The notes beneath the pieces are model-generated. The model searched no databases and was not told where the DNA came from. It worked only from the letters and a program-made list of their open reading frames with translations. Positions 1-64,000 of a stretch of DNA of 64,000 nt are shown here, piece by piece; the first letter of the stretch is position 1; each line of letters starts with the position of its first letter. Source of the stretch: an uncultured Clostridia bacterium (lineage in GTDB: Bacteria > Bacillota > Clostridia > Christensenellales > Borkfalkiaceae); NCBI GenBank assembly GCA_947631005.1, contig CANRJR010000001.1:96167-160166 (forward strand). Direction: 5' to 3'. The translations under genes and the position numbers were made by a program.

Positions 1-1926
1 TTCCTGGTTGTTGCAGGCGAAGTGCTTGGGACATGCCGACCCGCCCTCCGATTGCAGTCCCCGCACCGCCGCCGCCGCCATCTTCCCCGCGAGGTAGGGA
101 TCTTCCGAAAAGTATTCGAAATTCCTGCCGCCGAGCGGGTTGCGGTGCAAATTCATGGCGGGCGCAAGTAAGACGTGCGAACCGCGCTCCCGCATCTCCC
201 GCCCCATGGCGGCATAGACGCCGAAGATGAGCGATTCGTCGAAAGTGGCGCAAAGCAGCGTTCCGATGGGGACGAGCGAGCAGGACGCTTTGAGCCGTAT
301 GCCCGAGGGTCCGTCCGTCGCCGTCACCGCGGGCACGCCCTTTTGCCGCAACGACTTGGTAACGCCGCCGAGCACGCCCGCGTTGCCCGCCGCGCCGAGT
401 GGGGAATCCATGTGAAAATCCCCACGCGAGAGTGCTTCGAGCTCCTCCGCGGTCAGTTGGGCGACGAACCTGTCGAGCGGGGCTCTGCCCGCCTTTACGT
501 CGCCGAGGGTGATCCCCCTGTCCCCCGACGGGGCGATCTCCTCGGGTAAATGTTCGAGGATCTGCGCTTTGAGATTTTTTTCGGAGAACGCGCAGTAGTT
601 GCCGAGTTCGTTGTCGGCGAGCACGCGGAACGGACGCTTGGGCGCGGCTTGTTCGGAGAGCTGTTCGACGACGCGCGGCATTTCGAGGGTGAATCCCCCC
701 ACGGGCGTCGCACTCCGCACGTCCGTCCCCACGAAGATCTCATACCGCCCCGCGTACATCACATATGCCTTTTTGCTCTCGTCGTACGAGGCGAAACTCC
801 TGTCGTCGAAATAGAGGTCGCCGAACGTTTCGCCGTCGGCGGGCAAGAGCGGCGTCTTGCGGAAGCCGACGAGCTCGCGCGCGGGATTGGCGAGCAAAAC
901 GCTCGGCTTTTTCACATAGACCTGCACCGTCTCCCGTCCCGCGCGTTTTCCCGTATTGCGGACGCGGAAACGGACGTGCATGTCGTCGTACGTCGCGCTG
1001 ACCGTAAACGTGGTGTACGAGAGCCCGAACCCGAACGGAAAGAGCACGTCGTCGCGCGCGAACGTCTCGAAATAGCGGTAGCCGACGAACACGTCCTCGG
1101 CGTATTGGTTGAAACGGGCGTTGCCGAAGTTGCGGGCGGGATAGCGGTCGTAGGCGAGCGCGACGGTATCGGGCAGTTTGCCGCAGGGCGACCGCTTCCC
1201 GAGCAGGAGGTCGGCGACGGCGTTCCCCGTCTCCATGCCGCCCTGCCATACGAGAAGAAGCGCGTCGATCTCGTATTCGGACAAAAAGGAAAAGTCGATG
1301 AGGTTGCCGATGTTGAGCACGACGGCGACGTGCGGGAAGCTCTTGGTCACCCGTTCGAGGAGACGCCGCTCGGCGTCGGTGAGGTAAAAACTTCCCTTTA
1401 TCAGCTCGCTCTCGCGGTCCTCGCCCGCCGCCCTGCCGATCACGACGACGGCGGTATCCGCCTCCTGCACGGCGTGCAGCATGACCTGCTCGGGCACGTC
1501 GGGTTCGGGGAAAGAGAACGGCCAATTCCCCCAGCTCCCCTTGGGCGCGGGATGCGCCGCGACGTAGCCGCGGTAAAATTCCTCGACGGAGGAGGACAGG
1601 TTCGCGCCCGCCCGCTTCAACCCGTCGAGAATGCTTACGGCGTACGGCTTCAACACGTTTCCGCCCGAGCCGTAACCCGTATAGAATGTGTCGATCTGCA
1701 CCCGTCCGAAGAGGGCGAATTTCCCCGTAAGGGGAAGCGTATCTTGATTTTTGAGCAACACCGCGCCCTCCGCGGCGGCGCGGCGCAACATTTCGGAGGT
1801 CGCGGGGGGACAGTCGTATTCCCCCTCGGCGGCGGTGTTCTCGCCCTGCGCGAGGGAATTTCCCGAAAGTTTGTTGTACATCCGCGCGGCGAGATTGACG
1901 AAACGTTGTCTGATGGTCTTGGGCAT
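1..1926 (-). CDS. Glycoside hydrolase family 3 protein with reversed domain order (3' end beyond window)
   Basis: The frame read left from ATG 1926 stays open to base 1 (642 codons), so the ORF track omits it. GH3 enzymes remove terminal glucose or xylose residues from beta-linked glycosides. Here the usual C-terminal GH3 domain comes first (GAVLLKN near residue 53), then the fibronectin-like part (FGFGLSYTTF near 295), and last the start of the catalytic barrel (DGPSGIR near 540, KHFACNNQE at 634-642). This inverted order is known from some rumen Ruminococcus and Butyrivibrio beta-glucosidases. The nucleophile Asp region would lie left of the window. No signal peptide is visible, so it is probably cytoplasmic. 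A GGAG lies 7 bases before the start. It is divergent from the M18 peptidase gene. Substrate cannot be told. Confidence 0.9.
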   Translation of the reverse strand, partial: MPKTIRQRFVNLAARMYNKLSGNSLAQGENTAAEGEYDCPPATSEMLRRAAAEGAVLLKNQDTLPLTGKFALFGRVQIDTFYTGYGSGGNVLKPYAVSILDGLKRAGANLSSSVEEFYRGYVAAHPAPKGSWGNWPFSFPEPDVPEQVMLHAVQEADTAVVVIGRAAGEDRESELIKGSFYLTDAERRLLERVTKSFPHVAVVLNIGNLIDFSFLSEYEIDALLLVWQGGMETGNAVADLLLGKRSPCGKLPDTVALAYDRYPARNFGNARFNQYAEDVFVGYRYFETFARDDVLFPFGFGLSYTTFTVSATYDDMHVRFRVRNTGKRAGRETVQVYVKKPSVLLANPARELVGFRKTPLLPADGETFGDLYFDDRSFASYDESKKAYVMYAGRYEIFVGTDVRSATPVGGFTLEMPRVVEQLSEQAAPKRPFRVLADNELGNYCAFSEKNLKAQILEHLPEEIAPSGDRGITLGDVKAGRAPLDRFVAQLTAEELEALSRGDFHMDSPLGAAGNAGVLGGVTKSLRQKGVPAVTATDGPSGIRLKASCSLVPIGTLLCATFDESLIFGVYAAMGREMRERGSHVLLAPAMNLHRNPLGGRNFEYFSEDPYLAGKMAAAAVRGLQSEGGSACPKHFACNNQE

Positions 1927-1954
1927 ACACTCACTCCATAACCGTACTGCTTTG

Positions 1955-1983
1955 ATTATAACATTTTGCGGCGCGTCTGTCAA
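1955..1983 (-). promoter_or_regulatory. Sigma-A promoter of the GH3 gene
   Basis: TTGACA (1983-1978), 17-base spacer, TATAAT (1960-1955), followed by a leader of about 28 bases that holds the GGAG ribosome-binding site. It is a perfect consensus, back to back with the M18 peptidase promoter. Confidence 0.85.
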
Positions 1984-2002
1984 GATACGCCCCGCAAATG
2001 TC

Positions 2003-2031
2003 TTGCATTCGACGAAAATTTCGTGTATAAT
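2003..2031 (+). promoter_or_regulatory. Promoter of the M18 aminopeptidase gene; predicts a leaderless mRNA
   Basis: TTGCAT (2003-2008), 17-base spacer, TATAAT (2026-2031). Only 7 bases separate the -10 box from the ATG at 2039, so transcription should start at or next to the start codon, and there is no room for a Shine-Dalgarno sequence. Confidence 0.8.
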
Positions 2032-2038
2032 AGCCCAT

Positions 2039-3250
2039 ATGGAACACTTTACCGAATTTCTCAAAACCTCTTATACGGCGTACCACGCCGTGCAGAACAT
2101 CGCCGCCCGCCTGAACGCCGCAGGCTTTGTCCCCCTCTCGGAGGGCGAACGCTGGTCGCTCAAAGACGGCGGAAATTACTACGTCGTGCGCGGCGGCGGC
2201 GTCATCGCCTTCCGCTACCGCGCCGCGGGCGGGTATCTCATCGTCGCCTCGCATACCGATTCCCCCTGTCTCAAACTCAAAGGGGGCGTGTTGCGCGACC
2301 AAACCTACGTCCGTCTCAATACCGAGCCGTACGGCGGCGGGCTGTGGTACACCTTTTTCGACCGTCCCCTGCGCCTCGCGGGACGCACGGTAGGACATGA
2401 CCTCGCTGCGGCGATCTATACGGGCGGGACCGTCGTGCTTCCCTCCCTCGCCGTCCATATGCAACGGGACGCCAACGAAAAGTTTTCGCCCAATTTGCAG
2501 ACCGAGCTCCCGCTCTTTGCGGTGGGAAACGCCGATCTGCCCGACGCCCTCTCCTACGATCTCTTCGCCGTGCCCGACGACACGCCCTTCTTTGCGGGCG
2601 CGAACGGGGAACTGCTCTGCTCCCCCCGTCTCGACGACCTCGCGGGCGTATGCGCCTCGCTCGACGCCTTCCTCGCCGCCGATAACAGCCGCACCGCCGT
2701 GTGCGCCTGTCTCGACGCGGAAGAGATCGGTAGCCGTACGCGGGACGGTGCGGGCGGCGACCTGCTCCGCGCCGTCATCGAACGCATTTCAGCCGTTCGC
2801 GGCGAGGACAAACAGCAGATGCTGTGCGATCTCAACGCGTCGTTCCTGCTCTCGCTCGACGGCGCGCACGCGCTCCACCCCAACCACCCCGAAAAATGCG
2901 ACCCGTGCGACCGCCCCGTCCTCGGCGGCGGGATCGCCGTAAAGACGCACGCGGGCGGCGCATATACCACCGATTCGCTCACGGCGGCGGCGGTGTGCGC
3001 CCTCTTCGAACGGGCGGGCGTAAAGTATCAGAAGTTTTACAACCGTTCGGACATGCGAAGCGGCTCGACGCTCGGCGCGATCTCGCTCGGGCAGGTGTGC
3101 GTCCCCTCTGCCGACGTCGGCGTCGCCCAACTCGCCATGCACTCCGCCGTGGAGACGATGGCGCGCGACGACTACGGCGAACTCGTCAAGGGCTTGACCG
3201 CCTTCTACCGCTCCTCCCTCTCCCTCGCCGCCGACCGCATTCAATTATGA
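2039..3250 (+). CDS. apeB: M18 family aminopeptidase
   Basis: A 403-residue zinc metallopeptidase of family M18 (aspartyl aminopeptidase/ApeB type), which removes N-terminal residues from peptides in the cytoplasm. Visible family motifs are SHTDSP (metal ligands H72 and D74), DAEEIGSRT (catalytic Glu pair), DGAHALHPNH and SDMRSGSTLG near the C terminus. The ORF track extends the frame upstream to 1751, but the protein homology begins at MEHFTEFLKTSYTAYH. A strong promoter whose -10 box ends 7 bases before this ATG fixes the start and implies leaderless translation. Single-gene unit, divergent from the GH3 gene. Confidence 0.92.
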   Translation: MEHFTEFLKTSYTAYHAVQNIAARLNAAGFVPLSEGERWSLKDGGNYYVVRGGGVIAFRYRAAGGYLIVASHTDSPCLKLKGGVLRDQTYVRLNTEPYGGGLWYTFFDRPLRLAGRTVGHDLAAAIYTGGTVVLPSLAVHMQRDANEKFSPNLQTELPLFAVGNADLPDALSYDLFAVPDDTPFFAGANGELLCSPRLDDLAGVCASLDAFLAADNSRTAVCACLDAEEIGSRTRDGAGGDLLRAVIERISAVRGEDKQQMLCDLNASFLLSLDGAHALHPNHPEKCDPCDRPVLGGGIAVKTHAGGAYTTDSLTAAAVCALFERAGVKYQKFYNRSDMRSGSTLGAISLGQVCVPSADVGVAQLAMHSAVETMARDDYGELVKGLTAFYRSSLSLAADRIQL

Positions 3251-3349
3251 GCAGACGGCAAATTCCCGCGGAATTTGGTTGATGTACGGCTTCGCCGTTT
3301 GCATGACGTTTTTCGTTTGATTGTAAGAATATATTGATATTTTCAGCGA

Positions 3350-3376
3350 AAATCCCGCGCCCCGCGCGGGATTTTT
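3350..3376 (+). terminator. Intrinsic terminator downstream of apeB
   Basis: AATCCCGCGC-CCC-GCGCGGGATT stem followed by TTTC, on the plus strand about 100 bases after the apeB stop. The bases between hold a short palindrome (AAATTCCCGCGGAATTT) and no gene. Confidence 0.7.
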
Positions 3377-3477
3377 CAATATGATTTGATATATAAGAAA
3401 GCCTTTTTTCATGGTAACATGGAACGCGAACGGGCATCCCCAATTTGTCATTCAGAGCGAAGCAGCTCTCTTAATCT

Positions 3478-3649
3478 GTCATTTCGCCCCGCCCGCGGCT
3501 TCTATTTGTAGACCAAGGGCGGCACGAGCCCGCAGGGCGAAGTGCCAAGCCGCTTCTCAATATGTCATTTCGCCCCGCCCGCGGCTTCTATTTGTAGACC
3601 AAGGGCGGCACGAGCCCGCAGGGCGAAGTACCAAGCCGCTTCTCAATCT
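3478..3649. repeat. 86-bp tandem repeat, two units
   Basis: Two nearly identical 86-bp units begin at GTCATTTCGCCCCGCCCG (3478 and 3564). A third, diverged start is at 3650. Each unit contains AAGGGCGGCACGAGCCCGCAGGGCGAAGT. The short ORFs called here on both strands only read through repeat DNA and are not genes. Confidence 0.8.
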
Positions 3650-3711
3650 GTCATTTCGACCGAAGCGGCTCTCTTAATATATCATTTCGCCCCGCCCACG
3701 GCTTCCAATAT

Positions 3712-3832
3712 GTCATTTCGACCGAAGCGGGCGAAGCCCGCGAAGTGGAGAAATCCCCTTGGTCGTTGATGATGTTTGTAATAAAAATAAGGGAGATTTC
3801 TCGACTACGGCTACGCCTCCGCTCGAAATGAC
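3712..3832. repeat. MITE-like element with inverted ends
   Basis: A 121-bp element bounded by GTCATTTCGA on the left and TCGAAATGAC on the right, with inner inverted pieces GAGAAATC and GATTTCTC. Its arms carry GAAGCGGGCGAAGCCCGCGAAGT and CTACGGCTACGCCTCCGCT. A related copy lies at 59347-59468 and fragments lie in the 51.3-51.95 kb tandem repeat. Such GTCATTTCGA...GAGAAATC repeats are common between genes in many bacterial genomes. No transposase is present. Confidence 0.7.
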
Positions 3833-3850
3833 ATATTAGAAACGCTTTTA

Positions 3851-4175
3851 AGGCTTCCAATTATGTTGCGCGAGGAAAACCACGCTATTTTTGTCCCGCA
3901 AAAATACTACGTCTTTTTGCGGGAACCCTATACGCTGCGCCTTTGGGCGGCAGGGACCGCCGCAAAGCCCGTCGCGCCTGCCTGCGCTCCTGTCGCGGCG
4001 TTGTTCACAGCCCACAGGGCTGATGAACAGAAGCAACGCCGCTCCACCCAATTTGCCGCACACTTGCGGCTTATTGTCTTACAAAGCGAACGAGAGGACT
4101 AACCTAATTAAAGCGAGAGCTGGTTTCCCTCACGAAAAATGCTTTTGCCGACAAGCAAAAGCATTTTTCGTGAAC
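3851..4175. repeat. Multi-hairpin repeat element, long form, copy 1
   Basis: About 325 bp, nearly identical to 59563-59882. Successive stems on the plus strand are CCCGCAAAAA/TTTTTGCGGG, GCGTTGTTCACAGCCC paired imperfectly with GGGCTGATGAACAGAAGCAACGC, GCCGCA/TGCGGC, and finally TCACGAAAAATGCTTTTGC with its complement ending in GTGAAC. Between the last two stems is a conserved linker, TTATTGTCTTACAAAGCGAA and on to GCTGGTTTCC. No plausible protein is encoded. Bases 4176-4258 hold a degraded unit (TTATGG/CCATAA hairpin) and GGGAGATTCTTCGCTTCGCT, also found at 59516. Confidence 0.75.
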
Positions 4176-4258
4176 GTTTCAATTTATGGCACGAGGAAAC
4201 CATAAAATGCGGGAGATTCTTCGCTTCGCTCTGAATGACATTATTAGAAACGCCTTTG

Positions 4259-4468
4259 AGGCTTCCAATTTACGGCGCGAGGAAAACCACGCTTTTCCGC
4301 TGCGCGACACAATTTGCCGCACACTTGCGGCTTATTGTCTTACAAAGCGAACGAGAGGATCAACCTAATTTAAGCGATAGTTGGTTTCCGTCACGAAATT
4401 TTCTTTTCGAAGACACGCGCGGCGCGAACGCGCAACGCGCACGGCACAAGAAAAGAAAATTTGTGAAC
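4259..4468. repeat. Multi-hairpin repeat element, short form, copy 2
   Basis: Carries the same conserved boxes as copy 1 (GCCGCACACTTGCGGC hairpin, TTATTGTCTTACAAAGCGAA linker), but the last stem is AAATTTTCTTTTC paired with GAAAAGAAAATTT around a longer loop. The element's terminal GTGAAC (4463-4468) directly touches the TGA stop codon (4471-4469) of the minus-strand ABC transporter gene. It may also act as that operon's 3' end, since no other terminator is visible there. Confidence 0.7.
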
Positions 4469-6421
4469 TCACTCCAACTCAAACGCGCCCGTATAGAGCT
4501 GGTAATACTTGCCTTTCATCTCGATGAGCTGGTCGTGCGTGCCGCGTTCGATGATCCTGCCCTGTTCGAGCACCATGATGACGTTGGAATTTTTGACGGT
4601 GGAGAGGCGGTGGGCGATGACGAACACCGTTCTCCCCTCCATGAGTTTATCCATGCCGCGTTGGACGATGGCTTCGGTGCGGGTATCGATGGAGGACGTC
4701 GCCTCGTCGAGGATCATGACGGGCGGGTCGGCGACCGCGGCGCGCGCGATGGAAAGGAGCTGCCGCTGTCCCTGCGAGAGGTTCGCGCCGTTCTGGTGCA
4801 ACATCGTGTTGTAGCCCTCGGGCAGGCGGGTGATGAAGTCGTCCGCGCCCGCGAGTTTTGCCGCCGCGATGCACTCCTCGTCCGTCGCGTCGAGCTTGCC
4901 GTAGCGGATGTTGTCCATGACCGTCCCCGTGAAGAGGTTGGTGTCCTGCAAGACCATGCCGATCGCGCGGCGAAGCTCCCCTTTCTTGATCTTACTCACG
5001 TTGATCCCGTCGTAGCGGATCTTGCCGTCCTGAATGTCGTAGAAGCGGGTGAGCAGGTTGGTGATGGTGGTTTTCCCCGCGCCCGTCGCGCCGACGAAGG
5101 CGACCTTTTGTCCGGGGCGGGCGTAGAGGGAGATGTCGTGCAAGACGATCTTATCGGGCGTATAGCCGAAGTCGACGTCGAACATTCTCACGTCGCCCGC
5201 GAGCCGTTCGTAGGTGACCGTGCCGTCGGCGTGGGGATGTTTCCACGCCCAAATGCCCGTCCGTTCGGCGCATTCCACGAGCTTTCCGTCCTCCTCGCGG
5301 GCGTTGACGAGCGTGACATACCCCTCGTCCTCCTCGGGCTTTTCGTCGATGAGGGCGAACAGACGCGCCGCGCCCGCAAGACCCATGATGACGGGGTTGA
5401 CCTGGTTGGAAACCTGGTTGATGTTATTGGAGAACTGCCGCGTCATTTGCAGGAAGGCGACGACGAGCGGGATGCTGAAATACGCGCCTGAACCGCCGAA
5501 CAGCAGCGACAGACCGACGTTCTGCGTATGGTGGATGATGAACACGCCGCCCAAAATGGCAACGAGCACGTAGAAGATATGTCCGAGGTTGCCGAGAATG
5601 GGCATGAGCATATTTGCGTACGCGTTCGCCTGCGTCGACTGTTTGCAGAGCGCGTCGTTCACGTTGTTGAAGTCGGCTTTCGCCGCCTCTTCATGACAGA
5701 ACACCTTGACGACTTTCTGACCGTTCATCATCTCTTCGACGAACCCCTCGGTGCGCGCGATGGACGTCTGCATGGCGAGGAAGAACTTTCCCGCGCCGCC
5801 GCCCACGATCTTGGTGACGAGGAAGATGACGACGATCCCGCCGAGCACGATCAGAAGCAGGTAGACGCTGTACCAGAGCATGATGCAGAACAGGGTGAAC
5901 ACCATGACGCCCGAGGTCAACAGTTGCGGCAACGATTGGGAAACGACCTGCCGCAGCGTATCGATGTCGTTGGTGTAATAGCTCATGATGTCGCCGTGGC
6001 TGTGCGTATCGAAGTAGCGGATGGGAAGATCCTGCATGCCGTCGAACATTGCCCCGCGCATCTGTTTGAGGTAGCCCTGCGTGATGATCGCCATGAGCTG
6101 TTTGTCGACCGCCCCCGCGACGAGGGAGACGACGTACAGCCCGATGAGGATGCACATGAAGCGGGTGATGTCCTTGCCGTAGACCGCCCAGCCGAGCGAA
6201 AGATCGGCGGTTTCGAGCACGGTGAAGATGCGTTCCATGAAAATGGACGGAAGCGCGCTGATGATCGCGTTGAATACGATGAGGATGAGCGTGAGCGTCA
6301 ACATCTTGGGATAGAAATGGAAAACCGATTTGATGACGCGCTTCATCGTCCCCTTGGGCGCGCCTTTGGGCGCGCCCATGCCGCCCCTGCCGCCTCTTCT
6401 GACATTCATATTCATTTTCAT
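4469..6421 (-). CDS. ABC exporter subunit with canonical nucleotide site (second gene of pair)
   Basis: A 650-residue fused membrane/ATPase half-transporter. The N-terminal half has six predicted transmembrane segments. The C-terminal ATPase has Walker A (GATGAGKTT), a signature changed to LSQGQ, and a canonical Walker B with catalytic Glu (VMILDEATSSID). Together with its partner this is the pattern of heterodimeric exporters such as TM287/288, BmrCD and LmrCD, which export drugs or lipids and have one active and one degenerate ATP site. A basic, glycine-rich N terminus precedes the first membrane helix. Its start overlaps the partner's stop (ATGA), with GGAGGTGACGAAGA before the ATG. The 3' end abuts a repeat element. 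Confidence 0.9.
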   Translation of the reverse strand: MKMNMNVRRGGRGGMGAPKGAPKGTMKRVIKSVFHFYPKMLTLTLILIVFNAIISALPSIFMERIFTVLETADLSLGWAVYGKDITRFMCILIGLYVVSLVAGAVDKQLMAIITQGYLKQMRGAMFDGMQDLPIRYFDTHSHGDIMSYYTNDIDTLRQVVSQSLPQLLTSGVMVFTLFCIMLWYSVYLLLIVLGGIVVIFLVTKIVGGGAGKFFLAMQTSIARTEGFVEEMMNGQKVVKVFCHEEAAKADFNNVNDALCKQSTQANAYANMLMPILGNLGHIFYVLVAILGGVFIIHHTQNVGLSLLFGGSGAYFSIPLVVAFLQMTRQFSNNINQVSNQVNPVIMGLAGAARLFALIDEKPEEDEGYVTLVNAREEDGKLVECAERTGIWAWKHPHADGTVTYERLAGDVRMFDVDFGYTPDKIVLHDISLYARPGQKVAFVGATGAGKTTITNLLTRFYDIQDGKIRYDGINVSKIKKGELRRAIGMVLQDTNLFTGTVMDNIRYGKLDATDEECIAAAKLAGADDFITRLPEGYNTMLHQNGANLSQGQRQLLSIARAAVADPPVMILDEATSSIDTRTEAIVQRGMDKLMEGRTVFVIAHRLSTVKNSNVIMVLEQGRIIERGTHDQLIEMKGKYYQLYTGAFELE

Positions 6422-8208
6422 TCTTCGTCACCTCCGTCCATTTGATCGAGGGACTTGATCGCCTTACCGCCCTTGTTTTGCGTGTTGTACACTTCGGTGT
6501 AGATGTCGTTGTGGTTGAGCAATTCCGCGTGCGACCCGACTGCCACGATCCTGCCGTTGTCCATGATGACGATGCGGTCGGCGTCCTCGACGGAGGAGGT
6601 GCGTTGCGCGATGATGAATTTGGTCGTCGTGGGAATGTATTCGCGGAACGCCTTGCGGATGAGTGCGTCCGTCTGCGTATCGACGGCGGACGTGGAGTCG
6701 TCGAGAATGAGCACCTTGGGCTTTTTGAGCAGGGCGCGCGCGATGCACAGGCGTTGCTTCTGCCCGCCCGAAACGTTCGTGCCCCCCTGCGTGATGTATG
6801 TATCGTATTTGTCGGGGAAAGTCTGGATAAATTCGTCTGCCTGCGCGAGACGGCACGCCGCTTCGAGCTCCTCGTCCGTCGCGTCGGGATCGCCCCAGCG
6901 CAAATTGTCTTTGATCGTGCCAGAAAAGAGCACATTCTTTTGCAGGACGACGGCGACTTGGTTGCGCAACGTTTCGAGATCGTATTCTTTCACGTCCCGC
7001 CCGCCGACGCGCACCGTACCCTCTGTCGCGTCGTAGAGACGGGAGATGAGGTTGACGAGGGAGGTCTTACTCGACCCCGTCCCGCCGATAATGCCGATCG
7101 TCTCCCCCGAGCGGACGTGCAGGTCGATGTTTTCCAACACGTACTTTTCCGCCGACGCCGAATATTTGAAGCTCACGCCGTCGAAGTCGACCGAGCCGTC
7201 GGCGACCTCATAGACGGGATCTTCGGGATTGTGCAGGGTGGATTCTTCTTTGAGCACCTCGCAAATACGCCGCGCGCTCTCGACGGACATCGTAATCATC
7301 GCGAACACCATCGAGAACATCATGAGCGACGTCAAGATCTGCATGCCGTACACGATGAGCTGGGAGACGACGCCCACGTTGTACTGACCCGCCCCCGTAT
7401 TTTTGAGAATGAGGTACGAGCCGACGAAGAGCACCGCGGAGAGCACACCGTAGAAAAAGAGCTGCATGGCGGGGTTGTTCCACGCAAGAATGCGTTCCGC
7501 CTTGGTGAAGTCGACCTGCACGTCGGTCGCGGCGCGGTCGAACTTCTCCTTTTCGTACTCCTCGCGGACATACGACTTCACGACGCGGATGCCTTTCACG
7601 TTCTCCTGTATGGATTCGTTGAGGTTGTCGTACTTGCGGAACACGCGGTGGAAGAGCGGCATGCTGCGCCACATGATGAAAAAGAGAATGGCGGCGAGCG
7701 GCGGAATGACGCCGACGAAGATCCACGCGAGCGGACCGCCCATCACAAACGCCATCACGAGCGAGAACGCCATCATGAGCGGACTGCGGATCGCCGTACG
7801 GATGATCGTCATATACGCGAACTGCACGTTATTCACGTCCGTCGTCATACGGGTCACGAGGGAAGGCGTGGAAAACTTGTCGATGTTTTCAAAGGAAAAA
7901 TCTTGGATTCTGTAATAGATGTCCTTGCGCAAATTTTTGGCGAAGCCGGAAGAGGCTTGCGCGCAGAACAGCCCCGCGAGCGCGCCGCAAATGAGCGAGA
8001 CAAAGGACACGCCGACGAGGATCCCGCCGTAGATGAGGATGAGACGAAGCATTTCGCCCCCCTCCCCGCCCGTCTCGATCGCGTTGACGAGCTTGGCGAT
8101 GATGAACGGGATCAAACATTCGAGCACGACCTCGAAAGACACGAAGATCGGCGAGAGGATGGATGGAAGTTTATACTCCCTGATGGATTTCATGAGCGTC
8201 TTGATCAA
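6418..8208 (-). CDS. ABC exporter subunit with degenerate Walker B (first gene of pair)
   Basis: A half-transporter of about 597 residues: six membrane segments, then an ATPase with Walker A GGTGSSKTS, signature NVSGGQKQRL and Walker B VLILDDSTSAVD, where the catalytic Glu is replaced by Asp. Combined with the LSQGQ signature of the partner this makes one composite ATP site degenerate, as known for heterodimeric multidrug-type exporters. The track starts at ATG 8238, but GGAGGTG (8219-8213) is ideally placed for TTG 8208 (peptide begins MIKTLMKSIREYKL) and too far from the next ATG (8193), so TTG is preferred. Substrate unknown. Confidence 0.88.
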   Translation of the reverse strand: MIKTLMKSIREYKLPSILSPIFVSFEVVLECLIPFIIAKLVNAIETGGEGGEMLRLILIYGGILVGVSFVSLICGALAGLFCAQASSGFAKNLRKDIYYRIQDFSFENIDKFSTPSLVTRMTTDVNNVQFAYMTIIRTAIRSPLMMAFSLVMAFVMGGPLAWIFVGVIPPLAAILFFIMWRSMPLFHRVFRKYDNLNESIQENVKGIRVVKSYVREEYEKEKFDRAATDVQVDFTKAERILAWNNPAMQLFFYGVLSAVLFVGSYLILKNTGAGQYNVGVVSQLIVYGMQILTSLMMFSMVFAMITMSVESARRICEVLKEESTLHNPEDPVYEVADGSVDFDGVSFKYSASAEKYVLENIDLHVRSGETIGIIGGTGSSKTSLVNLISRLYDATEGTVRVGGRDVKEYDLETLRNQVAVVLQKNVLFSGTIKDNLRWGDPDATDEELEAACRLAQADEFIQTFPDKYDTYITQGGTNVSGGQKQRLCIARALLKKPKVLILDDSTSAVDTQTDALIRKAFREYIPTTTKFIIAQRTSSVEDADRIVIMDNGRIVAVGSHAELLNHNDIYTEVYNTQNKGGKAIKSLDQMDGGDEE

Positions 8209-8246
8209 GCAACACCTCCGCGCCCCATACGGGCGCATTCCTATTC

Positions 8247-8275
8247 AGTATAAGAAAAAACCGTAAATCCCGCAA
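8247..8275 (-). promoter_or_regulatory. Probable promoter of the ABC exporter operon
   Basis: TTGCGG (8275-8270), 17-base spacer, TATACT (8252-8247), about 40 bases before the TTG start. The -35 is weak and the -10 is good. Confidence 0.55.
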
Positions 8276-8406
8276 CGAGGCTTTACGCTTTCGACGACCA
8301 TATATGATATATTAGCACGCGCGCACGGGAATGTCAATGATTTCTCGCCCCAACGGACAATTTCACGAAAAAATCATAATTATGCCCGAAAACGATAAAA
8401 AGCGAC

Positions 8407-8435
8407 AAAAAAAGGACGGTAACCGTCCCTTTTTT
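8407..8435 (-). terminator. Terminator of the spoIIA operon
   Basis: GGACGG-TTA-CCGTCC stem followed by seven T on the minus strand, about 20 bases after the sigF stop. T-rich on both sides, so it may work both ways. Confidence 0.8.
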
Positions 8436-8447
8436 CCCGACTTTCTT

Positions 8448-9173
8448 TCATCCCGTCATGTCCTTGCGGAACTGCGCCATGATGCGGCTCTCGATCCGCG
8501 AGATCTGCACCTGGCTCACCCCGATCGCCTTGGCGACTTCGCTCTGCGTCATGTCGCGGAAATAGCGCAAAAAGATGATCTTCCGCTCCCGCTCGGACAG
8601 CCGCCCAATCGCATCTTTGAGTGCCATGCGGTCGATGAGGTCGTCGGGGTCGTCTTTGGAGGGAAGTTTCTCCATGAGCGTGGTCGCCTTGTCGTCTTTA
8701 TAGTCGGTCTGCTCGTAGATGGAGACGGGCATGCGCCCCGACCCGAGCGTGAACACAACGTCGCCCTCCTCCATCGAAAACGCCTCCGCGAGCGTGCGGA
8801 CGGAGGGCTGTTCGCCGTGTTCGAGGGCGTACCGCTCGATATAGTTGTTCATGTCGCGCGCCGTCTTTTTCATCGCCCGCGATACCTTTACGCTCCCGTC
8901 GTCCCGCAAAAACCGCTTGATCTCCCCCGCGATCATGGGGACGGCGTACGTCGAAAAGCGCACGCCGAAGCTCTCGTCGAAGCCCGCAATGGCTTTCAGA
9001 AAGCCGAGCGAGGCGAGCTGATAGAGATCGTCGTACTCCACCCCCTTGCCGAGATATCGCCGCAAAATGCTTTTGAGAAGAGAGGAATTGTGGGTGAGTA
9101 AGATCTCTTTGGCTTGGGCGTCCCCCGCCTTCGCGCGGCGCAGATAACAGAGCGTTTCCGCCTCATCCAGCAT
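8448..9173 (-). CDS. sigF: RNA polymerase sporulation sigma factor SigF
   Basis: 241 residues. Region 2 is clear (YDDLYQLASLGFLKAIAGFD, FSTYAVPMIAGEIKRFLRDD) and region 4 ends with an HTH (MTQSEVAKAIGVSQVQISRI). SigF directs the first forespore-specific transcription after asymmetric division and is held inactive by SpoIIAB. The assignment to SigF rather than SigG or SigB rests on its position as third gene after an anti-anti-sigma and an anti-sigma gene, and on the spore-forming context. Its start overlaps the spoIIAB 3' end by 11 bases, so the two are translationally coupled. A terminator follows. Confidence 0.93.
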   Translation of the reverse strand: MLDEAETLCYLRRAKAGDAQAKEILLTHNSSLLKSILRRYLGKGVEYDDLYQLASLGFLKAIAGFDESFGVRFSTYAVPMIAGEIKRFLRDDGSVKVSRAMKKTARDMNNYIERYALEHGEQPSVRTLAEAFSMEEGDVVFTLGSGRMPVSIYEQTDYKDDKATTLMEKLPSKDDPDDLIDRMALKDAIGRLSERERKIIFLRYFRDMTQSEVAKAIGVSQVQISRIESRIMAQFRKDMTG

Positions 9174-9600
9174 TCGCTTCGAGCTCCCCGAACCGCTTGC
9201 TCATTTTCACGCGCGTCCCCTCTCCCGGCGCGGACGACACGGAAAATCCGCTCATGAACGTCTGCATGATGGTAAAGCCCATGCCCGAACGTTCCTCCCC
9301 GGGGAGGGTCGTGAAAAAGGGCGTGAGCGCGCGGGCGACGTCCTCGATCCCCCTGCCGCGGTCGGCGACCTCGATTTCGAGGAGATCCCCGTCCGTGCGG
9401 CATTTCAGCTCGATCCAGCCCTCCGCCGCGCCGCCGTAGCCGTGCACGATGGCGTTCGTCACCGCCTCCGATACGGCGGTCTTTACGTCGGAGAGCTCCG
9501 TAAGCGTCGGATTGAGGGGAAGCACAAACGCCGCGACCGCGTTGCGCGCAAAAACTTCGTTTTCCGAGAGCGACGGAAATTTCAGATACATTTCGTTCAT
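9163..9600 (-). CDS. spoIIAB: Anti-sigma F factor and SpoIIAA kinase
   Basis: 145 residues of the GHKL ATPase/kinase fold, with N box EAVTNAIVHGY, G1 box DRGRGI and G2 box ERSGMGF. It binds SigF in the predivisional cell and mother cell and phosphorylates SpoIIAA on serine. It lies between spoIIAA (9-base gap) and sigF (11-base overlap), the conserved spoIIA order. The length matches the family. Confidence 0.95.
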   Translation of the reverse strand: MNEMYLKFPSLSENEVFARNAVAAFVLPLNPTLTELSDVKTAVSEAVTNAIVHGYGGAAEGWIELKCRTDGDLLEIEVADRGRGIEDVARALTPFFTTLPGEERSGMGFTIMQTFMSGFSVSSAPGEGTRVKMSKRFGELEANAG

Positions 9601-9609
9601 GGATGTCTC

Positions 9610-9918
9610 CTATATTTTCGGCATCAACGAGTACAGTCCGCTGATCGAGAGGACCTTATCCGCACCCGCGTCGGGATTTTCGAGATACATGTCCATGCCG
9701 TATTTTTTCAGCCTTTTATATCTTCCGATGAGAAAGCCGATCCCCGTCGAATCCATAAAGCGAAGCCCCGCAAGATTGAACACGGCGCGGGAAAGCCCCG
9801 CGTTGTCGTCGATGAGCTTATCGGCGCGCTCGCGGACTTTGGCGACGGAATGCTCGTCGAGTTCGCCCGACAGGTAAATGTAGAGATTGTCGCCGCGGCG
9901 GCTGCCCTGTAAATTCAT
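9610..9918 (-). CDS. spoIIAA: Anti-anti-sigma factor SpoIIAA
   Basis: 102 residues with a STAS domain. The phosphorylatable serine is S56 in FMDSTGIGF. The unphosphorylated form takes SpoIIAB away from SigF. The ORF track starts at 9957, but homology and a strong ribosome-binding site (GGAGGGGGAGCGCGT before ATG) place the start at 9918. A sigma-H promoter, which drives this operon in Bacillus, could not be recognised in the 210 bases upstream. Confidence 0.94.
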   Translation of the reverse strand: MNLQGSRRGDNLYIYLSGELDEHSVAKVRERADKLIDDNAGLSRAVFNLAGLRFMDSTGIGFLIGRYKRLKKYGMDMYLENPDAGADKVLSISGLYSLMPKI

Positions 9919-10066
9919 ACGCGCTCCCCCTCCATGGGATCGCGGGCATTGTAACACGGCGCGGGGCGCGGATCCGCAGGAACGATGAAAATCCGCGGGG
10001 GATTTTGTCGAAAAAGACCCGCAAAACGGAAAGACAAAAAAAAATCATAAAACGGGCAAAAAACAC

Positions 10067-10095
10067 TTGACATTTCACGCGGTTTATACTATGAT
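10067..10095 (+). promoter_or_regulatory. Promoter of the tRNA operon
   Basis: TTGACA (10067-10072), 17-base spacer, TATGAT (10090-10095), 33 bases before the first tRNA. An overlapping TATACT at 10085 would give only a 12-base spacer. Between spoIIAA and this promoter (9919-10066) nothing else was recognised. Confidence 0.8.
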
Positions 10096-10128
10096 TAACA
10101 AGCATTGCGGTTCGCCGCGGAAGATCAC

Positions 10129-10204
10129 GGGCCTTTAGCGCAGTGGTTAGAGCAGTCGGCTCATAACCGATCGGTCCGCGGTTCGAATCCGTGAAGGCCC
10201 ACCA
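10129..10204 (+). tRNA. tRNA-Met (CAT anticodon)
   Basis: A 76-base cloverleaf with acceptor GGGCCTT/AAGGCCC, anticodon loop CTCATAA and T loop GGTTCGAATCC. The CCA end is encoded. CAT could also be an Ile tRNA modified to lysidine; the overall sequence looks like elongator Met. First gene of the five-tRNA operon. Confidence 0.93.
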
Positions 10205-10244
10205 CATTGTCGGAAACGGCATTTGCTTTCGCGGTAAATCAAAT

Positions 10245-10321
10245 GGCCCAATAGCTCAGTTGGTTAGAGCGCCAGCCTGTCACGCTGGAGGTCGACGGTT
10301 CGAGCCCGTTTTGGGTCGCCA
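10245..10321 (+). tRNA. tRNA-Asp (GTC)
   Basis: 77 bases with acceptor GGCCCAA/TTGGGTC (one G-U pair), anticodon loop CTGTCAC, T loop GGTTCGAGCCC and encoded CCA. Confidence 0.95.
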
Positions 10322-10328
10322 AACAACA

Positions 10329-10372
10329 GGAGCTTCATTCGGCGGAATGAAGCTCCCGCCTTGCAAAAGGCG
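10329..10372 (+). other. Two stem-loops in the tRNA-Asp/tRNA-Phe spacer
   Basis: GGAGCTTCATTC-GGCG-GAATGAAGCTCC (12-bp perfect stem) followed at once by CGCCTT-GCAA-AAGGCG (6-bp stem with a GNRA-type loop). There is no T run, so transcription should continue. They may be processing or stabilising structures between tRNAs. Confidence 0.6.
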
Positions 10373-10376
10373 TCAT

Positions 10377-10452
10377 GCCTTGGTAGCTCAGATGGTAGAG
10401 CAACGGACTGAAAATCCGTCTGTCGGTGGTTCGATTCCGCCCCAAGGCACCA
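10377..10452 (+). tRNA. tRNA-Phe (GAA)
   Basis: 76 bases with acceptor GCCTTGG/CCAAGGC perfectly paired, anticodon loop CTGAAAA, T loop GGTTCGATTCC and encoded CCA. Confidence 0.95.
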
Positions 10453-10454
10453 CA

Positions 10455-10531
<77 letters not shown>

Positions 10532-10558
10532 CCGAACGACGTAAAAATGAATATATAT

Positions 10559-10643
10559 GGGCAGATTCCAGAGCGGCCAAATGGATCAGACTGTAAATCT
10601 GACGTCTACGACTTCGGTAGTTCGAATCTACCTCTGCCCACCA
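10559..10643 (+). tRNA. tRNA-Tyr (GTA)
   Basis: 85 bases with the long variable arm of class II tRNAs, anticodon loop CTGTAAA, acceptor GGGCAGA/TCTGCCC and encoded CCA. Last tRNA of the operon. Confidence 0.94.
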
Positions 10644-10678
10644 GCAAAACGGCACCCTTTTCGGGGTGCCGTTTTGCT
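10643..10678 (+). terminator. Terminator of the tRNA operon
   Basis: A very strong hairpin, AGCAAAACGGCACCC-TTTTCG-GGGTGCCGTTTTGCT, beginning at the last base of the tRNA-Tyr CCA. The following T run is short. Confidence 0.8.
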
Positions 10679-10741
10679 GTGACATAAGGTAGTAACGCGA
10701 ACTATCGCGTAGTGCGCGCGAGCCTCCGCAGGAGGCGACGC

Positions 10742-10883
10742 TTTGCCGAGGGGACCCCCTTGGGGGGGTTCGGCAAAATCTACCACGGCTTTTCAGAGTT
10801 CCTATGAAAAGCCGTCCCCCACCGTACTAAAAACAGTCATTCGTTTTAGGGTTATCCTCGCTCTACGAAAAACCTAAAACGAA
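10742..10883 (+). other. Three consecutive stem-loops before the R-M fusion gene
   Basis: Stems are TTTGCCGA/TCGGCAAA (10742-10777), ACGGCTTTTCA/TGAAAAGCCGT (10785-10815) and TTCGTTTTAGG/CCTAAAACGAA (10840-10883). Base composition shifts from GC-rich to AT-rich across this stretch, marking the edge of transferred DNA. No gene is visible between 10679 and 11026. Confidence 0.55.
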
Positions 10884-10960
10884 CCATTTATGCCGTTATC
10901 ATTGTTCGGCGTAGAAAAATATATTGGTCTAAAATATTTAAGTTTGGTTATCGTAGGGGA

Positions 10961-10989
10961 TTGAATAATTTCTCGTTTTGTGATATAAT
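10961..10989 (+). promoter_or_regulatory. Promoter of the methyltransferase-endonuclease gene
   Basis: TTGAAT (10961-10966), 17-base spacer, TATAAT (10984-10989), 37 bases before ATG 11027. The ribosome-binding site for the full-length start is poor (TAAG only). Confidence 0.75.
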
Positions 10990-11026
10990 ATGCCTATACT
11001 GTGCCATTAAGGGTTAATTGTAAGAA

Positions 11027-13069
11027 ATGAACTTATATCAAAGTAGCTTATTGAATCAAATAGAAACTTCCGTTGATAAAAAACGGGAAGAGTTTAAGTT
11101 CATTGATTTATTTGCTGGCATAGGTGGTATCAGGCTCGCTTTTGAAAGCCTTGGAGGAGTATGCGTTTTTTCTTCGGAGTGGGACGAAAATGCCTGTAAA
11201 ACATATAGAGCCAATTTCGGAGAGCAACCATATGGAGATATTACAAAAATAGACGCCAACACTATACCCGATTTTGATATATTGTTGGCGGGTTTTCCTT
11301 GTCAACCTTTCTCGATCGCAGGAAAAAAAGCGGGTTTTAATCATGAAACGCAAGGAACATTGTTTTTTGACGTTGAACGTATTTTAAGAGCAAAAAAACC
11401 AAAAGCCTTTTTACTTGAAAATGTTAAAAACTTGACGGCACACGACAAGGGTAATACTTTTCGAATTATTATTTCTCATTTGAAAGCATTGGGATATCAT
11501 GTGTACTATAAAGTGTTAAACGCTTTGGATTACGGTGTCCCCCAAAAACGCGAACGCATTATCATATGCGGTTTTATTGATAAAGTAGAGTTTGAATTTC
11601 CAAAACCGATTGATGAAAGGGATAGAAAATCTTTGAGTGACATTTTGGAGCGCGATGTTGATAAAAAGTATTATGTTAAGGCAAACATAAGGGATTCTCG
11701 CCTTGAACGCTTAAAAGATAAAAATTACCCGAAGCCTTATATATCTCACGAAAATATGGCTGGCTCTATCACTCCGCACCCTTACTGTTCTGCTTTACGT
11801 GCGGGAGCTTCTGCAAATTATATTTTAATCAATGATGAGCGCAGACCAACAGAAAGAGAGTTGTTGAGAATACAAGGTTTTCCCGACACATATAAAATCG
11901 TTGTAAACTATGGGCAAATAAAGCACCAAACAGGAAATAGCGTTGCTGTTCCCATGATAGCAGCGGTAGCGAAACAAATGTTAGACGCAATAAAAAAAGC
12001 AGGAGATTTTAATATGGATAAAAAACTCACCGAAGCAAAAAAAGCATTGGATTTAGTAATTAAGAAATCAAGAGTACATCTTTACAAACCCATTCAAATT
12101 GCCGAAATATTATACAGAGATAGAGTATTTCAAGATATTGATACTTCGAATCTGGAAACATATCGAATAAAAAGCAGGTCGTGGCGCGATACGATCAGTC
12201 TTGCATTATTGGGTAGAGTATGCACTTCAAGTATTAAATTCCAGGATGATATTTTTAATGCGATAACACCTGAACAAATAACCGTTTTAGCGGAAATAAA
12301 CAAGAGAGATGCGGGCGTCGTAGAAGCATATATTTATCAAAACTTTGCGAACAAGCATAATCAATTATCAACAGCTTTGGATAACTGTTTAAGGGCAACG
12401 CGCTTTACTTTCAACGTTAAAGAATTTATTGATATGTTTTGGGCGGAAGCGGGATTAAAGCGCAGTATAGATAAAATCTATGAGATCATAGTGTACTCCT
12501 TGTTTTCTACGCTTATCGATTCGTTGGAGTTAAAAGTCGAAATATCTATCAACGGAGAAAAAATGGATATGGTTAAAGAGTTTGAAGATTTTACACGCTC
12601 TGTAATGTGTATAGATTTTTCAAATCCTACTTCCATTCAAGATGCAAAAGTGTATCGCGTAGGTGTAACTAACGCCGCCGATAGGGGCTTGGATATGTAT
12701 GCAAACTGGGGTCCCGCTGTTCAAATTAAGCATTTGTCATTAGATACGGACCTTGCAGAGAGTATCGTTTCAGGTGTCAATAGCGATAAAATTATTATTG
12801 TTTGCAAATCAGCTGAAAAAGCCGTTATTCTATCACTTTTAACGCAAATCGGATGGAAAAATAAAATACAAAGCATTATCACCGAAAATGAACTATGCGC
12901 ATGGTATGAAAAAGCATTGCGCGGTAAATATGGTGAAATAATGGGCGATAAACTGTTAGGCACTTTAATTGAAGAGATCGCCGAAGAATTTCCGTCGGTA
13001 GATAACGGAGCGGATTGTCTTAAAGATAGACATTACGATTTGATCCACAATGAAGAATGGGGCTTATAA
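11027..13069 (+). CDS. Single-chain C5 cytosine methyltransferase fused to HaeII-type restriction endonuclease
   Basis: 680 residues. Residues 1-329 are a complete C5-MTase: motif I FIDLFAGIGG, motif IV GFPCQPFS with catalytic C92, ENV, QKRERIII, the RELLRIQGFP target region and QTGNSVAVPM. Residues 330-680 begin MDKKLTEAKKALDLVI and contain SRVHLYKPIQIAEILYRDRV, which I recognise as the HaeII endonuclease family (site RGCGCY). This is from memory, so medium confidence. Normally these are two proteins. Codon 330 is an ATG preceded by AGGAG and 8 bases (12001-12016), so a free endonuclease could also be made. The gene is markedly AT-rich against its surroundings, which suggests horizontal transfer. 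Expected role: restriction of foreign DNA with self-protection. Confidence 0.85.
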   Translation: MNLYQSSLLNQIETSVDKKREEFKFIDLFAGIGGIRLAFESLGGVCVFSSEWDENACKTYRANFGEQPYGDITKIDANTIPDFDILLAGFPCQPFSIAGKKAGFNHETQGTLFFDVERILRAKKPKAFLLENVKNLTAHDKGNTFRIIISHLKALGYHVYYKVLNALDYGVPQKRERIIICGFIDKVEFEFPKPIDERDRKSLSDILERDVDKKYYVKANIRDSRLERLKDKNYPKPYISHENMAGSITPHPYCSALRAGASANYILINDERRPTERELLRIQGFPDTYKIVVNYGQIKHQTGNSVAVPMIAAVAKQMLDAIKKAGDFNMDKKLTEAKKALDLVIKKSRVHLYKPIQIAEILYRDRVFQDIDTSNLETYRIKSRSWRDTISLALLGRVCTSSIKFQDDIFNAITPEQITVLAEINKRDAGVVEAYIYQNFANKHNQLSTALDNCLRATRFTFNVKEFIDMFWAEAGLKRSIDKIYEIIVYSLFSTLIDSLELKVEISINGEKMDMVKEFEDFTRSVMCIDFSNPTSIQDAKVYRVGVTNAADRGLDMYANWGPAVQIKHLSLDTDLAESIVSGVNSDKIIIVCKSAEKAVILSLLTQIGWKNKIQSIITENELCAWYEKALRGKYGEIMGDKLLGTLIEEIAEEFPSVDNGADCLKDRHYDLIHNEEWGL

Positions 13070-13160
13070 GCAATATCCGTTTCAAGTTCTCTCCCCCCGA
13101 AAACGGGAAAAACTCTTCTAAATGAATGCCGAAAAGTCAATTTACTCCCCCCATGAGAAA

Positions 13161-13187
13161 CACGCCGAGGCGAAATGCCTCGGCGTG
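13161..13187 (-). terminator. Terminator of the signal peptidase-TasA fusion gene
   Basis: CACGCCGAGGC-ATTTC-GCCTCGGCGTG then TTTCTC on the minus strand, 12 bases past the stop. 13070-13160 holds no recognised feature. Confidence 0.75.
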
Positions 13188-13198
13188 CCCCATGATTG

Positions 13199-14485
13199 CT
13201 ATGCCGCGTCGATCTTTTGCACGGCGTGGATGCAAAGGTCGAACAGGACAAACTTATTTTCCACTTTGTTGTTGTTCGTATCGTCGAGGAATTTCAGCGT
13301 AACGGTAAACGTCTCCGTTTCGCCGACGTCGACCGACCCGATCGTCGTATCGTCTCCCGACGCAAATCCGTCTACGAGCCGCACTTCGCGTTGTCCGCCC
13401 TCCTCCGACGAGACCGTCAACTGCAACATGGAAGCGAACGTCTGATCGCTCACGACCGCATTGTAAAAGGTTTCGAGGTAGTAGTAGAACGCCACGTCTC
13501 CGCCGTTCGCGATCCGCATTTCGGCAGTAAACGTGCTGCCGGGCGCGGCGACCGTCGTTGCGGTGATGCCGAAAATGCTGTCTTTCGTTCCCGTCGAAAA
13601 GTCCTTTACCGTATCGTCGACGACGGTCGTAAAGTTGCCGTCGCTGCCGATATTGTAGGTCGTGAGTTTCACCCGTTCGAGCGTCGCTTTGAGCGAGCCT
13701 GCCACGAGGTGGGTTTGGGTGGACACCGTTTCGTCGTACAGACCGTAAGACACCCCGATCGCAAGCGCAAAGCAACACAGCACAAGCGCAACAGCAAGTA
13801 CAATTATTTTATTTTTCATAGTTCCCTCTGCACGGAGGGACTTTTGCCCGAAGGGAAGCCTATCCTTATGTGTGAGCGTTCCCATGAGCATCGCCGCCGA
13901 CGCGACCATACACAAGGCGGCAAGACATTGCGGTTGCCGCAGGATACATAACAGAACGCCGAGGAAATGGCTCTTCGAGACAACTTTTCCTATCACAAAA
14001 TTCGGGCTCTGTGCGTCGGACGTGTCGACCGTCTGCGTCCCCACATGCGTCCCGTTGTCGCCGCAGAGCACGATGACGTACCCGCCGCCCCGCCGTTCAA
14101 TGCGCTGTATCCTGTGCGTGATTACCGTGTTCCCGCCGATGACCCGATAAGAAAACGTCAGAACGTCGCCCGCTTTGAGACTTGCATAGAACCTTTCGCG
14201 CGCCCGTTCCCGCCGCGGGACAAGTTTGATCAAGACCAAACTTTGGGCGGGAATGTCTTGTATGGCATAAGAGCTGACGTCGGTCTGCGGATTTTTTTCC
14301 ATCGACGCGGACATGACGAGCCGCGCCTCATAGCCGACGCACCCGCCGACAAGACAGATGATCAGAATGACGCCGCCTGCCGCAAGGACGAGCAGGGCGG
14401 TCAGGATACATTGGATGATGCCTCGGGCGCATTTGCGCCCGTCTTTTGTTTTTTTCATAGCACAAGGGACTTCCTCTTCTACCAA
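13199..14485 (-). CDS. SipW-like signal peptidase fused in frame to a TasA/camelysin-like secreted protein
   Basis: 428 codons with no internal stop. Residues 1-220 form an ER-type (S26B) signal peptidase like SipW: a membrane anchor at 28-50, catalytic Ser61 in MSASMEKN, His124 in VITHRI replacing the usual Lys, Asp143 in CGDNG, and a second membrane segment near 180-200. From Met223 a classical SipW substrate begins (MKNKIIVLAVALVLCCFALA signal, then ETVSTQTHLVAGSLKATL as in TasA/CalY). In known loci these are separate genes. GAGGG lies 4 bases before ATG 13819 (Met223), so separate re-initiation is possible. The start is TTG 14485 with GGAGGG upstream; ATG 14458 is the alternative. Such substrates form fibres or matrix at the cell surface. 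Confidence 0.8.
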   Translation of the reverse strand: MVEEEVPCAMKKTKDGRKCARGIIQCILTALLVLAAGGVILIICLVGGCVGYEARLVMSASMEKNPQTDVSSYAIQDIPAQSLVLIKLVPRRERARERFYASLKAGDVLTFSYRVIGGNTVITHRIQRIERRGGGYVIVLCGDNGTHVGTQTVDTSDAQSPNFVIGKVVSKSHFLGVLLCILRQPQCLAALCMVASAAMLMGTLTHKDRLPFGQKSLRAEGTMKNKIIVLAVALVLCCFALAIGVSYGLYDETVSTQTHLVAGSLKATLERVKLTTYNIGSDGNFTTVVDDTVKDFSTGTKDSIFGITATTVAAPGSTFTAEMRIANGGDVAFYYYLETFYNAVVSDQTFASMLQLTVSSEEGGQREVRLVDGFASGDDTTIGSVDVGETETFTVTLKFLDDTNNNKVENKFVLFDLCIHAVQKIDAA

Positions 14486-14531
14486 AAGCCCTCCGCTATA
14501 ATGTATGATAATTTTCGAAAAAGTGAAATCC

Positions 14532-14590
14532 CCGCTCTCCTAAAATATAACGGCGGGGCATAGCCCCGCTTTTTTCGTGCCGATAAAAAA
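14532..14590. repeat. 59-bp perfect direct repeat, left copy (contains a terminator)
   Basis: Identical to 18517-18575 from CCGCTCTCCTAAAATATAAC through CGATAAAAAA. It includes a GCGGGGC-ATA-GCCCCGC stem plus six T (14553-14575), a plus-strand terminator. It bounds the left side of the second R-M operon; repeat to repeat the unit is 3985 bp. Bases 14486-14531 should hold the fusion gene's promoter, but no good consensus is visible. Confidence 0.92.
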
Positions 14591-14703
14591 ACTAACCCCA
14601 TATGTTGCTTGCTCCATATGAGCATGTTTCATCTTGTTTCATCCTTGTAACCGATTTGCGGAAGATGATCTTCTCGGGATAGAAATCTTGTTCGTCGTAT
14701 GGG

Positions 14704-14732
14704 TTGATTTTTCTTTATAACTATGTTATAAT
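14704..14732 (+). promoter_or_regulatory. Promoter of the type IIS-like R-M operon
   Basis: TTGATT (14704-14709), 17-base spacer with TG one base before the hexamer (extended -10), TATAAT (14727-14732). The start point is expected near 14739. Confidence 0.85.
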
Positions 14733-14740
14733 ATTATTGT

Positions 14741-14761
14741 AGATTGGTATCATACTAATCT
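14741..14761 (+). promoter_or_regulatory. Palindromic operator candidate in the R-M leader
   Basis: AGATTGGTAT-C-ATACTAATCT, ten-base arms with nine matches, placed right after the predicted transcription start. Position and form suit a repressor site. No controller gene is present, so the C5 methyltransferase itself, which in several systems binds its own promoter, is the likeliest regulator. This is inference. Confidence 0.6.
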
Positions 14762-14789
14762 GTTATACTTGACAAGGGAGGTTTTCGCC

Positions 14790-15950
14790 TTGAAAAAGTT
14801 GACCTATGTATCTCTGTTCAGTAGCGCAGGAGTTGGATGCTACGGATTCAAAATGGAGGGATTCGACTGCATCGCAACGAATGAATTGTTGGCGCGGAGA
14901 TTAGACATCCAACGGTACAACGACAAGTGCAAATATCAAAGCGGTTATATTTTGGGCGATATTCTCTCCGATGACACCGTAAATAAGATCTTGGCTCAAA
15001 TAAATTTTTGGAAAGAGAATGAAGCGATCGAAGATGTTACGGCATTGATCGCCACCCCTCCATGTCAGGGAATGTCCGTTGCGAATCACAAAAAAAGAGA
15101 TGAATGCAAACGAAATTCGCTTGTGGTGTCGTCAATTTCCCTCATTAAGACCGTTCGCCCGCGGTTTTTTATTCTCGAAAATGTAAAAGCTTTTTTACAC
15201 ACGATCTGCACGGATTCCGATGGGCTCAATAAACCGATCGAAGAAGCGATCGATGTTAATTTAAGTCGAGAATATAATATTGCGCGTAAGATCCTGAATT
15301 TCAAAAATTACGGATCTGATTCGAGCCGCACAAGAACTTTGGTGATCGGCGTGAGAAAAGATCTTGCCATTTCTCCCGAGACACTATATCCGGAATACCG
15401 TACGGAAAGAACCTTGCGGGAAGTGATCGGTGATTTGCCGAGCTTGAAAATCATGGGAGAGATTTCGCCCGACGACATATATCATTCTTTCCGCCAATAT
15501 GCACCCGAAATGCGCAGGTGGATAGAACTTTTACACGAGGGGCAAAGCGCATTCGAAAATGCCGACCCCAGCCGATTGCCGCATTATTATCGAGAGGGAG
15601 AAAGAGTATATACCAAAAACGGGAATGCCGACAAATACACGCGTCAATATTGGGACAAGGTTGCCCCTTGCGTACATACACGAAATGATATTTTGGCAAG
15701 CCAGGGGACTGTACATCCCGTCGATGACCGAGTTTTTAGTATTCGTGAATTGATGCGCATGATGACCATCCCCGAAACGTTTCGATGGTCGCCGTATTCC
15801 TTATCGGAATTGAACGCTCTTGATCTTTCGGACAAAGAAAAATACCTTGCACAAAACGATACCACGATACGGCAGTCTATCGGGGAAGCTGTCCCTACGG
15901 AAATTTTCAGGCAAATCGCACACAAAATCAAAGCGATCGAAAGTAAATGA
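14790..15950 (+). CDS. C5 cytosine DNA methyltransferase of a type IIS-like R-M system
   Basis: 386 residues from TTG 14790, which has GGGAGG 8 bases upstream; the track start at 14769 is another TTG inside the leader. C5-MTase motifs: LFSSAGVGCYGF (I), ATPPCQGMS (IV, catalytic Cys), ENV (VI), RTRTLVIGV (VIII), SIRELMRMMTIP (IX) and QSIGEAVP (X). It methylates one strand of the recognition site. First gene of a three-gene operon; its stop overlaps the next ATG (ATGA). Lower GC than the flanking chromosome. Confidence 0.9.
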   Translation: MKKLTYVSLFSSAGVGCYGFKMEGFDCIATNELLARRLDIQRYNDKCKYQSGYILGDILSDDTVNKILAQINFWKENEAIEDVTALIATPPCQGMSVANHKKRDECKRNSLVVSSISLIKTVRPRFFILENVKAFLHTICTDSDGLNKPIEEAIDVNLSREYNIARKILNFKNYGSDSSRTRTLVIGVRKDLAISPETLYPEYRTERTLREVIGDLPSLKIMGEISPDDIYHSFRQYAPEMRRWIELLHEGQSAFENADPSRLPHYYREGERVYTKNGNADKYTRQYWDKVAPCVHTRNDILASQGTVHPVDDRVFSIRELMRMMTIPETFRWSPYSLSELNALDLSDKEKYLAQNDTTIRQSIGEAVPTEIFRQIAHKIKAIESK

Positions 15951-17266
15951 ACCTTCAGGATTTTTTGCGAAAAGAAAAAATCGAAAGTTTGGAACAACTT
16001 GTTACCGCTATCAAGGAACGTGGCAAGTCGTTTCAGCCCGAGTTCGTGTATCAAGCCGCAGAATATCTGAATCCCAACCGTGATACGACTGCCGCATTTT
16101 ATACCGACACCGCAATATGTCAATATATCATAAAAGAATTGCCGAGTTTTTCAGACAAGGATCATTTACGCATCTTGGAACCGTCCGTCGGCGCAGGCAA
16201 TTTTATTCCGTTTATAGCGGAAAAATATAAAGATAAAGCGATTCTCGAACTGCATTTAATTGATATCGACGAAAACGAATTAAAAATTGCAGAACTGATT
16301 TTTGAAACTTTCTACCGAGACAAATATCCCAATCTCTCGATAACTTATATTCATGACGATTACTTGAAATTGCCTCTTTCCGACAGAAAATTCGATTTGG
16401 TCATAGGGAATCCCCCCTATGCAAAGGTGAAAGAGACCCCTTTGCTCAAAATATATCGTAAATCCAGCCAAATAACAAAAAGTTCGAACCTGTTTGTATG
16501 GTTTCTCGAAAAGGCTATGCATGATGGCGAGTGGGTCTCGTTCATCGTCCCAAAAAGTGTACTGAATGCCCCCGAATATTCGGAAATCCGTTCTCAACTG
16601 AAACTTTGTCACATAGCTTCCATTTTAGATTTCGGTGAATATGGTTTCAAAGGGGTAAAGATCGAAACCGTCAATTTACTGTTTACTCGCAATAGCTCCC
16701 CCTCTTTGACCCATATTGTTTCTATAACACAGCACATCAATATACGGCAAAGTCAGACGTATATTACAGATCCTCAATATCCTGTTTGGCTGTTATATCG
16801 GAACGCTGATTTCGATTCGTTTGCCAACACTTTGATTTTGGGTATCTTTGATGTTTTCCGTGATAGGCAAATTGTAGAAACGATGGTTTCGCCGAAGGGA
16901 AATTATCGCGTATTAAAATCGAGAAATATCGGATCGAACCGCATTATAGATATTGCGGGCTACGATGCCTATATGAATGATATATCCTCGCTCGCGGTAT
17001 CTAAATTTCTAAACCGCGATAATGTTGTTTTAATACCGAATCTATCCTATTCTCCGAGGGCGTGTTTCCTTCCGCGCAATACGATTGCGAACGGCTCGGT
17101 CGCGCTTTTGACCGTAACCGATCGCGATATCGTCATCACGGAACAGGATTTAGAGTTGTTCTCCTCGAAAGAATTCATCATGTATTATAGAATTGCCCGA
17201 AACTATGGGACACGCTCTTTGAATATAGATCATAATTCCGTCTATTTCTTCGGAATCAAGAGGTGA
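15947..17266 (+). CDS. N6-adenine DNA methyltransferase
   Basis: 439 residues. SAM-binding motif I is LEPSVGAGNFI and the catalytic motif IV is DLVIGNPPYAKVK, the NPPY of N6-adenine methylases (gamma-like order, with the target recognition region C-terminal). Paired with a C5 enzyme of different chemistry this fits an asymmetric recognition site whose strands are modified separately, as in the MnlI and HphI systems. ATGA overlap with the C5 gene and only 4 bases to the endonuclease gene, so the three are co-translated. Confidence 0.9.
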   Translation: MNLQDFLRKEKIESLEQLVTAIKERGKSFQPEFVYQAAEYLNPNRDTTAAFYTDTAICQYIIKELPSFSDKDHLRILEPSVGAGNFIPFIAEKYKDKAILELHLIDIDENELKIAELIFETFYRDKYPNLSITYIHDDYLKLPLSDRKFDLVIGNPPYAKVKETPLLKIYRKSSQITKSSNLFVWFLEKAMHDGEWVSFIVPKSVLNAPEYSEIRSQLKLCHIASILDFGEYGFKGVKIETVNLLFTRNSSPSLTHIVSITQHINIRQSQTYITDPQYPVWLLYRNADFDSFANTLILGIFDVFRDRQIVETMVSPKGNYRVLKSRNIGSNRIIDIAGYDAYMNDISSLAVSKFLNRDNVVLIPNLSYSPRACFLPRNTIANGSVALLTVTDRDIVITEQDLELFSSKEFIMYYRIARNYGTRSLNIDHNSVYFFGIKR

Positions 17267-17270
17267 AACG

Positions 17271-18497
17271 ATGACAGAACAAGAAATTGCGAATTTTTTA
17301 TCCAATCATAATTATGATATCAGAATCCACCGCAACGCTCGGTGGATAGATCAAAAATGCACCCCCGATGTTTTGGCTATTGTCGCGGACTGCATTCTCA
17401 ATTATGTCGGGCAAACCGAGGACAACGCCATAGAATTTTCCACACAAAATATTTGGCTTTCTGAATATACGATCCAAAATGTTCATGACATATTCCGAAA
17501 AGTCGCTGTCGACAACAACGCCGCGATCAGAGAATATGATAAATTCTTCGGGCAACCGTTAAAATTATTCTCCTATGCGGGAATATTGAGCGAACAGAAA
17601 GTCGGAAAGGAAAATAGATATTCCATTGTCCACTTCCCGCTGTTGGAATTCATTGCCGCAAGAGAAAGAAACGCTTTGTTGTTCCTGACAAAGTACATAA
17701 CAAAAGTGATTGACGATTCCGGGCTTACGAATGACTTTCGGGAATTTTTTACGCAACAAACGAAACAGGCATATGATACCATCAAGAACACTTTCTTTCG
17801 GTTCACGGTCGCAAATACATCGATCGGCAATAAAGGCTCTCCCGGGCAAACGGAGTGCGGCAGAATCTTTACAAAGATAATCAATGTGCTTGCTTTTCAT
17901 CTGAATAAGCGCGGAAGCGAAAAGGGTCGGCTCTCGGCGCACCCGATCACTTACGATATGTTGATGTATAACCGGGATAATTTCAGAGATGTTTACGCGG
18001 AAAAGCCAAAGAATATCTCTCGCAAAGAATATTTGGAAAATCATCCGCTCGCGATCAATGAGGCATATTATAAGTATCTTTCAACAAGGGCAAAGAGAAG
18101 ATTGCGCATTTACAATGATCAATACCGTTACGGAGCAAGTGAAATCGCTGGCGATCCCGAACACGCGACGCACATTCATCATATATTCCCCGCAAGTGAC
18201 TTTCCGGAAATATCTTTTTACATGGAAAATCTGATTGCCCTTACTCCGAATCAACACTTGAATAACGCTCATCCGGATGGAAGAACTGCCACCATCAATT
18301 TGGATTATCAACGCGTGTGTTTATTGACCAAAGCAGATGTAATTGAAGATAACATTGCGCATTCGGAGGAGATCCTTTATTGCTTTCATGATTTTCTCTA
18401 TGTGCTCTCGATCGGCTTTGACGAAGATTCGTTCCTCGAAGTCGAGGACGGAGACTATTTGGGTATCAAGACAAAAATAGAATTGGCATATGAATGA
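17271..18497 (+). CDS. HNH-type restriction endonuclease
   Basis: 408 residues. The C-terminal third contains an HNH (beta-beta-alpha metal) nuclease core, THIHHIFPASDFPEIS followed by ENLIALTPNQHLNNAHP. The N-terminal part has no motif I recognise and probably reads the DNA site. Its position as third gene after a C5 and an N6 methylase makes it the restriction enzyme of a type IIS-like system. GAGGTGAAACG precedes the ATG. A terminator in the right 59-bp repeat ends the operon 40 bases on. The recognition sequence cannot be deduced. Confidence 0.82.
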   Translation: MTEQEIANFLSNHNYDIRIHRNARWIDQKCTPDVLAIVADCILNYVGQTEDNAIEFSTQNIWLSEYTIQNVHDIFRKVAVDNNAAIREYDKFFGQPLKLFSYAGILSEQKVGKENRYSIVHFPLLEFIAARERNALLFLTKYITKVIDDSGLTNDFREFFTQQTKQAYDTIKNTFFRFTVANTSIGNKGSPGQTECGRIFTKIINVLAFHLNKRGSEKGRLSAHPITYDMLMYNRDNFRDVYAEKPKNISRKEYLENHPLAINEAYYKYLSTRAKRRLRIYNDQYRYGASEIAGDPEHATHIHHIFPASDFPEISFYMENLIALTPNQHLNNAHPDGRTATINLDYQRVCLLTKADVIEDNIAHSEEILYCFHDFLYVLSIGFDEDSFLEVEDGDYLGIKTKIELAYE

Positions 18498-18516
18498 ATC
18501 GGAAATTGCAATAACT

Positions 18517-18575
18517 CCGCTCTCCTAAAATATAACGGCGGGGCATAGCCCCGCTTTTTTCGTGCCGATAAAAAA
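18517..18575. repeat. 59-bp perfect direct repeat, right copy (terminator of the R-M operon)
   Basis: Exact copy of 14532-14590. Its hairpin (18538-18560) with six T follows the endonuclease gene by 40 bases and should end that operon. Recombination between the copies would remove the R-M operon as a 3985-bp circle. Confidence 0.92.
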
Positions 18576-18603
18576 CGAATGCGTAGATTTTCAAATGTGC
18601 AAC

Positions 18604-18638
18604 CGAACAATGCGAGGGGTCATACCTCGCATTGTTCG
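18604..18638 (-). terminator. Hairpin at the 3' end of the recG-HD operon
   Basis: A 14-bp perfect stem, CGAACAATGCGAGG/CCTCGCATTGTTCG. The HD gene's stop codon lies inside the structure. The T run is weak, so it may protect the 3' end rather than terminate by itself. Confidence 0.55.
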
Positions 18639-19099
18639 CTCTTTTGAGATTTCTTTCGGTGAAAGGTCTCGCGGACGGCGCAGACCTTGTCGGCGAGGCA
18701 GAGCACCGCGCTTTCGCGGAAGCGCGGGAATCGCCCGAGCGGGAACATGTGCGAAAGGATCATGTTGCGCTCGATCTTCCCCACGCCGAAATCGCGGCTG
18801 GCGTTTTCGAGCGCGATCTTCGGGTGGGTGAACGCGTGCAGTCCCTTGTGCGGCTTGTGCCAATCGTAGAGGCAATAGTCGTGCAGAAGCGCGCCGCGCA
18901 CCAGCTCGCGCTCGTGCATTTTGAGGTGCAGGGCGGCGGCGATCCGCAAACACATCACCGTGACGGCAAGCGAATGGGAATAGGTCGTCGTTCCCCCGTG
19001 CTGTACGAACTGTTTTTCGGATCGCATTCCGTCGGAGGCGAGGATGTCGCCGCCGTATTCCTCGATCGTCGCCATATATTCGGTTGCGGTCTTTTTCAT
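18620..19099 (-). CDS. HD-domain phosphohydrolase
   Basis: 159 residues. HD-superfamily metal motifs are spaced as expected: YSHSL, LLHDYCLYDWH, HPKIALENA and ILSHMFPL. Members hydrolyse phosphoester or nucleotide substrates; this one could act on nucleotides but the target is unknown. The start is ATG 19099 with GGGAGGAGACC; the track's earlier start (19123) lies upstream of this ribosome-binding site. Last gene of the recG operon (33-base gap). It borders the R-M insertion. Confidence 0.85.
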   Translation of the reverse strand: MKKTATEYMATIEEYGGDILASDGMRSEKQFVQHGGTTTYSHSLAVTVMCLRIAAALHLKMHERELVRGALLHDYCLYDWHKPHKGLHAFTHPKIALENASRDFGVGKIERNMILSHMFPLGRFPRFRESAVLCLADKVCAVRETFHRKKSQKSEQCEV

Positions 19100-19132
19100 G
19101 GTCTCCTCCCGCAAACTTGCCAAGCAGTCGTC

Positions 19133-21133
19133 TCAATTCAGAACGACGTCTTTGAGGCTTTCGTACTTTTTCATCGCCGCGGCTTTCACGGCGTCGAAGT
19201 CGAGGCGCGCTTCAAAGGTCTCTTCGACGAGTTTCTTCGCCGTGAAGATCGCCTCCTGCGAATATTTGAGATTTTTGATCTCGGACAGCACCCGCCCGCT
19301 CTGGCGCGTCCCAAGGAAGTCGCCGCCTCCGCGCATGCGGAGATCGGTCTCGGCGAGCTCGAAGCCGTCGGAGGTGGTTTTGAGGACGGAGAGCCGTTCG
19401 AGCGCGTTCTCCCCGCCCGCGCCGACGAGCAAAAAGCACCAGCTCTTTTCGCTCCCCCGCCCAACTCTGCCGCGCAGCTGGTGCAGTTGGGAGAGCCCGA
19501 AGCGGTCGGCGTCAGCTATCATCATGATGGTCGCGTTGGGCACGTCGACGCCGACCTCGATGACCGTTGTGGAGACGAGGCAATCGTACGCGCCCGCCTT
19601 GAAGGCGGTCATCACGTCCGTCTTTTCCTTTTCTTTCATCCGACCGTGCAGGAGGGCGAAGCGCACGTCGGGGAGGCGTTCGCACAGCTCGCCGAACAGC
19701 TCGGTCGCCGCGGTGACCTGTCCCTCGTCGTCCTCGATCCTCGAACAGACGAAATACGCCTGTCTGCCCTTTTTCACTTCGGCGCGGAGATATTCGAGCA
19801 TGTCGTCGTACTTGCGGGCGGGGACGATCGCCGTGGCTACCTCCTGCCGCTCTTTCGGCTTATCGGGAATGGTCGTCACGTCGAGGTCGCCGTAAAAGAC
19901 GAGCGACAGGGTGCGGGGAATGGGCGTTGCCGACATCACGAGCACGTCCGCCGCCTCCCCTTTTTCGCCGAGCGCGTTGCGTTGCGCCACGCCGAAGCGG
20001 TGCTGTTCGTCGCAGACGCAGAAAGCGAGCGAGGAAAAATGCACGTCCGCCTGCAACACGGCGTGCGTTCCGCATACGACGTCTGCTTCGCCCGCGGCGA
20101 TTGCCGCCTTTGTCTCCCGTTTCTCCTTCGCCGTCGACGAACCCGCGAGATACACGACGCGGTATTCGGGGAAGATCTTGCGGAGAAGTTCGTAATTTTG
20201 CGCGGCGAGCACCTCGGTCGGCGAGAGATATACCGCCTGAAACCCGCTCTTGACCGCCATGAAAATGCCCGTGAGCGCGACGGCGGTCTTACCGCTTCCG
20301 ACGTCCCCCTGCAACAGACGGTTCATGCGGACGGGACCCGTGAGATCGTCGTAAATCGCGCGCACCGCCCCCTGCTGTCCGCGCGTGAACAAAAAGGGAA
20401 ACCTCTTTTCGAAGTCGGCGACCTCCCGCTCGGTCACGCGGTATTTTCTGATCCGCGCCTCCCGCCTGTCCCCCTTGATGAGTTTGAACGCCGCAATGAG
20501 CGTGAAATATTCTTCGAGGGCGATGCGGTCGGCGGCGGCGCGCATGGCGCGCGCGTCTTTGGGCGCGTGGATGGCGCGGTACGCCTCCCCGAGCGGCGGA
20601 ATAGCATAGCGGCGCAGGAGGACGGCGGGGATGACCGAAGTCGGACAGACCGCTTTCAGAGCCTCCTTTACGCCGTCGCGCACCGCCCTTTGGGTGAGGT
20701 TGCCGCGCAGGGAATAGACGGGCACGAGCCCCTGCATGCGCACGTTCTGCCCGAGTTTTTCAAAGGTGGGGTTGACGAGGGAGGGCTGACCGTACTTGTT
20801 CTGCACCCGTCCGTAAAAGAGATAGTCCCCCGCTTGGAGGCGGGAGGCGAGGTAGGGCATATTGAACCAGACGGCGGTAAAATACCGCCCGTCCTGTTCG
20901 AGATGGGCTCTGACGAACTGTCGCTTGCCCGCGCGGCGGCTCTCCACCCCCGTGAGACGGCAGGCGACGAGTGCCATTTCGTTATGGGCGACCTCGGTCA
21001 CCGAAACGCGGCTGGTCATATCGAGATAGGCGCGCGGAAAGTAGCGGACGAGCTCTTCTGCCGACGTTATCCCGAGCTTTTTCAGATCCTTTTCGCGCGC
21101 TTCGCTGATGCCCTTTAAGGAAGTGAGTTTCAT
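19133..21133 (-). CDS. recG: ATP-dependent DNA helicase RecG
   Basis: 666 residues, normal length. An OB-type wedge domain in the N-terminal third precedes the SF2 helicase motor: GDVGSGKTAVA (Walker A), CDEQHRFGV (DEQH box), VMSATPIPRTL (motif III) and QLRGRVGRG (motif VI). RecG reverses stalled replication forks and branch-migrates Holliday junctions. Its start overlaps the preceding membrane-protein gene (ATGA). In Bacillus recG also lies downstream of yloU-yloV. Confidence 0.97.
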   Translation of the reverse strand: MKLTSLKGISEAREKDLKKLGITSAEELVRYFPRAYLDMTSRVSVTEVAHNEMALVACRLTGVESRRAGKRQFVRAHLEQDGRYFTAVWFNMPYLASRLQAGDYLFYGRVQNKYGQPSLVNPTFEKLGQNVRMQGLVPVYSLRGNLTQRAVRDGVKEALKAVCPTSVIPAVLLRRYAIPPLGEAYRAIHAPKDARAMRAAADRIALEEYFTLIAAFKLIKGDRREARIRKYRVTEREVADFEKRFPFLFTRGQQGAVRAIYDDLTGPVRMNRLLQGDVGSGKTAVALTGIFMAVKSGFQAVYLSPTEVLAAQNYELLRKIFPEYRVVYLAGSSTAKEKRETKAAIAAGEADVVCGTHAVLQADVHFSSLAFCVCDEQHRFGVAQRNALGEKGEAADVLVMSATPIPRTLSLVFYGDLDVTTIPDKPKERQEVATAIVPARKYDDMLEYLRAEVKKGRQAYFVCSRIEDDEGQVTAATELFGELCERLPDVRFALLHGRMKEKEKTDVMTAFKAGAYDCLVSTTVIEVGVDVPNATIMMIADADRFGLSQLHQLRGRVGRGSEKSWCFLLVGAGGENALERLSVLKTTSDGFELAETDLRMRGGGDFLGTRQSGRVLSEIKNLKYSQEAIFTAKKLVEETFEARLDFDAVKAAAMKKYESLKDVVLN

Positions 21134-21585
21134 GCCTCCCCCTCGGTTTCACGCTTTTGTGCGCGGCGAAGCATGCAGAAGTGGGCGACGGAGAGCCCGA
21201 AGACGCAACAGTACGCCGCGGCGGCGGCGATCAAGACCGCCGAAAAGAGGACGCTGCTTCCCGCGACCGTGACGCCGTCGATCACGACGGCAAACAAGAG
21301 GATCGGCAAAAAAATACATACGACAATGAGCGACGCGCGTGCGACTTTTTTGCTCTCCCCGCGCGCGAGCACGAGGACGCAGAACACGATGAGCAGTGCG
21401 GCGACGGGAAGAAAGCACACAAACGGGACGAACGTGAGAAGAAGCGCGAAAACCGCCCCGAGCGCAGATCCGAGATCGCCCGAGCCCGTGAGGTCGCCGA
21501 TTTTGAGCGTACAGACGAAGAGCGCGACAAGAAGCAGGGCGGTGGCAAACAGCGCGGCGGCATACAGATAACGGATTGTTTTCAT
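21130..21585 (-). CDS. Small four-helix membrane protein, unknown function
   Basis: 151 residues from ATG 21585 with GGGAGGAATT before it; the track start at TTG 21597 lies in the leader. Four hydrophobic segments at about 7-28, 43-66, 83-105 and 112-135, with a short charged tail RRAQKRETEG. I do not recognise a family. ATGA overlap with recG suggests co-translation but does not indicate a related role. Confidence 0.75.
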   Translation of the reverse strand: MKTIRYLYAAALFATALLLVALFVCTLKIGDLTGSGDLGSALGAVFALLLTFVPFVCFLPVAALLIVFCVLVLARGESKKVARASLIVVCIFLPILLFAVVIDGVTVAGSSVLFSAVLIAAAAAYCCVFGLSVAHFCMLRRAQKRETEGEA

Positions 21586-21603
21586 AATTCCTCCCAAACT
21601 TTA

Positions 21604-21632
21604 CAAAAGGGGCTACGCGCAAGCGTAGCCCC
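21604..21632 (-). terminator. Terminator after fakA
   Basis: GGGGCTACGC-TTGC-GCGTAGCCCC followed by TTTT on the minus strand, 6 bases after the fakA stop. The membrane protein-recG operon begins just beyond it, so a separate promoter or read-through must serve recG; none was recognised. Confidence 0.75.
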
Positions 21633-21638
21633 GAACCG

Positions 21639-23291
21639 TCATTCAAGCGATAGCAGGTAGTAGTAAACGGGCTGTCCGCCGAAGTGGTAGTCCACTTCGC
21701 AGTCGGGGAAGGCGTCTTGCACCTTGGCGGCGAGCGCGGCGGCGTCCTCCTCTTTGACCTCCGCGCCGTAGTACAGCGATATCACCTCGTGCGAATCCTC
21801 TTTGAGCTTGTCGAGCAGGGCGAGCACCGCGTCGTCGATGTTGTCGCTCTTGGAGAGGATCTTTTTGTCGTCCAGCCCGATGACGTCCCCCTCCTTGATC
21901 TTGAACCCGTTCACGTTGGTCGTGCGGACGGCGTGCGTCACCTGACCTGATTTTACGTTGTCGAGCGCGTGGATCATGTTGGTCTTGTTCTCTTCCGCGC
22001 TCGCTTCGGGGCTGAATGCAAGGGCGGCGGCGAATCCCTGCGGAATGTTCTTGGTGGGAATGACGTGGATGGTGCGGTTTTCGACGAGTGCCTTCGCCTG
22101 TTCCGCCGCAAGGATGATGTTCTTGTTGTTGGGGAACACGAACACGTTGTCCGCGTTGATCTTCTGCACCGCCGTCGCGATGTCGGAAGCAGAGGGGTTC
22201 ATCGTCTGCCCGCCCTCGATCACGCGGTCGACGAACAGATCTTTGAAGATATCCGCAATGCCCTCGCCCGCGCAGACCGCCAGCATGCCCTGATCTTTCT
22301 TTTCGGCTTCCCGCTTGGCGCGGAGAGCCCTGTTCTGTTCGAGCATGTTCTCGATCTTGGGACGGTCGAGCTCGCCGAGTTCGAGCGCGTAGGTGAGCGC
22401 GACCCCGGGCGAGTTGGTGTGCACGTGCACTTTGATCATTTCGAGGTCGCCGATGCAGATGACCGAATCCCCGATGCCCATGAGGTTCTCGCGCAACTTG
22501 TCGATGTCGGCGAGCGTCGTGCTCTTTTTGAGGTTGATGACGAAAAATTCCGTGCAGTAGGCGAATTGGATCTCGCCGAGATCCATGTTGATGATGTCGG
22601 AATTGTCGCCGAAGTCCGCGTCCATCGACTGCGCGGCGTTCGCCGCCTCCGTTTGCACTTCGGAGACGATCTCGTCGCCGCGGAGAGCGGACAAGAATCC
22701 GCGCATGATGGTCATGAGCCCGACGCCGCCCGAGTCGACGACGCCCGCCTTTTTGAGCACGGGCAGAAGCTCGGGGGTCTTGGCGAGAGCGCGGTCGCCC
22801 TCCTCGATGACGGCGGGCAGGAAAGTTTCGAAATCACGGTATTTTCCCGCCGACTTCAACGCGAACTCGCTCATCATGCGGACGACGGTGAGGATCGTGC
22901 CTTCCTTGGGAATGGCGACGGCGTTATAGGCGACTTTCGTGCCTGCGTCGAGTGCCTTTGCGAACGACTTGGTGTCGACTTCGGGCTTTCCTGCGCGGAG
23001 CACCGAGCAGATCCCGCGGAAAATTTGCGATAAGATGACGCCCGAGTTTCCCCGCGCGCCTTTGAGTGCCCCTTTCGAGACGCAATCGCACACCTCGGCA
23101 AAATTGTTGGACGCGCAAAGAGAGAGCTCTTTGACCGCCGATTGCATGGTGAGCGACATATTCGTACCGGTATCGCCGTCGGGCACGGGGAAGACGTTGA
23201 GGGCGTCGACCTTTGCCCGATTGATTTCAAGCATCTTTGCGCCGACCAGAACCATTTTACGGAAGACCGCGCAATTGATCGTTTTTTGCAT
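21639..23291 (-). CDS. fakA: Fatty acid kinase catalytic subunit (DAK2/YloV family)
   Basis: 550 residues. The N-terminal DhaL-like kinase domain has NVFPVPDGDTGTNM (metal and ATP site) and GARGNSGVILSQ. The remainder is the YloV/FakA middle and C-terminal region. FakA phosphorylates fatty acids held by FakB proteins, feeding exogenous fatty acids into phospholipid synthesis. The start is ATG 23291 with GGAG 9 bases upstream; the track's 23306 start is a TTG. It follows asp23 by 36 bases, the conserved yloU-yloV pair. Confidence 0.92.
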   Translation of the reverse strand: MQKTINCAVFRKMVLVGAKMLEINRAKVDALNVFPVPDGDTGTNMSLTMQSAVKELSLCASNNFAEVCDCVSKGALKGARGNSGVILSQIFRGICSVLRAGKPEVDTKSFAKALDAGTKVAYNAVAIPKEGTILTVVRMMSEFALKSAGKYRDFETFLPAVIEEGDRALAKTPELLPVLKKAGVVDSGGVGLMTIMRGFLSALRGDEIVSEVQTEAANAAQSMDADFGDNSDIINMDLGEIQFAYCTEFFVINLKKSTTLADIDKLRENLMGIGDSVICIGDLEMIKVHVHTNSPGVALTYALELGELDRPKIENMLEQNRALRAKREAEKKDQGMLAVCAGEGIADIFKDLFVDRVIEGGQTMNPSASDIATAVQKINADNVFVFPNNKNIILAAEQAKALVENRTIHVIPTKNIPQGFAAALAFSPEASAEENKTNMIHALDNVKSGQVTHAVRTTNVNGFKIKEGDVIGLDDKKILSKSDNIDDAVLALLDKLKEDSHEVISLYYGAEVKEEDAAALAAKVQDAFPDCEVDYHFGGQPVYYYLLSLE

Positions 23292-23327
23292 GAAAGAAAT
23301 CTCCAAATCAGGGGACGCGTAGGCGCG

Positions 23328-23678
23328 TTAAAGTTTGAGACCTACGACGTTGACGTTTACGGTATCCACGATCATGCCTGTAAAATATTCCACTTTGTAC
23401 TTGATCGCCTCTTTGAGTGATTCCGCTACGGCTTCGATGGAGACGCCGTATTTGATGAGGACGTAAACGTCGATAAAGATGCGGTTTCCGGAAGTGGCGA
23501 TCTTTACGCCCTTTCCCCCCGCGTCCTTTTTGAGAAGTTCGGCAACCGTGTCGGAGAAGCGGCGGGGTACGGTGTCGACGATGCCGTAGCTCTCCAACGC
23601 AGCTTGAGACGCGACTTTGGCGATCGCCAAATCGGAAATCGAAATTTTACCGTATGCGTTACTCGTGCTGACAGACAT
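23328..23678 (-). CDS. yloU: Asp23/Gls24 family envelope protein (YloU)
   Basis: 116 residues of the Asp23 (DUF322) family: GKISISDLAIAKVASQAALE at the N terminus and a long middle with VYVLIKYGVSIEAVAESLKE. Members sit near the membrane and affect the cell envelope and alkaline stress tolerance; the mechanism is unclear. First gene of the unit with fakA; divergent from rpmB. GAGGTGAAGAGGGAATT precedes the ATG. Confidence 0.9.
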   Translation of the reverse strand: MSVSTSNAYGKISISDLAIAKVASQAALESYGIVDTVPRRFSDTVAELLKKDAGGKGVKIATSGNRIFIDVYVLIKYGVSIEAVAESLKEAIKYKVEYFTGMIVDTVNVNVVGLKL

Positions 23679-23702
23679 AATTCCCTCTTCACCTCAATCC
23701 CT

Positions 23703-23731
23703 ATTGTAGCCTATCGCAACTTTTTTTGCAA
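23703..23731 (-). promoter_or_regulatory. Promoter of yloU-fakA
   Basis: TTGCAA (23731-23726), 17-base spacer, TACAAT (23708-23703), 24 bases before the yloU ATG. Confidence 0.8.
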
Positions 23732-23790
23732 GCGATATTGGAAAAAAATTGTATGTTTCCGAAAAATTTTCATTTTCGCCCCGTTTTTAA

Positions 23791-23819
23791 TTGCTTTTTT
23801 TTCAAAGGAATGCTATCAT
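23791..23819 (+). promoter_or_regulatory. Promoter of rpmB
   Basis: TTGCTT (23791-23796), 17-base spacer ending in TGC (extended -10), TATCAT (23814-23819), 68 bases before rpmB. Confidence 0.75.
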
Positions 23820-23887
23820 AATGACGTTGCGCTATACAACAGCTTTTTTTGCGCGCAAAACCTATGCAATCCATCGGAGGTAGAAAT

Positions 23888-24076
23888 ATGTCGAGAGTGT
23901 GCAGTATCTGCGGGAAAGGAAAAACGGCGGGCAACAACGTCAGCCACTCCCATCGCAAAACCAAGAGAACGTTCGAGGCGAACGTCCAGAAAGTCACCTA
24001 TGTGAAAGACGGCAAAACCGTCACCGACTACGTTTGCGCCCGTTGCCTCAAAAGCGACAAGGTAGAACGCGTATAA
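23888..24076 (+). CDS. rpmB: 50S ribosomal protein L28
   Basis: 62 residues, typical L28: MSRVCSICGKGKTAGNNVSH, NVQKVTYVKDGK, and a C-terminal VCARCLKSDKV. Two CxxC pairs show the zinc-binding (C+) form. GGAGGTAGAAAT precedes ATG 23888; the track's start at 23849 is too early. Located between spoVM/thiN and yloU as in Bacillus. Confidence 0.97.
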   Translation: MSRVCSICGKGKTAGNNVSHSHRKTKRTFEANVQKVTYVKDGKTVTDYVCARCLKSDKVERV

Positions 24077-24095
24077 AAGCGAACGGAAAAAAACG

Positions 24096-24121
24096 GACGG
24101 GCACAAGCCCGTCTTTTTTTG
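24096..24121 (+). terminator. rpmB terminator
   Basis: GACGGGC-ACAA-GCCCGTC followed by eight T, 20 bases after the rpmB stop. A second stem, CGGCGGGC-ACAA-GCCCGCCG (24133-24152), sits at the 3' end of the minus-strand dipeptidase gene and shares the same loop. Confidence 0.9.
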
Positions 24122-24156
24122 TAGAAAACATTCGGCGGGCACAAGCCCGCCGCGCT

Positions 24157-25095
24157 TTATAAAAATTCCGAAAACATCCGCCGCGCGTTCCCCCATGCGA
24201 TCTTTTCGGCGACCCGCGCGCCGAACCGCGCTTCGAGCGCGTTGAGGAGCGCGGGGACGGCGGACGGAGACGGAACACAGGGATTGGGGGGCGTGCCGTC
24301 GAAGTCGCTCCCGAGCGCGGGCGCGTCCTCCCCGCCCGCGTCTAAAATGTGCGCCGCGTGGGCGAGCAGAGCGGCGCGCTGCCCCGCGGGGGTTTTGTCC
24401 GCCGAAAGGAAATCGGCGCAAAAGCAGAGCCCCACCACCCCGCCGCGCTCCGCAACGGCGCGGATGCCCGCGTCGGTGAGATTGCGCGCGCAGGGATAGA
24501 CCGCGTCGGCGTTCGAATGGCTCGCGACCATGGGGACGCCCGTCTTGAAAACGTCCGAAAGGAGGCGGTCGCTCCCGTGCGACACGTCGGCAATCATGCC
24601 GAGCTCTTTCATGCGTTCGACCGCTTCGAACCCGAACGGCGTGAGCCCCTCTCCCCGCGCACGGCAGGAGACGGGAACGCGCCCCGCGCGGTAGCCGCCG
24701 TAGTCGGGGAAAGCGGGGTCGCCGAGCTCGTTTTTATAATTCCAGGTGAGCGTCATCATCCGCACGCCCCGCGCATAGAGCGTTTGGAGATTTTCGATCT
24801 TTCCCTCGACCGCCCCGCCGTTCTCCACGGTGAGCATGGCACATACCATGTCCGAGGTTGCAGGCTCTCCCCCACCCATGTCCGAAGCCGTGCGGACCGC
24901 GACATACCCCTCCCGCGCGACAAGTTCGTCGAACGCGTCGCAGAGGGAGATCACCGTGCGGAAGCGGTCTTTCCCGTCCTTTACAAAGGCGGCGAAGCAT
25001 TGCAGGGCGCAGCCGCCGCGGACGAGCTCCTCTTTTGTGACTTGCAAAACGCCCTCTTGGGTGAGGGCGTCGCAGTGCAGATCGAAATATTTCAT
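24157..25095 (-). CDS. Membrane dipeptidase-like peptidase (M19 family)
   Basis: 312 residues. M19 zinc-site motifs are present: FDLHCDAL at the N terminus (first metal pair), MIADVSHGSD, VASHSNADAVYP and GSDFDGTP near the C terminus. M19 enzymes cleave dipeptides, including D-amino-acid-containing ones. No signal peptide, so cytoplasmic. It is the last gene of the priA-to-spoVM operon and overlaps spoVM by ATGA. A dipeptidase in this position is not part of the Bacillus arrangement. Confidence 0.9.
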   Translation of the reverse strand: MKYFDLHCDALTQEGVLQVTKEELVRGGCALQCFAAFVKDGKDRFRTVISLCDAFDELVAREGYVAVRTASDMGGGEPATSDMVCAMLTVENGGAVEGKIENLQTLYARGVRMMTLTWNYKNELGDPAFPDYGGYRAGRVPVSCRARGEGLTPFGFEAVERMKELGMIADVSHGSDRLLSDVFKTGVPMVASHSNADAVYPCARNLTDAGIRAVAERGGVVGLCFCADFLSADKTPAGQRAALLAHAAHILDAGGEDAPALGSDFDGTPPNPCVPSPSAVPALLNALEARFGARVAEKIAWGNARRMFSEFL

Positions 25096-25157
25096 CCCTT
25101 GTAGAACAGCCGCACGAGACAGCCGAGCACGCGCGGCAACTTAATGCAGACGATCAT
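25092..25157 (-). CDS. spoVM: Stage V sporulation protein SpoVM (21 residues)
   Basis: Too short for the ORF track. ATG 25157 with AGGAGGAAAC immediately upstream encodes MIVCIKLPRVLGCLVRLFYK plus a final Gly. It matches the amphipathic SpoVM helix (the Bacillus protein has TIKLPKFLGGIVRAM), including the key proline (P8 here). SpoVM recognises the convex forespore membrane and anchors the SpoIVA coat base. Position confirms it: Bacillus has the same thiN-spoVM-rpmB order. It overlaps thiN and the dipeptidase gene by ATGA on both sides. The C terminus is about five residues shorter than in Bacillus. Confidence 0.92.
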   Translation of the reverse strand: MIVCIKLPRVLGCLVRLFYKG

Positions 25158-25777
25158 GTTTCCTCCTCGCTGATGATGACGAGCACGTATCCCTTGCTCA
25201 CCCGAAACGAAAACGCTTCTTCAACCGTAAGATTGGAGATCCCGCGCGTCGAGCCGTAGCGCAGCCACAGGTCGTCGGAGGCGTATTTGAGCCCCCGCAT
25301 ATTCATGATATGCGCGTCGCCGCCGAAAGGCAACAGCGAAACGGTCTGCCCCGTTTTACAGGCGACCCGCCTCTCCCCCTCGCCGCAGACGAAGTAGCGC
25401 GTGCCGCTCCCGACGAGCGTGGCGCACGCGCCCCCCTTTACCGCCTTCAACAGGAGGTGCAAATTGCCGAGAAAGTGATCGCTCCGCTTCCCCTCTCCCC
25501 CGTAAAAGGAGATGTCTTTCGCGCCGAGCCCGAGCGCGCGGGAAACGGCGAGTTCGCCGTCCGTCTCGTCCTTTTCGGAGGGAAATACGGCGAGCGGCGC
25601 GGGGACGGGAAGGATGGCGAGGGAATCGAAATCGCCGAGATTTTCGTCGATCCGCACCCGTCCGTGCGCCCACGCATACGCCCCGTCGCAACAGATGACG
25701 TACGCGTTTTCGCAGGGGATGTCGCCCAAATAGGGCTCGCCGTTCAAGAGGATAACGGCGCGCCGAAGCCCGCTCAT
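25154..25777 (-). CDS. thiN: Thiamine pyrophosphokinase
   Basis: 207 residues. Motifs of the family: VICCDGAYAWA, ENLGDFDSLA, EKDETDGELA and KRSDHFLGNLHLL. Converts thiamine to thiamine pyrophosphate with ATP. The track's long ORF starts inside rpe; the true start is ATG 25777, which overlaps the rpe stop (ATGA). No thiamine riboswitch is visible, as expected inside an operon. Confidence 0.93.
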   Translation of the reverse strand: MSGLRRAVILLNGEPYLGDIPCENAYVICCDGAYAWAHGRVRIDENLGDFDSLAILPVPAPLAVFPSEKDETDGELAVSRALGLGAKDISFYGGEGKRSDHFLGNLHLLLKAVKGGACATLVGSGTRYFVCGEGERRVACKTGQTVSLLPFGGDAHIMNMRGLKYASDDLWLRYGSTRGISNLTVEEAFSFRVSKGYVLVIISEEET

Positions 25778-26424
25778 CCGCGCAGCCTCCGAATGGTCGC
25801 CGCCATGTCGGCGGCGCGGAACACCGTGCTCCCCGCGACAATGACGTTCGCCCCCGCCGCGATCACCTCTTTCACGTTGTCCTCGGTGATGCCGCCGTCC
25901 ACCTCGATGTCGGCGTCCGCCCTGCCCGCCTCGATGCAATACGCGCGAAGCCGCGCGATCTTTTGGAGGGAGGCGGGGATAAATTTCTGCCCGCCCCAAC
26001 CGGGGACGACGCTCATCACGAGCAGCATATCCGCCTCGCGGACGGCGGGGAAGATCGCCTCGACGGGGGTGGCGGGATTGAGCACCGCCCCCGCCTTCAC
26101 GCCGCTCGCGCGGATGGCACGCAGCGTTTTTACGAGATCGGCGCACGCCTCGACGTGCACGGTGATGATGTCCGCGCCCGCCTTGACGAACGCCTGAACG
26201 CGGGTCTCGGGCGACGTGACCATGAGATGGCAGTCGAGCGGGAGAGAGGTGTGCGGACGGATCGCCCCGACCATTTGGTCGCCGAACGTGATGGGAGGCA
26301 CGAAATTGCCGTCCATCACGTCGCAATGGACGTAATCCGCCCCGCTTTCCTGCAATTTTTGTACGGTTTTCCCCACTTCGGAGAAGTCGCTCGCCAAGAT
26401 CGAAGGCGCAATTTTTACATTCAT
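25774..26424 (-). CDS. rpe: Ribulose-phosphate 3-epimerase
   Basis: 216 residues of TIM-barrel fold: KIAPSILASDF, HCDVMDGNFVPP, CHLMVTSPE, VMSVVPGWGGQKF, EVDGGI and ANVIVAGSTVF. Interconverts ribulose-5-phosphate and xylulose-5-phosphate in the pentose phosphate pathway. The start is ATG 26424 with GGGAGGAACGGT, overlapping the rlmN stop. In Bacillus prpC-prkC-rsgA separate rlmN from rpe; here they are absent. Confidence 0.96.
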   Translation of the reverse strand: MNVKIAPSILASDFSEVGKTVQKLQESGADYVHCDVMDGNFVPPITFGDQMVGAIRPHTSLPLDCHLMVTSPETRVQAFVKAGADIITVHVEACADLVKTLRAIRASGVKAGAVLNPATPVEAIFPAVREADMLLVMSVVPGWGGQKFIPASLQKIARLRAYCIEAGRADADIEVDGGITEDNVKEVIAAGANVIVAGSTVFRAADMAATIRRLRG

Positions 26425-27467
26425 ACCGTTCCTCCCTTTCGTTTCAGATATCCCGCGCGCAGTTGCCCGCACGCGCCGCCGACGTCCGCTCCCATACTGC
26501 GGCGGACGGTTGCCGAAATGCCCTGCCGTTCGAGCGTGCCCAAAAAGCGGTAGGCGTCCTTTTCGGAAACCCCTTTCAGGTCGCGCTCTTTCACCTCGTT
26601 GAGACGGATGAGGTTGACGTGACAGGGCTTGCCTTTGAGCAACGCCGCCAGCGCGAGCGCGTGCGCCTCGTCGGCGTTTTCGCCCGCGATGAGGCTGTAC
26701 TCGAAGATATATCTGCGCCCCGTCGCCCGAAAATACACGTCGCACGCTTCGAGGATCTCTGCGATCGTATATTTGTTGGCGACGGGCATGATGCGGGCGC
26801 GTTCCGCGTCCGTCGCGGCGTGAAGCGACACCGTGAGGTTGAGCGGGATCTCCTCCTGCGCAAACCGCTTCATGGCGGGCACGATCCCGCAGGTGGACAG
26901 GCTGACGTTGCGCGCGCTGATACAGATGCCGCCCTCGCGGGTGAGATTTCTCAAAAACCGCACCACGTTGTCGTAATTGTCGAACGGTTCGCCGCTTCCC
27001 ATGAGCACGACGTTGGTCACGGCGCGCCGTTTGAGCGTTCCCCCCTCGGCGCGGTTGACGGCGAGCACCTCGCAGAGGATCTCCCCCGCCGTGAGGTCGC
27101 GCACCCTGCCGCCGAGCGTGGAGGCGCAGAACTTGCACCCCATGCGGCAGCCGACCTGCGTGGAGACGCATTGGGTATTGCCGTAGCGGTAGCGCATGAG
27201 CACACCCTCGATGAGATTGCCGTCCCAGAGTTCGAACAAAAACTTCTTCGTCCCGTCGCGGGAGACAAAGGTCTCCTTGATCCGCACGGGGACGTCGGCA
27301 TACGTGTCCAGGAGGGCTTGGCGCAGGGAAGCCGAAACGGGGATCTCCGAGATCGTCTTCCCCTGCATGAGCCCCTCATAGAGCTGACGGGCGCGGAAAG
27401 GCGGCTCGCCGTATTCTTCGACGAGCGCGGTCAATTCTTGGGGGGACAGATCTTGCAATATCTTCAT
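26421..27467 (-). CDS. rlmN: Dual-specificity 23S rRNA/tRNA adenine-C2 methyltransferase RlmN
   Basis: 348 residues. A radical-SAM enzyme with CRMGCKFC (the CxxxCxxC cluster motif), GSGEPFDNYDNV and a conserved second Cys near the C terminus (GACGQL). Methylates A2503 of 23S rRNA and A37 of some tRNAs. The start is ATG 27467, overlapping the rsmB stop; the longer track ORF begins within rsmB. RlmN rather than Cfr by context. Confidence 0.95.
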   Translation of the reverse strand: MKILQDLSPQELTALVEEYGEPPFRARQLYEGLMQGKTISEIPVSASLRQALLDTYADVPVRIKETFVSRDGTKKFLFELWDGNLIEGVLMRYRYGNTQCVSTQVGCRMGCKFCASTLGGRVRDLTAGEILCEVLAVNRAEGGTLKRRAVTNVVLMGSGEPFDNYDNVVRFLRNLTREGGICISARNVSLSTCGIVPAMKRFAQEEIPLNLTVSLHAATDAERARIMPVANKYTIAEILEACDVYFRATGRRYIFEYSLIAGENADEAHALALAALLKGKPCHVNLIRLNEVKERDLKGVSEKDAYRFLGTLERQGISATVRRSMGADVGGACGQLRAGYLKRKGGTV

Positions 27468-28675
27468 GTCTCTCTCCCGAGCGCGGCGACGTAAAATCCC
27501 GCGCCGAACGCCGTATCCGGCAAAAATTGCAACCCGTATGCCGTTCTTTCGTGCGCGAGCGGACTTTCGCACGGCAGTACGGAAAACGCCGCGTGGCAAG
27601 ACAAAAATTCGCCGACCGCGCCGTCGTTCTCCCGCGGCAAAACAGAGCACGTCGCGTAGTAGAGCGCGCCGCCCCGACGCACATAGCGGGCGCAGTTTTC
27701 GAGAATGGCGCGTTGCAGGGCGATGAGGGCGGGCATGTCCTCCTCCCGCCGCCGCAGGGGCAGATCGGGATTTTCGGCGACCGTCCCCAGCCCCGAACAG
27801 GGCACGTCGCACAACACGGCGTCGAACGCCCCCTCCCATTCGGGACAAAAGACCGCGGAATCGCAGACGCGGGTCTCCACGTCCGCACCCATGCGCCTTG
27901 CGTAGCTCCCGATGAGGGCGGCGCGGTGGGGATATACGTCGCATGCGACGACCGTTTGGCAGCGTTCTTTGAGCAAAACCGCCTTCCCCCCGGGCGCGGC
28001 GCAGGCGTCGAGCAAGCGCGCGCAGGGCGCGACGACGGACGCGACGGCGACAGAGCCGACCGACTGAAAGGTGTAGTCCCCGCGGGCAAATCCCTCGTCC
28101 CGCGAAAAGTTACGGAAAATTTTCACATTCGGGAAAGGCGTGTCCTCGTGCGGCAGAGAGAGGTAACGCTCCATGCCGCGCACGAAGCGGACGCTCACGC
28201 CGCGGCTCTTTGCGAGCAGGATCGCGGGGGCGCGCTCCCCGTACGCCGCCTGTATTTCGCGCACCGCAAAGAGCGGGAAGTTGCTCGCGACGGAGAGCCC
28301 CTCTTCCCCCGCGGGCAAATGCACTTTTTTCTCGTCGAAGGCGCGCAAAAAGGCGTTTACGAATCCCGCCGCGCCCCCCTTGCCGAGCTCTTTCACGAGC
28401 GCGACCGCCTCGTCGGTGACGGCATAGCGCGGCATATCGCAATAGAGCAGACCGCAGAGGGCGAGTTTGAGCGCGATCCGCACGGGCGTCTTGGGCGACC
28501 GCGCCGCGAACGTCCCGATACAGAGGGAGAGATAGCGGTCGTGTTCGAGCACGCCGTACACGAGCTTGACCGTTCTGCCGTGCGCGGGCGGGAGATGTTG
28601 GAGGGCGATCTTCAAATGCGCGCCCTTGCCGTACACCTCGGATAAAATTTTATACGGGTCGAGAAAGAGGCTCAA
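27464..28675 (-). CDS. rsmB: 16S rRNA cytosine-C5 methyltransferase RsmB
   Basis: 403 residues. An N-terminal NusB-like domain (to about 140) is followed by an RsmB/Fmu methyltransferase with LLDACAAPGGKA (SAM site), CDVPCSGLGTV (catalytic Cys) and YATCSVLPREND (second Cys). Methylates C967 (E. coli numbering). The start appears to be TTG 28675 with AGGGGG upstream and overlaps fmt by 26 bases; no suitable ATG is near. Confidence 0.93.
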   Translation of the reverse strand: MSLFLDPYKILSEVYGKGAHLKIALQHLPPAHGRTVKLVYGVLEHDRYLSLCIGTFAARSPKTPVRIALKLALCGLLYCDMPRYAVTDEAVALVKELGKGGAAGFVNAFLRAFDEKKVHLPAGEEGLSVASNFPLFAVREIQAAYGERAPAILLAKSRGVSVRFVRGMERYLSLPHEDTPFPNVKIFRNFSRDEGFARGDYTFQSVGSVAVASVVAPCARLLDACAAPGGKAVLLKERCQTVVACDVYPHRAALIGSYARRMGADVETRVCDSAVFCPEWEGAFDAVLCDVPCSGLGTVAENPDLPLRRREEDMPALIALQRAILENCARYVRRGGALYYATCSVLPRENDGAVGEFLSCHAAFSVLPCESPLAHERTAYGLQFLPDTAFGAGFYVAALGRET

Positions 28676-29564
28676 ACACGTCCCCCTTGCGAAGTTTTCT
28701 TCCGTTCAAAAAGGCGGTATCCGACATGCGTTTCCCGCCTGCGGGTTGCAAATCGGAGATGCGCACCGCGCCGCTGCCGCATTGCACGACGAGGGTTTTG
28801 GTATCCGAGAGCACCGTCCCCGCGGACATGCCCCCCTCCCCTGCGCATACCTCGGCGAAGTAGAAGTTGAGCGTGAGCCCCCCGATGACGCCAAAGGCGC
28901 ACGGCGCGGGCGAAAGACCACGGATGAGCGCGCTCACCTCGGCGGCGGGACGGGAAAAATCCACCTGCTCCCGCGCCACTTTTTTGCAGACGAAGCCCTC
29001 CCCCTGCGGAACGAGAGGAGCGCGCCCGACCATCGGCAACGCCTTTACGATGAGTTCCGCGCCGAGTGCGGCGAGCCGTTCGGTGAGCGTGCCGCAGGTG
29101 TCGCGCGGGGAAATGGGCGTTTCGCATTGCAAGAGCATGTCGCCCGTATCGAGCCCGCGTTCGGTTTTCATGATGGTGACGCCCGTCTTTTCGCACCCGT
29201 CGAGGATGGCGCGCGCGATGGGAGCCGCGCCGCGGTAGGCGGGAAGCAGGGAGGCGTGCACGTTCCATACGCCGAGCGGGAACAAGTCGAGGATCTCCTG
29301 CGTGAGGATCTGTCCGTAGGCGCAGGTCACCATGAGATCGGCGGGAGGCAGGCAATTTGCCTCCTCTTTGAGACGGGCGGGCTGCAACACGGGAATGCCG
29401 AGGGAGAGTGCCGTCTCCTTGACGGGCGAGGGCGTTACGATCCCCTTTCTGCCCTGCGGCTTGTCGGGTTGGGTGAGCACGGCGACGACGTCATACCCCG
29501 CCGCGTGCAGAGCTTTGAGGGAGGGTACGGCAAAGGAAGGCGTACCCGCAAACAGAATGCGCAT
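28650..29564 (-). CDS. fmt: Methionyl-tRNA formyltransferase
   Basis: 304 residues. MRILFAGTPSFAVPSLKAL, VHASLLPAYRGAAPI and GVTIMKTERGLDTGD are family signatures, followed by the C-terminal tRNA-binding domain. Formylates Met-tRNAi for translation initiation. Its ATG shares one base with the def stop (TGATG). Confidence 0.97.
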   Translation of the reverse strand: MRILFAGTPSFAVPSLKALHAAGYDVVAVLTQPDKPQGRKGIVTPSPVKETALSLGIPVLQPARLKEEANCLPPADLMVTCAYGQILTQEILDLFPLGVWNVHASLLPAYRGAAPIARAILDGCEKTGVTIMKTERGLDTGDMLLQCETPISPRDTCGTLTERLAALGAELIVKALPMVGRAPLVPQGEGFVCKKVAREQVDFSRPAAEVSALIRGLSPAPCAFGVIGGLTLNFYFAEVCAGEGGMSAGTVLSDTKTLVVQCGSGAVRISDLQPAGGKRMSDTAFLNGRKLRKGDVFEPLSRPV

Positions 29565-30019
29565 CAGTCCTCCGCGTCGCGGATGTTCTCCGCTTTATCG
29601 GTATAGAGTATGCCGTCGAGGTGGTCGAGTTCGTGGCAGACGGCGCGGGCGAAGAAGTCGCGCGCGACGATGGAATACTTGTCTCCCTTGCGGTCTTGGA
29701 ACAGGATCTTCACCTTGGAGGGACGGCGCACCGTGCCCGCCTTGCCGCGCACGGACAGACAGCCCTCCGCGCCGACCTGCTCCCCCTTTTGCCAGACGAA
29801 CACGGGATTGATGAATTCAAAATATCCCTCGTCGACGAGCACGACGACGGCGCGGACGGGAACGCCGACCTGCGGCGCGGCAAGCCCCGCCCCCTGTGCG
29901 TCGAGCAAGGTCTCTTTCATATCGTCGAGAAGCCGCCCGAGCTCCCCGTCGAAGCGTTCCACTGGTTTGCAGGTTTCGCGGAGGACGGGCGCGCCCACCT
30001 GTACGATTTCACGGATCAT
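29564..30019 (-). CDS. def: Peptide deformylase
   Basis: 151 residues with GAGLAAPQVGVP (motif 1), EGCLSVRG (motif 2) and CHELDHLDG (motif 3, metal site HExxH). Removes the N-formyl group from new proteins. It sits 23 bases after priA and directly before fmt, the usual order. Confidence 0.97.
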   Translation of the reverse strand: MIREIVQVGAPVLRETCKPVERFDGELGRLLDDMKETLLDAQGAGLAAPQVGVPVRAVVVLVDEGYFEFINPVFVWQKGEQVGAEGCLSVRGKAGTVRRPSKVKILFQDRKGDKYSIVARDFFARAVCHELDHLDGILYTDKAENIRDAED

Positions 30020-30042
30020 AATGTCTCCTTTGCGCCTTGCGC

Positions 30043-32202
30043 CTAATTGAGATTCGCGGGATTTTCCTCGACATAGACGAGGACGTTCTTATATTTTACG
30101 TCGCACGCGGCGTACACCTCTTTGAGAAGAGAGGGGTCGAGCAGCCGCATGAGAACTTGAAAGCGGTATTTGTTGCGGATGCGCCCGATGGGCGAACGCA
30201 TCTGGCGGAAGAAGAGAAATTTTTGCGGATCGGCGTCGTAGATGCGGCGCAAGCGTTCATGCACTTCCTTGATGGCGTACGCCGTCTCCCGCTCGTCGTC
30301 GCCCGAAGCCATCACCCGCACGATGCGCGCAAAGGGAGGAAACCCCGTCGCCGCGCGCATGGAGATCTCGTGTTCGTAAAATCCCTCGTAGTCGTACCGC
30401 GCGGCAAAGCGGAGAATGTAATTTTCGGGGTCGTAGGTCTGCAAAACGACCTCCCCCGCCGCCTGCGCCCTGCCGCTCCTGCCCGCCACCTGCGTGATGA
30501 GCTGGAAGGTGCGCTCCCCGCTCCTGTAATCGGGGAAGTGCAGGCTCATATCCGCATCGAGCACGCCCACGAGGGTGACCTGCGGAAAATCGTGCCCCTT
30601 TGCGACCATTTGCGTTCCGACGAGGATATCCGCTTCCCGCCGCGCGAACTGTTGCAGAATGCGGAAATGCCCCTCCTTGCCGCTCGTCGTATCGACGTCC
30701 ATCCGCAAGACGCGGGCGGCGGGATAGAGCTTTTTGAGCTCGGCGGCGACCCGTTGCGTCCCCGTCCCCACATAGCGGATACGCCTGTCGCCGCATTGCG
30801 GACAGGCGGCGGGCATCTTGTACCGCGCCCCGCAGTAGTGGCATTTGAGGCAGTCCTCGTCGCTGTGATAGGTGAGCGCGACGTCGCAATTTTCGCACTT
30901 GGCAACATAGCCGCAGCTCTGGCAGATGACCGTCTGCGAATATCCCCTGCGGTTGAGAAAGAGAATGGCTTGGTTGTGTTCGGAAAGACACCGCGCGAGC
31001 TTTTCGCGCAGAACGGAGGAAAACGCCGTGGCGTTCCCCCGCCGCACCTCGCGGCGCATGTCGACGATGGAGACCGCGGGCAGGGGACGGGCGTTGATAC
31101 GGTCGGGCATGGTGACGAGCCCGAACTCCCCCTCCGCCGCGCGGCGGTAGGTTTCGACGGCGGGCGTCGCGCTTCCGAGCACGAGCTTACACCCGTTGTA
31201 CTGCGCGCGCAGACGGGCGACGTCGAACGTATGATAGCGGGGCGCGCTCTCCGAGGAATAGCTTCCGTCGTGCTCCTCGTCGATGACGATGATCCCCACG
31301 TTCTCGACGGGCGCGAACACCGCCGAACGCGCGCCGATCGCGATGCGGGCGTCCCCCGCGCGCAAGCGTTGCCATTCGTCGAACCGCTCGCCCGCCGAAA
31401 GTCCGCTGTGCAAAATGGCGGCGGCACGCCCGAAGCGGGCGCGAAGCTGCATGAGCATTTGCGGCGTGAGCGAGATCTCGGGCACGAGAAAGATCGCCGT
31501 CTGCCCCCGCGCGAGAGCCTTGGCGATGAGATGCAAATACACCTCGGTCTTGCCGCTCCCCGTCACGCCGAAGACCAGCGTGACCGTCTTTTGGGTGTTT
31601 TCGATGTATTCCACCGCCCTTTTCTGGGCGGCGGTGAGGGGATGCTCCCCCTGCGTTTCGGACTGTCCGCGGTAGGGATCGCGGAAAGAGCGGCGGCGTT
31701 CCAGACGGATCGCCCCCTTTTCCGCAAGCGACTTGACCGCCGCCGCGCCGAACCGTTCGCGCAAAGCCGCCGCGTCCGCCTCTTTTTTCTCCCGCAAAAA
31801 GGAGAGAAGTTCGCTCTGGCGGGGGGCGCGGGACACGTCTGCCTCGCCCGCAAAGACGGCGACGGTGCGGTAGGATTCGCTCACCTTGCCCGTCCGCATT
31901 TCTGCGGGGAGGAAGAGACGGAGCGCGGCGGCAAGCGGGACGCGGTAGCGCGCGGCGATCTTGCGCGCGATCGAAAGATTTTCCTCGGTGAGGGCGGGGA
32001 TCTCGTCGGCGGCGCGGATGACCTTTTTCACCCGTTCCGCGGGGAGATCGGAGGTCTCCTTGACGCGCATGACGAAGCCCGTCGTCACGCCGTTCCCGAA
32101 CGGCACGACGACGCGCATTCCCGCGGCGAGCGAGCCGCATGCGTAATCGAAGATTTTATCGACGTCGCTGTGGGCGACGTCTACGATGACCTCTGCGTAC
32201 AT
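30043..32202 (-). CDS. priA: Primosomal replication restart helicase PriA
   Basis: 719 residues. An N-terminal DNA-binding region precedes the helicase motor with GVTGSGKTEVYL, VIDEEHDGSY (DEEH) and QVAGRSGRA. The paired zinc ribbons are clear (CQSCGYVAKCENC and CHYCGARYKMPAACPQC). Reloads the replisome at stalled forks. First gene of the run down to the dipeptidase; separated from rpoZ by a terminator. No clear own promoter was found. Confidence 0.97.
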   Translation of the reverse strand: MYAEVIVDVAHSDVDKIFDYACGSLAAGMRVVVPFGNGVTTGFVMRVKETSDLPAERVKKVIRAADEIPALTEENLSIARKIAARYRVPLAAALRLFLPAEMRTGKVSESYRTVAVFAGEADVSRAPRQSELLSFLREKKEADAAALRERFGAAAVKSLAEKGAIRLERRRSFRDPYRGQSETQGEHPLTAAQKRAVEYIENTQKTVTLVFGVTGSGKTEVYLHLIAKALARGQTAIFLVPEISLTPQMLMQLRARFGRAAAILHSGLSAGERFDEWQRLRAGDARIAIGARSAVFAPVENVGIIVIDEEHDGSYSSESAPRYHTFDVARLRAQYNGCKLVLGSATPAVETYRRAAEGEFGLVTMPDRINARPLPAVSIVDMRREVRRGNATAFSSVLREKLARCLSEHNQAILFLNRRGYSQTVICQSCGYVAKCENCDVALTYHSDEDCLKCHYCGARYKMPAACPQCGDRRIRYVGTGTQRVAAELKKLYPAARVLRMDVDTTSGKEGHFRILQQFARREADILVGTQMVAKGHDFPQVTLVGVLDADMSLHFPDYRSGERTFQLITQVAGRSGRAQAAGEVVLQTYDPENYILRFAARYDYEGFYEHEISMRAATGFPPFARIVRVMASGDDERETAYAIKEVHERLRRIYDADPQKFLFFRQMRSPIGRIRNKYRFQVLMRLLDPSLLKEVYAACDVKYKNVLVYVEENPANLN

Positions 32203-32212
32203 ATCCGCTATG

Positions 32213-32234
32213 AAAAAGCCCCCGTGCGGGGCTT
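32213..32234 (-). terminator. Terminator between rpoZ and priA
   Basis: AAGCCCC-GCACG-GGGGCTT followed by TTT on the minus strand, right after the rpoZ stop. Confidence 0.75.
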
Positions 32235-32237
32235 GTT

Positions 32238-32459
32238 TCAGTCATTCACGCATTTGACCTTGCCGTTCATGACTTCTTGGCAGGCGAGGACGATCTCCTT
32301 TTGCTTGCCGGGAAGTTCGGTCGCGCCCGTCGACTGCATCTGTTCGATGATCTGCCGCGTACGCTTTGCGATGACGACGCACAGCTCGTATCTGGAAACG
32401 GGCGATTCCTCGCTCCCGAGTTTTCTGACGAGCGCGTCTACCGACGGTTCATTGATCAT
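32238..32459 (-). CDS. rpoZ: RNA polymerase omega subunit
   Basis: 73 residues with the omega core SRYELCVVIAKRTRQI and a conserved N-terminal INEPSVDALV. Supports RNA polymerase assembly. Twelve bases after gmk; the gmk-rpoZ order is conserved. coaBC, next in many Firmicutes, is absent here. Confidence 0.92.
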   Translation of the reverse strand: MINEPSVDALVRKLGSEESPVSRYELCVVIAKRTRQIIEQMQSTGATELPGKQKEIVLACQEVMNGKVKCVND

Positions 32460-32471
32460 ATTGTCACACTC

Positions 32472-33032
32472 CTACTTGTTTTGTTCTGTTGCGATGATCT
32501 CGCGCACCTTGCGGAGAGCCTCTTCGAGCGTATCGTTTACGACGACGTAGTCGTAAAGGTCGCATTGTCCGAGTTCGTATCTCACCCTCTGCAAGCGGCT
32601 CTTTTTGGCTTCTTCCGTTTCGCTGCCCCGTCCGTCGAGCCGCGCCACGAGTGCCTCGGGCGTGGGGGGGACGATCATGATGAGCACGCTTTTGTCGGGC
32701 ATCAAACGCTTGCAGTTGAGCCCGCCCACGACGTCGATCTCCAAAATCACCGATCTCTCTTTCAGTTGGCGTTCCACGAAAGAGCGCGGCGTGCCGTAGA
32801 AATTGCCGAAGTGCTCGTCGTATTCGAGGAAGTCGTTCTCCTCGATGCGGCTGCGGAACTCCCGTTCGGTGATGAAATAATAGGAATCGCCCTCTTTTTC
32901 GCCTCTGCGCGGCGCGCGCGTCGTGCAAGATACCGATTTTGCGAGCGTTTTGTCGCATTCCATCAGCGCGTCGACGATCGTCCCCTTGCCTACCCCGGAG
33001 GGTCCCGAGATCACAAACAGTAAATTTCTCAT
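32472..33032 (-). CDS. gmk: Guanylate kinase
   Basis: 186 residues. P-loop SGPSGVGKGTIVDAL, GMP-binding TTRAPRRGEKEGDSYYF and lid SETEEAKKSRLQR. Phosphorylates GMP and dGMP. Two bases after yicC. A second guanylate-kinase-like domain occurs in the fusion gene at 60 kb. Confidence 0.97.
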   Translation of the reverse strand: MRNLLFVISGPSGVGKGTIVDALMECDKTLAKSVSCTTRAPRRGEKEGDSYYFITEREFRSRIEENDFLEYDEHFGNFYGTPRSFVERQLKERSVILEIDVVGGLNCKRLMPDKSVLIMIVPPTPEALVARLDGRGSETEEAKKSRLQRVRYELGQCDLYDYVVVNDTLEEALRKVREIIATEQNK

Positions 33033-33034
33033 GC

Positions 33035-33907
33035 TTACTCCAAATTCTGGATCTGTTCGCGGACCTTTTCGATCTCGTTCTTCATTTCGAGCGCGTACTT
33101 GGTAACTTCCCCGTCGTTGGATTTACTGCAAACGGTATTGCATTCGCGGTTGAATTCCTGAATGAGGAAGTCGAGTTTTCTCCCCACCGTGTCGCTCTCG
33201 CAGATCTTGTAGAACTCCTCGATGTGCGATTTGAGACGGGTGAGCTCTTCGTCGATGTTGCACTTGTCCGAATAGACCGCCGCCTCCGTTAAAATTCGCG
33301 TCTCGTCCACCTTGCCGTCCAGAAATTCCTCCATGCGTTCGGTCAGTTTTTTGCGGTATTCTTCGGCGACGCGCGGGGCGCGGACGGCGATCTTGTCGCG
33401 AAGCGCGGCGATCGCAGCCATGCGGGAAAGAAGATCGGCTTTGAGCCGTTCCCCCTCCGCCGCGCGCATTGCGGCATGCGCCCGCAACGCCTCTTTGAGC
33501 GCGCTTTCGAGCGCGGCTTTGAGCTCCTCGTCGAGCGACGCGCCGTCCTCCGCCTTTACCACGTCGGGCTGGCGCAGCAAAAAGGCGAGAGAAAGGTCGT
33601 CTTTGAGGGCGGGAAAGTTTTCCCGCAAAGTCTCTTGCGCCTGCACATAGGAACGGGCGAGCGCGAGATCGACGCAAAGCGGCTTGCTCTTTTCCCGCTT
33701 GTCGGAATAAGAGACGAACACGTCGACATGCCCGCGCGATATGCAAGCGCGCACGAGCGAACGCACCGTCTCCTCCGCGGCGAGAAATACGCGGGGGCTC
33801 TTTACGGCGAGGTCGAGATAGCGGTTGTTCACCGAACGGACCTCCGCGACGAGCTCTACGCCGCCGCTGCGGTATTCTCCCTTTCCGTACCCCGTCATAC
33901 TGTACAT
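33035..33907 (-). CDS. yicC: YicC family endoribonuclease
   Basis: 290 residues. N-terminal MTGYGKGEY and VEVRSVNNRYLD-type start (here VRSVNNRYLDLAVKSP), C-terminal RKLDFLIQEFNRECNTVCSK. YicC/YloC proteins are RNases linked to stationary-phase survival. First gene of yicC-gmk-rpoZ. remA, which lies between them in Bacillus, is missing. ATG 33907 or 33898 could be the start; the AAGGAG is somewhat distant from both. Confidence 0.93.
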   Translation of the reverse strand: MYSMTGYGKGEYRSGGVELVAEVRSVNNRYLDLAVKSPRVFLAAEETVRSLVRACISRGHVDVFVSYSDKREKSKPLCVDLALARSYVQAQETLRENFPALKDDLSLAFLLRQPDVVKAEDGASLDEELKAALESALKEALRAHAAMRAAEGERLKADLLSRMAAIAALRDKIAVRAPRVAEEYRKKLTERMEEFLDGKVDETRILTEAAVYSDKCNIDEELTRLKSHIEEFYKICESDTVGRKLDFLIQEFNRECNTVCSKSNDGEVTKYALEMKNEIEKVREQIQNLE

Positions 33908-33931
33908 GCTGCCGAAATTCTCCTTTGTTTT

Positions 33932-33960
33932 ATCATATCATATTCGCGCGGAATTGGCAA
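33932..33960 (-). promoter_or_regulatory. Promoter of yicC-gmk-rpoZ
   Basis: TTGCCA (33960-33955), 17-base spacer, TATGAT (33937-33932), 24 bases before the yicC ATG. Confidence 0.75.
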
Positions 33961-33981
33961 GCGGTTTGCGATTTTTTTCTG

Positions 33982-35925
33982 TTATTCGCCCGCGAGCCGT
34001 TTGAGAAATTCCTCTTCCCCGATGACGGGAATGCCGAGTTTCTTCGCCTTGTCGAGCTTACTGCCCGCCTTCTCTCCCGCGATCACCAGCGTGGTCTTGT
34101 TGGAGACCGCGCTCTGGCACACCCCGCCGCGCGCCTCGATCTCCTTTTGCGCCTCGGGACGGGACATCGCCGTGAGCGAGCCCGTGAGCACCACGCTCTC
34201 CCCCGCGAACGCGCCCCCCGTTTGCGCCTTGACGAACGGGGTCACCCCCGCGTCGTACAAACGGCGTAGCTCCTCCTTGTTCTCGGGATCTGCAAAATAT
34301 GCGGCGACCGATCTTGCCGTCACCTCGCCCACGTCGTCGATCCCGACGAGCTCTTCCACTGTGAGCGCGGCGACCGCCTCCACGCTCCCGAACGCCGCGA
34401 GGTCGCGTGCGGCGACCCGACCGATGCCGTCGATCCCGAGCGCGTACAAAAACCTGTCGAGCGGAACGCGCTTGCTGTTTTCGACGGCGGAGAGCAAATT
34501 CGCAATCTTCTTTTCCTTGAATCCTTCGAGCCCCTCGAAGTCGGACACGGTGAGCGCGTAGAGGTCGGAAAACCGCCGCACCCCCCGCTTTTCGTAGAGC
34601 AACGTGAGCGTCGCCTCGGACATGCCCTCCACGTCCGCCGCGTTTTTGGAACAAAAGTGGGTGAGCTTTTGCACGACGCGGGGCGGGCAATCGGGGTTGG
34701 TGCAGAACAAATTCGCCCCCACTTCGGCGACCGCGCTCCCGCAGGCGGGGCAGAGGACGGGCTTTTGCACGGGGACGCTCCCCTCGACGTGCCCGATCGC
34801 GCCGAGGATCTCGGGAATGACTTCGTTGGAACGGCGCACGAGCACGTGGGAATGCACTTTCACATCCTTTCGCGTGAGGTCGCCGTAGTTGTTGAGGGTA
34901 GCGCGGCGCACGGTAGCCCCGCCGAGGTCGACGGGTTCGATCTCGGCGAGCGGGGTCAGTTTGCCCGTCCTGCCCACCTGCCAGAACACCCGCTTTACGA
35001 CGCTCTCCGCCTCCTCCGCTTCAAACTTGTAGGCGATCGCCCAGCGCGGGAATTTATCGGTATAGCCGAGGGCGGCGCGCAGCCCGCTCTCGTCCGTCTT
35101 GACGACCGCACCGTCGGTGAGCACGTCGATGTTGCGGCGTTCGATCTCGATCTCGTCGATGGCGGCGCGCACCTCCTCGTGCGTCTTGCAGATCTTGAAA
35201 TAGGGATAGGTCTTGAATCCCTCGCGGCGCAAAAATTCCATCGCCTCCGTCTGCGAAAGTTCGCCGTCGCTCATATAGTTCACGTCGTAGAAATAGATCT
35301 CGGGGGAACGCGTTCTGGTGACGGCGGGGTCGAGATTGCGGATCGCGCCCGCCGCCGCGTTGCGCGCGTTTTTGAGCTGGTCGCCGGGGTGCGCCTCGTT
35401 GTAGCGGCGAAGCACCGAGAGCCGTATCACCGCCTCCCCGCGCACTTCGAGCGTGCCGCGGTAGGAGATTTTGAGCGGGAAAGAGGGCACGGCAAGCACC
35501 TGCGCCGTCACGTCCTCTCCCTCAACGCCGTTCCCGCGCGTGGTGGCGCGGACGAACACGCCGTTTTCATAGGTGAGACAGACGGTGAGCCCGTCGAACT
35601 TGTATTCGACGGTATAGGTGGGATCGCCCGCCTTTTCGACGCGCGCAAAGAACGCGTCGAGCTCGTCGTCGGAGACCGCCTTGTCGAGGCTGTACAGCCG
35701 CGCGATGTGCGTATGCCGCGCGAACGCCTTTACGGGCTCGCCCCCCACGCGGCGCGTGGGCGAATCGGCGAACACGACCCCCGTCTCCCGTTCGAGCTCT
35801 TTGAGTTCGTCGTACAGCCTGTCGTATTCGCGGTCGGAGACGGTCGGCGCGTCGAGCACATAATACTCGTACGCCCATTGGTTGAGGATGTCGCACAGTT
35901 CCCTCTGACGCTTGTTTTCTTCCAT
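33982..35925 (-). CDS. ligA: NAD-dependent DNA ligase LigA
   Basis: 647 residues with the full domain order: adenylation domain with active-site Lys in VEYKFDG, OB fold, four-Cys zinc finger (CPACGSAV, CTNPDCP), HhH repeats (IDGIGRVAARDLAAFG) and C-terminal BRCT (ESVVLTGSLTAMSRPEAQ). Joins Okazaki fragments using NAD+. The start is ATG 35925, which has GGAG five bases upstream inside the pcrA stop region; the track's GTG 35931 is less likely. Operon with pcrA. Confidence 0.97.
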   Translation of the reverse strand: MEENKRQRELCDILNQWAYEYYVLDAPTVSDREYDRLYDELKELERETGVVFADSPTRRVGGEPVKAFARHTHIARLYSLDKAVSDDELDAFFARVEKAGDPTYTVEYKFDGLTVCLTYENGVFVRATTRGNGVEGEDVTAQVLAVPSFPLKISYRGTLEVRGEAVIRLSVLRRYNEAHPGDQLKNARNAAAGAIRNLDPAVTRTRSPEIYFYDVNYMSDGELSQTEAMEFLRREGFKTYPYFKICKTHEEVRAAIDEIEIERRNIDVLTDGAVVKTDESGLRAALGYTDKFPRWAIAYKFEAEEAESVVKRVFWQVGRTGKLTPLAEIEPVDLGGATVRRATLNNYGDLTRKDVKVHSHVLVRRSNEVIPEILGAIGHVEGSVPVQKPVLCPACGSAVAEVGANLFCTNPDCPPRVVQKLTHFCSKNAADVEGMSEATLTLLYEKRGVRRFSDLYALTVSDFEGLEGFKEKKIANLLSAVENSKRVPLDRFLYALGIDGIGRVAARDLAAFGSVEAVAALTVEELVGIDDVGEVTARSVAAYFADPENKEELRRLYDAGVTPFVKAQTGGAFAGESVVLTGSLTAMSRPEAQKEIEARGGVCQSAVSNKTTLVIAGEKAGSKLDKAKKLGIPVIGEEEFLKRLAGE

Positions 35926-35927
35926 GA

Positions 35928-38276
35928 TCACTCCAAAATTTCGAGCGGCGCGAGTGCCGCGGCAAGTTCCTTTACGCCCGCCTTCTCAAAGCGGACGGCG
36001 ATGATGAGATTCCCCTCCCCCCGCATGCCGACGACCTCCCCGTCGCCGAACCGCGGATGGCGCACTTTTAAGCCGATACGGAAGCGGGAAGTGTCTTTGC
36101 GCTCGGCGGGCTGGGTTACGCCCGCATTGCCGAAGCGCGCCGTCCCCGCCGTCGGACGGGGATTCCCCCGCGGCAGTTTCCCGCCGCCGAACGCGCCGTA
36201 TGCCTCGCTCTCCGAAGCGGAGACCCGCCGCACCGCCCCGTTCCCGTAGCCGTTTCCGTAATTGTTTCCGTAGTTATTCCCGTAATGACCGTAGCCGCTC
36301 CCGTAACGGTTGCCGCCGTTGCCGTAATTGCCGTACCCGTTGCCGTACTGACCGAAGCCTGCGCGCAGATCGCGGGCGGGCAGGGAGAGCTCGGAGGAGA
36401 GTTCTTCGAGGAAGCGGGAACGGGCGGTGAGCTCGCGGTGACCGTAGAGATAGCGGGAACGCGAGCGGGTGAGAAAGAGCTTTTCCTTGGCGCGGGTGAT
36501 GGCGACGTACATGAGCCGCCGTTCCTCTTCGAGTGCCTTTTCGTCGTTCGCGGCGCGGGAGGTGGGCATGATGTCCTCTTCCAGCCCCGCCAAAAAGACG
36601 CAGCGGAACTCCAACCCCTTTACGGCGTGGATGGTGGCGATGGTGACATAGTTCCCCTCGTCCATCTCGTCGGTGTCCGAATAGAGGGTGATCTGTTGCA
36701 GGTAGTCGGAAAGGGTCGCCCCCTCGTTGAGGCGGACGAACTCGTCGACGGAATTTTGAAATTCGTCGAGATTGGCGCGCTTGGTGAGGCTGTCGTCCGA
36801 ATTGTCGGCGTACTGCGCGTACATGCCCGAGCCCGAAATGATGCGGGCGACGAGCTCGTTGATGGGCAGTTCCTGCGAGAGGACGACGAGCTCCTTGATA
36901 TACGCCCCGAACGCGCGCACCTTTTCGCGCGCGCCCGCCGTAAGCGGGAGAAGATCGCAGTCGAGCACGGCGTCGTAGACGGAGAGATCCTCGCGCGCGG
37001 CGTAATCGTAGAGCGTCTGCACCGTCTTGTCGCCGATGCCGCGGCGGGGAACGTTGATAATGCGGATCGCCGCCTCGCTGTCAAACGGGTTGGCGACGAG
37101 ACGGAGATAGGCGAGGATGTCTTTGATCTCCTTGCGCTCGTAGAACTTGAAGCCGCCGAACACCTTATAGGCGATGCCGTATTTGGCGAATTCCTGTTCA
37201 TAGGCGCGGGTGAGCGCGTTGATGCGCATGAGGACGGCGAAGTCGGAGAGCGAATATCCCCCGTCGCGGAGGGCGGCGATGATCCGCGCCGCGTACATCG
37301 CTTCCCCCGTCTCCTCGTCCGCCTCGTACACGGTGGGCTTGTCCCCCTCGGGCGCGTCCGTCCAGAGCTTCTTGCCCTTACGCATGCGGTTGTGCGCGAT
37401 GGACGCGTTGGCGAGCGCGAGGATCGCCCCCGTCGAGCGGTAGTTGCGTTGCAGTTTGTAGACTTTCGCCCTCGGATAGCTCTTTTCGAAGTTGAGAATG
37501 TTCTCGATCTTCGCCCCCCGCCAGCCGTAGATGGATTGGTCGTCGTCGCCGACGACAAACAGGTTGCCGTGCTCGGAGGCGAGCATCTTGATGATTTCGA
37601 ATTGGACGGCGTTGGTATCTTGAAACTCGTCGACGTGGATATAGCGGAACTTGCCCGCGAGATATTCGCGCGCCTCGGCGTCCTGTTGCAGGAGGGCGCG
37701 CGCCTCGGTGAGCAAGTCGTCGAAATCGAGGGCGTTGTTGGCTTTGAGGTGCGCGTCGTACCGCTCATAGATGCGCATCGACGCGTCGATATTGTCCTCA
37801 TAGCTGTATTCTTCGGCATAGCCTTCGGGGGAAAGCCCGAGCATTTTGGCGTTGGAAATATGGTATTTTGCGGATTTGAGGATGGATTCGTCGGCATAGC
37901 CGCAATCCTTATACGCCTGTTTGATGACGGCGGCGCGCTCCTGCTCGGCATAGATCGAGAAGTTCTCTTTGAGCCCCCTGCGCGAGGCGAACATGCGCAG
38001 GATCTTCACGCACATGGAGTGGATGGTGCACACCCACATCCTGCGCGTATCGACGGCGCGCCCGAGCCGCTCTTTCATCTCCCCCGCCGCCTTATTGGTG
38101 AACGTGATGGCGAGGATATTTTCGGGAGACACGCCGCACTCCGTAACGAGGTAGCCGATCCGCGCCGTGAGGACGCGCGTCTTTCCGCTCCCCGCCCCCG
38201 CGAGAACAAGCACCGCGCCCTCGGTATCGAAAACGGGCAGCTGCTGTTCTTCGTTGAGTTCTTCCAGAAGTTCCAT
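35928..38276 (-). CDS. pcrA: ATP-dependent DNA helicase PcrA/UvrD
   Basis: 782 residues, SF1 helicase: LAGAGSGKTRVLTARI (Walker A), VDEFQDTNAVQFE, VGDDDQSIYGWRGA and VTIATIHAVKGLEF. Acts in repair and clearing of blocked replication. Near residues 660-710 lies a low-complexity Gly/Tyr/Asn segment (YGNGYGNYGNGGNRYGSGYG and so on) between motor and C-terminal Tudor-like region, unusual for PcrA. The ATG is 7 bases after a TATAAT, implying a leaderless mRNA. ligA follows after two bases. Confidence 0.96.
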   Translation of the reverse strand: MELLEELNEEQQLPVFDTEGAVLVLAGAGSGKTRVLTARIGYLVTECGVSPENILAITFTNKAAGEMKERLGRAVDTRRMWVCTIHSMCVKILRMFASRRGLKENFSIYAEQERAAVIKQAYKDCGYADESILKSAKYHISNAKMLGLSPEGYAEEYSYEDNIDASMRIYERYDAHLKANNALDFDDLLTEARALLQQDAEAREYLAGKFRYIHVDEFQDTNAVQFEIIKMLASEHGNLFVVGDDDQSIYGWRGAKIENILNFEKSYPRAKVYKLQRNYRSTGAILALANASIAHNRMRKGKKLWTDAPEGDKPTVYEADEETGEAMYAARIIAALRDGGYSLSDFAVLMRINALTRAYEQEFAKYGIAYKVFGGFKFYERKEIKDILAYLRLVANPFDSEAAIRIINVPRRGIGDKTVQTLYDYAAREDLSVYDAVLDCDLLPLTAGAREKVRAFGAYIKELVVLSQELPINELVARIISGSGMYAQYADNSDDSLTKRANLDEFQNSVDEFVRLNEGATLSDYLQQITLYSDTDEMDEGNYVTIATIHAVKGLEFRCVFLAGLEEDIMPTSRAANDEKALEEERRLMYVAITRAKEKLFLTRSRSRYLYGHRELTARSRFLEELSSELSLPARDLRAGFGQYGNGYGNYGNGGNRYGSGYGHYGNNYGNNYGNGYGNGAVRRVSASESEAYGAFGGGKLPRGNPRPTAGTARFGNAGVTQPAERKDTSRFRIGLKVRHPRFGDGEVVGMRGEGNLIIAVRFEKAGVKELAAALAPLEILE

Positions 38277-38283
38277 ATCTGAT

Positions 38284-38313
38284 ATTATACCATAACGGGT
38301 CGGGATTGGGCAA
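38284..38313 (-). promoter_or_regulatory. Promoter of pcrA-ligA; predicts a leaderless mRNA
   Basis: TTGCCC (38313-38308), 18-base spacer, TATAAT (38289-38284). The ATG of pcrA (38276) begins 7 bases beyond the -10 box and no ribosome-binding site exists. Confidence 0.75.
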
Positions 38314-38347
38314 GCGGATTTTACCGAAATCTTCCGTTTGAAAGCGG

Positions 38348-38743
38348 TTACGGCTTTTTGTTTTTCAGCTCGAATTCGTATTCCCGTTTGAAGCGTTCGA
38401 GGGCGCGCAAATACCGCTCGGAGAGTTCGAGGTTATATTTTTGTTTTTCGTCGTAGGAGAGGGTGTCGTAGTAGGCGCGGTCGGTGAGGCGGCCGATCGC
38501 GTCGGAGACCTCCCCCTCCGAAAGGAGGAGGTCGCGCACTTTCAAATAGAACGCGTCGGGCGCGTCCCCTTTGATGGTGTCCTCGACCTTTGCGTGAAAG
38601 TACCGTTCGAGCTTGCTTTCGTTGATCCCCTGTTCGCGCGCGATGGAGCGTTCTTTGGAAAGACGCTCTTCGCATTCCTTCCAGAACCCCCGTTTCATGC
38701 GCGATTTTGCTTCCTTTGCAAGCGACTTTAAGGTACGCTCCAT
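38348..38743 (-). CDS. Hypothetical protein, highly charged and helical
   Basis: 131 residues, rich in Lys, Arg and Glu (ERTLKSLAKEAKSRMKRGFW; ERYLRALERFKREYEFELKN), predicted mostly alpha-helical, with no membrane segment or known catalytic motif. I considered RecX because of length and charge but see no RecX repeats. Between rpsU (with terminator) and pcrA. Only a weak ribosome-binding site (AAGGGG) precedes the ATG. Codon use resembles its neighbours, so it is probably a real gene. Confidence 0.65.
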   Translation of the reverse strand: MERTLKSLAKEAKSRMKRGFWKECEERLSKERSIAREQGINESKLERYFHAKVEDTIKGDAPDAFYLKVRDLLLSEGEVSDAIGRLTDRAYYDTLSYDEKQKYNLELSERYLRALERFKREYEFELKNKKP

Positions 38744-38772
38744 GATAGACCCCTTTTCGACTTTTTTCGCAA

Positions 38773-38800
38773 GAAAAAATCCGTAACGGGCGTTACGGAT
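38773..38800 (-). terminator. rpsU terminator
   Basis: ATCCGTAACG/CGTTACGGAT stem followed by TTTTTT on the minus strand, 6 bases after the rpsU stop. Confidence 0.85.
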
Positions 38801-38806
38801 CTTCTT

Positions 38807-38983
38807 TCAGTTTCTGCTTCTCTTTCTTGCCGCTTCCGACTTCTTTCTCTTTTTGACGGAGGGCTTCTCGTAAAATTCTTTTTTACGAAGATCGCCGATG
38901 ATGCCGTCGCGGGAGCACTTTCTCTTGAACCTGCGAAGCGCAGATTCGAGATTCTCGTTTTCTCCGACCTTGATCGTAGACAT
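38807..38983 (-). CDS. rpsU: 30S ribosomal protein S21
   Basis: 58 residues: [26 protein letters not shown], and a basic tail [15 protein letters not shown]. The start is ATG 38983 with GGAGG seven bases upstream; the track's extra two residues begin at a TTG. It has its own perfect promoter and terminator. Confidence 0.96.
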
Positions 38984-39021
38984 ATTCAACCCTCCTTCGC
39001 CGCAGCACTTATTACCCGCTT

Positions 39022-39050
39022 ATTATAACAGACGCGCCGTCCGTTGTCAA
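39022..39050 (-). promoter_or_regulatory. Promoter of rpsU
   Basis: TTGACA (39050-39045), 17-base spacer, TATAAT (39027-39022): perfect consensus, about 38 bases before the rpsU start. Confidence 0.9.
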
Positions 39051-39090
39051 TTTTTTTCGGGCGCATTTTCATTTTTCCGCGAAATTTTTT

Positions 39091-41598
39091 TCAGATCGCG
39101 CGGATGGCTTCCACGGGCTTCTTCTTCACCGTGAGCGCGACGGGCACGGCGGTGGAGACGATCGCGGTCGCCCCAGCCACGGCGAGCACCACGAGCGCGT
39201 TCACCCAATCGAAATAGAACATCCCGAACGAGAGCAGCCCCGCCGATATGAGCACGGGATTGATGAGCGAGCATACGAGCAGCGCGCCGAGTGCGCCGAG
39301 CGCAAAGCAGAACAGCGTGATCGCCGCCCCCTCTACCATAAAGATCTTATATACGTCGATCCCCCGCGCCCCGACCGCGCGCAGAATGCCAATGTCCTTG
39401 CGCTTCGCGTTGATGCTCGCCGAAATGAAGTTGAAAAGCAGCAGCGCGGAGAACACCGCGAGCACGGCGGCGGCAGGTCCCAAGATCACGATGATGTCGC
39501 CGAACACGCTCTCGTTGGCGCGGATATCCCGCATGAACGCGTACGGCGTGCGGTAATCGACGCCCATCTCCTCCCAATCGGCGCGGTCGGCAGCCATGAC
39601 CGCCGAAGCCGTCGTGCTCCTGCCGCCCGTGAGCGGCGCGAACAGGAACTGCACATGGCTTCCCGCGGGCTCGGCTTCCTCTTTGACGATAAATCTCTGC
39701 CACGGACCCATGCCGAAACTTTCCACGAAGTTGCTCGAACGGAAGCGCGTGCCGTCGACGTTGGCGAAGCGGACGTTCTCCCCGCTCATAAAGGTATCGT
39801 ATTTGCCGTATTCCGTCCAGCAATCGTTCCCCACGACGGCGAGCGAGGACATCGAATAGCGGAACACCTCCGCAAACTCTTTCACGCTCTCCTTATATTC
39901 GTTGAGCGGCGCGCCCGAGAGCCCCGCCGACGACTGCCCTTTGAGCGATTCGTGTTCCTCGAACGTCTCGTGCGGGTCGTACACGCCCGTGATGTAGAAC
40001 GGAATGGAGACGGACGCGCTCATGGAGAGGTTGATCTCCTGTCCCACGAGGTCGTCGGGCGAGGAGATGACGGGCGCGGGCGAGGTGCGGTTGTACCCGT
40101 AGTGCGCGAACGTTTCGTACACCGCTTGGGAGACGAGCATTTCGTTCGCCGCTTGCGGCATCTCCCCCGCGATCAGCGTGAACGACCCGTTGTCGAACAG
40201 GCGTTGCGCCTCCGAGAGAAGAACGAACCCCGTAAATTCCTCGATCGCCTCATAATATGCGTCCGAAAGTTCGTTCAGCCCGCGCGATTGATAGCCCGTA
40301 AAGAGGATGGAGGCGAGGTTGAAATTGAACACGGGCAGGAAAGTTTCGCCGTATTTTTCGCGGATACGCGCGATCTCGGCGTCCGAAAAATGCGCCCGCG
40401 ACGCGCCCGTGTTGATGTCGGACGCAACGACCTTGCCCTTGCTGTTCTCCACATACATCACGCCGTGCTTTTCGATGACCGCCGCCCCGTAGTCCGAGCC
40501 GACGAGCGACTTCTTTCCGATCTTGTACGCGTCGTAGGTGATGAGCGTGGAAAACACGCCGAACACGATGAAAGCGATCGTCGCAAGCAGGGTGGTGAAG
40601 ATGAGGCGGAGAGGCTTTAACCGCAGTCCCGAAACGCCCATTTTGAAGGCGTAACGGAAAGGAAATTTGGATTTGATGAACTCCGTTCCGTCGGGCGGCG
40701 GGACGGGCAGGTCGGTGACTTCGGTGGGTTCGAACGTCGCGTGCGGGGCGCGGGGCAGACGCTCCACGTCCTCCTCTTCCGCGCTGACGACCACGCTCCC
40801 CTTGTGCCGCTTGACGAACTCGACCATGCGGCGCGCCTCGTCGTCGGTCATCGCCGCGCCGCTCCGCAGGGCGATCTTCTTTTCGGCGACCTCTTCGAAA
40901 TTCTTGCGCGCCGTCTCCCGCTCCTCCGCGGTGCGGGTCACGTCGGATACGATCTTGCCGTCTTTGAGCTCGATGATACGGTCGGCGTACACCTCCGCAA
41001 ACTCGCGGTCGTGCGAGACGATGACGACGAGCTTCTCCTCGGCGAGCTTTTTGAGGGTGTCGAACACCTGCATGCCCGTCTTGGAATCGAGCGCGCCCGT
41101 GGGCTCGTCCCCCATGATGATCTCGGGGTCTTTGACGAGGGCGCGGGCGATGGCGACGCGCTGTTTCTGTCCGCCCGAGAGCGTGTTGGGGCGGCGTCCG
41201 CCCAGCCCCTCGAGGTCGACCCTGCGCAAGATCTCGCCGACCTTTTCGGGGTCATTGGGCTTGCCTTGCAGTTCGATGGCGAGCGCGACGTTCTCGGCGA
41301 CGGTGAGCTCCTGCAAGATGTTGTATTCCTGAAAGATGAAGCCGAGATAGGTGTTGCGGTAGGAATCGAAATCGCTCTTGCTGAAATCTTTGGACGACTT
41401 ACCGTTGACGATCACCTCGCCCTCGTCGGGTTCGTCCAGCCCGCCCGAGACGTTGAGCAGGGTGGATTTCCCGCTCCCCGACTTCCCGAGCAGGAACACC
41501 ATGCCCTTTTCGGGGAAATCGACGGATACGTCGTCGAGAGCCTTGACCGTTTCGCCCTTGGTCGTATAATGTTTTACGAGATGTTTTACCTGTAACAT
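39091..41598 (-). CDS. MacB/FtsX-type ABC transporter, ATPase and permease in one chain
   Basis: 835 residues. The N-terminal ATPase (1-230) has GKSGSGKSTLLN, LSGGQKQRVAIARAL and IIMGDEPTGALD. A charged linker follows, then an FtsX-like permease: one membrane helix near 335-355, a large extracellular domain of about 300 residues, and three helices near 680-820, ending VALTVKKKPVEAIRAI. This fused MacB-like layout in Firmicutes is used for peptide sensing or export or as mechanotransmission at the envelope; the substrate is unknown. A clear promoter lies 43 bases upstream. Single gene. Confidence 0.92.
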   Translation of the reverse strand: MLQVKHLVKHYTTKGETVKALDDVSVDFPEKGMVFLLGKSGSGKSTLLNVSGGLDEPDEGEVIVNGKSSKDFSKSDFDSYRNTYLGFIFQEYNILQELTVAENVALAIELQGKPNDPEKVGEILRRVDLEGLGGRRPNTLSGGQKQRVAIARALVKDPEIIMGDEPTGALDSKTGMQVFDTLKKLAEEKLVVIVSHDREFAEVYADRIIELKDGKIVSDVTRTAEERETARKNFEEVAEKKIALRSGAAMTDDEARRMVEFVKRHKGSVVVSAEEEDVERLPRAPHATFEPTEVTDLPVPPPDGTEFIKSKFPFRYAFKMGVSGLRLKPLRLIFTTLLATIAFIVFGVFSTLITYDAYKIGKKSLVGSDYGAAVIEKHGVMYVENSKGKVVASDINTGASRAHFSDAEIARIREKYGETFLPVFNFNLASILFTGYQSRGLNELSDAYYEAIEEFTGFVLLSEAQRLFDNGSFTLIAGEMPQAANEMLVSQAVYETFAHYGYNRTSPAPVISSPDDLVGQEINLSMSASVSIPFYITGVYDPHETFEEHESLKGQSSAGLSGAPLNEYKESVKEFAEVFRYSMSSLAVVGNDCWTEYGKYDTFMSGENVRFANVDGTRFRSSNFVESFGMGPWQRFIVKEEAEPAGSHVQFLFAPLTGGRSTTASAVMAADRADWEEMGVDYRTPYAFMRDIRANESVFGDIIVILGPAAAVLAVFSALLLFNFISASINAKRKDIGILRAVGARGIDVYKIFMVEGAAITLFCFALGALGALLVCSLINPVLISAGLLSFGMFYFDWVNALVVLAVAGATAIVSTAVPVALTVKKKPVEAIRAI

Positions 41599-41640
41599 TG
41601 CAAGTCCTCTGCGCCCGTCTTTGCGCTCGCTTTTTTGAAA

Positions 41641-41669
41641 ATTTTACGCGATATCGCGCGGTTTGTCAA
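41641..41669 (-). promoter_or_regulatory. Promoter of the MacB-like gene
   Basis: TTGACA (41669-41664), 17-base spacer, TAAAAT (41646-41641). The spacer contains the palindrome CGCGATATCGCG, which could be a regulator site. Confidence 0.8.
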
Positions 41670-41715
41670 CAAAATGTCCTGTCGCCCGTTCAAGTTTTTG
41701 CAAACTTTCACAAAC

Positions 41716-42843
41716 TCAATAAAAACACGCGACGAGCTCGTCGACGAGCGCGGGCGTCATCATGCCGTAGGTGCAGTACAGGGTGAGTACGGTGAAGCGG
41801 TCGCGGATACGGTATGCCGACGTGAACATGTCGCGCACGGTCGCCTCGGCAACTCCGAGCTCCGAAAAACGGGTGGGACAGCCGAACGTGCGCAAGATCT
41901 CCCGCTCCCATTCCTCGGAGGGAAGCCGTTTCGCAACTTCGTACACCGCCTCGCAGCCCTCGAAAGGCGCGCGGGCAGAAAGCGTGCGGTAGAGATAGAG
42001 GGAGACCGCCGTGCCGAGTCCCACCTTTACGCCGTGCAGGGGGATGCGCTCGCCGCGGCGCAGGAAGTCCATTTCGAGGAAGTGGCTCATGTGATGTTCC
42101 GCGCCCGAAGCGGGACGGGAATTGCCCGCAACGACCATCGCGTATCCCGAGACGAGCAGGGCGTCCATGAGCCGCGCAACGCCCTCTTCCCCGCCCGAAG
42201 CTATGGCGGGCAGGCTCTGTTTGCACGCCCCGAGTGCCTCGTACATGAGCGCGGCGGCGGGCTCGTTGTAGCTCTCCCCCGTAAGCAGAGAGGAGATCTT
42301 CCAATCGGTCAAACAGCAGTCCTTTGCGAGGATGTCCCCCACGCCCGCGCCGATCATCATGCGGGGGGCGGCGGCGAGGACGGAGAGGTCGATGAGCACG
42401 TCGCTCGCGACCTGCGCGGGACGGGTGATCTTGAATCCCCCCTCGATGAGCGGGGTCACGCCCGACGAGAAGCCGTCCATCGACGGCGCGGTCGCGAAGA
42501 TCCCGCTCGGAACGCCGCGCAAAAAGCCGACGTATTTTGCAATGTCGTTGAGCGTGCCCGCCCCGACGGCGAGAAGATAGTCGTACCCCTGCGCCGCCTC
42601 CTTGACCGCCGCGATCGCCCGCTCGTCCGCGACGGGCTCGTATGAGGGAAAGACAAACGTGCCGCACTGCGCGTACTCTCCGAGCCGACCGAGCAGCGGT
42701 GTTGCGAGCGGGGCGGTGTTCCGGTCGGCGATCGCGAGGACGCGCTTTCCGCGCACCCGTTCGAAAAAGCGGGGAAAGTTGCCGTCTGCGCCGCGTTCGG
42801 CGTTCACGCCGTAGGTGCGGGAGAGCGTTTCGATGTCGATCAT
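41716..42843 (-). CDS. egsA: sn-glycerol-1-phosphate dehydrogenase (EgsA/AraM family)
   Basis: 375 residues. Iron-dependent-alcohol-dehydrogenase-like fold with AVGAGTLNDIAKY (nucleotide loop), ATAPSMDGFSSG, GAGVGDILAKDCC, and metal ligands in GAEHHMSHFLE and PLHGVKVGLG. Reduces dihydroxyacetone phosphate to glycerol-1-phosphate, the archaeal-type stereoisomer; Bacillus AraM does this and feeds heptaprenylglyceryl phosphate synthesis. Overlaps the regulator gene by ATGA, so the two are co-expressed. No lipid synthase gene is next to it. Confidence 0.9.
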   Translation of the reverse strand: MIDIETLSRTYGVNAERGADGNFPRFFERVRGKRVLAIADRNTAPLATPLLGRLGEYAQCGTFVFPSYEPVADERAIAAVKEAAQGYDYLLAVGAGTLNDIAKYVGFLRGVPSGIFATAPSMDGFSSGVTPLIEGGFKITRPAQVASDVLIDLSVLAAAPRMMIGAGVGDILAKDCCLTDWKISSLLTGESYNEPAAALMYEALGACKQSLPAIASGGEEGVARLMDALLVSGYAMVVAGNSRPASGAEHHMSHFLEMDFLRRGERIPLHGVKVGLGTAVSLYLYRTLSARAPFEGCEAVYEVAKRLPSEEWEREILRTFGCPTRFSELGVAEATVRDMFTSAYRIRDRFTVLTLYCTYGMMTPALVDELVACFY

Positions 42844-43766
42844 TCTTTGTCCCTCCCCTTACAGACGAAGTTGCAGGCGATGCCCTCGTCGTAGTCGCCG
42901 AAGCCTTTGCCGAAGAGGGTGAAGCCGCCGCGGTGCACGGCGTCCTCGGGCACGAAGATGCGGAAACGGATCTGCCCGCCCACGCGCAGATCGAGGTCGG
43001 AGAGCGTCGCGTCGGACACCTTGATCCCCGAGATGAACGTCCCGTCGCGGTTGACGGCGATCAGGATCTTTTTCCCGTACTGTCCGAGGTTGCCGAACCA
43101 CCATACGGGGTTCGCCGTGCCCGTCCTGTCGTTGTACTCCCCCTTGCTCGTGTAGTAGCCGAGGAGATGTCCGTTGACCGAAAAATGCACGTCGCTCGGG
43201 TAGTACGCCGAATAGCCGGGGGCTTCGGAGGCGATCTCCATGGAGAATTGCAGTTCCAACAGCTCGCTGTCCTCGGTGAGATAGTTGGGAATGAGATATT
43301 CCACATACCCGTACGAGAGCCATAGTATGCCCGCCTTGATCCGCTCGGGATAGGAAAAACAGGCGGGGTCGTCGAACCGCCCGATCACCTTTTCCCGCGT
43401 CGCAATGCCGCAGGTGGGGTGGATGTCGTACCCGACGTAGTGTCCCACATCGATGTGCGCCGTCTCTACGCGCCCCTCCGCTTGCGGCTGACCCTTGAAA
43501 TCGACGATGATGCGGTCGGTCGCGAGACAGCAGATCTTCTGCGTCCCGCGGACGCCCGAGGACGTGGTGATCTCGATGAGCCCCGCCGCGTGCAGTTTTT
43601 TGATGTGCGCCGTGATCGCGCCGTTGGAGATGCCGAACCGCTTGGCAAAGTGCGCGAGATTGAGCTCGCCGTGTTCGAGCAACTCTTCGAGAATGCCGAG
43701 CCGCACGTCCGAATCGAGTGCCTCGTAAAGCAGTTTCCCCTGTTTGAAATCTTTCAAATAAATCAT
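42840..43766 (-). CDS. ArsR-type winged-helix regulator with large C-terminal domain
   Basis: 308 residues. The N-terminal 85 residues form a winged helix (VRLGILEELLEHGELNLAHF; FGISNGAITAHIKKLHAAGL). The remaining 220 residues have no motif I can name; they look beta-rich and may bind a ligand. Co-transcribed with egsA, so it may control glycerol-1-phosphate formation or a carbohydrate pathway. Perfect-consensus promoter with ATG 6 bases after the -10 box, hence leaderless. The leaderless start supports ATG 43766. Confidence 0.82.
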   Translation of the reverse strand: MIYLKDFKQGKLLYEALDSDVRLGILEELLEHGELNLAHFAKRFGISNGAITAHIKKLHAAGLIEITTSSGVRGTQKICCLATDRIIVDFKGQPQAEGRVETAHIDVGHYVGYDIHPTCGIATREKVIGRFDDPACFSYPERIKAGILWLSYGYVEYLIPNYLTEDSELLELQFSMEIASEAPGYSAYYPSDVHFSVNGHLLGYYTSKGEYNDRTGTANPVWWFGNLGQYGKKILIAVNRDGTFISGIKVSDATLSDLDLRVGGQIRFRIFVPEDAVHRGGFTLFGKGFGDYDEGIACNFVCKGRDKE

Positions 43767-43772
43767 ACCGAC

Positions 43773-43801
43773 ATTATACTTCTCTCCCGCGCAAATGTCA
43801 A
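43773..43801 (-). promoter_or_regulatory. Promoter of the regulator-egsA operon; predicts a leaderless mRNA
   Basis: TTGACA (43801-43796), 17-base spacer, TATAAT (43778-43773), then GTCGGT and the ATG. Perfect consensus with no space for a ribosome-binding site. Confidence 0.85.
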
Positions 43802-43909
43802 CGTTTCCTTATGCTACACGAAAATATTTCACAAAAATCTCAAATAAAGCCCCTCTTTTTTTATTTTTGAGCCCCGACCGCTACGGAAAAAGCGGCGAAG
43901 CCGCGCAAA

Positions 43910-43947
43910 AAAACGCGCCTCCGAAGCGGACTTCGGAGGCGCGTTTT
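43910..43947 (-). terminator. pgcA terminator
   Basis: AAAACGCGCCTCCGAAG-TCCG-CTTCGGAGGCGCGTTTT with TTT after it on the minus strand. A 17-bp stem, 10 bases past the stop. A smaller hairpin (AAGCGGCGAAGCCGCG) lies just downstream. Confidence 0.88.
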
Positions 43948-43957
43948 GTGCCGAATG

Positions 43958-45670
43958 TTATTTCACGCTTTTTAGAAGCGTTTCAACGGCAGTTTTCACT
44001 TCGCCGAGCGCGGCGTCTGCCGCCGCCTCGTCTTTCGCCTTGATGGAGAAATAGATTTTGAGTTTGGGTTCTGTGCCCGAGGGGCGCACACAGACGAAGC
44101 TCCCGCCCGCGAGTTCGTAGTACACGCAGTTGCATTTGGGAATGCCGAGCTTTTGCACCGAGCCGTCTTTGGCGCGGCGGACGTCGGCGGAATAGTCGCG
44201 CACCGCCTCCACGGCGAACGAGGCAAAGTTCGTCACGTTCACCGTCTTTAACGCGTCGACCACGGCGTTCATCTCTTTCATCGCGTTGAGACCCGCGTAT
44301 TGGATGGAGATGTTCTTATCGAGCACGAAGCCGTATTTTTGATAGATCTCCTGCAATCTCCCCCAAACGGTCTTGCCGATGTAGGCGTAGTAGCATACCA
44401 TTTCGGCGCAGAGCATGGAGGCGACCACCGCGTCCTTATCGCGGGCGTGCGTGCCGCGCAGATACCCGCAGCTCTCCTCGAAGCCGAACACATAGGTGTG
44501 CGAGCCGTCTTTTTCCCAATCTTTGATCTTCTCGCCGATGAACTTGAATCCGACGGGCGTTTCGAAGAGCGCGACGCCGAAATCTTCGCAGATCGCCTTT
44601 GCCATGCCCGTCGTGACGAACGACTTGACGACGGCGGCGTTTGCGGGAAGTTTGCCCTCCTCTTTGAGACGGGTGAGAATGTAGTCGAGCAGCAGAATGC
44701 CGACCTGATTGCCCGAGAGCGCGACGAACTCGCCCGCGTCGTTCTTGACGGCGACGCCGAGACGGTCGGAATCGGGGTCTGTGCCGAACACGACGTCCGC
44801 CTTGATCTCGTTCGCGAGCGCGATGCCCATCGAAAGGGTCTCCTTAAATTCGGGGTTGGGCACGGCGACCGTGGAAAAAGCGGGGTCCTCGCTCGTCTGC
44901 GCCTCGACCACCGTCACGTTGATCCCGAGCTTTTTGAGAATGGCGGTAACGGGGATATAGCCCGACCCGTGCACGGGGGTATAGACGAGTTTGAGGTCTT
45001 TGCCGCACTTTTTCACCGCCTCGTCCGAGAGGGTGAGTTTGGAGAGTTCGGCGATGTAGTCGTCGTCGACGGAGGCGGGAACGGGAACGATGAGCGGGCT
45101 CGTTTCGTCGCCGTCGACCGAGAGATAATCGGTGATCTTTTGAATGAAGCCGACGACCACTTGGGTCGCTTCGGGGGACATCTGCGCGCCGTCCTCGCCG
45201 TACACCTTATAGCCGTTGTATTCCTTGGGATTGTGCGAAGCGGTGATCATGATCCCCGCGACCGTGCCGAGACGGCGCACCGCATACGAGAGCATGGGCA
45301 CGGGGTGCACCCGCGAAAACACATACGCCCGAATGCCGTTCTTTGCGAGGACGCCCGCCGCCGCCTCCGCGAACACGCGCGAATTTTTGCGCGTATCGTA
45401 GGAGATGACGACCCCCCTCTCCTTGCCCGCGGGAAGCGTTCCGATGTATTCGGAGAGCCCCTGCGTGGCGCGGCGCACCGTGTACACGTTCATCATGTTG
45501 ACGCCGCAACCAATGATCCCGCGCATGCCCGCCGTCCCGAATTCGAGCTCGCCGCCGAAGCGGTATTCTTTCTCCTTTTCGTCCCCTGCGATCGCTTCCA
45601 GCTCCGCCCTGTCGGCGGGCGCAAGACGGGGATCGCGCAACCAACTCTCGTACAGTGTTTGATAGCTCAT
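43958..45670 (-). CDS. pgcA: Phosphoglucomutase/phosphomannomutase (alpha-D-phosphohexomutase)
   Basis: 570 residues. All four hexomutase motifs are present: active Ser in ITASHNPKEYNGYK, metal loop GTDPDSDRLGV, sugar loop FGFEESCGYL and phosphate loop CVRPSGTEPKLK. Interconverts glucose-1-phosphate and glucose-6-phosphate (or mannose phosphates), feeding cell-envelope polymers. The length and MSYQTLYESWLRDPRL start match PgcA/YhxB. The start is ATG 45670 with AAGGAGAATGTT; the longer track ORF runs into the upstream gene. Confidence 0.93.
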   Translation of the reverse strand: MSYQTLYESWLRDPRLAPADRAELEAIAGDEKEKEYRFGGELEFGTAGMRGIIGCGVNMMNVYTVRRATQGLSEYIGTLPAGKERGVVISYDTRKNSRVFAEAAAGVLAKNGIRAYVFSRVHPVPMLSYAVRRLGTVAGIMITASHNPKEYNGYKVYGEDGAQMSPEATQVVVGFIQKITDYLSVDGDETSPLIVPVPASVDDDYIAELSKLTLSDEAVKKCGKDLKLVYTPVHGSGYIPVTAILKKLGINVTVVEAQTSEDPAFSTVAVPNPEFKETLSMGIALANEIKADVVFGTDPDSDRLGVAVKNDAGEFVALSGNQVGILLLDYILTRLKEEGKLPANAAVVKSFVTTGMAKAICEDFGVALFETPVGFKFIGEKIKDWEKDGSHTYVFGFEESCGYLRGTHARDKDAVVASMLCAEMVCYYAYIGKTVWGRLQEIYQKYGFVLDKNISIQYAGLNAMKEMNAVVDALKTVNVTNFASFAVEAVRDYSADVRRAKDGSVQKLGIPKCNCVYYELAGGSFVCVRPSGTEPKLKIYFSIKAKDEAAADAALGEVKTAVETLLKSVK

Positions 45671-45720
45671 AACATTCTCCTTTATAACGAGGGCGCGCCG
45701 AGGGCGCGCCGCTTGATTTC

Positions 45721-46683
45721 TTATGAATCCATTGCCGAGGGATCGTCGGAGGAAACGCCGCCGACGATGCGATCTTTTTCGATGAAGTATTTCTTGCCCG
45801 CGCCTTCGTAGTAGTTGACGAACTGCATGACGAGCAGGAAGATGAAGCTCAACGGAACGGTGAGCAGAAGCCCGCTTCCCACCGTGCACAGCGCGAACGC
45901 GACGTTCACGACGACCACGAGATAGATGGCGACGAGGAAGCCCGCAAAGCGGTGCGAGAACCGCTTTCCGTTCTGCGCCGTCTCTTTGAGCGCGCCGACC
46001 ACCGACTTCTTCCCCTCGATGATCGCGGGGATCCACGAGGAGATAAAGGTGAGTTTGAGTGCTTGCAGACAGATGATCGCGGTGAGCGTGAGCGACACCG
46101 CGATGAGCACGGTGACCACCCCCCACGAGGGCAAGAGCGAGGGCACATAGAAGAAGAACAGCCAGCAGGCGAGCATGGAGATGAGGTCGTACACGAACGC
46201 GAGCGGGACATAGATGACCTGATAGAGCGCGGCGTTGCCGATGTTGCGGAAGAACGAATATTGGAAACTGACGCGGGCGAACACGCTCATGCGCTCGTTG
46301 ATGAGCGTTCCCACGGCGAACAGGGCGAGCCCGTTGGTGAAGCGGGAGAGAAGATAGATACAGCTTACGCCGATCACCGACCCGACGATCGAGCCGATCT
46401 TGGAGGCGACGAGCTGTCCGAATGCGACAAGGACGTTATGGGAGACCGTTTGGAAGTTGTGCAGCTCCTCCACTTCGCCCGTCGTGAGCGCGCGCAAAAA
46501 GTCGCCCAAGAGCCCCTTTACCGCGTCGAATTCCGCGCTCTGCACGATCGCCGCGAGCCCGAGCCGCAAAATGACGAACGTGAGGCTGAAAAACACGATC
46601 CCCGATACGATGCGGTACAGCAAAAGTTTGAATACGTTGGGAAATTGGTCGGCGGTTATCAGAACGGAATGACGGAATCTCAT
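45721..46683 (-). CDS. Polytopic membrane protein, unknown function
   Basis: 320 residues with about six hydrophobic helices (for example near 22-45, 95-118, 150-180, 185-210, 245-265, 268-290) and a charged C-terminal tail KKYFIEKDRIVGG. No family recognised; in overall length, helix layout and aromatic content it resembles the upstream gene product, so the two may form a hetero-complex. ATGA overlap with that gene. The spacer to pgcA holds a double GGCGCGCC palindrome. Confidence 0.75.
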   Translation of the reverse strand: MRFRHSVLITADQFPNVFKLLLYRIVSGIVFFSLTFVILRLGLAAIVQSAEFDAVKGLLGDFLRALTTGEVEELHNFQTVSHNVLVAFGQLVASKIGSIVGSVIGVSCIYLLSRFTNGLALFAVGTLINERMSVFARVSFQYSFFRNIGNAALYQVIYVPLAFVYDLISMLACWLFFFYVPSLLPSWGVVTVLIAVSLTLTAIICLQALKLTFISSWIPAIIEGKKSVVGALKETAQNGKRFSHRFAGFLVAIYLVVVVNVAFALCTVGSGLLLTVPLSFIFLLVMQFVNYYEGAGKKYFIEKDRIVGGVSSDDPSAMDS

Positions 46684-47507
46684 AACAAATACCCCCTGTA
46701 ACTGTGGAGCACGTCCTCCCTGTCGATCTTATCCGTCTCGAAATAGACCGTCTCCATGCGCACGCAGAAGTTCAGAATGAGCATGGCGTACACGAGCACG
46801 ACGATGATACGGAAGAACACGGAGGGCAGAAGCGACGCGCCCGCGATCGCGGCGATGGCGGGCAGGTAGGAGATCAGATAGGACAAAATGAGCTTCCACC
46901 TCACCCCGACCGTAAGGCGGTAGGAATAGAGAAAGGCGTCGTATGCGCCGAAGCCCGTCGCCTGACGGCAGGGCGTCCAGAGATAGAAGATCGTGATGAG
47001 GAAGAACAGCACATACGAGAAGAACAGACAGCACGCGACCGTGGCGATATATACGACCGCCGTAACGTGAATGAACGAGATGACGAACAAGATCGCCGAG
47101 AACACGACCGCCCAAACTTCATACAGCACGGTGTACGCAAGCGTGATGAAGAGGACGGAGGGCAGGATGTTGCGGCATTCCGCGAACACGCCGCTGAACG
47201 TCCGCTTCCCGATGCGCATGTGCTTTTCGACGAACGCGAGCAGGAACGAAGCGAACAGCGCGACGCTCAAATAGGCGAGGAGACTGTAAACGCCGCCCAG
47301 CCACGAATCGAAGCGCACGATGCTCCAACACTTGAAAAATTGCACAAATTCCATTTCGGGCTGACCCGAAAAGAACTTTTTCGTCAGCGCGGAGACGCCC
47401 GTATAGTCGACGGAGAGCGCGAGGAAGATCGCCGGTACGATCACGAACGGCAACAACAACCAAATATTCTTGAAGATGTATTTCCAACTTCCGAATACGG
47501 TACGCAT
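46680..47507 (-). CDS. Polytopic membrane protein, unknown function
   Basis: 275 residues with about six membrane helices beginning at residue 13 (IWLLLPFVIVPAIFLALSV) and a polar C-terminal end TDKIDREDVLHSYRGYLL. No recognised motif. First gene of the unit with the 320-residue membrane protein and perhaps pgcA. It has its own promoter and a good ribosome-binding site (AAGGAGTGAGTT). Confidence 0.75.
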   Translation of the reverse strand: MRTVFGSWKYIFKNIWLLLPFVIVPAIFLALSVDYTGVSALTKKFFSGQPEMEFVQFFKCWSIVRFDSWLGGVYSLLAYLSVALFASFLLAFVEKHMRIGKRTFSGVFAECRNILPSVLFITLAYTVLYEVWAVVFSAILFVISFIHVTAVVYIATVACCLFFSYVLFFLITIFYLWTPCRQATGFGAYDAFLYSYRLTVGVRWKLILSYLISYLPAIAAIAGASLLPSVFFRIIVVLVYAMLILNFCVRMETVYFETDKIDREDVLHSYRGYLL

Positions 47508-47530
47508 AACTCACTCCTTATTCCGTCATC

Positions 47531-47559
47531 ATTATATAACAATTTCCCCGCGCTGTAAA
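47531..47559 (-). promoter_or_regulatory. Promoter of the membrane-protein pair
   Basis: TTTACA (47559-47554), 17-base spacer, TATAAT (47536-47531), 23 bases before ATG 47507. Confidence 0.78.
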
Positions 47560-47570
47560 GCGGTTTGAAG

Positions 47571-47592
47571 AAAAAACCCCGCTTTGCGGGCG
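47571..47592 (-). terminator. Terminator of the ade-rdgB-radC operon
   Basis: CCCGC-AAA-GCGGG followed by GTTTTTT on the minus strand, about 35 bases after the radC stop. Confidence 0.75.
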
Positions 47593-47624
47593 GGAAAACT
47601 TCCCTGCCTTTCCGCAAAACCCGT

Positions 47625-48335
47625 TCAGTGCACGTTCTGCAAGATCTTTTTCAAATTGTACTTTTCCTTGATCTCGCCGAGCGTGCCCGCGGTGAAATAG
47701 CTGTAACAGTCGCTCTCCCCCACGATGATATGGTCGTAGAACACGATCTCCTGCATCGCGCAGATCATTTGCACGCGCGCGGTGAACACGTCGTCCTCCT
47801 GCGAGGGCTGCGCCTTGCCGTGCGGGTGGTTGTGCGCGACGGCGAGCCCGCCGGGCTGCTGCGCCGCCAAGATCCGCATGAGCTCCTCCGTGCCGAAGCT
47901 CGCCTCGCCGCTTCGCCCCGTCGAGAACCGCTTGATGAACTTCACGCGGTCGCCCTTCCCGATCAAATAACATTCGACCGCCTCGCTGTCGAGCCCGCCG
48001 AGACGCTCCCGCGCAAGATCCAGAAGCACGGCGGGATTGTTGAGACGGACGGGAGCTTCGCCGCGGACGCACGCGCGGCGGTACAACTGCCCCGCCGTGC
48101 GGATGAGCCCCGCCGCCGACGCGCCGATCCCGTCGACCGAGCGCAGTTCCTCTACGCTCGCCCCGAACACGCCGTCGACCGAGCCGAACGTGCGGAGAAG
48201 TTCGTGCGCGAGCGGATTGGTATTGACCCGCGGCAGCGCGTAAAAGAGCAGAATCTCCAACAGTTCGTGATCCTGCAATCCTTCGGCGTCGTGCATCAAC
48301 CGTTCCATCATGCGTTTTCTGTGTCCCTCGTGCAT
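47625..48335 (-). CDS. radC: RadC-family JAMM-domain protein
   Basis: 236 residues. An HhH region at the N terminus (VDGIGASAAGLIRT) and an MPN+/JAMM metal site (AHNHPHGKAQPSQEDD). The family is conserved in bacteria, but its old role in DNA repair is doubtful. The start is ATG 48335 with GGAG upstream; the track start at 48551 runs into the phosphoesterase gene. Last gene of the ade operon. Confidence 0.9.
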   Translation of the reverse strand: MHEGHRKRMMERLMHDAEGLQDHELLEILLFYALPRVNTNPLAHELLRTFGSVDGVFGASVEELRSVDGIGASAAGLIRTAGQLYRRACVRGEAPVRLNNPAVLLDLARERLGGLDSEAVECYLIGKGDRVKFIKRFSTGRSGEASFGTEELMRILAAQQPGGLAVAHNHPHGKAQPSQEDDVFTARVQMICAMQEIVFYDHIIVGESDCYSYFTAGTLGEIKEKYNLKKILQNVH

Positions 48336-48354
48336 GGTCTTACTCCGCGCACCG

Positions 48355-48828
48355 TTACTTCCCTGCGACCGAAACGAGCGTGGGCGTCGCTTTCCCGCGG
48401 TGCAATACAAGATAGCAATAGGACGGATCGGCATACGCCCCGAGCGCACCGGGGCAGACGCAGAGCACGCCGCCGATCTCCTCCGTTTTCGCCTCGTGCG
48501 TATGTCCGTACAGGGCGACCTCGCATCCCAGCTCCCGCGCGCGGGCGGCAAGCCTCTCCCTGCCGCTCTTTACGCCGTAGCGGTGTCCGTGACAGCAGAA
48601 CACCGAACCGTCGCCCGTCTCGATGACGCACTCCTCCAAAGCCGCCGAAAAATCGCAGTTCCCGTGCAGGACGTACGTCTTTTCGGGATATTCCCGCGCC
48701 GTTTCGCGCATGTCCCCCGCGCCATCGCCGAGGTGGACGATATAGTCGTTTTCCGCAAACAGCGCGCGTACTTTGTCGACCGCGCCCCGTCTGCCGTGGG
48801 TGTCCGAAAGGACGACAAAGGTGGTCAT
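48355..48828 (-). CDS. YfcE/MJ0936-type metallophosphoesterase
   Basis: 157 residues with the calcineurin-like motifs FVVLSDTHG, HLGDGAGDM, GNCD, CCHGHRYG and LYGHTHEA. Small phosphodiesterases of this family act on model phosphodiesters; the true substrate is unknown. Overlaps the rdgB stop by ATGA; radC follows after 19 bases. Confidence 0.9.
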   Translation of the reverse strand: MTTFVVLSDTHGRRGAVDKVRALFAENDYIVHLGDGAGDMRETAREYPEKTYVLHGNCDFSAALEECVIETGDGSVFCCHGHRYGVKSGRERLAARARELGCEVALYGHTHEAKTEEIGGVLCVCPGALGAYADPSYCYLVLHRGKATPTLVSVAGK

Positions 48829-49400
48829 AATTTTTCTTTGAGCGCGGCAAGCGCGCGACCGCGGTGGGAACAGCCGTTCTTTTCGGGCTCGGAAGCCTCC
48901 GCAAAGGAGACGCCGAGATCGTCGCTCAAAAACAAGGGATCGTACCCGAACCCGTTCTCACCGCGGCTCTCCGTGAGGATGCTCCCGTCCGTTCTTCCCT
49001 CCGCCGTGAGAAGCGTGCCGTCGGGAAAGGCGAGCGCGACCGCGCACGAAAAATGCGCCCGACGGTTTTTCTCGCCCGCAAGACGTTCGAGCAAATAGGC
49101 GCGGTTGCCCGCCGTATAGCCGCGCGGGGCGAACTTTTCGGCAAAGCGCGCGCTGTACACCCCGGGCGCGCCGCCCAAAGCGTCCACGCAGAGCCCGCTG
49201 TCGTCGGCGAGCGCGGGAAGCCCCGTGGCGCGGCAGACCGTTTCCGCCTTGATGCGGGCGTTCTCCGCGAACGTTTCGCCCGTCTCCTCGATCTCGCCGC
49301 AAAAGCCCGCCTCCGCTTCGGAGACGATCTCGAACCCCGCGAGGATCTCCCGTATCTCTTTGAGTTTATGGGCGTTGCCCGTCGCCGCGACGATCTTCAT
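48825..49400 (-). CDS. rdgB: Non-canonical purine NTP pyrophosphatase (RdgB/HAM1)
   Basis: 191 residues: ATGNAHKLKEI, EETGETFAENARIKA, ADDSGLCVDALGGAPGVYSA, GFGYDPLF and SHRGRALA. Hydrolyses ITP, dITP and XTP to the monophosphate and pyrophosphate. ATG 49400 overlaps the ade stop. Pairing with adenine deaminase, which makes hypoxanthine, fits a purine-salvage and clean-up operon. Confidence 0.95.
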   Translation of the reverse strand: MKIVAATGNAHKLKEIREILAGFEIVSEAEAGFCGEIEETGETFAENARIKAETVCRATGLPALADDSGLCVDALGGAPGVYSARFAEKFAPRGYTAGNRAYLLERLAGEKNRRAHFSCAVALAFPDGTLLTAEGRTDGSILTESRGENGFGYDPLFLSDDLGVSFAEASEPEKNGCSHRGRALAALKEKL

Positions 49401-51121
49401 ACGGTCTCCAACGGGACAAAGGAATATTTTTCGAGGTCGAACAGACCGCGGTCGAGCAGTTTGAGTTTGGGAATGACGGCAAGCGACAAAAACGCGAGCG
49501 TCATGAACGGCTCGTATCCCTCGCGCACCCCCATGGCGCGGGCGCGCAACGCGATCTCCCGCGTACGGCGCACGACCTCCTCCGCGGGCGCGGAACTCAT
49601 CAGCCCCGCGATGTCGAGCGGGAATACGTCCTCGCCGTCGCCGACGCACGCCATGCCGCCCCCCGCCTCTTTCAGCAAGACGGCGACGCGCGCCATCGCC
49701 TTTCGATCGTCGCCGAGGACGACGAGATTGTGGCTGTCGTGCGCGACCGAGATCCCGATCGCGCCGCCGCGCAGACCGTATCCCTCCACGAGCCCCAGCC
49801 CGATGTTGCCGTTCTTGCCGTGCCGCTCGATGACGGCGATGAGATCGAGATCTTCGCGGTGAAGATAGTCGCGCCCGATCTCCCCCTGCGGCGCGGGATG
49901 AAGTTTCTCTTCTGTGGTGAGCCCGTACGGCGTCACGCGCATGGCGCGGAACTTGCCGCCGTGCCCGCGCACCGTGAAGCTGTCGGGCGTGATGTCGGCG
50001 GTCTTTACCGTGCCGCGCACCGCGTCGGGCAAATAGCGGGGACGTTCGAAGCGGGGCGTCCCCTCCTCCGCGACGAGCACGCCGCGGCGGAATACCGCGC
50101 GCACGCGGAAAGACGAGAGATCGTCCACGAGCGCGATATCGGCGAAATAGCGGGGCGCAACGGCACCCATGTCCGCAAGGCGGTAGCATTCCGCGATGTT
50201 GAGCGTCGCCGCGGCGACGGCGTATTTGGCAGGATAGCCCGCCGCAACGAGGCGGCGCAACGCGTCGTCGAGATGTCCCGCCGTGAGGTCGCGCGCGTTC
50301 TTATCGTCCGAGCAGAGCAAAAACCTGCGGAAGTTGCAGTCGTTCACGGCTGCCGCCGCGTCCGAGAGATTGTTGGCGGACGACCCGCAACGGATCTGCA
50401 CATACAGCCCCCGCGCGAGTTTTTCGCGGCAATCCTCCGCCGACACGTTTTCGTGATCGGTGAGAATGCCCGCGGCGCGGTAGGCGTTGAGCGCGTCCCC
50501 CGAGAGGGCGGGCGCATGCCCGTCTACCGTCTTTCCCGCCGCAAGCGCGCCCTCGATCTTGCGGAGCACGTCGGCGTCCGCGCCGAGCACGGCGGGGAAA
50601 TTCATCATTTCGCCCAAGCCGAAAAAGACGTCTCTTGCGATCTCTTTCTCGGTCTCCTTGCCCGAAAGGGTCGCCCCGCTCGTCTCAAAGGGGGTGGCGG
50701 GCACGCAGGAGGGAAGTTCCAAAAACACCTGCAAGGGCTCTACGTCCTCCACGCGCAGGCGGGAGACGGCTTCCTTGATATATTCCGCACCCTGCACGCC
50801 GCATACGTTTACGATCTCGTGCGGGTCGGCGATCACCGCCGTCGTGCCGTGCGGCACGGCGAGCGCGGCAAATTCCTCGGGGGAGAGCATGGAACTCTCG
50901 ATATGGATATGCGCGTCGATGAAGGCGGGCAGGGCGATCTTTCCCGCGGCGTCGTACGAACGCAACGCGGCATACCCTTTTCCGATGCCGACGATCCTGC
51001 CCTCGGCAACGGCGATGTCTCCCTCCTCCGTCTCGCCCGTAAACACGTTATAGATGCGCGCGTTTGTAATGACGAGGTCGCACGCGCAACGTTTCATGGC
51101 GCAATCGATGAGATGTTTCAT
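49397..51121 (-). CDS. ade: Adenine deaminase
   Basis: 574 residues, amidohydrolase superfamily: DAHIHIESSMLSPEEFA (metal site), GTTAVIADPHEIVNVCG, NFPAVLGAD and DGHAPALSG, with the C-terminal AdeC domain ending in PKLKLLDRGLFD. Converts adenine to hypoxanthine and ammonia. It begins 6 bases after a TATAAT, so leaderless; it has no ribosome-binding site. First gene of ade-rdgB-phosphoesterase-radC. Confidence 0.95.
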   Translation of the reverse strand: MKHLIDCAMKRCACDLVITNARIYNVFTGETEEGDIAVAEGRIVGIGKGYAALRSYDAAGKIALPAFIDAHIHIESSMLSPEEFAALAVPHGTTAVIADPHEIVNVCGVQGAEYIKEAVSRLRVEDVEPLQVFLELPSCVPATPFETSGATLSGKETEKEIARDVFFGLGEMMNFPAVLGADADVLRKIEGALAAGKTVDGHAPALSGDALNAYRAAGILTDHENVSAEDCREKLARGLYVQIRCGSSANNLSDAAAAVNDCNFRRFLLCSDDKNARDLTAGHLDDALRRLVAAGYPAKYAVAAATLNIAECYRLADMGAVAPRYFADIALVDDLSSFRVRAVFRRGVLVAEEGTPRFERPRYLPDAVRGTVKTADITPDSFTVRGHGGKFRAMRVTPYGLTTEEKLHPAPQGEIGRDYLHREDLDLIAVIERHGKNGNIGLGLVEGYGLRGGAIGISVAHDSHNLVVLGDDRKAMARVAVLLKEAGGGMACVGDGEDVFPLDIAGLMSSAPAEEVVRRTREIALRARAMGVREGYEPFMTLAFLSLAVIPKLKLLDRGLFDLEKYSFVPLETV

Positions 51122-51127
51122 AAGGAA

Positions 51128-51156
51128 ATTATATCACATTCCGAGGTTATTGACAA
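51128..51156 (-). promoter_or_regulatory. Promoter of the ade operon; predicts a leaderless mRNA
   Basis: TTGTCA (51156-51151), 17-base spacer, TATAAT (51133-51128), then TTCCTT and ATG 51121. Confidence 0.82.
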
Positions 51157-51308
51157 GGGCTTGATAAAAATTTTCAATCCCGAACGCAAAAAAAGTCGGA
51201 TTTCCGCATCGCGTTCCGCCGCCCCGACTGCCCGAAGTTTCTGAAATGTCATTCTGTACCGCCCGTCGTTTCTAATATGTCATGTTGCCCCGCCCGTCGT
51301 TTCTAATT

Positions 51309-51957
51309 TGTCATGTTGAGCGGAGGCGAGCGGAGCGAGCCGAAGCCGAAACATCTCCCTTATTCTTATTGTTTTTATTCCGATGTCATTTCACCCCGCC
51401 CGAAGTTTCCGATTTATTCCAAGGGCGGCACAAACGGGCAACGCCCGCAGAATCGAGAAATCCCCTCGTGCGTTGATGAAGCTTAAAATAAAAATATGGG
51501 AGATTTCTCCACGCGCCGCTTACGCGGCTTGGTCGAAATGACATAATTGGGAATACCGCTTCGCTCGAAATGACATTTGGGGAACGCCTATTCGCTTCCA
51601 ATATGTCATGTTGAGCGGAGGCGAGCGGAGCGAGCCGAAGCCGAAACATCTCCCTTATTCTTATTGTTTTTATTCCGAAGTCATGTTGCCCCGCCCGAAG
51701 TTTCCGATATGTTCCAAGGGCGGCACGAGCGGGCAACGCCCGCAGAATCGAGAAATCCCCTCGTGCGTTGATGAAGCTTAAATAAAAATAAGGGAGATTT
51801 CTCCACGCGCCGCTTACGCGGCTTGGTCGAAATGACATAATTGGGAATACCGCTTCGCTCGAAATGACATAATTGGGAACGCCTGTTCGTTTCTAATTTG
51901 TCATGTTGAGCGGAGGCGAGCGGAGCGAGCCGAAGTCGAAACATCTCCCTTATTGTT
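51309..51957. repeat. 295-bp tandem repeat, two units plus a partial third
   Basis: Units start with TGTCATGTTGAGCGGAGGCG at 51309, 51604 and 51899 (period 295). Each holds GAGCGAGCCGAAGCCGAAAC, TTATTCTTATTGTTTTTATT, an AAGGGCGGCAC...GGGCAACGCCC palindrome, and an inverted GAGAAATC...GATTTCTC pair ending in TCGAAATGAC, the same parts as the elements at 3.7 and 59.4 kb. The 64- to 150-residue ORFs here come only from the repeats. No gene lies between ade and the cation ATPase gene. Confidence 0.85.
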
Positions 51958-51982
51958 ATGTTGTTATGCGGGAAATCCGCGG

Positions 51983-54034
51983 TCAGGCGATCCTGCGGCG
52001 CATGCGCAGGGAATTGAGGACGGCGAGCAGCATCACGCCCACGTCGCCGAGCACCGCCGCCCAGAGCGGGACAAATCCCGCGAGCGACAATCCCATGAGC
52101 GCGAGCTTGACCGCGATGGAGAACACGATGTTTTCGAACACGATCTTGCGCGTCTTGCGCGCCCCTTTCACCGCCTTGGGCAGGGCGGTGAGCGTATCGC
52201 TTGCGAGCACGAAATCGCTCGCCTCGATGGCGGCGTCACTTCCGAGCCCGCCCATCGCCACCGCAACGTCGCTCTCTGCCATGACGGGCGTATCGTTGAT
52301 CCCATCCCCCACATACAGGAGCGCGCCCTCCGTTTTGAGCCGTTCGGCGCGGGCGGGTTTGTCGGCGGGAAGAAGATCGGCGCAGATCTCGTCGACGGGA
52401 AGTTCTTTCAGCGTCGCTTCGGCACGCGCCGCGCTGTCGCCCGTGAGGACGGCGATCTTGTGCACGCCCGCGTCTTTGAGCGCGCGCAATGCCTCTCCCG
52501 CCTCGGGACGGACGCGGTCGGCAATCTCGACGCTCCCGACGAGCTTCCCATCTTCGGCGACGTAGACGGTTACGCCCTCCCCCGTCTCCTGTGCGGGAAT
52601 GCCGTGTTCGCGCATGAGCCGCAGACTGCCGACGAGGACGGCTTTCCCCCCGACGACGGCGGAGAGCCCCCTCCCCGCGAGTTCCCGCACCTCCTCTGCT
52701 TTTGCCCCCTCAATCCCGCGGAATGCCTGTGCGAGCGGGTGGGAGGAAGCCTGTTCCACGCCCGCTGCGATCGCGAGGGCGCGCCCGTCGCCGTTCACCC
52801 TGCCGACGGTAAATTTGCCCTCGGTGAGCGTCCCCGTCTTGTCGAACGCGGCGACCTTGACTTTGGCGAGCGCGTCGAGCCCCACTGCGCCCTTTGCGAG
52901 CACGCCGTGGCGCGCGAGCGTGCCGACGCCCGAAAAATAGGTGAGCGGCACCGAGATGATGAGCGCGCACGGGCAGGAGATGACGAGGAAGTTGAGCGCG
53001 CGCGGGATCCAGACCGTGAAGTTATAGTCCTGAAACAGGGGCGGGACGACGCCGATGAGGAGCGCGGCGAGCACGACGACGGGCGTATAGATACGGGCGA
53101 ATTTGGTGATGAATTTTTCGGGCTTTGCCTTTGCCGCCGACGAATTTTCCACGAGTTCGAGGATCTTGGAGACGGCACTCTCCGAAACGGGGCGCACCAC
53201 TTCCGCACGCACGGCGTTCCCCTCGTTGACGCACCCCGCGAGGATCTCCTCGCCCGCCTCGGCTTCTTTGAGATACGCCTCCCCCGTGAGCGACTTGGTG
53301 TCGAACGAGGAGGGTTCGAGAAGGCGGCAGTCGACGGGCGTCCTGTCCCCCTTGCGCAACAGAATGACGTCGCCCGCGGAGAGTTCTTCGGGCGGGATCT
53401 CCTCCCGCGCCTCCCCCGTGATACGGATGGCGACGTCCGTTTTGAGCTCCATGAGCTTCTCGATCGCCCCGCGCGACGAGGCGACCGCGATGTTTTGCAA
53501 CAGTTCGCCGATCTCATAGAGGATCATGACGATCGCCCCCTCCATATTCTGCCCGAGCGCGAACGCACCCGCGGCGGCGAGCGTCATCAAAAAGTTCTCG
53601 TCGAAGAGGATGAAACCGCGCAGACCCTGTTTGAAGATCTTCAAAAAGCCGCAGGCGACCGTATAAAGCGCGCGCCAGCCCGCCGCAAGAAAGGCGCACA
53701 GAAAGAGGACGAGGCTCGCCGTTTCATACCCGCACAGTTCGAGCACGAGCGCGGGGATAAAGCAGACGAGAGAGACCGCGATCGAGACGATCTCTTTTAA
53801 GTGCCGCTCCTTTTTCCGCGGCGCGTTGCCGTCGACGATCTCCACCTCCTCGAAGTGCGAAATGACGTCGATACAGGTTTGAAGCGCGTCCTCCCCCTCG
53901 TACGCAAGGGTGACGCGCTGGTTGATGAAATCGGCGGCGGCGTCCTGTACGCCCTCCACCTTTTTCAGTTCCTCCGAAAGCTCCGCGGCGCACGCCGCGC
54001 AGTCCAAATTCTTGATATGAATGACCCGTTTCAT
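51983..54034 (-). CDS. cadA: Heavy-metal P-type ATPase (Zn/Cd/Pb efflux type)
   Basis: 683 residues. One N-terminal heavy-metal domain (IKNLDCAACAAEL), then the P1B core: SCPCALIIS (CPC ion site), DKTGTLTEG (phosphorylated Asp), HPLAQA-type loop and GDGINDTP. The CPC motif with LALMGL in the last helices points to divalent soft metals (Zn, Cd, Pb) rather than copper. The ArsR gene 9 bases upstream supports this. Pumps metal out of the cell. Confidence 0.92.
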   Translation of the reverse strand: MKRVIHIKNLDCAACAAELSEELKKVEGVQDAAADFINQRVTLAYEGEDALQTCIDVISHFEEVEIVDGNAPRKKERHLKEIVSIAVSLVCFIPALVLELCGYETASLVLFLCAFLAAGWRALYTVACGFLKIFKQGLRGFILFDENFLMTLAAAGAFALGQNMEGAIVMILYEIGELLQNIAVASSRGAIEKLMELKTDVAIRITGEAREEIPPEELSAGDVILLRKGDRTPVDCRLLEPSSFDTKSLTGEAYLKEAEAGEEILAGCVNEGNAVRAEVVRPVSESAVSKILELVENSSAAKAKPEKFITKFARIYTPVVVLAALLIGVVPPLFQDYNFTVWIPRALNFLVISCPCALIISVPLTYFSGVGTLARHGVLAKGAVGLDALAKVKVAAFDKTGTLTEGKFTVGRVNGDGRALAIAAGVEQASSHPLAQAFRGIEGAKAEEVRELAGRGLSAVVGGKAVLVGSLRLMREHGIPAQETGEGVTVYVAEDGKLVGSVEIADRVRPEAGEALRALKDAGVHKIAVLTGDSAARAEATLKELPVDEICADLLPADKPARAERLKTEGALLYVGDGINDTPVMAESDVAVAMGGLGSDAAIEASDFVLASDTLTALPKAVKGARKTRKIVFENIVFSIAVKLALMGLSLAGFVPLWAAVLGDVGVMLLAVLNSLRMRRRIA

Positions 54035-54043
54035 CTCTCTCCC

Positions 54044-54388
54044 TCAAATTTTACAGTGCAGATGGGCGCAGGCGAGTTCGAGCACCGCCACCACATGGCT
54101 GTCCGCAAGCGCGTACACGATGTTCTGTCCGTCGCGGCGGGAACGCACGACGCCCGCCGCCTTCAACAGCCGCAGTTGGTGGGAGACCGCGCTCTGCGTC
54201 CCCCCCACCGCCTCCACGATGTGATAGACGCACATTTCCCCCTGCCGCAACGCAAATAAAATTTTCAGCCGCGCCGTTTCGGAAATCGCCTTAAAACTCG
54301 CCGCGAGCCGCTCGGTCTCCTCCTGCGACGGCATGTTCTCCCGCGCCGCCTTCGCCGCCAACGCGTGTCTGTCCTCCGCGCAATCCAT
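54044..54388 (-). CDS. ArsR/SmtB-family metal-sensing repressor
   Basis: 114 residues from ATG 54388 with AAGGAGGCGGACG; the track's 54427 start precedes this ribosome-binding site and lies in the operator. Winged helix with GGTQSAVSHQLRLLKAAGVV. The C-terminal helix reads ADSHVVAVLELACAHLHCKI: Asp, His and His are at the CzrA alpha5 zinc-site spacing, with Cys where CzrA has the last His. The alpha3 Cys site of CadC is absent (MCVYHIV). Expected to repress the cadA operon until zinc or cobalt binds. Confidence 0.9.
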   Translation of the reverse strand: MDCAEDRHALAAKAARENMPSQEETERLAASFKAISETARLKILFALRQGEMCVYHIVEAVGGTQSAVSHQLRLLKAAGVVRSRRDGQNIVYALADSHVVAVLELACAHLHCKI

Positions 54389-54406
54389 CGTCCGCCTCCT
54401 TATATC

Positions 54407-54432
54407 AATATATGAATACTTGTTCATATATT
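54407..54432 (-). promoter_or_regulatory. ArsR operator of the metal-efflux operon
   Basis: AATATATGAA-CAAGTA-TTCATATATT on the minus strand, perfect 10-base arms, the typical ArsR/SmtB 12-2-12-like operator (compare ATATGAACA...TGTTCATAT). It overlaps the -10 box. Confidence 0.85.
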
Positions 54433-54456
54433 ACCACAAAAGAAAAACGCCGTCAA
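54428..54456 (-). promoter_or_regulatory. Promoter of the arsR-cadA operon
   Basis: TTGACG (54456-54451), 17-base spacer, TAATAT (54433-54428). The -35 overlaps the stop codon of the upstream pseudouridine synthase gene, and the -10 overlaps the operator. Confidence 0.78.
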
Positions 54457-55268
54457 GCGTTTTCGGGAAAATTTTTGCGGGAGAGGAAAACTTTTTCGCC
54501 GAGATAGGCGAGCTCGCCCTCGGGGAAGAGGCGCAGGGCGTGCGCGATGAGCTGTTGGCGGGCGGCGTGTACGGCGCGGTTCTTCGCGCTGTCGCCGTAC
54601 TTTTCGTCCCCCACGACGGGATAGCCGAGATAGGCGAGGTGGGCGCGGATCTGGTGCGTCTTGCCCGTGTGCAGGGTGACGCGAAGCAGGGAGATCCCGT
54701 TTTCGGTAGAGAGCGTTTGATAGGCGGTGACGATCTTCTCGCCGCGGTCGGGGCTGACGCGCACGACGGCGCGCTTTTCGTCCTTTTCGAGGTACGCTTC
54801 CCTGACGGCGGCGGGCGGCGCGGGGACGCCGAACACCCGCGCGAGGTAGATCTTCTCGGCGCGCCGCCCTGCAAAGCAGGCGCGCAGGGCGGTCTCCGCG
54901 GCGCGGGTGCGCGCGAAGATCATCACGCCCGCGGTGTTGCGGTCGAGGCGGTGGATGAAGTAGGTCTCCCCCGCCCGCGCGAGCGCGGCGAACACGGCTT
55001 CGGAATTGACCCCGCTCTCCTTGTCCACCGCGACGACGTTGTCGTCCTCGTAGAGCACGCAAAAGGCGGGCTTTTGCTCCTGTTGCGGGGTGAGGAAGTA
55101 GGCGACCTCATCGCCCGTGCGCAAGGGAAGATCGCACCCCGTCTTTTTGCCGTTGACCCTGATCTCCCTGTTTTTGAGCAGGGTGCGGAAGGCGAACGAC
55201 GCCTGCGCGTCGGTGTCGTCTGTGAATTTTTTGAGCGTTGTCGGCTCGGTTACGGTGTATTTTCTCAA
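54453..55268 (-). CDS. RluA-family pseudouridine synthase
   Basis: 271 residues. An S4-like N-terminal domain (FRTLLKNREIRVNGKKTG) and a catalytic domain with YFIHRLDRNTAGVMIFAR (active-site Asp), GKTHQIRAHLAYLGYPVVGD. Isomerises uridines in rRNA or tRNA; which site cannot be told. Its first 161 bases overlap the 3' part of the feoB ORF in another frame, which is unusual. The S4 domain shows that the upstream start is genuine. Confidence 0.9.
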   Translation of the reverse strand: MRKYTVTEPTTLKKFTDDTDAQASFAFRTLLKNREIRVNGKKTGCDLPLRTGDEVAYFLTPQQEQKPAFCVLYEDDNVVAVDKESGVNSEAVFAALARAGETYFIHRLDRNTAGVMIFARTRAAETALRACFAGRRAEKIYLARVFGVPAPPAAVREAYLEKDEKRAVVRVSPDRGEKIVTAYQTLSTENGISLLRVTLHTGKTHQIRAHLAYLGYPVVGDEKYGDSAKNRAVHAARQQLIAHALRLFPEGELAYLGEKVFLSRKNFPENA

Positions 55269-56964
55269 TGTTTTTCCCCAATAAGACGCTCCCCAATACA
55301 GGGGGAAGGGCGAGCAAGACGACGATCGCCCCGCCGCGCAGACAAAAGTAGACGAGATAGCTCAAACAGAGCGCGGTCGCCGTTTGGACGGCGGCGTAGA
55401 GGACGGCGCGCCCCGTTCCGACCTCCCTTGCCGTCGCCGCGATCGCAGAAACGCAGGGCGAGCAGGCGAGCACAAAGACCGCGAACGAGAACGCGCTCGC
55501 CGCGCCGTAAGGGAACGTGCCGTAGAGCATGGCGATCGCCGCGGCGATGTTCTCCTTTGCGACGAGCCCCGAGAGGGCGGCGTAGGCGATCCGCCAATCC
55601 CCCATTCCGATGGGGGCGAACAGAAAGCGCAGACCGCCGCATATCGCCGCGAGCATGCTGTCCTCCGCCGCGCACAGGCGAAAGGAACTGTCGAACGACG
55701 ACAAGATCCACGAGAACAGAAAGAAGGCGAGAATGACCGTCGCCACCTTTATTATAAACTGTTTGAGTTGAAAGAGCAAGGATTTCAGCACAAAAACCGC
55801 GGACGGAACTTGCAGGGGGGCGAGTTCGAGCACGAGCGGACGGGTCTCCCCTTTCAGAAGCAGGGCGACCGCCACCGAGATCCCCACGCCGAGCGCGTAC
55901 AAAAGCGCGACCGCAGCAAAGGGATTTTGAAAGAGCGAAGCCGAGAGGGCGAGATAGACGGGCAGTTTCGCGCTGCACGAAATGTAGGGCAGACACAGGA
56001 TCACCCGCCGTTGCACGCGCTTGTCGTCGAGACCGCGCGTCGTGAGGATCGCCGCCGCCGTACAGCCGAACCCCATGAGAATGGAAAAGACGGCGCGCCC
56101 GTTCAGCCCGATCGCCGAAAAAAACGGATCGGTGAGCACGGCGAGACGGGATAACAGCCCGCTCTCCTCCATGAGAATGAGAAAGAGGGTGAGCAGCATG
56201 ATCTGCGGCAAAAAGCAGAGCACACTGCCGAGACTGCCGAGCACGCCGTCTTTGAGAAAACTGCGGAGCACGGGCGAGGCGATCTTTTCCGCCTCCCCGC
56301 CCAGCGTCTCCCCGAAAAACCGCTCGATCCCCTCTTTCATGAGATCGCCCGGCATGCCGCGCGCAAAGGTCACGAAGAACGCGCCGAGCATGAGCGCGAA
56401 GAAGAACGGAATGCCGAAAAAGCCGTTCAAAAGCAATTTATCCGCCCGCGAAAAATCCGCGCTCACGGGCGTGTAGACCCCCGTGAGCGGCACGTCCGCA
56501 ACCCGAACGGGAGGCGCGGCGGCGATCGTTTCAAGGGCGTCGGGGACGGATTCCGCATAATAGACGGGCAAGCCGACGCGCTTTGCCAAGCCGCGTTCGT
56601 CCACCCGCCCCCCGCGCCGCTCGAACGGCTTGCGCTTGGTGAGCACGAGCACCGCGCTCCGTCCCTCCCGCGTCAACGCCGCCATGAGCGGAAGCATGCG
56701 CGCCACGTTCTCGCATTCCGAAACGAAGAGCAGAACGCCCTGCCGCGTTTCGATCTCCTTTACGGCGAGCCTTTCTTCCATGCTCGCCCCGTCGAGCGAA
56801 TAGATCCCGGGGAGGTCGACAATTGTATGCGCGCCCGCCCGTCCTTCGAGCGCGCCCACCGTAACGCCGTGCCAATTCCCCACTTTCGCGTGCCCGTGCG
56901 TGAGACGGTTGAAGAGCGTGCTCTTGCCCGCGTTCGGATTGCCGACGAGCATTATGTCCGCCAT
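55108..56964 (-). CDS. feoB: Ferrous iron transporter FeoB (altered G4 motif, long 3' overlap)
   Basis: 618 codons from ATG 56964. G domain: G1 GNPNAGKST, G2 Thr in VGNWHGVTV, G3 DLPGIYSL. The G4 position reads VLTKRKPF where FeoB has NMxD, so guanine specificity may be lost. The membrane part has the two Gate motifs (FGCTAAAI, LPYISCSAKLP) and ends near ALPPVLGSVLLG. The last 53 codons are Arg/His-rich and overlap the rluA-like gene out of frame, probably because the original stop was lost. Overlaps feoA by 13 bases. Imports Fe2+. Confidence 0.88.
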   Translation of the reverse strand: MADIMLVGNPNAGKSTLFNRLTHGHAKVGNWHGVTVGALEGRAGAHTIVDLPGIYSLDGASMEERLAVKEIETRQGVLLFVSECENVARMLPLMAALTREGRSAVLVLTKRKPFERRGGRVDERGLAKRVGLPVYYAESVPDALETIAAAPPVRVADVPLTGVYTPVSADFSRADKLLLNGFFGIPFFFALMLGAFFVTFARGMPGDLMKEGIERFFGETLGGEAEKIASPVLRSFLKDGVLGSLGSVLCFLPQIMLLTLFLILMEESGLLSRLAVLTDPFFSAIGLNGRAVFSILMGFGCTAAAILTTRGLDDKRVQRRVILCLPYISCSAKLPVYLALSASLFQNPFAAVALLYALGVGISVAVALLLKGETRPLVLELAPLQVPSAVFVLKSLLFQLKQFIIKVATVILAFFLFSWILSSFDSSFRLCAAEDSMLAAICGGLRFLFAPIGMGDWRIAYAALSGLVAKENIAAAIAMLYGTFPYGAASAFSFAVFVLACSPCVSAIAATAREVGTGRAVLYAAVQTATALCLSYLVYFCLRGGAIVVLLALPPVLGSVLLGKNIEKIHRNRADNAQKIHRRHRRAGVVRLPHPAQKQGDQGQRQKDGVRSSLAHGR

Positions 56965-57176
56965 ACGCGCACCCCTTTTGCGATCTCCCTCCCAAGCGCG
57001 ATCTTGCTTGTCCCCGCCCGCAGCAGATAGGTCTTTTTGAAGAGGGACACTTTGAGCACCTCGATCTTTGCGCCCGTGTAGACGCGCAGGGAAAAGAGCC
57101 GCTTGCACATCTCGTTCGGAAGTTCCACTTTGAGGACGACGGCGCAGTCGCCGCGTTTGAGCTCGGTGATGTTCAT
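56952..57176 (-). CDS. feoA: FeoA-like ferrous iron transport accessory protein
   Basis: 74 residues, a small SH3-like FeoA domain: MNITELKRGDCAVVLKVELP, KRLFSLRVYTGAKIEVLKV, IALGREIAKGVRV. Works with FeoB at the membrane. The start is ATG 57176; the long track ORF reads through the repeat-rich leader. The ribosome-binding site is weak (TAGTGGT). Overlap with feoB implies coupling. Confidence 0.9.
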   Translation of the reverse strand: MNITELKRGDCAVVLKVELPNEMCKRLFSLRVYTGAKIEVLKVSLFKKTYLLRAGTSKIALGREIAKGVRVWRT

Positions 57177-57270
57177 ACCACTAAAAATGCGCCGCCCGTA
57201 CAAAATATGCCTTTTGCCGCCATGCGTAGCCATCGCGCCGTCCGCTTCTTTTGTCCTTTTTACGCCGAAA

Positions 57271-57354
57271 TGCGGACATGGGTATGCCGAAAAGCGAAAA
57301 CAAAAAGACATGGGCATGTCCGCACGGAACAAAAACGCGGCATACCCATGTCCG
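57271..57354 (-). promoter_or_regulatory. Nested inverted repeats upstream of feoAB
   Basis: Outer arms CGGACATGGGTATGCCG and CGGCATACCCATGTCCG (17 bases, perfect) enclose GACATGGGCATGTC. An inner TGCGGACATG/CATGTCCGCA pairing competes with the outer stem, so two exclusive hairpins can form in the feoAB leader. It lies about 95 bases before feoA. It could be a regulatory switch or a mobile repeat; there is no evidence of ligand. The rest of 57177-57270 shows no clear promoter. Confidence 0.6.
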
Positions 57355-57363
57355 AGATGACAA

Positions 57364-57392
57364 GAAAAAAACGGGCATAGCCCGTCCTTTTT
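57364..57392 (-). terminator. Terminator of the DUF378 gene
   Basis: ACGGGC-TAT-GCCCGT followed by TTTTTT on the minus strand, 10 to 30 bases after the stop. Confidence 0.82.
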
Positions 57393-57400
57393 CTTGTGTT

Positions 57401-57643
57401 TTACGCGTGCTCCTGGCGCACCGTACGGTTGCCGCGCAATTTGAGCGCGCCGTTCGTGATGATGGGCGAAATGATGAGCCAGATCGCGGCGAGCGCGATG
57501 ATCGAATAGACGATGATCGAGCCGACGCTGCGCGGACCCATGAGGATCGCCGACACGAGATTGAAGTTGAAGATCCCGAACAATCCCCAATTCAGCGCGC
57601 CGAGAAGCACGAGCACATAGGCGATAAGATTTGCAATGACCAT
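57401..57643 (-). CDS. DUF378 family two-helix membrane protein
   Basis: 80 residues from ATG 57643 with AGGAGGAATACA. Two membrane helices; LLGALNWGLFGIFNFNLV is the DUF378 signature (YuzA-like), and a basic C terminus KLRGNRTVRQEHA follows. Function unknown in the family. Downstream of the vWA and phosphatase genes, with a 54-base gap. Confidence 0.88.
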   Translation of the reverse strand: MVIANLIAYVLVLLGALNWGLFGIFNFNLVSAILMGPRSVGSIIVYSIIALAAIWLIISPIITNGALKLRGNRTVRQEHA

Positions 57644-57697
57644 TGTATTCCTCCTATCCCCCATTGTGCGCCGCTTTCCCGTTTTTATGCGGAACGG

Positions 57698-58363
57698 TCA
57701 GGGCATCCAATAGGCGACGCGCGCCGCCTCGCGCAGTTCCTCTTCGGTGAGGTCGGCACTCGCAAGCGAGGGGATCAGGCGGCTGTCCCGCCAATCCCAC
57801 TCCAACTGTTTCCAAAGCGCGTCGGGCGGGGCGAAGAGGACGAGCCGACGGCTGTTGGGCATTCCGAACTCCCAAAGGCTTTGCAGTTCGTCCATGCTCT
57901 TCGGCAGATCGGCGGGATAATTCGGGGTCGGAAAACGGTCGCCCAACGAATGGGCGGACGCGTTTGTGAAGAGCAATATGATGTGTCGGCTGATCGGCGT
58001 GACCCGCTCCCATTCCGAGCGCATGGCGACGGCGAGTGCTTCGAGCGAATTTTCTTCGGGGTCGCCCCCGCCCTGTGCGACGATGGCGCGCACATACGCC
58101 TCGAATGCGTCGCGCTCTTTTTCCCAATCGAAAAACGGGGAGGCGCGCAGAGGCTCTTCGTCCGCCGCAAAGTCGCGGAACACGATGACGCGGACGCGCA
58201 CCCGCACGACGCGGTGAAAGGCTTCGGGCGTCTCCCCCGCCTCCTTGATCAGGCGGGGCAATGCGATCGCGTGCTCTTTCACGCGCTCCATGATCTCTTT
58301 CATGTCGCCCGTGGCGTCGATGCACATGGCGATGTCGACCGAACTTTGACGCGCTTGTATCAT
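57698..58363 (-). CDS. von Willebrand factor A-domain protein
   Basis: 221 residues. SVDIAMCIDATGDMKEIMER carries the MIDAS site with Asp in place of the usual second Ser/Met position (DxTGD), and RHIILLFTNASAH is the next MIDAS-proximal strand. No signal peptide. Related cytoplasmic vWA proteins act in stress or tellurite-type clusters, but the function here is unknown. The start is ATG 58363 with GGAGGTCAAC. Ten bases after the phosphatase gene, so one operon. Confidence 0.82.
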   Translation of the reverse strand: MIQARQSSVDIAMCIDATGDMKEIMERVKEHAIALPRLIKEAGETPEAFHRVVRVRVRVIVFRDFAADEEPLRASPFFDWEKERDAFEAYVRAIVAQGGGDPEENSLEALAVAMRSEWERVTPISRHIILLFTNASAHSLGDRFPTPNYPADLPKSMDELQSLWEFGMPNSRRLVLFAPPDALWKQLEWDWRDSRLIPSLASADLTEEELREAARVAYWMP

Positions 58364-58373
58364 GTTGACCTCC

Positions 58374-59153
58374 TTACGGACGGCTCTCCCGCCCATTCTC
58401 ATGCAGTACGACGCAGTTCACCCGTCCCGAGACGACGGTGCACGCGTCGATTGCAAGAATACCTTCCTTGCGAAAGGGCGTGAAATCGTCCTTTCTGCCC
58501 TCGAACTCCCAATGTCCGAAAGCCGCGCTCCGATGCCCGCAGACGACGGTCTTGCCCGCCTCGCGGACGCCGCACGCCCATGCGTGCATGCCGTTGAACC
58601 AGCGCGCCTCCCGCCACTCCTTTTCGCCGCAATTCCGCCAATCGGGCAGAGGCTGAAAACTGCGGGGCGAATAGTACGCGCCGATGGGACGGGCGGGGAT
58701 CCAGCCGTGCACGAAGATGAAGTTCTCGGTCTCGTAGAAGTTGCGCATGGCGGGCAGGATCTTCTTGAAAAAGGGCGTATGCCGCATCTTCCCCTGCGCG
58801 AGCGCAGGGTAGTAATACACGTCGAGAAGCGGCATTTCGGTCAGTTGCAACAGCGAATCGACCGTGCCGTTGGTCGCATGGTGGGAATCGAGGAGATCGG
58901 GCATATGCGCGAGATTGTCGACAAGATCCTCCATGAGATCCTCGTGATTGCCGCGGATGAGGATTGCGTTGTCCTTTTCGAGCTCCTCCGCGATAAATTC
59001 CTGCATGGCGACGGCGGACGGACCGCGGTCAAACAGATCGCCGCACACGACGAGCTTGTGCGGCTCGGGATCGCAAAAATAGCCCGCCTCATCCAGCGCG
59101 CTTTTGAGCTCTTCGTAAAAACCGTGCACATCCGCAACCGCGTAATAATTCAT
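58374..59153 (-). CDS. PPP-family metallophosphatase (serine/threonine phosphatase-like)
   Basis: 259 residues from ATG 59153 (GGAGCGGTC upstream; the longer track ORF reads into repeat DNA). Motifs VADVHGFYEE, VCGDLFDRGPS, IRGNHEDLM, FVHGWIP and VCGHRSAAFG form the di-metal site of bacterial PPP phosphatases (PrpA/ApaH-like). Substrate may be phosphoproteins or dinucleotides. With the vWA gene it forms a small two-gene unit. Confidence 0.88.
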   Translation of the reverse strand: MNYYAVADVHGFYEELKSALDEAGYFCDPEPHKLVVCGDLFDRGPSAVAMQEFIAEELEKDNAILIRGNHEDLMEDLVDNLAHMPDLLDSHHATNGTVDSLLQLTEMPLLDVYYYPALAQGKMRHTPFFKKILPAMRNFYETENFIFVHGWIPARPIGAYYSPRSFQPLPDWRNCGEKEWREARWFNGMHAWACGVREAGKTVVCGHRSAAFGHWEFEGRKDDFTPFRKEGILAIDACTVVSGRVNCVVLHENGRESRP

Positions 59154-59346
59154 GACCGCTCCGATGATCTCAACTTTTCCGCCTTGCCTGTCCGCTTTGC
59201 TCTCCCCCGCGCCGCTTCGCGAAAAAATACTTCGTCTTTTTTCGCGAGGAAAAGCGGAATAGCATATTAGAAACGAATAGGCATTCCAATCTGTCATTTC
59301 GCCCCCCGCTTCTTATATGTCATTCCGCCCCCGTTTCTTATATGTT

Positions 59347-59468
59347 GTCATTTCGAGCAAGCGAGTGAAACGAGCGCGTCGAGAAATCTCCCTTATTATA
59401 TTGCAAGCCTAATCAACGACCAAGAGGATTTCTCCGCGCGCTCACTGCGTTCGCTTGGTCGAAATGAC
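59347..59468. repeat. MITE-like element with inverted ends, second copy
   Basis: 122 bp from GTCATTTCGA to TCGAAATGAC with inner GAGAAATC/GATTTCTC, the same plan as 3712-3832 but different arm sequences (GCAAGCGAGTGAAACGAGCG; GCTCACTGCGTTCGCT). 59154-59346 holds fragments of the same family and a hairpin-like GCGAAAAAATACTTCGTCTTTTTTCGC. Confidence 0.7.
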
Positions 59469-59562
59469 AGAAAAAAGGCGAAATGACAACGGACAATAAG
59501 CAAATGTAAGACTGCGGGAGATTCTTCGCTTCGCTCTGAATGACAAATCGGAAGCACTTTTC

Positions 59563-59882
59563 AGGCTTCCTATCATGTTGCGCGAGGAAAACTACGCTAT
59601 TTTTATCCCACAAAAATACTACGCCTTTTTGCGGGAACCCTATACGCTGCGCCTTTGGGCGGCAGGGACCGCCGCAAAGCCCGTCGCGCCTGCCTGCGCT
59701 CCTGTCGCGGCGTTGTTCACAGCCCACAGGGCTGATGAACAGAAGCAACGCCGCTCCACCCAATTTGCGCGAAACCTCGCGCTTATTGTCTTACAAAGCG
59801 AACGAGACGACTAATTTCATTAAAGCGAGAGCTGGTTTCCCTCACGAAATTTTGTTTTGCCCGCAAAACAAAATTTGTGAAC
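59563..59882. repeat. Multi-hairpin repeat element, long form, copy 3
   Basis: Nearly identical to 3851-4175, some 55 kb away. The inner hairpin changes from GCCGCA/TGCGGC to GCGCGA/TCGCGC and the final stem from AAAAATGCTTTTGC to AAATTTTGTTTTGC, with matching changes on the partner arms. It is preceded by GGGAGATTCTTCGCTTCGCT (59516), as in copy 2. Confidence 0.78.
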
Positions 59883-60053
59883 CGTTCCAAATAACGGCGT
59901 TAGGTGGAATTCACTTCCACCGTGCGCGACACAATTTGCCGCACACTTGCGGCTTATTGTCTTACAAAGCGAACGAGACGACTAATTTCATTAAAGCGAG
60001 AGCCCATTTCCCTCACGAAATTTTGTTTTGCCCGCAAAACAAAATTTGTGAAC
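59883..60053. repeat. Multi-hairpin repeat element, short form, copy 4
   Basis: Begins with a GGTGGAA/TTCCACC hairpin, then CACAATTTGCCGCACACTTG, the conserved linker, and AAATTTTGTTTTGC/GCAAAACAAAATTT. Its terminal GTGAAC (60048-60053) directly touches the TAG stop (60056-60054) of the minus-strand kinase-nucleotidase gene, as copy 2 touches the ABC gene. Confidence 0.75.
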
Positions 60054-61160
60054 CTATTTTCTGATAATCTCCACGATCTTCCGAACGGCGGCGTCCACGT
60101 CGTCGCCGACGTTGAGGTCGACGTCGCAGACCTCGCTGTTGCGGTACTCGAAGTCGAGCGACATAATGCGGCGGGTCTTGTCCTCGATGTCGATGTCGCG
60201 GGCGATGATGCTCTTGATGGCGTCGGCGCGTTCGCGGCGGGTAAACACGAGCATGGCGCGGTGGCGGTACAAATTTTTGAGCGTGATCGCGCCGCAGATG
60301 TCGATGGGGATGACGGCGACGTGACCGCGGTCCACGATGGGTTGGATGTCCTTATCCGACGTGCCGAAGTGGAAGCCGCTGTACACGGTGGTCTCGATGT
60401 AGTGTCCCGCCTTCATTTCGGCGACGAAGCGATCTTCGCTGATGAAGCGGTACGCCGACGCGTCCTCTTTGGGACGGCGGGGACGGGTGGTGGAAGTGAG
60501 CGGCTTTTCGAAGCCTTCGAGGGAGGTCAAGCCGTTCGCGATCTCGGTTTTAGACGACCCCGACGGACCGACGAGGCAGAGCACGCCGCCCTCCGAAAGT
60601 TGCGGGAACGTTTCGGAGAAGGAATTGCGGACCATCTCACAGAAGTGCAAAAAGTCGTCGTAGCTGTTCACGGAGAGCAGTCCCGAGAGGTTGGTATTCC
60701 ACGGTTTGCGGAAGAGGACGGGGTACGCCGCGCGCGAGCTGGAAATGTTGTGCGCGCCGTCGTCGAGCATGATGTCGAGGGAGATGATGTCCTTCCGCGT
60801 TCCGACGATGATATTTTGGGACGGGATCTCGGGGAAGTCCTGTACGAGGCGTTCTGCACGCGCGCTCATACAGCAGGGCGGGACGGCGGTGATGAGGAAC
60901 ACGTCGGCGATTTCGCAGAGTTTTCTCACGAACTCCTGCGCGCCCGCGCAAATGGGCTGGGTGCGGACGAACTCGGGGTCGGAATAGAGCGCGATGCGCT
61001 CTTCGGGGTGTCTGCCGCTCTTGCCCCAGCTGTTGATCTCTTCGAGCCGCATGGGTTCTTCGTCGGGGTGGCGGCTGTTGATGATGGTCACGGCATAGGA
61101 ATTACACTCGTAAAGCGTATCGTCGACGTCGAGCCCGATACGGATTCTGTATTTTCTCAT
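60054..61160 (-). CDS. HAD 5'-nucleotidase fused to a guanylate kinase-like domain
   Basis: 368 residues from ATG 61160 (GAGGTGAAT upstream). Residues 1-175 are a HAD phosphatase of the NT5C deoxyribonucleotidase type: GLDVDDTLYE (nucleophile D11), FLITAVP and IMLDDGAHNI. Residues 190-368 are guanylate-kinase-like, with P-loop LVGPSGSSKTE and STTRPRRPKEDASAYRFIS. A dephosphorylating and a phosphorylating nucleotide domain in one chain is unusual; it could balance dGMP/GMP pools or make the kinase part a sensor. A true gmk is also present at 32.5 kb, so this is not the essential kinase. Confidence 0.88.
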   Translation of the reverse strand: MRKYRIRIGLDVDDTLYECNSYAVTIINSRHPDEEPMRLEEINSWGKSGRHPEERIALYSDPEFVRTQPICAGAQEFVRKLCEIADVFLITAVPPCCMSARAERLVQDFPEIPSQNIIVGTRKDIISLDIMLDDGAHNISSSRAAYPVLFRKPWNTNLSGLLSVNSYDDFLHFCEMVRNSFSETFPQLSEGGVLCLVGPSGSSKTEIANGLTSLEGFEKPLTSTTRPRRPKEDASAYRFISEDRFVAEMKAGHYIETTVYSGFHFGTSDKDIQPIVDRGHVAVIPIDICGAITLKNLYRHRAMLVFTRRERADAIKSIIARDIDIEDKTRRIMSLDFEYRNSEVCDVDLNVGDDVDAAVRKIVEIIRK

Positions 61161-61186
61161 ATTCACCTCACAAAAATTCTGTTTTT

Positions 61187-61215
61187 ATTATACTTTATTT
61201 GTACCATATTGTCAA
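61187..61215 (-). promoter_or_regulatory. Promoter of the nucleotidase-kinase fusion gene
   Basis: TTGACA (61215-61210), 17-base spacer, TATAAT (61192-61187): perfect consensus, 26 bases before ATG 61160. Divergent from the DHH promoter 18 bases away. Confidence 0.88.
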
Positions 61216-61232
61216 GCGGGAATGCGAACGTG

Positions 61233-61261
61233 TTGACAAATCCTTTTGATTATGTTATAAT
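61233..61261 (+). promoter_or_regulatory. Promoter of the DHH-DHH-surE operon
   Basis: TTGACA (61233-61238), 17-base spacer, TATAAT (61256-61261): perfect consensus. The leader is about 85 bases, with AAAGGAGACGAAC before ATG 61353. Confidence 0.88.
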
Positions 61262-61352
61262 GATTGTCCCGAGGCGGTGCGGACGGGAGAAATTTCGCGC
61301 ACTGTCCCCTTTTTCGGAAGATCCGTCTGCGGGAAAACGAAAGGAGACGAAC

Positions 61353-62297
61353 ATGGAACAAGACAAACGGTTATTCAAGCAGGCGATCAAACTCATCAAG
61401 CAATACGATCGGATCATCATTCACCGTCATACGCACCCCGACGGGGACGCGTTGGGCAGTCAGATGGGGCTTGCGGCGTTGATCCGCGACAATTTCAAGG
61501 GAAAAGAAGTTTACATGGTGGGCGACGAGGCGACCCGTTTCCCGTTCGTGGAGGTGACGTTCGACGAGATCCCCGACGAATATTATCAAAACGCGCTTGC
61601 GATCGTGCTCGACTGCGGGTCGTCGCACCTCATCTGCGACGAACGGTACAAGACGGCGGCAAAGACGTTGCGGTTCGACCATCACATCTACTGCGAGAAG
61701 ATCGCCGATCTCGACGTGGTGAACAGCACCTACGAGAGCGCGTGCGGGCTGGTGACGATGTTCGCCAAGGCGAGCAAACTGCGCCTTTCCGTTCGGTCGG
61801 CGACCGCGCTCTACATGGGCATGGTGACGGACAGCGGGCGGTTCGTATTCGATTCGACCACCGCGCGCACCTTTACGCTTGCGGCGTTTTTGCTCTCGCA
61901 GCCCATCGACCTCAACAGCCTGTACTACAACTTATATGCGGAAGATTTTTCCAAGATCATCGAGCGGGCGGACAACATGCACAAAATCCGTTTCACGCCG
62001 CACAACGTCGCCTACATCTACACGGCGCGGGAAGAGCTTCCCGAAAACGGCGAGGCGGCGGTCGTCTCGTCGGGCTTGGTGAGTTTGATGCGCGACATCA
62101 AGGGCGTGTACGCGTGGGTCAATTTTACGGAGGGCGACGACGGCGTGCACGTGGAATTGCGCTCCAACCGCTACAACATCAACCCGATCGCGGTGAAATA
62201 CGGCGGCGGCGGACATAAGAAGGCGAGCGGTTGCGTCGTACCCGACCGCGAGACCGCCATGCGTCTGCTCGACGATTTAGACGCGCTCGCACAATAA
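61353..62297 (+). CDS. DHH/DHHA1 phosphoesterase (NrnA-like), first of a tandem pair
   Basis: 314 residues. RHTHPDGDALGSQ (motif I), VLDCGSS, RFDHHIYCE (the DHH motif) and C-terminal YGGGGHKKASG (DHHA1). NrnA enzymes degrade 2-5-nucleotide RNAs and dephosphorylate pAp; c-di-AMP/pApA hydrolysis is also possible. The start is ATG 61353; the track ORF runs 480 codons upstream through repeat DNA. Nineteen bases to its paralogue. Confidence 0.92.
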   Translation: MEQDKRLFKQAIKLIKQYDRIIIHRHTHPDGDALGSQMGLAALIRDNFKGKEVYMVGDEATRFPFVEVTFDEIPDEYYQNALAIVLDCGSSHLICDERYKTAAKTLRFDHHIYCEKIADLDVVNSTYESACGLVTMFAKASKLRLSVRSATALYMGMVTDSGRFVFDSTTARTFTLAAFLLSQPIDLNSLYYNLYAEDFSKIIERADNMHKIRFTPHNVAYIYTAREELPENGEAAVVSSGLVSLMRDIKGVYAWVNFTEGDDGVHVELRSNRYNINPIAVKYGGGGHKKASGCVVPDRETAMRLLDDLDALAQ

Positions 62298-62316
62298 AAT
62301 CCGACAGGAGGAAGAG

Positions 62317-63297
62317 ATGAACGAAGCCATCAAAGAGACCATCATTGAAAAAATCGAGAGCTATCAGACGATCGTGGTGTCCCGCCATATCCGTCCCGAC
62401 GGCGACGCCGTGGGTTCGACCAAGGGGCTTGTAAAGGTGCTCCGCGACAGCTATCCCGAAAAGGATATCTATCTCGTGAACGAGGATTATTCCGACTATC
62501 TCGCGTTCTGCGGCGGGGAGGACGTGTTACCCGAAGCGGCGTACGAGAACGCCCTGCTCATCGTGATCGACACGGGGACGCGCAAGCGCATCTCCAACAG
62601 CAAATACGCGCTCGCCAAAGAGATCGTGAAGATCGACCATCACATCGAAGCCGACCCCTATGGGAACGTGAATTGGGTGGAAGATTTCCGCTCCTCGGCG
62701 TGCGAGATGATCGCCGACTTCTGTTTGAGTTTTCGGGGTCGGTTGAAGCTCTCGCAGGAGGCGGCGACCTACATCTACATGGGAATGGTGACGGACAGCG
62801 GGCGATTCCGCTTCGAGGGCGTGACGGGTGACACGTTGCGCCTCGCGGGCGCGCTCCTCGACTGCGGCGTAGACTATGAAACGCTGTTTGCCAACCTCTA
62901 TTCGGAGGAGGCGGACGCGCTGCGGTTGAAGTCGTACGTCTACGACCATTTCCACCTCACCGAGCACGGCGTGGCGTATATCTACATGGACGAGGCGGCG
63001 ATCGAGCGGTTCGGGCTCACCTTTGAGGAGGCGAGCAGTGTAGTGAGCGAGCTTTCGGAGATCCGCGGCAGTCTCATTTGGGTCGCGTTTATCGACAACG
63101 CGGCGGCGGGGAACATCCGCGTGCGTTTGAGGTCGCGCTTCCTCGGGATCAACGACCTTGCGATCAAATATCACGGCGGCGGGCATAATATGGCGGCGGG
63201 GGCGACGGTGTTCTCCCGCGAAGAGATGCAGTCGCTCATCGAGGAAGCCGACGCGCTCCTCGGAGAATACAAGGCGACGCACGAGGGCTGGCTATGA
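62317..63297 (+). CDS. DHH/DHHA1 phosphoesterase (NrnA-like), second of a tandem pair
   Basis: 326 residues, clearly paralogous to the gene before: RHIRPDGDAVGST, IDTGTRKRI, KIDHHIEADPY, YMGMVTDSGRFRF (shared YMGMVTDSGRF) and HGGGHNMAAG. The two copies have diverged widely, suggesting separate substrates such as nanoRNA versus pAp or pApA. AGGAGGAAGAG precedes the ATG. The stop overlaps surE by ATGA. Confidence 0.92.
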   Translation: MNEAIKETIIEKIESYQTIVVSRHIRPDGDAVGSTKGLVKVLRDSYPEKDIYLVNEDYSDYLAFCGGEDVLPEAAYENALLIVIDTGTRKRISNSKYALAKEIVKIDHHIEADPYGNVNWVEDFRSSACEMIADFCLSFRGRLKLSQEAATYIYMGMVTDSGRFRFEGVTGDTLRLAGALLDCGVDYETLFANLYSEEADALRLKSYVYDHFHLTEHGVAYIYMDEAAIERFGLTFEEASSVVSELSEIRGSLIWVAFIDNAAAGNIRVRLRSRFLGINDLAIKYHGGGHNMAAGATVFSREEMQSLIEEADALLGEYKATHEGWL

Positions 63298-64000
63298 AAA
63301 TTTTGCTCACCAACGACGACGGAATCGAAGCGGAGGGGCTCAAATATTTGGTGGATTGGGCGAAGTCGATCGGCGACGTATGCGTGTTCGCGCCAAAGGT
63401 GCAACAGAGCGCAAAGAGCCACTCCATTCAGATCCACGATACGTTCGAAGTGAAAGCGTACGACGGATTCGGCGGGATCGAGGCGTACAGCGTCGATTCC
63501 ACGCCCGCCGACTGCGTGCGCGTCGCCGTACTCGGCATGAAGAAGAAGTTCGACCTCGTGATCTCGGGCGTGAACAACGGTCCGAACCTCGGCGGGGACA
63601 TTCACTATTCGGGGACGGTGGGCGCGTGCTTTGAAGCGGCGATCTCGGGGATCAAGTCTATTGCGTTCTCCGCGGCGTTCAATTCGTTCGGGAACGCCGT
63701 TGCCAACCTCGGCAGAGCCTACCGCGAGATCTGCGCGCGCAACATGTTTGCCGCGGCGAACGTGGTGAACGTCAATTTCCCCGAACGGGGTGACGAAATT
63801 CTCATCACCCGCATGGGTCCCGCGATCTATACCGACGACTTTGAGTTTTTACCCGACGGCAAGATCAAGCCGCGCCTCGTTTGCCTGTACCGCGACACCT
63901 GCAACCTCGAACTCGACACCGACGCGGTCATGACGGGGCACATTTCGATCACTCCCCTTTCGGACGATTTGACCGACGAGACGGCATACACAAAGACAAA
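63294..64000 (+). CDS. surE: 5'/3'-nucleotidase SurE (C terminus beyond window)
   Basis: 235 complete codons shown; not on the ORF track because it runs off the end. KILLTNDDGIEAEGL (metal Asp pair), SAKSHSIQI, SVDSTPADCVRVAV, VISGVNNGPNLGGDIHYSGT and NVNFPE are SurE signatures. Removes phosphate from 5'- and 3'-nucleoside monophosphates and short polyphosphates. Probably about 20 residues are missing. Third gene after two DHH phosphoesterases. Confidence 0.95.
   Translation, partial: MKILLTNDDGIEAEGLKYLVDWAKSIGDVCVFAPKVQQSAKSHSIQIHDTFEVKAYDGFGGIEAYSVDSTPADCVRVAVLGMKKKFDLVISGVNNGPNLGGDIHYSGTVGACFEAAISGIKSIAFSAAFNSFGNAVANLGRAYREICARNMFAAANVVNVNFPERGDEILITRMGPAIYTDDFEFLPDGKIKPRLVCLYRDTCNLELDTDAVMTGHISITPLSDDLTDETAYTKT

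What the first reader, a model, noticed from the sequence alone, without database searches (positions are those of the whole stretch)
13199..14485. Signal peptidase and its TasA-like substrate encoded as one open frame
A SipW-type peptidase (Ser61, His124, Asp143) continues without a stop into a camelysin/TasA-like preprotein with its own signal peptide from Met223. A single chain could cut itself and release the matrix protein at 1:1 ratio. GAGGG before the internal ATG allows an alternative, coupled re-initiation. I know sipW and tasA only as separate genes.
Basis: partly seen in the sequence, partly recalled or inferred. Interest (0 to 1): 0.8.

Follow-up and report, generated by a model that had tools for sequence, protein, structure and literature searches.

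The report
Signal peptidase fused to its substrate
In a genus of uncultured rabbit-gut Clostridia, the enzyme that trims a fibre-forming surface protein is encoded in one unbroken frame with that protein; 17 species keep the fused frame, yet also keep a separate internal start, so the gene probably makes both a fusion and the free fibre protein.

Summary
On the minus strand, 14458→13199 is one 419-codon frame: an ER-type (SipW-like) signal peptidase followed without a stop by a TasA-like preprotein. It is not a sequencing error. Seventeen species of the genus carry the same open frame (46–79% identity), and nine carry the pair as two adjacent or overlapping genes. The tree needs at least three, most simply four, switches between states.

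One junction element is kept in all 26 species, whatever the frame: a Shine-Dalgarno sequence inside a small hairpin, directly before the TasA ATG. Synonymous variation in the fused clade is unusually low here, as it is at the SipW start.

My reading is a two-product gene. Ribosomes from the SipW start make a three-TM SipW–TasA fusion and open the hairpin, so that free pre-TasA is also made. SipW cleaves both after SYG. Because SipW cuts TasA off in any case, the stop codon is nearly dispensable. A neutral simulation does not reject drift (P = 0.17), so selection for the fusion itself is unproven. No SipW–TasA fusion was found outside the genus. All of this is computational; no protein data exist.

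The parts
13199..14458 (-). single open frame encoding SipW-like signal peptidase + TasA-like preprotein (419 aa; TTG at 14485 would add 9 aa)
   Evidence: one frame in 17 species
13820..14458 (-). ER-type (S26B, SipW-like) signal peptidase half, residues 1-213; Ser52 at 14305-14303, His115 at 14116-14114, Asp134 at 14059-14057
   Evidence: TIGR02228 6e-9 and NF046067 1.4e-5; all 12 homologues scanned match both models; catalytic residues invariant in 17 fused proteins
14339..14434 (-). first hydrophobic segment (about residues 9-40)
   Evidence: hydropathy
13871..13933 (-). second hydrophobic segment (about residues 176-196), C-terminal anchor of the peptidase
   Evidence: hydropathy
13820..13870 (-). 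junction linker (residues 197-213), net positive, predicted cytoplasmic; length varies in whole codons between fused species
13823..13840 (-). SD hairpin TCCCTC-cgtgca-GAGGGA directly before the internal ATG; its form is kept in fused, overlapping and separate arrangements
   Evidence: low synonymous variation
13817..13819 (-). internal ATG (Met214), start of pre-TasA; invariant in 26 of 26 species
13742..13819 (-). TasA-like signal peptide (residues 214-239), predicted cut SYG|LYDE, third hydrophobic segment
   Evidence: alignment by eye to TWA|AFND of B. subtilis TasA
13202..13741 (-). mature TasA-like fibre protein, beta-sandwich
   Evidence: AlphaFold model; top PDB match TasA fibre 8AUR
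13161..13187 (-). 11-bp inverted repeat with 5-nt loop just after the stop codon, possible transcription end
   Evidence: read; not reported by the terminator scan, which requires a T run

Best explanation
This is a sipW-tasA matrix-fibre module whose intergenic stop has been lost by a change of frame, leaving a gene that most likely makes two products. Ribosomes starting at the SipW ATG make a three-pass membrane protein: N-in, TM1, peptidase outside, TM2, short positive cytoplasmic linker, TasA signal helix, TasA outside. While passing the junction they unfold the hairpin that hides the TasA Shine-Dalgarno sequence, so other ribosomes start at Met214 and make free pre-TasA. The peptidase cuts both forms after SYG, in cis or in trans, and releases the N-terminal strand that TasA subunits need to polymerise. 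Because the peptidase removes TasA anyway, mature TasA is the same with or without a stop, and the frame at the junction can switch during evolution. Shown: frame, conservation, repeated switching, hairpin and start conservation, fold similarity. Inferred: expression, two products, hairpin-mediated coupling, cleavage, polymerisation.
For: Seventeen species have one frame and nine have two genes. The tree forces at least 3 and most simply needs 4 changes: three gains (main clade, G047, G009+G128) and one loss (G126). Fused and separate forms share genomic neighbours in two subclades. The sipW frame meets tasA in every way: fused (17), 11-nt overlap (5), ATGA overlap (1), stop inside the hairpin (3). 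In all 26, sipW translation reaches the hairpin, and SD plus ATG are kept. In the fused clade synonymous pS is 0.116 over the hairpin codons against about 0.38 in the peptidase domain and mature TasA. Windows there rank 12th to 21st lowest of 421, and the SipW start holds most of the lowest ranks. The predicted cut SYG|LYDE has aromatic P2 and P2', like TWA|AFND of TasA, which LepB handles badly and SipW cuts (PMC10269814). P2 is aromatic in 28 of 28 homologues. Three hydrophobic segments and a net positive linker are found in all 17. TasA fibres assemble through an extended N-terminal strand (PMC9674648). RNA unfolding is a proposed coupling mechanism (PMC12548453).
Against: No transcript, ribosome or protein data. 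Single hairpins are modest: reshuffled flanks do as well in 0 to 22% of cases, and 5 of 25 control starts in the window score in the same range. In a few sequences the lowest-energy fold is a different one. The full-length AlphaFold model is poor (pLDDT 63.9), so it does not show cis cleavage. Two other ER-type peptidases and one P-type peptidase are present in the genome and could do the cutting.
Confidence: 0.58

Rival explanations
1. The fusion is the selected form: a self-processing polyprotein in which each peptidase cuts its own TasA, fixing enzyme and substrate together in the membrane.
For: Frame open in 14 main-clade species with no stop, and three linker indels there are all whole codons. 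Topology places TM2 and the TasA signal helix as a hairpin with the cut site near the peptidase (inference). Three separate gains of fusion.
Against: Neutral simulation gives P = 0.17 for no stop in 14 tips. Linker dN/dS is about 0.7 on only ten codons. One species reverted (G126). A conserved internal SD and ATG are not needed for a pure polyprotein.
Confidence: 0.2
2. The fused frame is a neutral accident: nearly all TasA comes from the internal start, and the fusion is a minor harmless by-product.
For: All junction frames occur. Neutral retention is not rejected. The strongest junction conservation is at the nucleotide level, around SD and ATG.
Against: Every ribosome that starts at SipW and reads on must make the fusion, so it cannot be rarer than SipW itself. 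17 of 26 species are fused.
Confidence: 0.17
3. Sequencing or assembly error hiding a stop.
For: The related genomes with names are metagenome assemblies.
Against: Same open frame in 17 separately assembled species with whole-codon length differences.
Confidence: 0.01
4. The N half is an inactive peptidase used only as a membrane anchor for TasA.
For: Scores stay below the curated family cut-offs.
Against: Ser52, His115 and Asp134 invariant in all 17 fused proteins; peptidase half dN/dS 0.31.
Confidence: 0.04

Closest known systems
tapA-sipW-tasA operon of Bacillus subtilis
   Same: ER-type peptidase with a dedicated TasA substrate; aromatic P2 and P2' at the cut site; TasA-fibre fold
   Different: Separate genes there; no third gene such as tapA is conserved beside this pair; here one frame, or overlapping genes, with an SD hairpin; sequence too far for the curated SipW cut-off
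Camelysin/CalY-TasA family, PF12389
   Same: 7 of 28 homologues match, best 7e-7
   Different: The window protein itself gives no hit; one TasA of this kind in the genome, inside the fusion
BsaA-SipW systems of Clostridium perfringens (PMC7395162; TIGR04090)
   Same: Clostridial SipW-dependent matrix protein
   Different: TIGR04090 hit only weakly by 2 of 28 homologues (best E 0.17)
Translationally coupled overlapping genes (reviewed in PMC12548453)
   Same: SD hidden in a hairpin that the upstream frame runs into; ATGA and 11-nt overlaps in relatives
   Different: In the fused species no ribosome terminates at the junction, so only the RNA-unfolding route is left

Membership tests
ER-type signal peptidase (S26B; SipW / TIGR02228) | Ser-His-Asp catalytic residues in S-x-S-M, THR and GDN-like motifs | tested here: met
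   Ser52, His115, Asp134 invariant in 17 fused proteins
ER-type signal peptidase (S26B; SipW / TIGR02228) | score above the curated cut-off | tested here: not met
   35.9 bits against 51.85 for TIGR02228; 24.8 against 190 for NF046067; E-values 6e-9 and 1.4e-5; so described as SipW-like, not filed as the SipW equivalog
ER-type signal peptidase (S26B; SipW / TIGR02228) | cleaves TasA-type signal peptides | not testable with these tools
   needs an assay
TasA/camelysin (PF12389) | sequence match to the family | tested here: inconclusive
   no hit for the window protein, 7 of 28 homologues hit, best 7e-7
TasA/camelysin (PF12389) | TasA fold | tested here: met
   8AUR is the best PDB match, E 3e-5, probability 1.00, though TM-scores are 0.42-0.47
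TasA/camelysin (PF12389) | SipW-type signal peptide with aromatic residues at the cut | tested here: met
   P2 aromatic in 28 of 28, P2' in 25 of 28 (read; reference motif)
TasA/camelysin (PF12389) | forms fibres by donor-strand exchange | not testable with these tools
   needs electron microscopy
Translationally coupled gene pair | downstream SD sequestered in a hairpin that the upstream frame enters | tested here: met
   26 of 26 species by stem search, with competing folds in a few
Translationally coupled gene pair | downstream translation depends on upstream translation | not testable with these tools
   needs reporter fusions

The most novel reading that the evidence does not exclude
A self-processing polyprotein: a membrane peptidase that is synthesised joined to its own secreted fibre subunit, cuts itself free from it during export, and is maintained by selection, having arisen at least three times in one genus.
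Probability: 0.22. Interest if true: 0.75.

Novelty: new variant of a known kind. Interest (0 to 1): 0.58.

Why it matters
The parts are known, but I found no earlier report or other example of a SipW-type peptidase joined to TasA in one frame, and here the joined form is kept over many species and has switched repeatedly. It suggests why a stop codon between a signal peptidase and its substrate may be nearly dispensable: the enzyme undoes the fusion. The natural series (fused, ATGA overlap, 11-nt overlap, stop inside the hairpin), with the same hairpin and ATG, is also a ready-made test of whether translational coupling works by RNA unfolding or by re-initiation, since the fused members cannot re-initiate after termination.

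Tried and rejected
Sequencing error: rejected by 17 species. Fusion of the more distant homologue in G105 (reported as a 521-aa frame): rejected, a TAG lies between the genes. SipW-TasA fusions elsewhere: 396 genomes of the order gave none outside the genus. TIGR02228 scans of 391 class and 399 phylum genomes gave many 330-740 aa frames; 20 were read and none carries a recognisable TasA-like part. Their match lists were cut off, so rarer cases may be missed. Plasmid and phage collections: no match. Conserved neighbours that would reveal a larger operon: only subclade synteny. Strong selection on the linker peptide: not shown. Programmed frameshifting at the A-run after the ATG was considered and not tested. 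PDB sequence search for the TasA half: none; for the peptidase half only weak SEC11 matches, E 0.02. Literature searches found no fused sipW-tasA, but the library lacks most subscription journals.

Full report
What is there. The finding lies on the minus strand. From ATG 14458 to TAG 13201-13199 there is one frame of 419 codons. Residues 1-213 are a SipW-like, ER-type signal peptidase: TIGR02228 6e-9, NF046067 1.4e-5, both below the curated cut-offs, with Ser52, His115 and Asp134 invariant in 17 fused proteins. Residues 214-419 are a preprotein with its own signal peptide. Seven of 28 homologues match camelysin/TasA PF12389. An AlphaFold model (mean pLDDT 82.8) finds the B. subtilis TasA fibre 8AUR first in the PDB, E 3e-5, probability 1.00, although TM-scores are only 0.42-0.47. 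The predicted cut, SYG|LYDE, has aromatic residues at P2 and P2' like TWA|AFND of TasA (PMC10269814).

Is it real. Searching the 103 held genomes of the genus with the whole protein, 17 species carry both halves in one open frame and nine carry the same pair as two adjacent or overlapping genes. The named contigs of these relatives are all rabbit-gut metagenome assemblies (isolates named Lapin) labelled uncultured Clostridia. A sequencing error is ruled out. In two subclades the fused and the split forms share genomic neighbours, so they are orthologous states.

How the states changed. A tree of the concatenated proteins without the linker needs four changes of state, and well supported branches force at least three. 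The simplest history is three gains of the fusion (the window's clade of 14 fused species, G047, and G009 with G128) and one loss (G126).

The junction. In every one of 26 species, whatever the frame, the TasA ATG is preceded by a strong SD that can form the 3' arm of a small hairpin (CCCTCC...GGAGGG type), and the sipW frame runs into that hairpin. sipW then either continues in frame (17 species), stops 11 nt into tasA (5), stops at ATGA (1), or stops inside the hairpin (3). The 5' arm is kept although it is read in different frames, so its conservation is not explained by the SLRAEG peptide. Within the 14 fused main-clade species, synonymous difference over the hairpin codons is 0.116 against 0.385 in the peptidase domain and 0.384 in mature TasA. 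In a sliding scan of 421 windows the junction windows rank 12th to 21st lowest, and most of the lowest belong to the SipW start itself. The internal start thus bears the mark of a real start. Caveats: each hairpin alone is not exceptional (0 to 22% of shuffles do as well, and some control starts score equally), and in a few sequences a competing fold has lower energy.

Mechanism. Three hydrophobic segments and a net positive linker occur in all 17 fused proteins. This fits N-in, peptidase out, linker in, TasA out, with the TasA signal helix next to the peptidase's second TM helix. I infer that ribosomes from the SipW start make the fusion and unfold the hairpin, that free pre-TasA is made from Met214 as well, and that the peptidase cuts both. 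[quoted passage not shown] In the fused state no ribosome terminates at the junction, so coupling would have to be by RNA unfolding, one of the two models in the review PMC12548453. The genome holds two further ER-type peptidases and a P-type one, so cleavage by the fused peptidase is likely but not certain. It holds only this one TasA of its kind.

Is the fusion selected. A simulation of neutral change of ten linker codons along the clade's tree leaves all 14 tips free of stops in 17% of runs at the measured synonymous divergence. Three in-frame indels against one frame-breaking event are also compatible with chance. Linker dN/dS is about 0.7. I therefore treat the fused frame as tolerated, possibly useful, and not shown to be selected. 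A simple reason for tolerance is that the peptidase removes TasA from itself.

Distribution and novelty. No fused pair was found outside the genus in 396 genomes of the order. Scans with TIGR02228 over 391 genomes of the class and 399 of the phylum gave many long frames; the 20 read carry other sequence, not a recognisable TasA. No match in plasmids or phages. No paper found describes a sipW-tasA fusion. I rate it a new variant of a known kind.

Noticed in passing
window 11027-13069 (+): A 680-aa frame joins a C5 cytosine methyltransferase (PF00145) to a HaeII-type restriction endonuclease (PF09554, 1e-133): another pair I would expect as separate genes, in one frame.
   Followed up: no
window 14769-18497 (+): A C5 methyltransferase, an Eco57I-like N6 methyltransferase and a third unassigned gene in tandem. 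With the HaeII-type frame they flank the sipW-tasA gene, near a tRNA cluster at 10129-10643 that also lies downstream of the fused gene in L045.
   Followed up: partly
residues 228-229 of the frame (window 13777-13772): Two adjacent cysteines in the middle of the TasA signal helix are invariant in all 28 homologues; it does not look like a lipobox; no explanation.
   Followed up: no
L116 (G783:C14:129000-132500): An ER-type signal peptidase continues into a sortase-B-like domain (judged by eye from its sequence) in one 435-aa frame.
   Followed up: no
L115, L118-L122: ER-type signal peptidases with a long N-terminal extension that looks by eye like a response-regulator receiver domain, 350-670 aa.
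   Followed up: no
L065 (G031) 4374-5006: The separate SipW of this species lacks the conserved Asp of the GDN motif (LGANGE), so it may be inactive or use another residue.
   Followed up: no
L087 (G000:C35:8500-15500): A second cluster in the same genome: an ER-type peptidase next to two proteins that look like SipW-dependent substrates.
   Followed up: partly
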